Of a DNA stretch of 7,546 nt, positions 1-7,546 are shown piece by piece. The notes under the pieces were generated by a model. It saw only the letters and a list, made by a program, of their open reading frames with translations, was not told the DNA's origin and ran no database searches. The stretch is from Streptomyces lilacinus (GTDB lineage Bacteria; Actinomycetota; Actinomycetes; Streptomycetales; Streptomycetaceae). The stretch spans positions 44,615-52,160 of the forward strand of contig KL569439.1 in NCBI GenBank assembly GCA_000715685.1. The letters run 5' to 3'. Both the position numbers and the translations under genes were made by a program. How positions within the stretch are numbered: the stretch's first letter is position 1; every line of letters starts with the position of its first letter.

Positions 1-1
1 G

Positions 2-610
2 GCAGCGGTGGCCGCCGGGCACGACCTGCATGTGGCCGAACTCGCCGGCGACGCCGAACTTGCCGCGCTTGACCTGGCCGTCCTCGAGGATGGCGCCGCC
101 GATGCCGGTGCCGAGGGTGATCATGACGAGGTGGTCCTCGCCGCGGCCGGCGCCGAAGCGCCACTCGGCCCAGGCGGCGGTGTTGGCGTCGTTGTCCACC
201 ATGACGGGGACGGCGAGGCGGCCGGCGAGGCGGTCGCGCAGCGGCTCGTTGCGCCAGGAGAGGTGGGGGGCGAAGAGGACGCGGTTGCGGTCGGCGTCGA
301 CCCAGCCGGCGGCGCCGATGCCGACGGCGTGGACGTCGTGGCGGTCGGAGAGGTCGAGGACGAGCTCGACGATGGTGTCCTCGACGACCTTGGGGCTCTT
401 GGACTTGTCCGGGGTCTCCGTGCGGAGCTTCTCCAGGATGTTGCCGTCGGCGTCGACGACGCCCGCCATGACCTTGGTGCCGCCGATGTCGATGCCGACG
501 GTGGGGACGCGGGGGGCGGTGAGGTGCGAGCGCCGCTCGCGCGTGCCGGCCGTGCGGAGCACGGTGGCTCTACCGGTGCCCCGGTATACCCGCTCGCGGT
601 ACATGCTCAT
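2..610 (-). CDS. ROK-family sugar kinase (glucokinase-like), 3' end outside the window
   Basis: Probable cytoplasmic ATP-dependent sugar kinase of the ROK family. The 203 codons in the window hold the N-terminal phosphate-binding motif GIDIGGTK (residues 39-46), the sugar-binding and catalytic segment VDNDANTAAW (138-147; D141 is the expected general base), the second nucleotide-binding motif LGTGIGG (166-172) and the ROK stretch GEFGHMQVVPGG (189-200). It leaves the window at C203, the first Cys of the expected ROK zinc-binding cysteine motif. About 37 residues precede the ATPase fold and contain no helix-turn-helix, so a kinase is more likely than a NagC/XylR-type repressor. The ATG at 608-610 is chosen because AGGGG lies about 11 nt upstream; a second ATG two codons later (602-604) is possible. 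It lies 194 nt downstream of the ABC transporter operon and probably phosphorylates the imported sugar. Family assignment is firm; the sugar is unknown. Confidence 0.92.
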   Translation of the reverse strand, partial: MSMYRERVYRGTGRATVLRTAGTRERRSHLTAPRVPTVGIDIGGTKVMAGVVDADGNILEKLRTETPDKSKSPKVVEDTIVELVLDLSDRHDVHAVGIGAAGWVDADRNRVLFAPHLSWRNEPLRDRLAGRLAVPVMVDNDANTAAWAEWRFGAGRGEDHLVMITLGTGIGGAILEDGQVKRGKFGVAGEFGHMQVVPGGHRC

Positions 611-639
611 CGCGGTTGTCGCCCCTGCGGTGGTCTCGT

Positions 640-653
640 GAGGCCGTGGCCTC
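640..653. promoter_or_regulatory. Inverted repeat in the leader of the ROK kinase gene
   Basis: GAGGCC-GT-GGCCTC is a perfect 6-bp inverted repeat with a 2-nt centre, 30 nt upstream of the ROK kinase start. It could be an operator or a small hairpin. I found no strong promoter hexamers around it; CACAAT on the minus strand at about 671-676 is a weak -10 candidate. Confidence 0.3.
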
Positions 654-704
654 GGTCGGTGGTCCTGGCCGATTGTGCCTCACGGGCCCGGTGCGCCGCG
701 AAAC

Positions 705-724
705 GGCGGGGGCGGGCCCCCGCC
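705..724. terminator. GC-rich perfect palindrome between ATPase and ROK kinase genes
   Basis: GGCGGGGGC-GG-GCCCCCGCC is a perfect 20-bp palindrome (9-bp arms) lying 81 nt beyond the ATPase stop. Reading on the minus strand it is followed by GTTTC, not by a long U-run, so it would be a U-poor, actinomycete-style terminator. It may reduce read-through into the kinase gene or act in both directions. Function is inferred from position and symmetry only. Confidence 0.45.
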
Positions 725-759
725 CCCCGGTTTGTGGGCAATCGTTCCGCAAGGCGGAA

Positions 760-779
760 GGGTGGGCACAAACCCACCC
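760..779. terminator. Hairpin just downstream of the ATPase gene
   Basis: GGGTGGG and CCCACCC form a 7-bp perfect stem around a 6-nt CACAAA loop, starting 25 nt beyond the ATPase stop. It is the first strong stem-loop after the transporter operon, and with the palindrome at 705-724 it is a candidate for partial termination or 3'-end protection. There is no T-run on the minus strand after it. Confidence 0.45.
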
Positions 780-804
780 ACGGCCCGCACCAGCGATCAG
801 TCGG

Positions 805-1632
805 TCAGTCGTCGCCACCGCCGGAGGCGACCGGCTTGCCCCCGATGACATCCGGCCCCGGCGCCCGCTCCAGCTCGTGGCTGAGCTGGTCGAGCTCCGA
901 GCCGCCCGCCATCTGGCGGGTGAGCTCGTCGAGAGCGATCTCCTTCTTCGCGTGGCTGCCCGCCATCGCCCCCCGCTTGAGGAGGACGAATCGGTCACCG
1001 ACCAGGTACGCGTGGTGCGGGTTGTGCGTGATCAACACCACGCCCAGGCCCGCGTCCCGCGCGGCGGCCACGTACTTCAGGACCACGCCCGACTGCTTCA
1101 CGCCGAGCGCGGCGGTCGGCTCGTCCAGGACCAGCACCTTCGCCCCGAAGTACACCGCACGGGCGATCGCCACGCACTGGCGTTCGCCGCCCGACAGCGT
1201 GCCGATCGGCTGGTCGACGTCGCGCAGGTCGATGCCCATGCGCAGCAGCTCCGCGCGGGTCGTCTCGCGCATCGTCGCCACGTCGAGGCGCTTGAAGGGG
1301 CCGACCCCCTTCGTCGGCTCGGAGCCGAGGAAGAAGTTCCGCCAGACCGGCATGAGGGGGACGACCGCCAGGTCCTGGTAGACCGTGGCGATGCCGCGGT
1401 CCAGGGCCTCGCGGGGGGAGGCGAGCCTCGTCTCCTCGCCCTCGATCTCGAAGGATCCCGCGTCGTGCTGGTGCAGGCCGGCGATGATCTTGATCAGCGT
1501 CGACTTGCCCGCGCCGTTGTCGCCCAGCACGCACGTGATCTCGCCCGCGTGGACCTCGAGGGAGACGCCCTCGAGCGCGCGGATGTTGCCGTAGAACTTG
1601 CTCACGTCCGTGAGCTTCACCAGGGCGGTCAC
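805..1632 (-). CDS. Sugar ABC transporter ATP-binding protein, single nucleotide-binding domain (FrcA-like)
   Basis: ATP-hydrolysing subunit of the sugar importer, 275 aa, cytoplasmic and membrane-associated. It has Walker [10 protein letters not shown] (37-45), Q-loop VYQD (84-87), signature LSGGERQ (146-152), Walker B VLVLDE (166-171) and the switch His (H203). The GVKQS stretch after Walker B (177-181) is of the type seen in single-domain CUT2 ATPases such as FrcA, unlike the duplicated RbsA. A Gly/Pro-rich tail (about 257-275) follows the fold. The GTG at 1630-1632 is supported by a GGAGG ribosome site 7 nt upstream, and it overlaps the permease stop by 4 nt (GTGA), implying translational coupling. 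In the raw sequence a much longer frame runs into it from upstream. That fusion exists only because of the artefact inside the permease and should not be used. Confidence 0.95.
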
Positions 1633-2640
1633 TTCGTCGCCTCCGCGCGCTTGCGGACCCACGCGTTCAGCAGGGTCGCCAGGAGCAGCATCGCGCCCAG
1701 GAAGAACTTGAACCAGTCCGGGTTCCACTGCGCGTACACGATGCCCTTGCTGGTCATGCCGAAGATGAGGGCGCCGACGGCGGAGCCGATGGCCGAGCCT
1801 GTCTCTTATACACAGACAGATGTAGAGGAACTCGTTGCCGACGCCCTCGCCGGACTGGACGACGTCGTACGACATGAGCAGGTGCTGGCCCGAGATCCAG
1901 GCGCAGAAGGCCACGGCCATGTAGAGGCCGATCTTCGTGCGGTTGACCGGGACGCCGACCGCGCGGGCCGCGTCCGCGCCGCCGCCGACCGCGAAGATCC
2001 AGTTGCCCACGCGGGTGCGCAGCAGGATCCAGGTGGCGAGGGCGACGAGGCCGAGCCACCAGAGGATGGTGACCTGGAGGTCGACGCCGGCGACGGTGAG
2101 GTGGGAGGCGAAGAGGGCGCGGGCGGACTCGAAGCCCTCCATGTCGCCGATCGCCTTGGTGGAGACCGTGCCGCTGATGAGCTTGGTGAAGCCCAGGTTG
2201 AGGCCCGTGAGCATCAGGAAGGTGCCCAGCGTGATGATGAAGCTGGGCAGCTTGGTGCGGGTCAGCATGAAGCCGTTGAAGAAGCCCACGGCCAGGGTGG
2301 CGAGGAGGGAGACCCCGACGCCGACCCAGACGTTGGCGGTCATCTGGTAGCTGAACATCGACGAGATCAGCGCCGAGCTGGTGACCATGACGCCCGCGGA
2401 GAGGTCGAACTCGCCGCCGATCATGAGCAGCGCGACCGGTACGGCCATGATGCCGATCGTCGAGGACGCGTAGAGGACCGTGGAGAGGCTGGAGGCCTTC
2501 AGAAACGGTTCCGCGCTGAGCGTGAAGAAGACGAAGACCGCGGCGGCGCCGACCACCGCGCCCAGCTCGGGCCGGCCGAGCAGCCGGCGCAGCCGGCCCC
2601 CCTCCAGCAGGCGCTCGTCGACTGTTGCGGATGTGCTCAT
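1629..2640 (-). CDS. Sugar ABC transporter permease (RbsC/FrcC-like), interrupted by an assembly artefact
   Basis: Integral membrane channel subunit of the importer (BPD_transp_2/RbsC family). From the ATG at 2638-2640, 274 codons read cleanly to GNEFLYI, with many hydrophobic helices and the family motif [10 protein letters not shown]. The family's next Gly-rich segment is then missing, replaced by a Tn5 mosaic-end remnant (1799-1814 plus GACAG), after which the frame is lost. In another frame the expected C-terminus resumes ([14 protein letters not shown]... to AEATK), 56 codons ending in TGA at 1629-1631. Two correct halves flanking an adaptor mean the gene is probably intact in the organism, at roughly 345 aa. 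The nominal length here (1012 nt) is not a multiple of three. The start overlaps the binding-protein stop by 4 nt (ATGA), and the stop overlaps the ATPase start by 4 nt (GTGA). Confidence 0.9.
1799..1819. other. Tn5/Nextera mosaic-end remnant (probable assembly artefact) in the permease gene
   Basis: Positions 1799-1814 read CTGTCTCTTATACACA, the first 16 nt of the 19-nt Tn5 mosaic end used in tagmentation libraries (CTGTCTCTTATACACATCT). They are followed by GACAG (1815-1819), the last five bases of the same element in reverse orientation. This looks like two library fragments, each ending in adaptor, merged through a short overlap with the genomic sequence between them lost. In the permease frame it encodes the non-native residues CLCIRDR. 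The native bases missing here are unknown. Confidence 0.93.
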
Positions 2641-3647
2641 CGGGTGCCCCGCTTCGCGTACTCGGCCAAGAGCTTGGCGTCGTCCTTGGTGACGATCTGC
2701 GGTCCGGTCAGCACCGGGCGGCCGCCGCCGAGCATGTCGCGGTTGTAGCGGTGGAGCCACAGGAGGTCGACGGCCTCGTAGCCCTGGAGATACGGGTCCT
2801 GGTCGACGGCGAAGCCGAGGGTGCCCTTCTGGAGGTCCTGGGCGACCTGGGCGTTGAGGTCGAAGGTGTCGACCTCCGCCTTGCTGCCGGCCTGCCCGGC
2901 CGCCTTGACGGCGGTGGAGGCGAAGGGGGCACCGAGGGTGACGACGGCGTCGATGTCCTTGTCGGACTGGAGCTTCGCCTCGATGGACGACTGCACGCCG
3001 GGCATGTTCGTGCCCTCGACGTAGAGGTTCTGCACGTCGCCCTTGAAGCTCTTCTTCACGCCCTCGCAGCGCTGCTCGTGGCCCACGTTGCCCTGCTCGT
3101 GCAGGACGCAGACGGCCTTCTTCTTCCCGCGCCGGTTGAGCTGCTCGCCGACGGCCTCGCCGGCGACGACCTCGTCCTGGCCGATGTGGGTGAGCGCGCC
3201 GAACTCCTTGGACTTGTCGGAGCCCGAGTTCACGGTGATCACCGGGATGCCGGCCTTCGTGGCCTTGGCGACGACGTCCTTCATGGCGTCGGGCTTGGCG
3301 AGGGTGACGATCAGCCCGTCGACCCGCTGGTCGATCATGGCCTGCACGCTCTGCGCCTGCTTGTTGCCCTCGGCGTCGTGTGCGTAGAGGAAATTGATGT
3401 TGTCCTTGACGGCCGCTTGCTTGGCGCCCTTCTGGACGATGTCCCAGAAGTTGTCGCCATCGCCCGAGTGGGTGACCATCGCGAAGGTCCACCGGGGGGT
3501 GTCGACCGCTGCCCGCCCCTGGGCGGCCTTGGCGGCCCGCTCCTCGGCGCGCTTGCCGCCCGTGCTGCTGCACCCCGCCAGTGTGGCGCCGAGCACCGCT
3601 GCCAGCACGGCGCTCACCGCACGTACGCCTGTCCGAACCCTTGCCAC
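2637..3647 (-). CDS. Sugar ABC transporter substrate-binding lipoprotein (periplasmic-binding-protein type I, RbsB/FrcB-like)
   Basis: Extracellular solute receptor of the importer, 336 aa. The N-terminus has Arg residues, a hydrophobic stretch and the lipobox LAGC, with C26 as the lipidated residue, followed by a charged linker. The mature part is a Peripla_BP_4-type two-lobed fold: [21 protein letters not shown] near residues 54-74, [16 protein letters not shown] for the first-lobe strand, [11 protein letters not shown] for the hinge-side sugar pocket, [14 protein letters not shown], and [16 protein letters not shown] and [15 protein letters not shown] in the second lobe. The GTG at 3645-3647 is the first start after an in-frame TGA and has GAAGGG about 9 nt upstream. 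It is the first gene of the operon, downstream of a good promoter at 3768-3797. The family points to a monosaccharide or polyol; the actual ligand is not deducible. Confidence 0.95.
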
Positions 3648-3718
3648 GAGGACTTGCCCTTCTCACTGTCTGTCACGGTGCGGCCGGGCGCCGATCTCTC
3701 GGGCCCAACCGCCCAAGT

Positions 3719-3738
3719 ATCCGTCACCATCCGTCACC
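3719..3738. repeat. Tandem 10-bp direct repeat in the leader of the transporter operon
   Basis: ATCCGTCACC occurs twice back to back (3719-3728 and 3729-3738), one helical turn apart, so both copies face the same side of the DNA. It lies between the proposed transcription start (about 3761) and the binding-protein gene. It is a candidate downstream operator for the neighbouring GntR regulator or another sugar repressor. The role is inferred from position. Confidence 0.45.
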
Positions 3739-3767
3739 GCTGTCGGCCGGGGCTTTCCGTGGGTGGA

Positions 3768-3797
3768 GTTCTAGTGGCGGACGCCACACCGCGTCAA
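3768..3797 (-). promoter_or_regulatory. Sigma-70-like promoter of the sugar ABC operon
   Basis: On the minus strand TTGACG (3792-3797) and TAGAAC (3768-3773) are separated by exactly 18 nt, matching actinomycete housekeeping (HrdB-type) promoters closely. The predicted start near 3761 gives a leader of about 113 nt before the GTG of the binding-protein gene. The promoter sits in the 196-nt gap after the GntR gene, so the transporter operon can be transcribed independently of its regulator. Confidence 0.65.
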
Positions 3798-3802
3798 GAC
3801 TT

Positions 3803-3828
3803 TGTCAGAACATTCTTATGCCCTGACA
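3803..3828. promoter_or_regulatory. Spaced inverted repeat upstream of the operon promoter
   Basis: TGTCAG (3803-3808) and CTGACA (3823-3828) form a perfect 6-bp inverted repeat with a 14-nt AT-richer centre, immediately upstream of the -35 box. An overlapping small palindrome AGAA-CA-TTCT spans 3807-3816. It could be a regulator site or a weak stem-loop after the GntR gene, whose stop is 16 nt away. No U-run follows on the minus strand, so a regulator site is somewhat more likely. Confidence 0.4.
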
Positions 3829-3843
3829 GGGATGCCGACAGGC

Positions 3844-4593
3844 CTACGGGCGCGCCAGCAGCTGGAAGTCGAACGCGTAGCGTGACGCGCGGTAGAGGTG
3901 GGAGCCGAACTCGACCGGTCGGCCGGTGTCGTCGAAGGTGGTGCGCTCCATCGTCAGCAGCGGGGCGCCCGCCGGCTCGGCGAGCAGCTCGCCCTCGGCG
4001 GGCGTGGCGGCGCGGGCGCCGACGGTCTGCCGGGCGCTGTGCAGGGTGATGCCGGCGGTGCGCATCAGTCGGTAGAGCCCGGTTTGTCCGAGCGCCTCGT
4101 CGTCGAGGTCGAGCAGGCCGACGGGCAGGTGGTTGCGGAGCCGGGCCATGGGCTCGCCGTGCGCGAGGCGCAGCCGCTCGACGAGTACGACGTCGGCGCC
4201 CTCGGCGACGCCGAGGGCGGCGGCGACCCGCGCGGTGGCCGGTTCGACGACGTGGCGCAGGACCCGGGTGGCGGGCTTCTGGCCGGCCTCCTCCAGGTCG
4301 TCGTAGAGGCTGCTCAGCTCCAGCGGGCGCTTGACCTGGCTGTGCACGACCTGGGTGCCGACGCCGCGGCGGCGCACGAGCAGGCCCTTGTCGACGAGCG
4401 ACTGGATGGCCTGCCGGACGGTGGGCCGGGACAGGCCCAGCCGTCCGGCGAGGTCGATCTCGTTGCCGAGCAGGCTGCCGGGGGCGAGCTCACCCCGCTC
4501 GATGGCGGCTTCGAGCTGCTGGGACAGCTGGAAGTAGAGCGGCACCGGGCTGCTGCGGTCGAGGGTGAACTGGAGGGGTCGCTGCTTCGCCAC
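3844..4593 (-). CDS. GntR-family transcriptional regulator, HutC/FarR subfamily (UTRA domain)
   Basis: DNA-binding regulator of 249 aa, most likely the ligand-responsive controller of the adjacent sugar importer. The N-terminal winged helix-turn-helix spans about residues 16-85, with SSPVPLYFQLSQQLE, ELAPGSLLGNEIDLA and the recognition-helix stretch LGLSRPTVRQAIQSLVDKGL, closing with the wing RRRGVGTQV. A UTRA effector domain follows (about 95-245), with VVLVERLRLAHGEPMA and the terminal RTTFDDTGRPVEFGSHLYRASRYAFD typical of the subfamily. The GTG at 4591-4593 is the only start before an in-frame TAG. There is no Shine-Dalgarno; TACGCT lies 6 nt upstream of the GTG, so a leaderless transcript is possible. 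A triple TCCGGA repeat lies upstream. UTRA domains bind sugars, sugar phosphates or similar small molecules; the ligand is unknown. Confidence 0.94.
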   Translation of the reverse strand: MAKQRPLQFTLDRSSPVPLYFQLSQQLEAAIERGELAPGSLLGNEIDLAGRLGLSRPTVRQAIQSLVDKGLLVRRRGVGTQVVHSQVKRPLELSSLYDDLEEAGQKPATRVLRHVVEPATARVAAALGVAEGADVVLVERLRLAHGEPMARLRNHLPVGLLDLDDEALGQTGLYRLMRTAGITLHSARQTVGARAATPAEGELLAEPAGAPLLTMERTTFDDTGRPVEFGSHLYRASRYAFDFQLLARP

Positions 4594-4628
4594 GGAGGGA
4601 GCGTAGCCCTACGACCTGATGACGGGAA

Positions 4629-4652
4629 GTCCGGAGGTCCGGATGTCCGGAC
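4629..4652. promoter_or_regulatory. Triple GTCCGGA repeat upstream of the GntR gene, candidate operator
   Basis: GTCCGGA occurs three times with an 8-bp period (4629-4635, 4637-4643, 4645-4651). The last two copies combine into GTCCGGATGTCCGGAC (4637-4652), a near-perfect palindrome with 7-bp arms and a TG centre. It lies 36-59 nt upstream of the GntR start and just 7 nt beyond the P450 stop. A dimeric GntR autoregulatory site is the leading idea; as RNA it could also fold into a terminator hairpin for the P450 gene. Confidence 0.5.
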
Positions 4653-4658
4653 AAACCC

Positions 4659-5870
4659 CTAGAAGCGGACCGGAAGGCGGTTCGGGCCGCGCATCAGCAG
4701 GCCCTCCCGCCAGGTCAGGGCGTCCGGGTGGGTGTCCAGGGCGAGGTCCGGGCAGCGCTCGAGGAGGGTGCGGACGGCGATCCTGCCCTCCAGCCGGGCC
4801 AGCGGCGCGCCCAGGCAGTAGTGGATGCCGTGGCCGAAGGCGACGTGGCCCCGGGCGTCGCGGCGGATGTCGAAGCGGTGCGAGTCGGCGAAGCGGGCCG
4901 GGTCCCGGTCGGCGTCGGCGAGGGCCACGAGCACGAGCTCGCCGCCGCCGGGCACGAGGGTGCCGCCGATCTCCATGGGCTCGGTGGTGAAGCGGTACGT
5001 GGAGGTCTCGACCGGCCCGTCGTAGCGCAGCATCTCCTCGACGGCGTTGTCGAGGAGCCCGAAGTCGGCCCGCAGCGCGGCGAGCTGCTCGGGGTGGGTG
5101 AGCAGGGCGAGGACACCGTTGGAGATGAGGTTGACCGTCGTCTCGTGGCCGGCGACCAGCAGCAGCCACGCCATGCCGATCAGTTCCTCGGGCGAGAGCC
5201 GGTCGCCGTTCTCGTCCGTGGCGCGGAAGAGGGCGCTGAGCAGGTCGTCGCCGGGCGCCTCGCGCTTGGCGGCCACCAGGTCGACGAGGTAGGCGCCGAC
5301 CTCCTCGGCGGCCTTGGTCTTCTCGGCCGGCGGGGCGGAGCCGATCGCGGTGTTGGACCAGTGCCGGAAGGCCTCGCGGTCGAGGTCGGGCACGCCCAGC
5401 AGCTCGCAGATGACACTCATCGGGAGCGGGAAGGAGAGGGCCTCGACGAGGTCGGCGCGGCGGTCCGGCGCGGCGAGCATCGCGTCGATCAGCTCGTCGG
5501 TCACCTCCTGCACGCGCGGCGCCATCGCCTCGACGCGGCGCGGGGTGAACTCCTTGGCGACGAGCTTGCGCAGTCTGGTGTGCTGCGGCTGATCGGCGAT
5601 CAGCATGTGCGGGCCCGCGGCGACGACGGGCAGCCCGAGGTCCTCGGAGGCGTTGGTCCACTGCTTGGAGAGCCGGGGGTCGTTGAGCGCGGCGCGCACC
5701 TCGTCGTAGCCGACGACCAGCCAGCAGTCGGCTCCCTCCGGCATGCGCACCCGGTGCACCGGCCCCCGCTCGCGCAGCTGGGCGTAGACGCGGTACGGAT
5801 CGCGGGCGAACTCCGCGCCCATGGCCGCCAGATCGACTATGTCGCCCTGCTCGCCCGTCACAGTCCCCAC
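4659..5870 (-). CDS. Cytochrome P450 (soluble bacterial class I, CYP107-like)
   Basis: Haem-thiolate monooxygenase of 403 aa, the usual length for soluble bacterial P450s, expected to need a separate ferredoxin and reductase; none is encoded in the window. It has the C-helix HTRLR (97-101), the I-helix oxygen-activation motif AGHETT (240-245), the K-helix ExxR (E279-R282) followed by YDGPVETSTYRF, and the haem loop FGHGIHYCLGAPLAR (345-359) with C352 as the iron ligand. All catalytic elements are present, so it should be active. The GTG at 5868-5870 has AGGGGG 7 nt upstream; a second GTG three codons later lacks that spacing. It ends 66 nt before the GntR gene, but an adjacent regulator of another system does not show joint function. 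Assignment to the CYP107-type group is from memory of family motifs; the substrate (polyketide, terpenoid or xenobiotic) is unknown. Confidence 0.96.
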   Translation of the reverse strand: MGTVTGEQGDIVDLAAMGAEFARDPYRVYAQLRERGPVHRVRMPEGADCWLVVGYDEVRAALNDPRLSKQWTNASEDLGLPVVAAGPHMLIADQPQHTRLRKLVAKEFTPRRVEAMAPRVQEVTDELIDAMLAAPDRRADLVEALSFPLPMSVICELLGVPDLDREAFRHWSNTAIGSAPPAEKTKAAEEVGAYLVDLVAAKREAPGDDLLSALFRATDENGDRLSPEELIGMAWLLLVAGHETTVNLISNGVLALLTHPEQLAALRADFGLLDNAVEEMLRYDGPVETSTYRFTTEPMEIGGTLVPGGGELVLVALADADRDPARFADSHRFDIRRDARGHVAFGHGIHYCLGAPLARLEGRIAVRTLLERCPDLALDTHPDALTWREGLLMRGPNRLPVRF

Positions 5871-5883
5871 AATGACACCCCCT

Positions 5884-5913
5884 GATCGTTCATGACCACT
5901 TGTCGATCGTTCA
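5884..5913. promoter_or_regulatory. Paired 9-bp direct repeat upstream of the P450 gene
   Basis: GATCGTTCA occurs at 5884-5892 and 5905-5913, 21 bp apart (two helical turns), directly upstream of the P450 ribosome-binding site. Two exact copies on one DNA face just before a gene suggest a regulator binding site. On the minus strand the second copy contributes TTGAAC (5909-5914), a possible -35, but no convincing -10 follows at the right place. Confidence 0.45.
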
Positions 5914-6003
5914 ACGTCACCCTACGGGGCGGGGTGTGGGAAGGGACATCGGCCGTGAGGACGAGGCCAACGCCTGTGCTTCCTCCAGTGGTTGGACGTC
6001 GGA

Positions 6004-6016
6004 TGACGGGACGTCA
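6004..6016. terminator. Small stem-loop just after the aldolase-like gene
   Basis: TGACG-GGA-CGTCA is a 5-bp perfect inverted repeat ending one base from the aldolase stop, and GACGTC occurs again at 5995-6000. It may help end transcription of the aldolase gene, but it is short and has no U-run. The rest of the 147-nt gap to the P450 start holds only the direct repeats at 5884-5913. Confidence 0.25.
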
Positions 6017-6017
6017 A

Positions 6018-6614
6018 TCAGCGGCCCGGGCGCGGAACGGCGTCCTCCAGGCGCCCGAGGAGCTCGCCGACGCGCTTGGCGACCGTGTCGCGGTCGCCTT
6101 CGGACAGCTCGGTGCCCAGGGCGCAGGCGACGGCCCCGGCCTGTCTCTTATACACCTGCGGCAGCTCCGCGCGGACCTCGGTGAGCCAACGGGGGTGCCG
6201 GGCGGGCGCGGGGAAGAGCCGCAGCGCGTCGGCGCCCAGCTCCATGGCCCGCAGGATCTCCGCGGGCGTCGCGACGCCGGGGAACACCGGCACGCCGTAC
6301 CGGTGACCGGTGCGGACGACGGAGGTCCGCAGGCCGGGCGAGGACAGGAACCGCGCTCCCGCGTCGACCGCCAGCCGGGCGGAGGCCCCGTCCAGCACCG
6401 CGCCGGCGCCGATCAGCGCCTCGTCGCCGACCTCGCGGGCGAGGGTGGTGACGACCTCGAGGGCGAACGGCGTGGTGAGGGATATCTCCAGGCTCGTGAT
6501 CCCCGCGGAGAGCAGGGTGCCGGCCGTCGCCGCGGCGTGGTCGTAGCTCTCCCCGCGGACGAGGGCCACGACGCGCTGGTCCAGCGCGGCTCGAGTGATC
6601 TCCCAGCGGTACAC
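6018..6614 (-). CDS. KDPG/KHG aldolase-family protein, Schiff-base Lys replaced by Arg; contains an assembly artefact
   Basis: Class I aldolase-like TIM-barrel protein (Eda family, 2-keto-3-deoxy-6-phosphogluconate/4-hydroxy-2-oxoglutarate aldolase). The 198 codons show LEISLTTP (42-49, with the family's catalytic Glu at E43), IGAGAVLD (68-75), FLSSPG (89-94), GVPVFPGVATPAEI (107-120) and ALRLFPAP (130-137). In active members the last motif reads K(L/F)FPA and the Lys forms the Schiff base; here it is R132 (codon CGG). Residues 154-158 (VYKRQ) are encoded by a Tn5 mosaic-end remnant that replaces the family's phosphate-binding PTGG segment, so about 20 native residues are probably missing. 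The remainder (AGAVACALGTELSEGD) resumes in frame. Start: GTG at 6612-6614, with AGAAGGG about 12 nt upstream; the open frame further upstream runs antisense-like through the next gene. Activity is doubtful because of R132. Confidence 0.88.
   Translation of the reverse strand: MYRWEITRAALDQRVVALVRGESYDHAAATAGTLLSAGITSLEISLTTPFALEVVTTLAREVGDEALIGAGAVLDGASARLAVDAGARFLSSPGLRTSVVRTGHRYGVPVFPGVATPAEILRAMELGADALRLFPAPARHPRWLTEVRAELPQVYKRQAGAVACALGTELSEGDRDTVAKRVGELLGRLEDAVPRPGR
6141..6155. other. Tn5/Nextera mosaic-end remnant (probable assembly artefact) in the aldolase gene
   Basis: CTGTCTCTTATACAC is identical to the first 15 nt of the 19-nt Tn5 mosaic end. Read on the minus strand it encodes VYKRQ, a peptide familiar as adaptor contamination in database proteins. 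It falls exactly where aldolase conservation is interrupted, so native sequence has been lost at the join. Being 15 nt long, it leaves the frame open and hides the defect. Confidence 0.93.
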
Positions 6615-6705
6615 GGCAGTTCGCCGCCCTTCTGCGAGTGCGGTGGGAGTCGCTGCTCCCCGAACGTCTCTCCACCGAAACGGTATCGGGAGGCACCGAC
6701 AACCG

Positions 6706-6722
6706 CCCCCGGCCGGCGGGGG
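6706..6722. terminator. GC-rich stem-loop after the DUF4865 gene
   Basis: CCCCC (6706-6710) and GGGGG (6718-6722) flank GGCCGGC, forming a stem-loop 17 nt beyond the DUF4865 stop in the 125-nt gap before the aldolase gene. It is a plausible U-poor terminator. The same gap holds ACCG-AAA-CGGT (6674-6684), a small inverted repeat that might be an operator; no clear promoter hexamers were found. Confidence 0.35.
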
Positions 6723-6739
6723 TCGCCCGGGGCGCGGGA

Positions 6740-7336
6740 CTACCAGTGGCGCCCCTCCGGGATGCCGGCCAGGTGCGGGGCGGACAGGTGCAGCACCTCG
6801 TAGCGCTCGCACTCCTCGCCCTCGGACGCCGGAACGCCCTCCTCCCACAGCACGAAGCGCAGCAGCTGCCAGTCCCGGGGATCGAAGGCCAGGGCGGCGG
6901 TGTGGACGCCCTCCGCGCGGGCGGTGACGGCCAGTTCGGCGAGCGCCTCCTCGACGGCCGCCGCGGGGTCGGCGCCGGCCGGAACAGGCGTGAGCCGCCG
7001 GGCGGCCGCCGTGGGCACGCCGGCCCGGGCGGGGCCGGCGTGGCACGCGACACCGGTCCAGTGATGGACGGCGGGGCGCCCGAAGTCGCTGACGATGCCC
7101 TGGAATCCGCCGCCCCCGACGAGGAATTCACCCATCTCCCCGATGCCGTCCCACAGATAGAACGGGGCGTACTGATTGACCGGCGAGCCGTCGACCCCGC
7201 GTTCGCGGATGACGTAGGCCTTCAGTCCCAGGCCGGCGCGGTCGTCCAGCGCGTGGCCCCGGGTGGCGACGCGCTCCCGGATGATCTTCATGTCGTAGTC
7301 GGCGGGCAGGGTGATCTCGTACTGCATCGCGTACAC
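6740..7336 (-). CDS. DUF4865 family protein
   Basis: Protein of 198 aa with no characterised function. It matches my recollection of the DUF4865 family, which begins MxAMQYEITLPADYDM and contains GLGLKAYVIRERG (35-47), SPVNQYAPFYLW (51-62), the Gly-rich FLVGGGGFQGIVSDFGRP (71-88) and HHWTGVA (91-97). The C-terminal half is Ala/Glu-rich, with WQLLRFVLWEEG and a final HLAGIPEGRHW. There is no signal peptide or membrane segment, so it is probably cytoplasmic. The GTG at 7334-7336 gives the family-typical N-terminus and has only a weak GAGAG 7 nt upstream; the ATG at 7325-7327 is the alternative start. It lies 125 nt upstream of the aldolase-like gene on the same strand and might be co-transcribed with it, though a hairpin lies between. 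Confidence 0.85.
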   Translation of the reverse strand: MYAMQYEITLPADYDMKIIRERVATRGHALDDRAGLGLKAYVIRERGVDGSPVNQYAPFYLWDGIGEMGEFLVGGGGFQGIVSDFGRPAVHHWTGVACHAGPARAGVPTAAARRLTPVPAGADPAAAVEEALAELAVTARAEGVHTAALAFDPRDWQLLRFVLWEEGVPASEGEECERYEVLHLSAPHLAGIPEGRHW

Positions 7337-7356
7337 GGGAGGACTCTCTCTGTTGG

Positions 7357-7461
7357 GCGGTTTCTGCGGCGCGGTTTCCGCCGGGCCGGGGTTGCCGCTC
7401 GGCCCGCGGTTTCTGCCGGCCCGGGCCTTCTGCTGCGTGGTCTCTGCTGTGCGGTCTCTGC
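7357..7461. repeat. Five degenerate copies of GCGGTTTCTGC in the gap upstream of the DUF4865 gene
   Basis: The 11-mer GCGGTTTCTGC and close variants occur at 7357-7367, 7371-7381 (GCGGTTTCCGC), 7406-7416, 7437-7447 (GTGGTCTCTGC) and 7451-7461 (GCGGTCTCTGC), with start spacings of 14, 35, 31 and 14 bp. They fill most of the 137-nt gap between the stop of the upstream gene and the DUF4865 start. They could be a multi-site regulator target or the remains of repeat expansion. Confidence 0.5.
7382..7406. terminator. Stem-loop between the upstream gene and the DUF4865 gene
   Basis: CGGGCCG (7382-7388) and CGGCCCG (7400-7406) form a perfect 7-bp stem with an 11-nt loop. A 10-bp palindrome GGCCCGGGCC lies next to it at 7418-7427. 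On the minus strand both lie downstream of the stop at 7474 and may end that transcript. No U-run is visible. Confidence 0.35.
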
Positions 7462-7473
7462 TGAGCGGCGGGG

Positions 7474-7545
7474 TCAGGCCCCGGGCCGGCCGGTGGTGTG
7501 CGCGGCGAGCAGGCCGAGCAGGCCGCCGACGGCGCGGGTGAACGG
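7474..7545 (-). CDS. C-terminal end of an unidentified protein, start outside the window
   Basis: The last 23 codons of a minus-strand gene read PFTRAVGGLLGLL followed by AAHTTGRPGA and TGA at 7474-7476. Codon use has the strong third-position G/C bias of the real genes, and the segment forms a plausible hydrophobic helix followed by a polar tail. It is too short to assign a family. It stops 137 nt before the DUF4865 start, on the same strand. Confidence 0.55.
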   Translation of the reverse strand, partial: PFTRAVGGLLGLLAAHTTGRPGA

Positions 7546-7546
7546 C

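Follow-up and report, generated by a model that had tools for sequence, protein, structure and literature searches.

Probable leftover Nextera adaptor breaks a sugar-transporter permease gene in a Streptomyces lilacinus assembly that carries such scars genome-wide

The 21 bases at positions 1799–1819 of the window, that is, of the whole 7,546-nucleotide stretch of Streptomyces lilacinus DNA analysed here, are best explained as leftover Nextera adaptor (probability roughly 0.87), which likely entered the record via reads running off short fragments and likely links two contig ends at a point where relatives carry 44 native bases. Neither the break in the permease gene at this position nor the open frame that runs from the permease into the neighbouring ATPase is expected to exist in the living strain. 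The feature is an assembly artefact that holds no new biology, and its value is that of a quality warning.

Window positions 1799–1814 (scar 1, left part) read CTGTCTCTTATACACA, the first 16 of the 19 bases of the Tn5 mosaic end CTGTCTCTTATACACATCT, and are followed at 1815–1819 by GACAG, the last five bases of the reverse complement of the mosaic end. This reading of the letters had already been given by the initial annotation, which was made from the sequence alone, and it is confirmed. A search of the window with the 19-mer, allowing up to three mismatches, returned two matches (1799–1817 and 6141–6159), and two matches were found in none of 200 shuffles of the window, the maximum in any shuffle being zero.

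At the site of scar 1 all eleven aligned relatives have 44 native bases where the window has 21, i.e. the window is 23 bases short, and the permease frame is therefore lost. The alignment set consisted of the eleven best matches besides the own genome (83–88% identity), obtained by searching 150 genomes of the genus, the own one among them, at the DNA level with window positions 1640–2640; a match was present in 150 of 150, the weaker ones being probably paralogues. Aligning the permease to Streptomyces relatives had been proposed as a check together with an estimate of 14–20 missing residues; the missing segment is seen in eleven of eleven, and the estimate came close. Four stand-alone permeases whose complete sequences were read (P0013, P0015, P0017 and P0020) also have the segment IAAVIGGCLMTGGYG at this place. 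A 26-base pattern taken from the missing segment of the relatives had no match with up to three mismatches anywhere in the own assembly, so that the segment looks absent rather than moved.

Table 1. Features of the window, with the evidence on which each is placed
Feature	Position	Strand	Evidence
Adaptor scar 1, left part (16 mosaic-end bases)	1799–1814	+	Sequence, mismatch search
Adaptor scar 1, right part (GACAG)	1815–1819	+	Sequence, alignment of relatives
Second adaptor scar (scar 2), 15 exact mosaic-end bases	6141–6155	+	Mismatch search, alignment of relatives
KDPG/KHG aldolase gene (PF01081) carrying scar 2	6018–6614	−	Family match, frame open
Permease gene (BPD_transp_2), disrupted by scar 1 in the record	1629–2640	−	ATG 2640, stop TGA 1631–1629
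ATPase gene (ABC_tran), GTG start 1632	805–1632	−	Four-base overlap with permease stop
Sugar-binding protein gene (Peripla_BP_4), same operon	2637–3647	−	Family match
953-aa open frame, an artefact (out-of-frame binding protein + permease + scar + ATPase)	805–3666	−	ORF translation

The broken gene is part of an ABC sugar transporter operon, in which genes matching Peripla_BP_4, BPD_transp_2 and ABC_tran are adjacent on one strand; its putative substrate, xylose or ribose, is taken from the database names of the matches. As recorded, the permease span from 2640 to 1629 measures 1012 bases, which is not divisible by three. The permease frame shifts at scar 1 and continues in the ATPase frame, passing through about 55 out-of-frame residues before the ATPase start, and from the permease ATG at 2640 to position 805 an open frame of 611 amino acids results that matches both BPD_transp_2 and ABC_tran. 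The 953-aa fusion frame initially described does exist, but it takes as its start a GTG that lies shortly before the binding-protein gene, at 3666, and its first 342 codons cross that gene out of frame, the permease-ATPase part being the 611 amino acids.

Those 611 open codons with matches to both families are what would be expected of a genuine permease-ATPase fusion protein, and two-domain entries exist elsewhere, accounting for 18 of the 120 listed among 7,964 protein matches. However, the position of the break coincides exactly with adaptor letters, which argues against a genuine pseudogene as well, 101 of the 120 matches listed carry the permease domain only, and the segment missing here is kept in the four stand-alone permeases. 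Together with the out-of-frame residues between the scar and the ATPase start, these observations leave a true fusion or pseudogene with hardly any probability. The initial claim that an artefact splits the permease and that neither a fusion nor a pseudogene is likely is supported by the segment present in the relatives and by the adaptor continuations and N-gap copies described below.

The two-domain entries among the 120 matches listed are P0001–P0012, P0014, P0016, P0018, P0022, P0059 and P0061, and 17 of these 18 are single-member clusters. Several have an out-of-frame middle, which suggests that they stem from frameshift errors; a few, e.g. P0002 and P0059, look continuous. None of the 120 listed proteins, to which the window's own fused protein does not belong, contains any of six mosaic-end peptides that were sought. 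Given that 18 of the 120 are fused and none carries such a peptide, permease-ATPase fusions also arise without adaptor, which counts as a point against the adaptor reading.

The second match in the window, which the initial annotation had missed, lies in an aldolase gene, where 15 bases stand in place of 57 in three of three aligned relatives (eleven were searched, of which only three had a usable aldolase match). As the difference of 42 bases is divisible by three, the frame of the aldolase is not closed, and the scar reads VYKRQ on the minus strand within it. Because of this open frame, the gene would pass as intact and escape a check for frameshifts. We explain scar 2 in the same way as scar 1, as probable leftover adaptor at contig ends that were likely joined.

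While the local scar reported at first is real, the artefact extends over the whole genome. The 15-base core of the mosaic end, CTGTCTCTTATACAC, occurs in 1,542 exact copies (741 + 801) in the 7,558,468 bases and 325 contigs of the own assembly, i.e. once per approximately 4.9 kb, against a chance expectation of about 0.0008 at the base composition of our sample (71.4% GC); the reversed core, used as a control, has no copy in the assembly, and the full 19-mer has 509. A detailed sample of 400 kb from four scaffolds held 76 core copies, of which 51 abut an N gap, one reaches a gap within 40 bases, one lies at a contig end, seven are followed by an inverted end and the remaining 16 join other sequence. 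The seven are a lower bound, since the rule of our script overlooked joints ending in GACAG, and scar 1 and three other joints of this kind sit among the 16. No N was found within 60 bases of 23 of the 76 copies, both window copies among them. The same sample contains 116 N gaps (one per approximately 3.4 kb), 56 of which have a mosaic-end stub no more than 60 bases away on at least one side. An open frame of at least 150 codons spans 21 of the 23 N-free joins, a weak observation given that open frames are common at 71% GC.

The longer core copies continue either as ATCTCTGATGGCGCGAGG (42 genome-wide) or as ATCTCTGAGCGGGCTGGC (41 genome-wide), which are the continuations of Epicentre Nextera adaptors 1 and 2, respectively, the match to the reverse complements of the two adaptors extending over as many as 28 and 25 bases, respectively; the adaptor sequences are printed in the portion of PMC3699833 used here. 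Nearly equal numbers are expected of a library with two randomly placed adaptors. Among the 32 occurrences of adaptor 1 that were read (30 loci), 31 end at an N run, one at a contig end and none in other sequence, and for adaptor 2 (30 occurrences, 30 loci) the respective numbers are 27, two and one, with a few occurrences possibly counted twice as neighbouring loci overlap. The two window copies match the mosaic end exactly over 16 and 15 bases at 1799 and 6141, and with their 16+5 and 15 bases they are too short to tell the adaptor generation, so that the assignment rests on the other copies in the genome. It is in these other copies that continuation into the sequencing adaptor is found, and a contig-end position is shared by 51 of the 76 sampled copies and by neither window copy.

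As described in the sections of PMC3906532 considered here, short inserts place the reverse-complement adaptor at read ends. Our scars resemble the read-through in that paper in having the same mosaic-end letters, which point away from the genomic insert and in the longer copies are followed by the rest of the adaptor; they differ in that the paper deals with reads, whereas here the tails persist in an assembled genome and some of them join contig ends without any N. Untrimmed adaptor tails would thus have become part of contig ends, and when contigs were merged or gaps closed, some tailed ends may have been joined directly and others left as an N run, a course of events reconstructed from the assembly. 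For the 23 of 76 sampled copies without nearby N, such a join step must be assumed. One published chain of adaptor removal, contig building and scaffolding run on Nextera data is the A5 pipeline, going by the part of PMC3441570 consulted, and we name it as an example without implying its use for this assembly.

On scaffold C64 the window reaches exactly from one N run (44350–44614) to the next (52161–52461) and therefore represents one gap-free contig of that scaffold. At its left edge, a ROK-family gene (2–610) is cut by the N gap. When 60 kb of C64 were compared with the relative G018, 12 of 23 N gaps were measurable (nine of the other eleven were unmatched in either relative and two had unusable placements); the corresponding distance ranged from −8 to 214 bases and was below 100 in 11 of the 12. 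Given that the N runs written in the first 60 kb of C64 are 209–323 bases long, the gap sizes look inflated. Four N-free scars in the same stretch replace about 28, 5, 44 and 57 bases; the values of 20 and 38 returned by the script were corrected by hand, since adaptor letters had been counted as flank. Compared with the other relative, G035, scar 2 stands in place of 74 bases, with a 96-base unaligned tail. The gaps and scars of C64 look like one class of place, where adjoining contig ends lie a few bases apart and some of them are adaptor-tailed.

A join could also have been made in the tube, if two library fragments were linked during PCR via the adaptors at their ends and the resulting chimeric molecule was then copied faithfully by the assembler. 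The two inverted mosaic-end pieces of varying length seen in joined copies (16+5 here, 17+9 and 17+12 elsewhere) would agree with such an origin. However, N gaps, rather than joins, are where most sampled copies lie (51 of 76 immediately at a gap), the N-free scars of C64 replace approximately 5 to 57 bases, which is of the same order as the nearby N gaps, and a random chimera would link distant fragments. We consider a join in the tube improbable in comparison with leftover adaptor at contig ends.

The mosaic end and its in-frame peptides are also shared by the scars of Tn5 and mini-Tn5 elements; CLLYTS and DVYKRQ are known from linker mutagenesis with EZ-Tn5 linkers in the excerpted text of PMC3066235, and a real Tn5-type insertion in the strain's permease gene, e.g. 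a mini-Tn5 or EZ-Tn5 scar, could have written such letters. Unlike these scars, scar 1 has no payload between its ends. On insertion, Tn5 generates a nine-base duplication of its target without any loss of target bases. In contrast, the bases of the relatives are missing at scar 1 (21 versus 44 in eleven of eleven), and of the 13 cases in the 400-kb sample that have a mosaic-end piece on either side (six across N gaps and seven joined, scar 1 included), none has flanks whose suffix and prefix coincide over at least six bases. Neither do the 1,542 core copies, many of them with sequencing adaptor and an adjoining N gap, fit an insertion in the strain, which we regard as exceedingly unlikely. 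Natural IS50 ends were rejected as well, the mosaic end being a synthetic hybrid of the Tn5 ends.

In a scan of named genomes, the mosaic end followed by Epicentre adaptor 1 was found in at least 103 stretches. The 80 stretches listed come from NRRL actinomycetes with 'Doro1' scaffold names, haloarchaea and Streptomyces sp. rh34; 53 of them have N within 60 bases, 25 lie at a record or locus end and two are joined. For nine genomes chosen for carrying the adaptor, the core was counted in five actinomycetes (1039, 2013, 595, 855 and 246 copies) and in four haloarchaea (16, 28, 25 and 26 copies). Judging by the organism names, PMC4230888 is probably the source of the haloarchaeal set; in the portion used here, it reports Epicentre Nextera among its libraries. 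Our guess is that the own assembly is akin to the 'Doro1' series, with which it shares the adaptor, a similar scar density and the same gap pattern.

These data point, with good though not full confidence on our side, to a systematic class of error, in which early-Nextera public actinomycete assemblies each hold hundreds to thousands of scars. About a third of those sampled here (23 of 76) are N-free and would replace tens of native bases and write VYKRQ, CIRDR, LSLIH or VSYTH into predicted proteins, and false losses, fusions and variants would in this way be seeded in genomes that represent species. Given one core copy per approximately 4.9 kb and, in the sample, one N gap per approximately 3.4 kb, a search for the mosaic end should precede any call of gene absence, pseudogenes, fusions or variants from the own assembly (completeness 86.54). 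Fifteen bases, or five protein letters such as VYKRQ, suffice as a query to flag a case.

The five papers matched by five mosaic-end peptides include the linker mutagenesis of PMC3066235, and two others mention transposition or transposomics in the text retrieved. In this limited search, no paper on adaptor scars inside bacterial assemblies was recognisable among the matches listed; PMC10246020, as far as its retrieved text goes, addresses contamination by foreign organisms.

Within the genus, the full 19-mer is present in 25 of 392 genomes including the own one, whose 509 copies are followed by 36 in the next highest. At 16 places read in eleven other genomes of the genus, the mosaic end lies at a contig end in seven and inside a contig in nine (six of these in G340), and a contig-end position is hence not universal. 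Eight of the 16 places continue for at least 14 bases into the later Illumina Nextera adaptors. The letters that follow these adaptors in some of those places are presumably sample index letters. The adaptor sequences used for this comparison are those given in the available part of PMC3906532. The six internal mosaic ends of G340 are all located on its 5.26-Mb contig C1, most of them near short N runs and odd-looking sequence, and this contig gives the impression of several smaller ones chained together.
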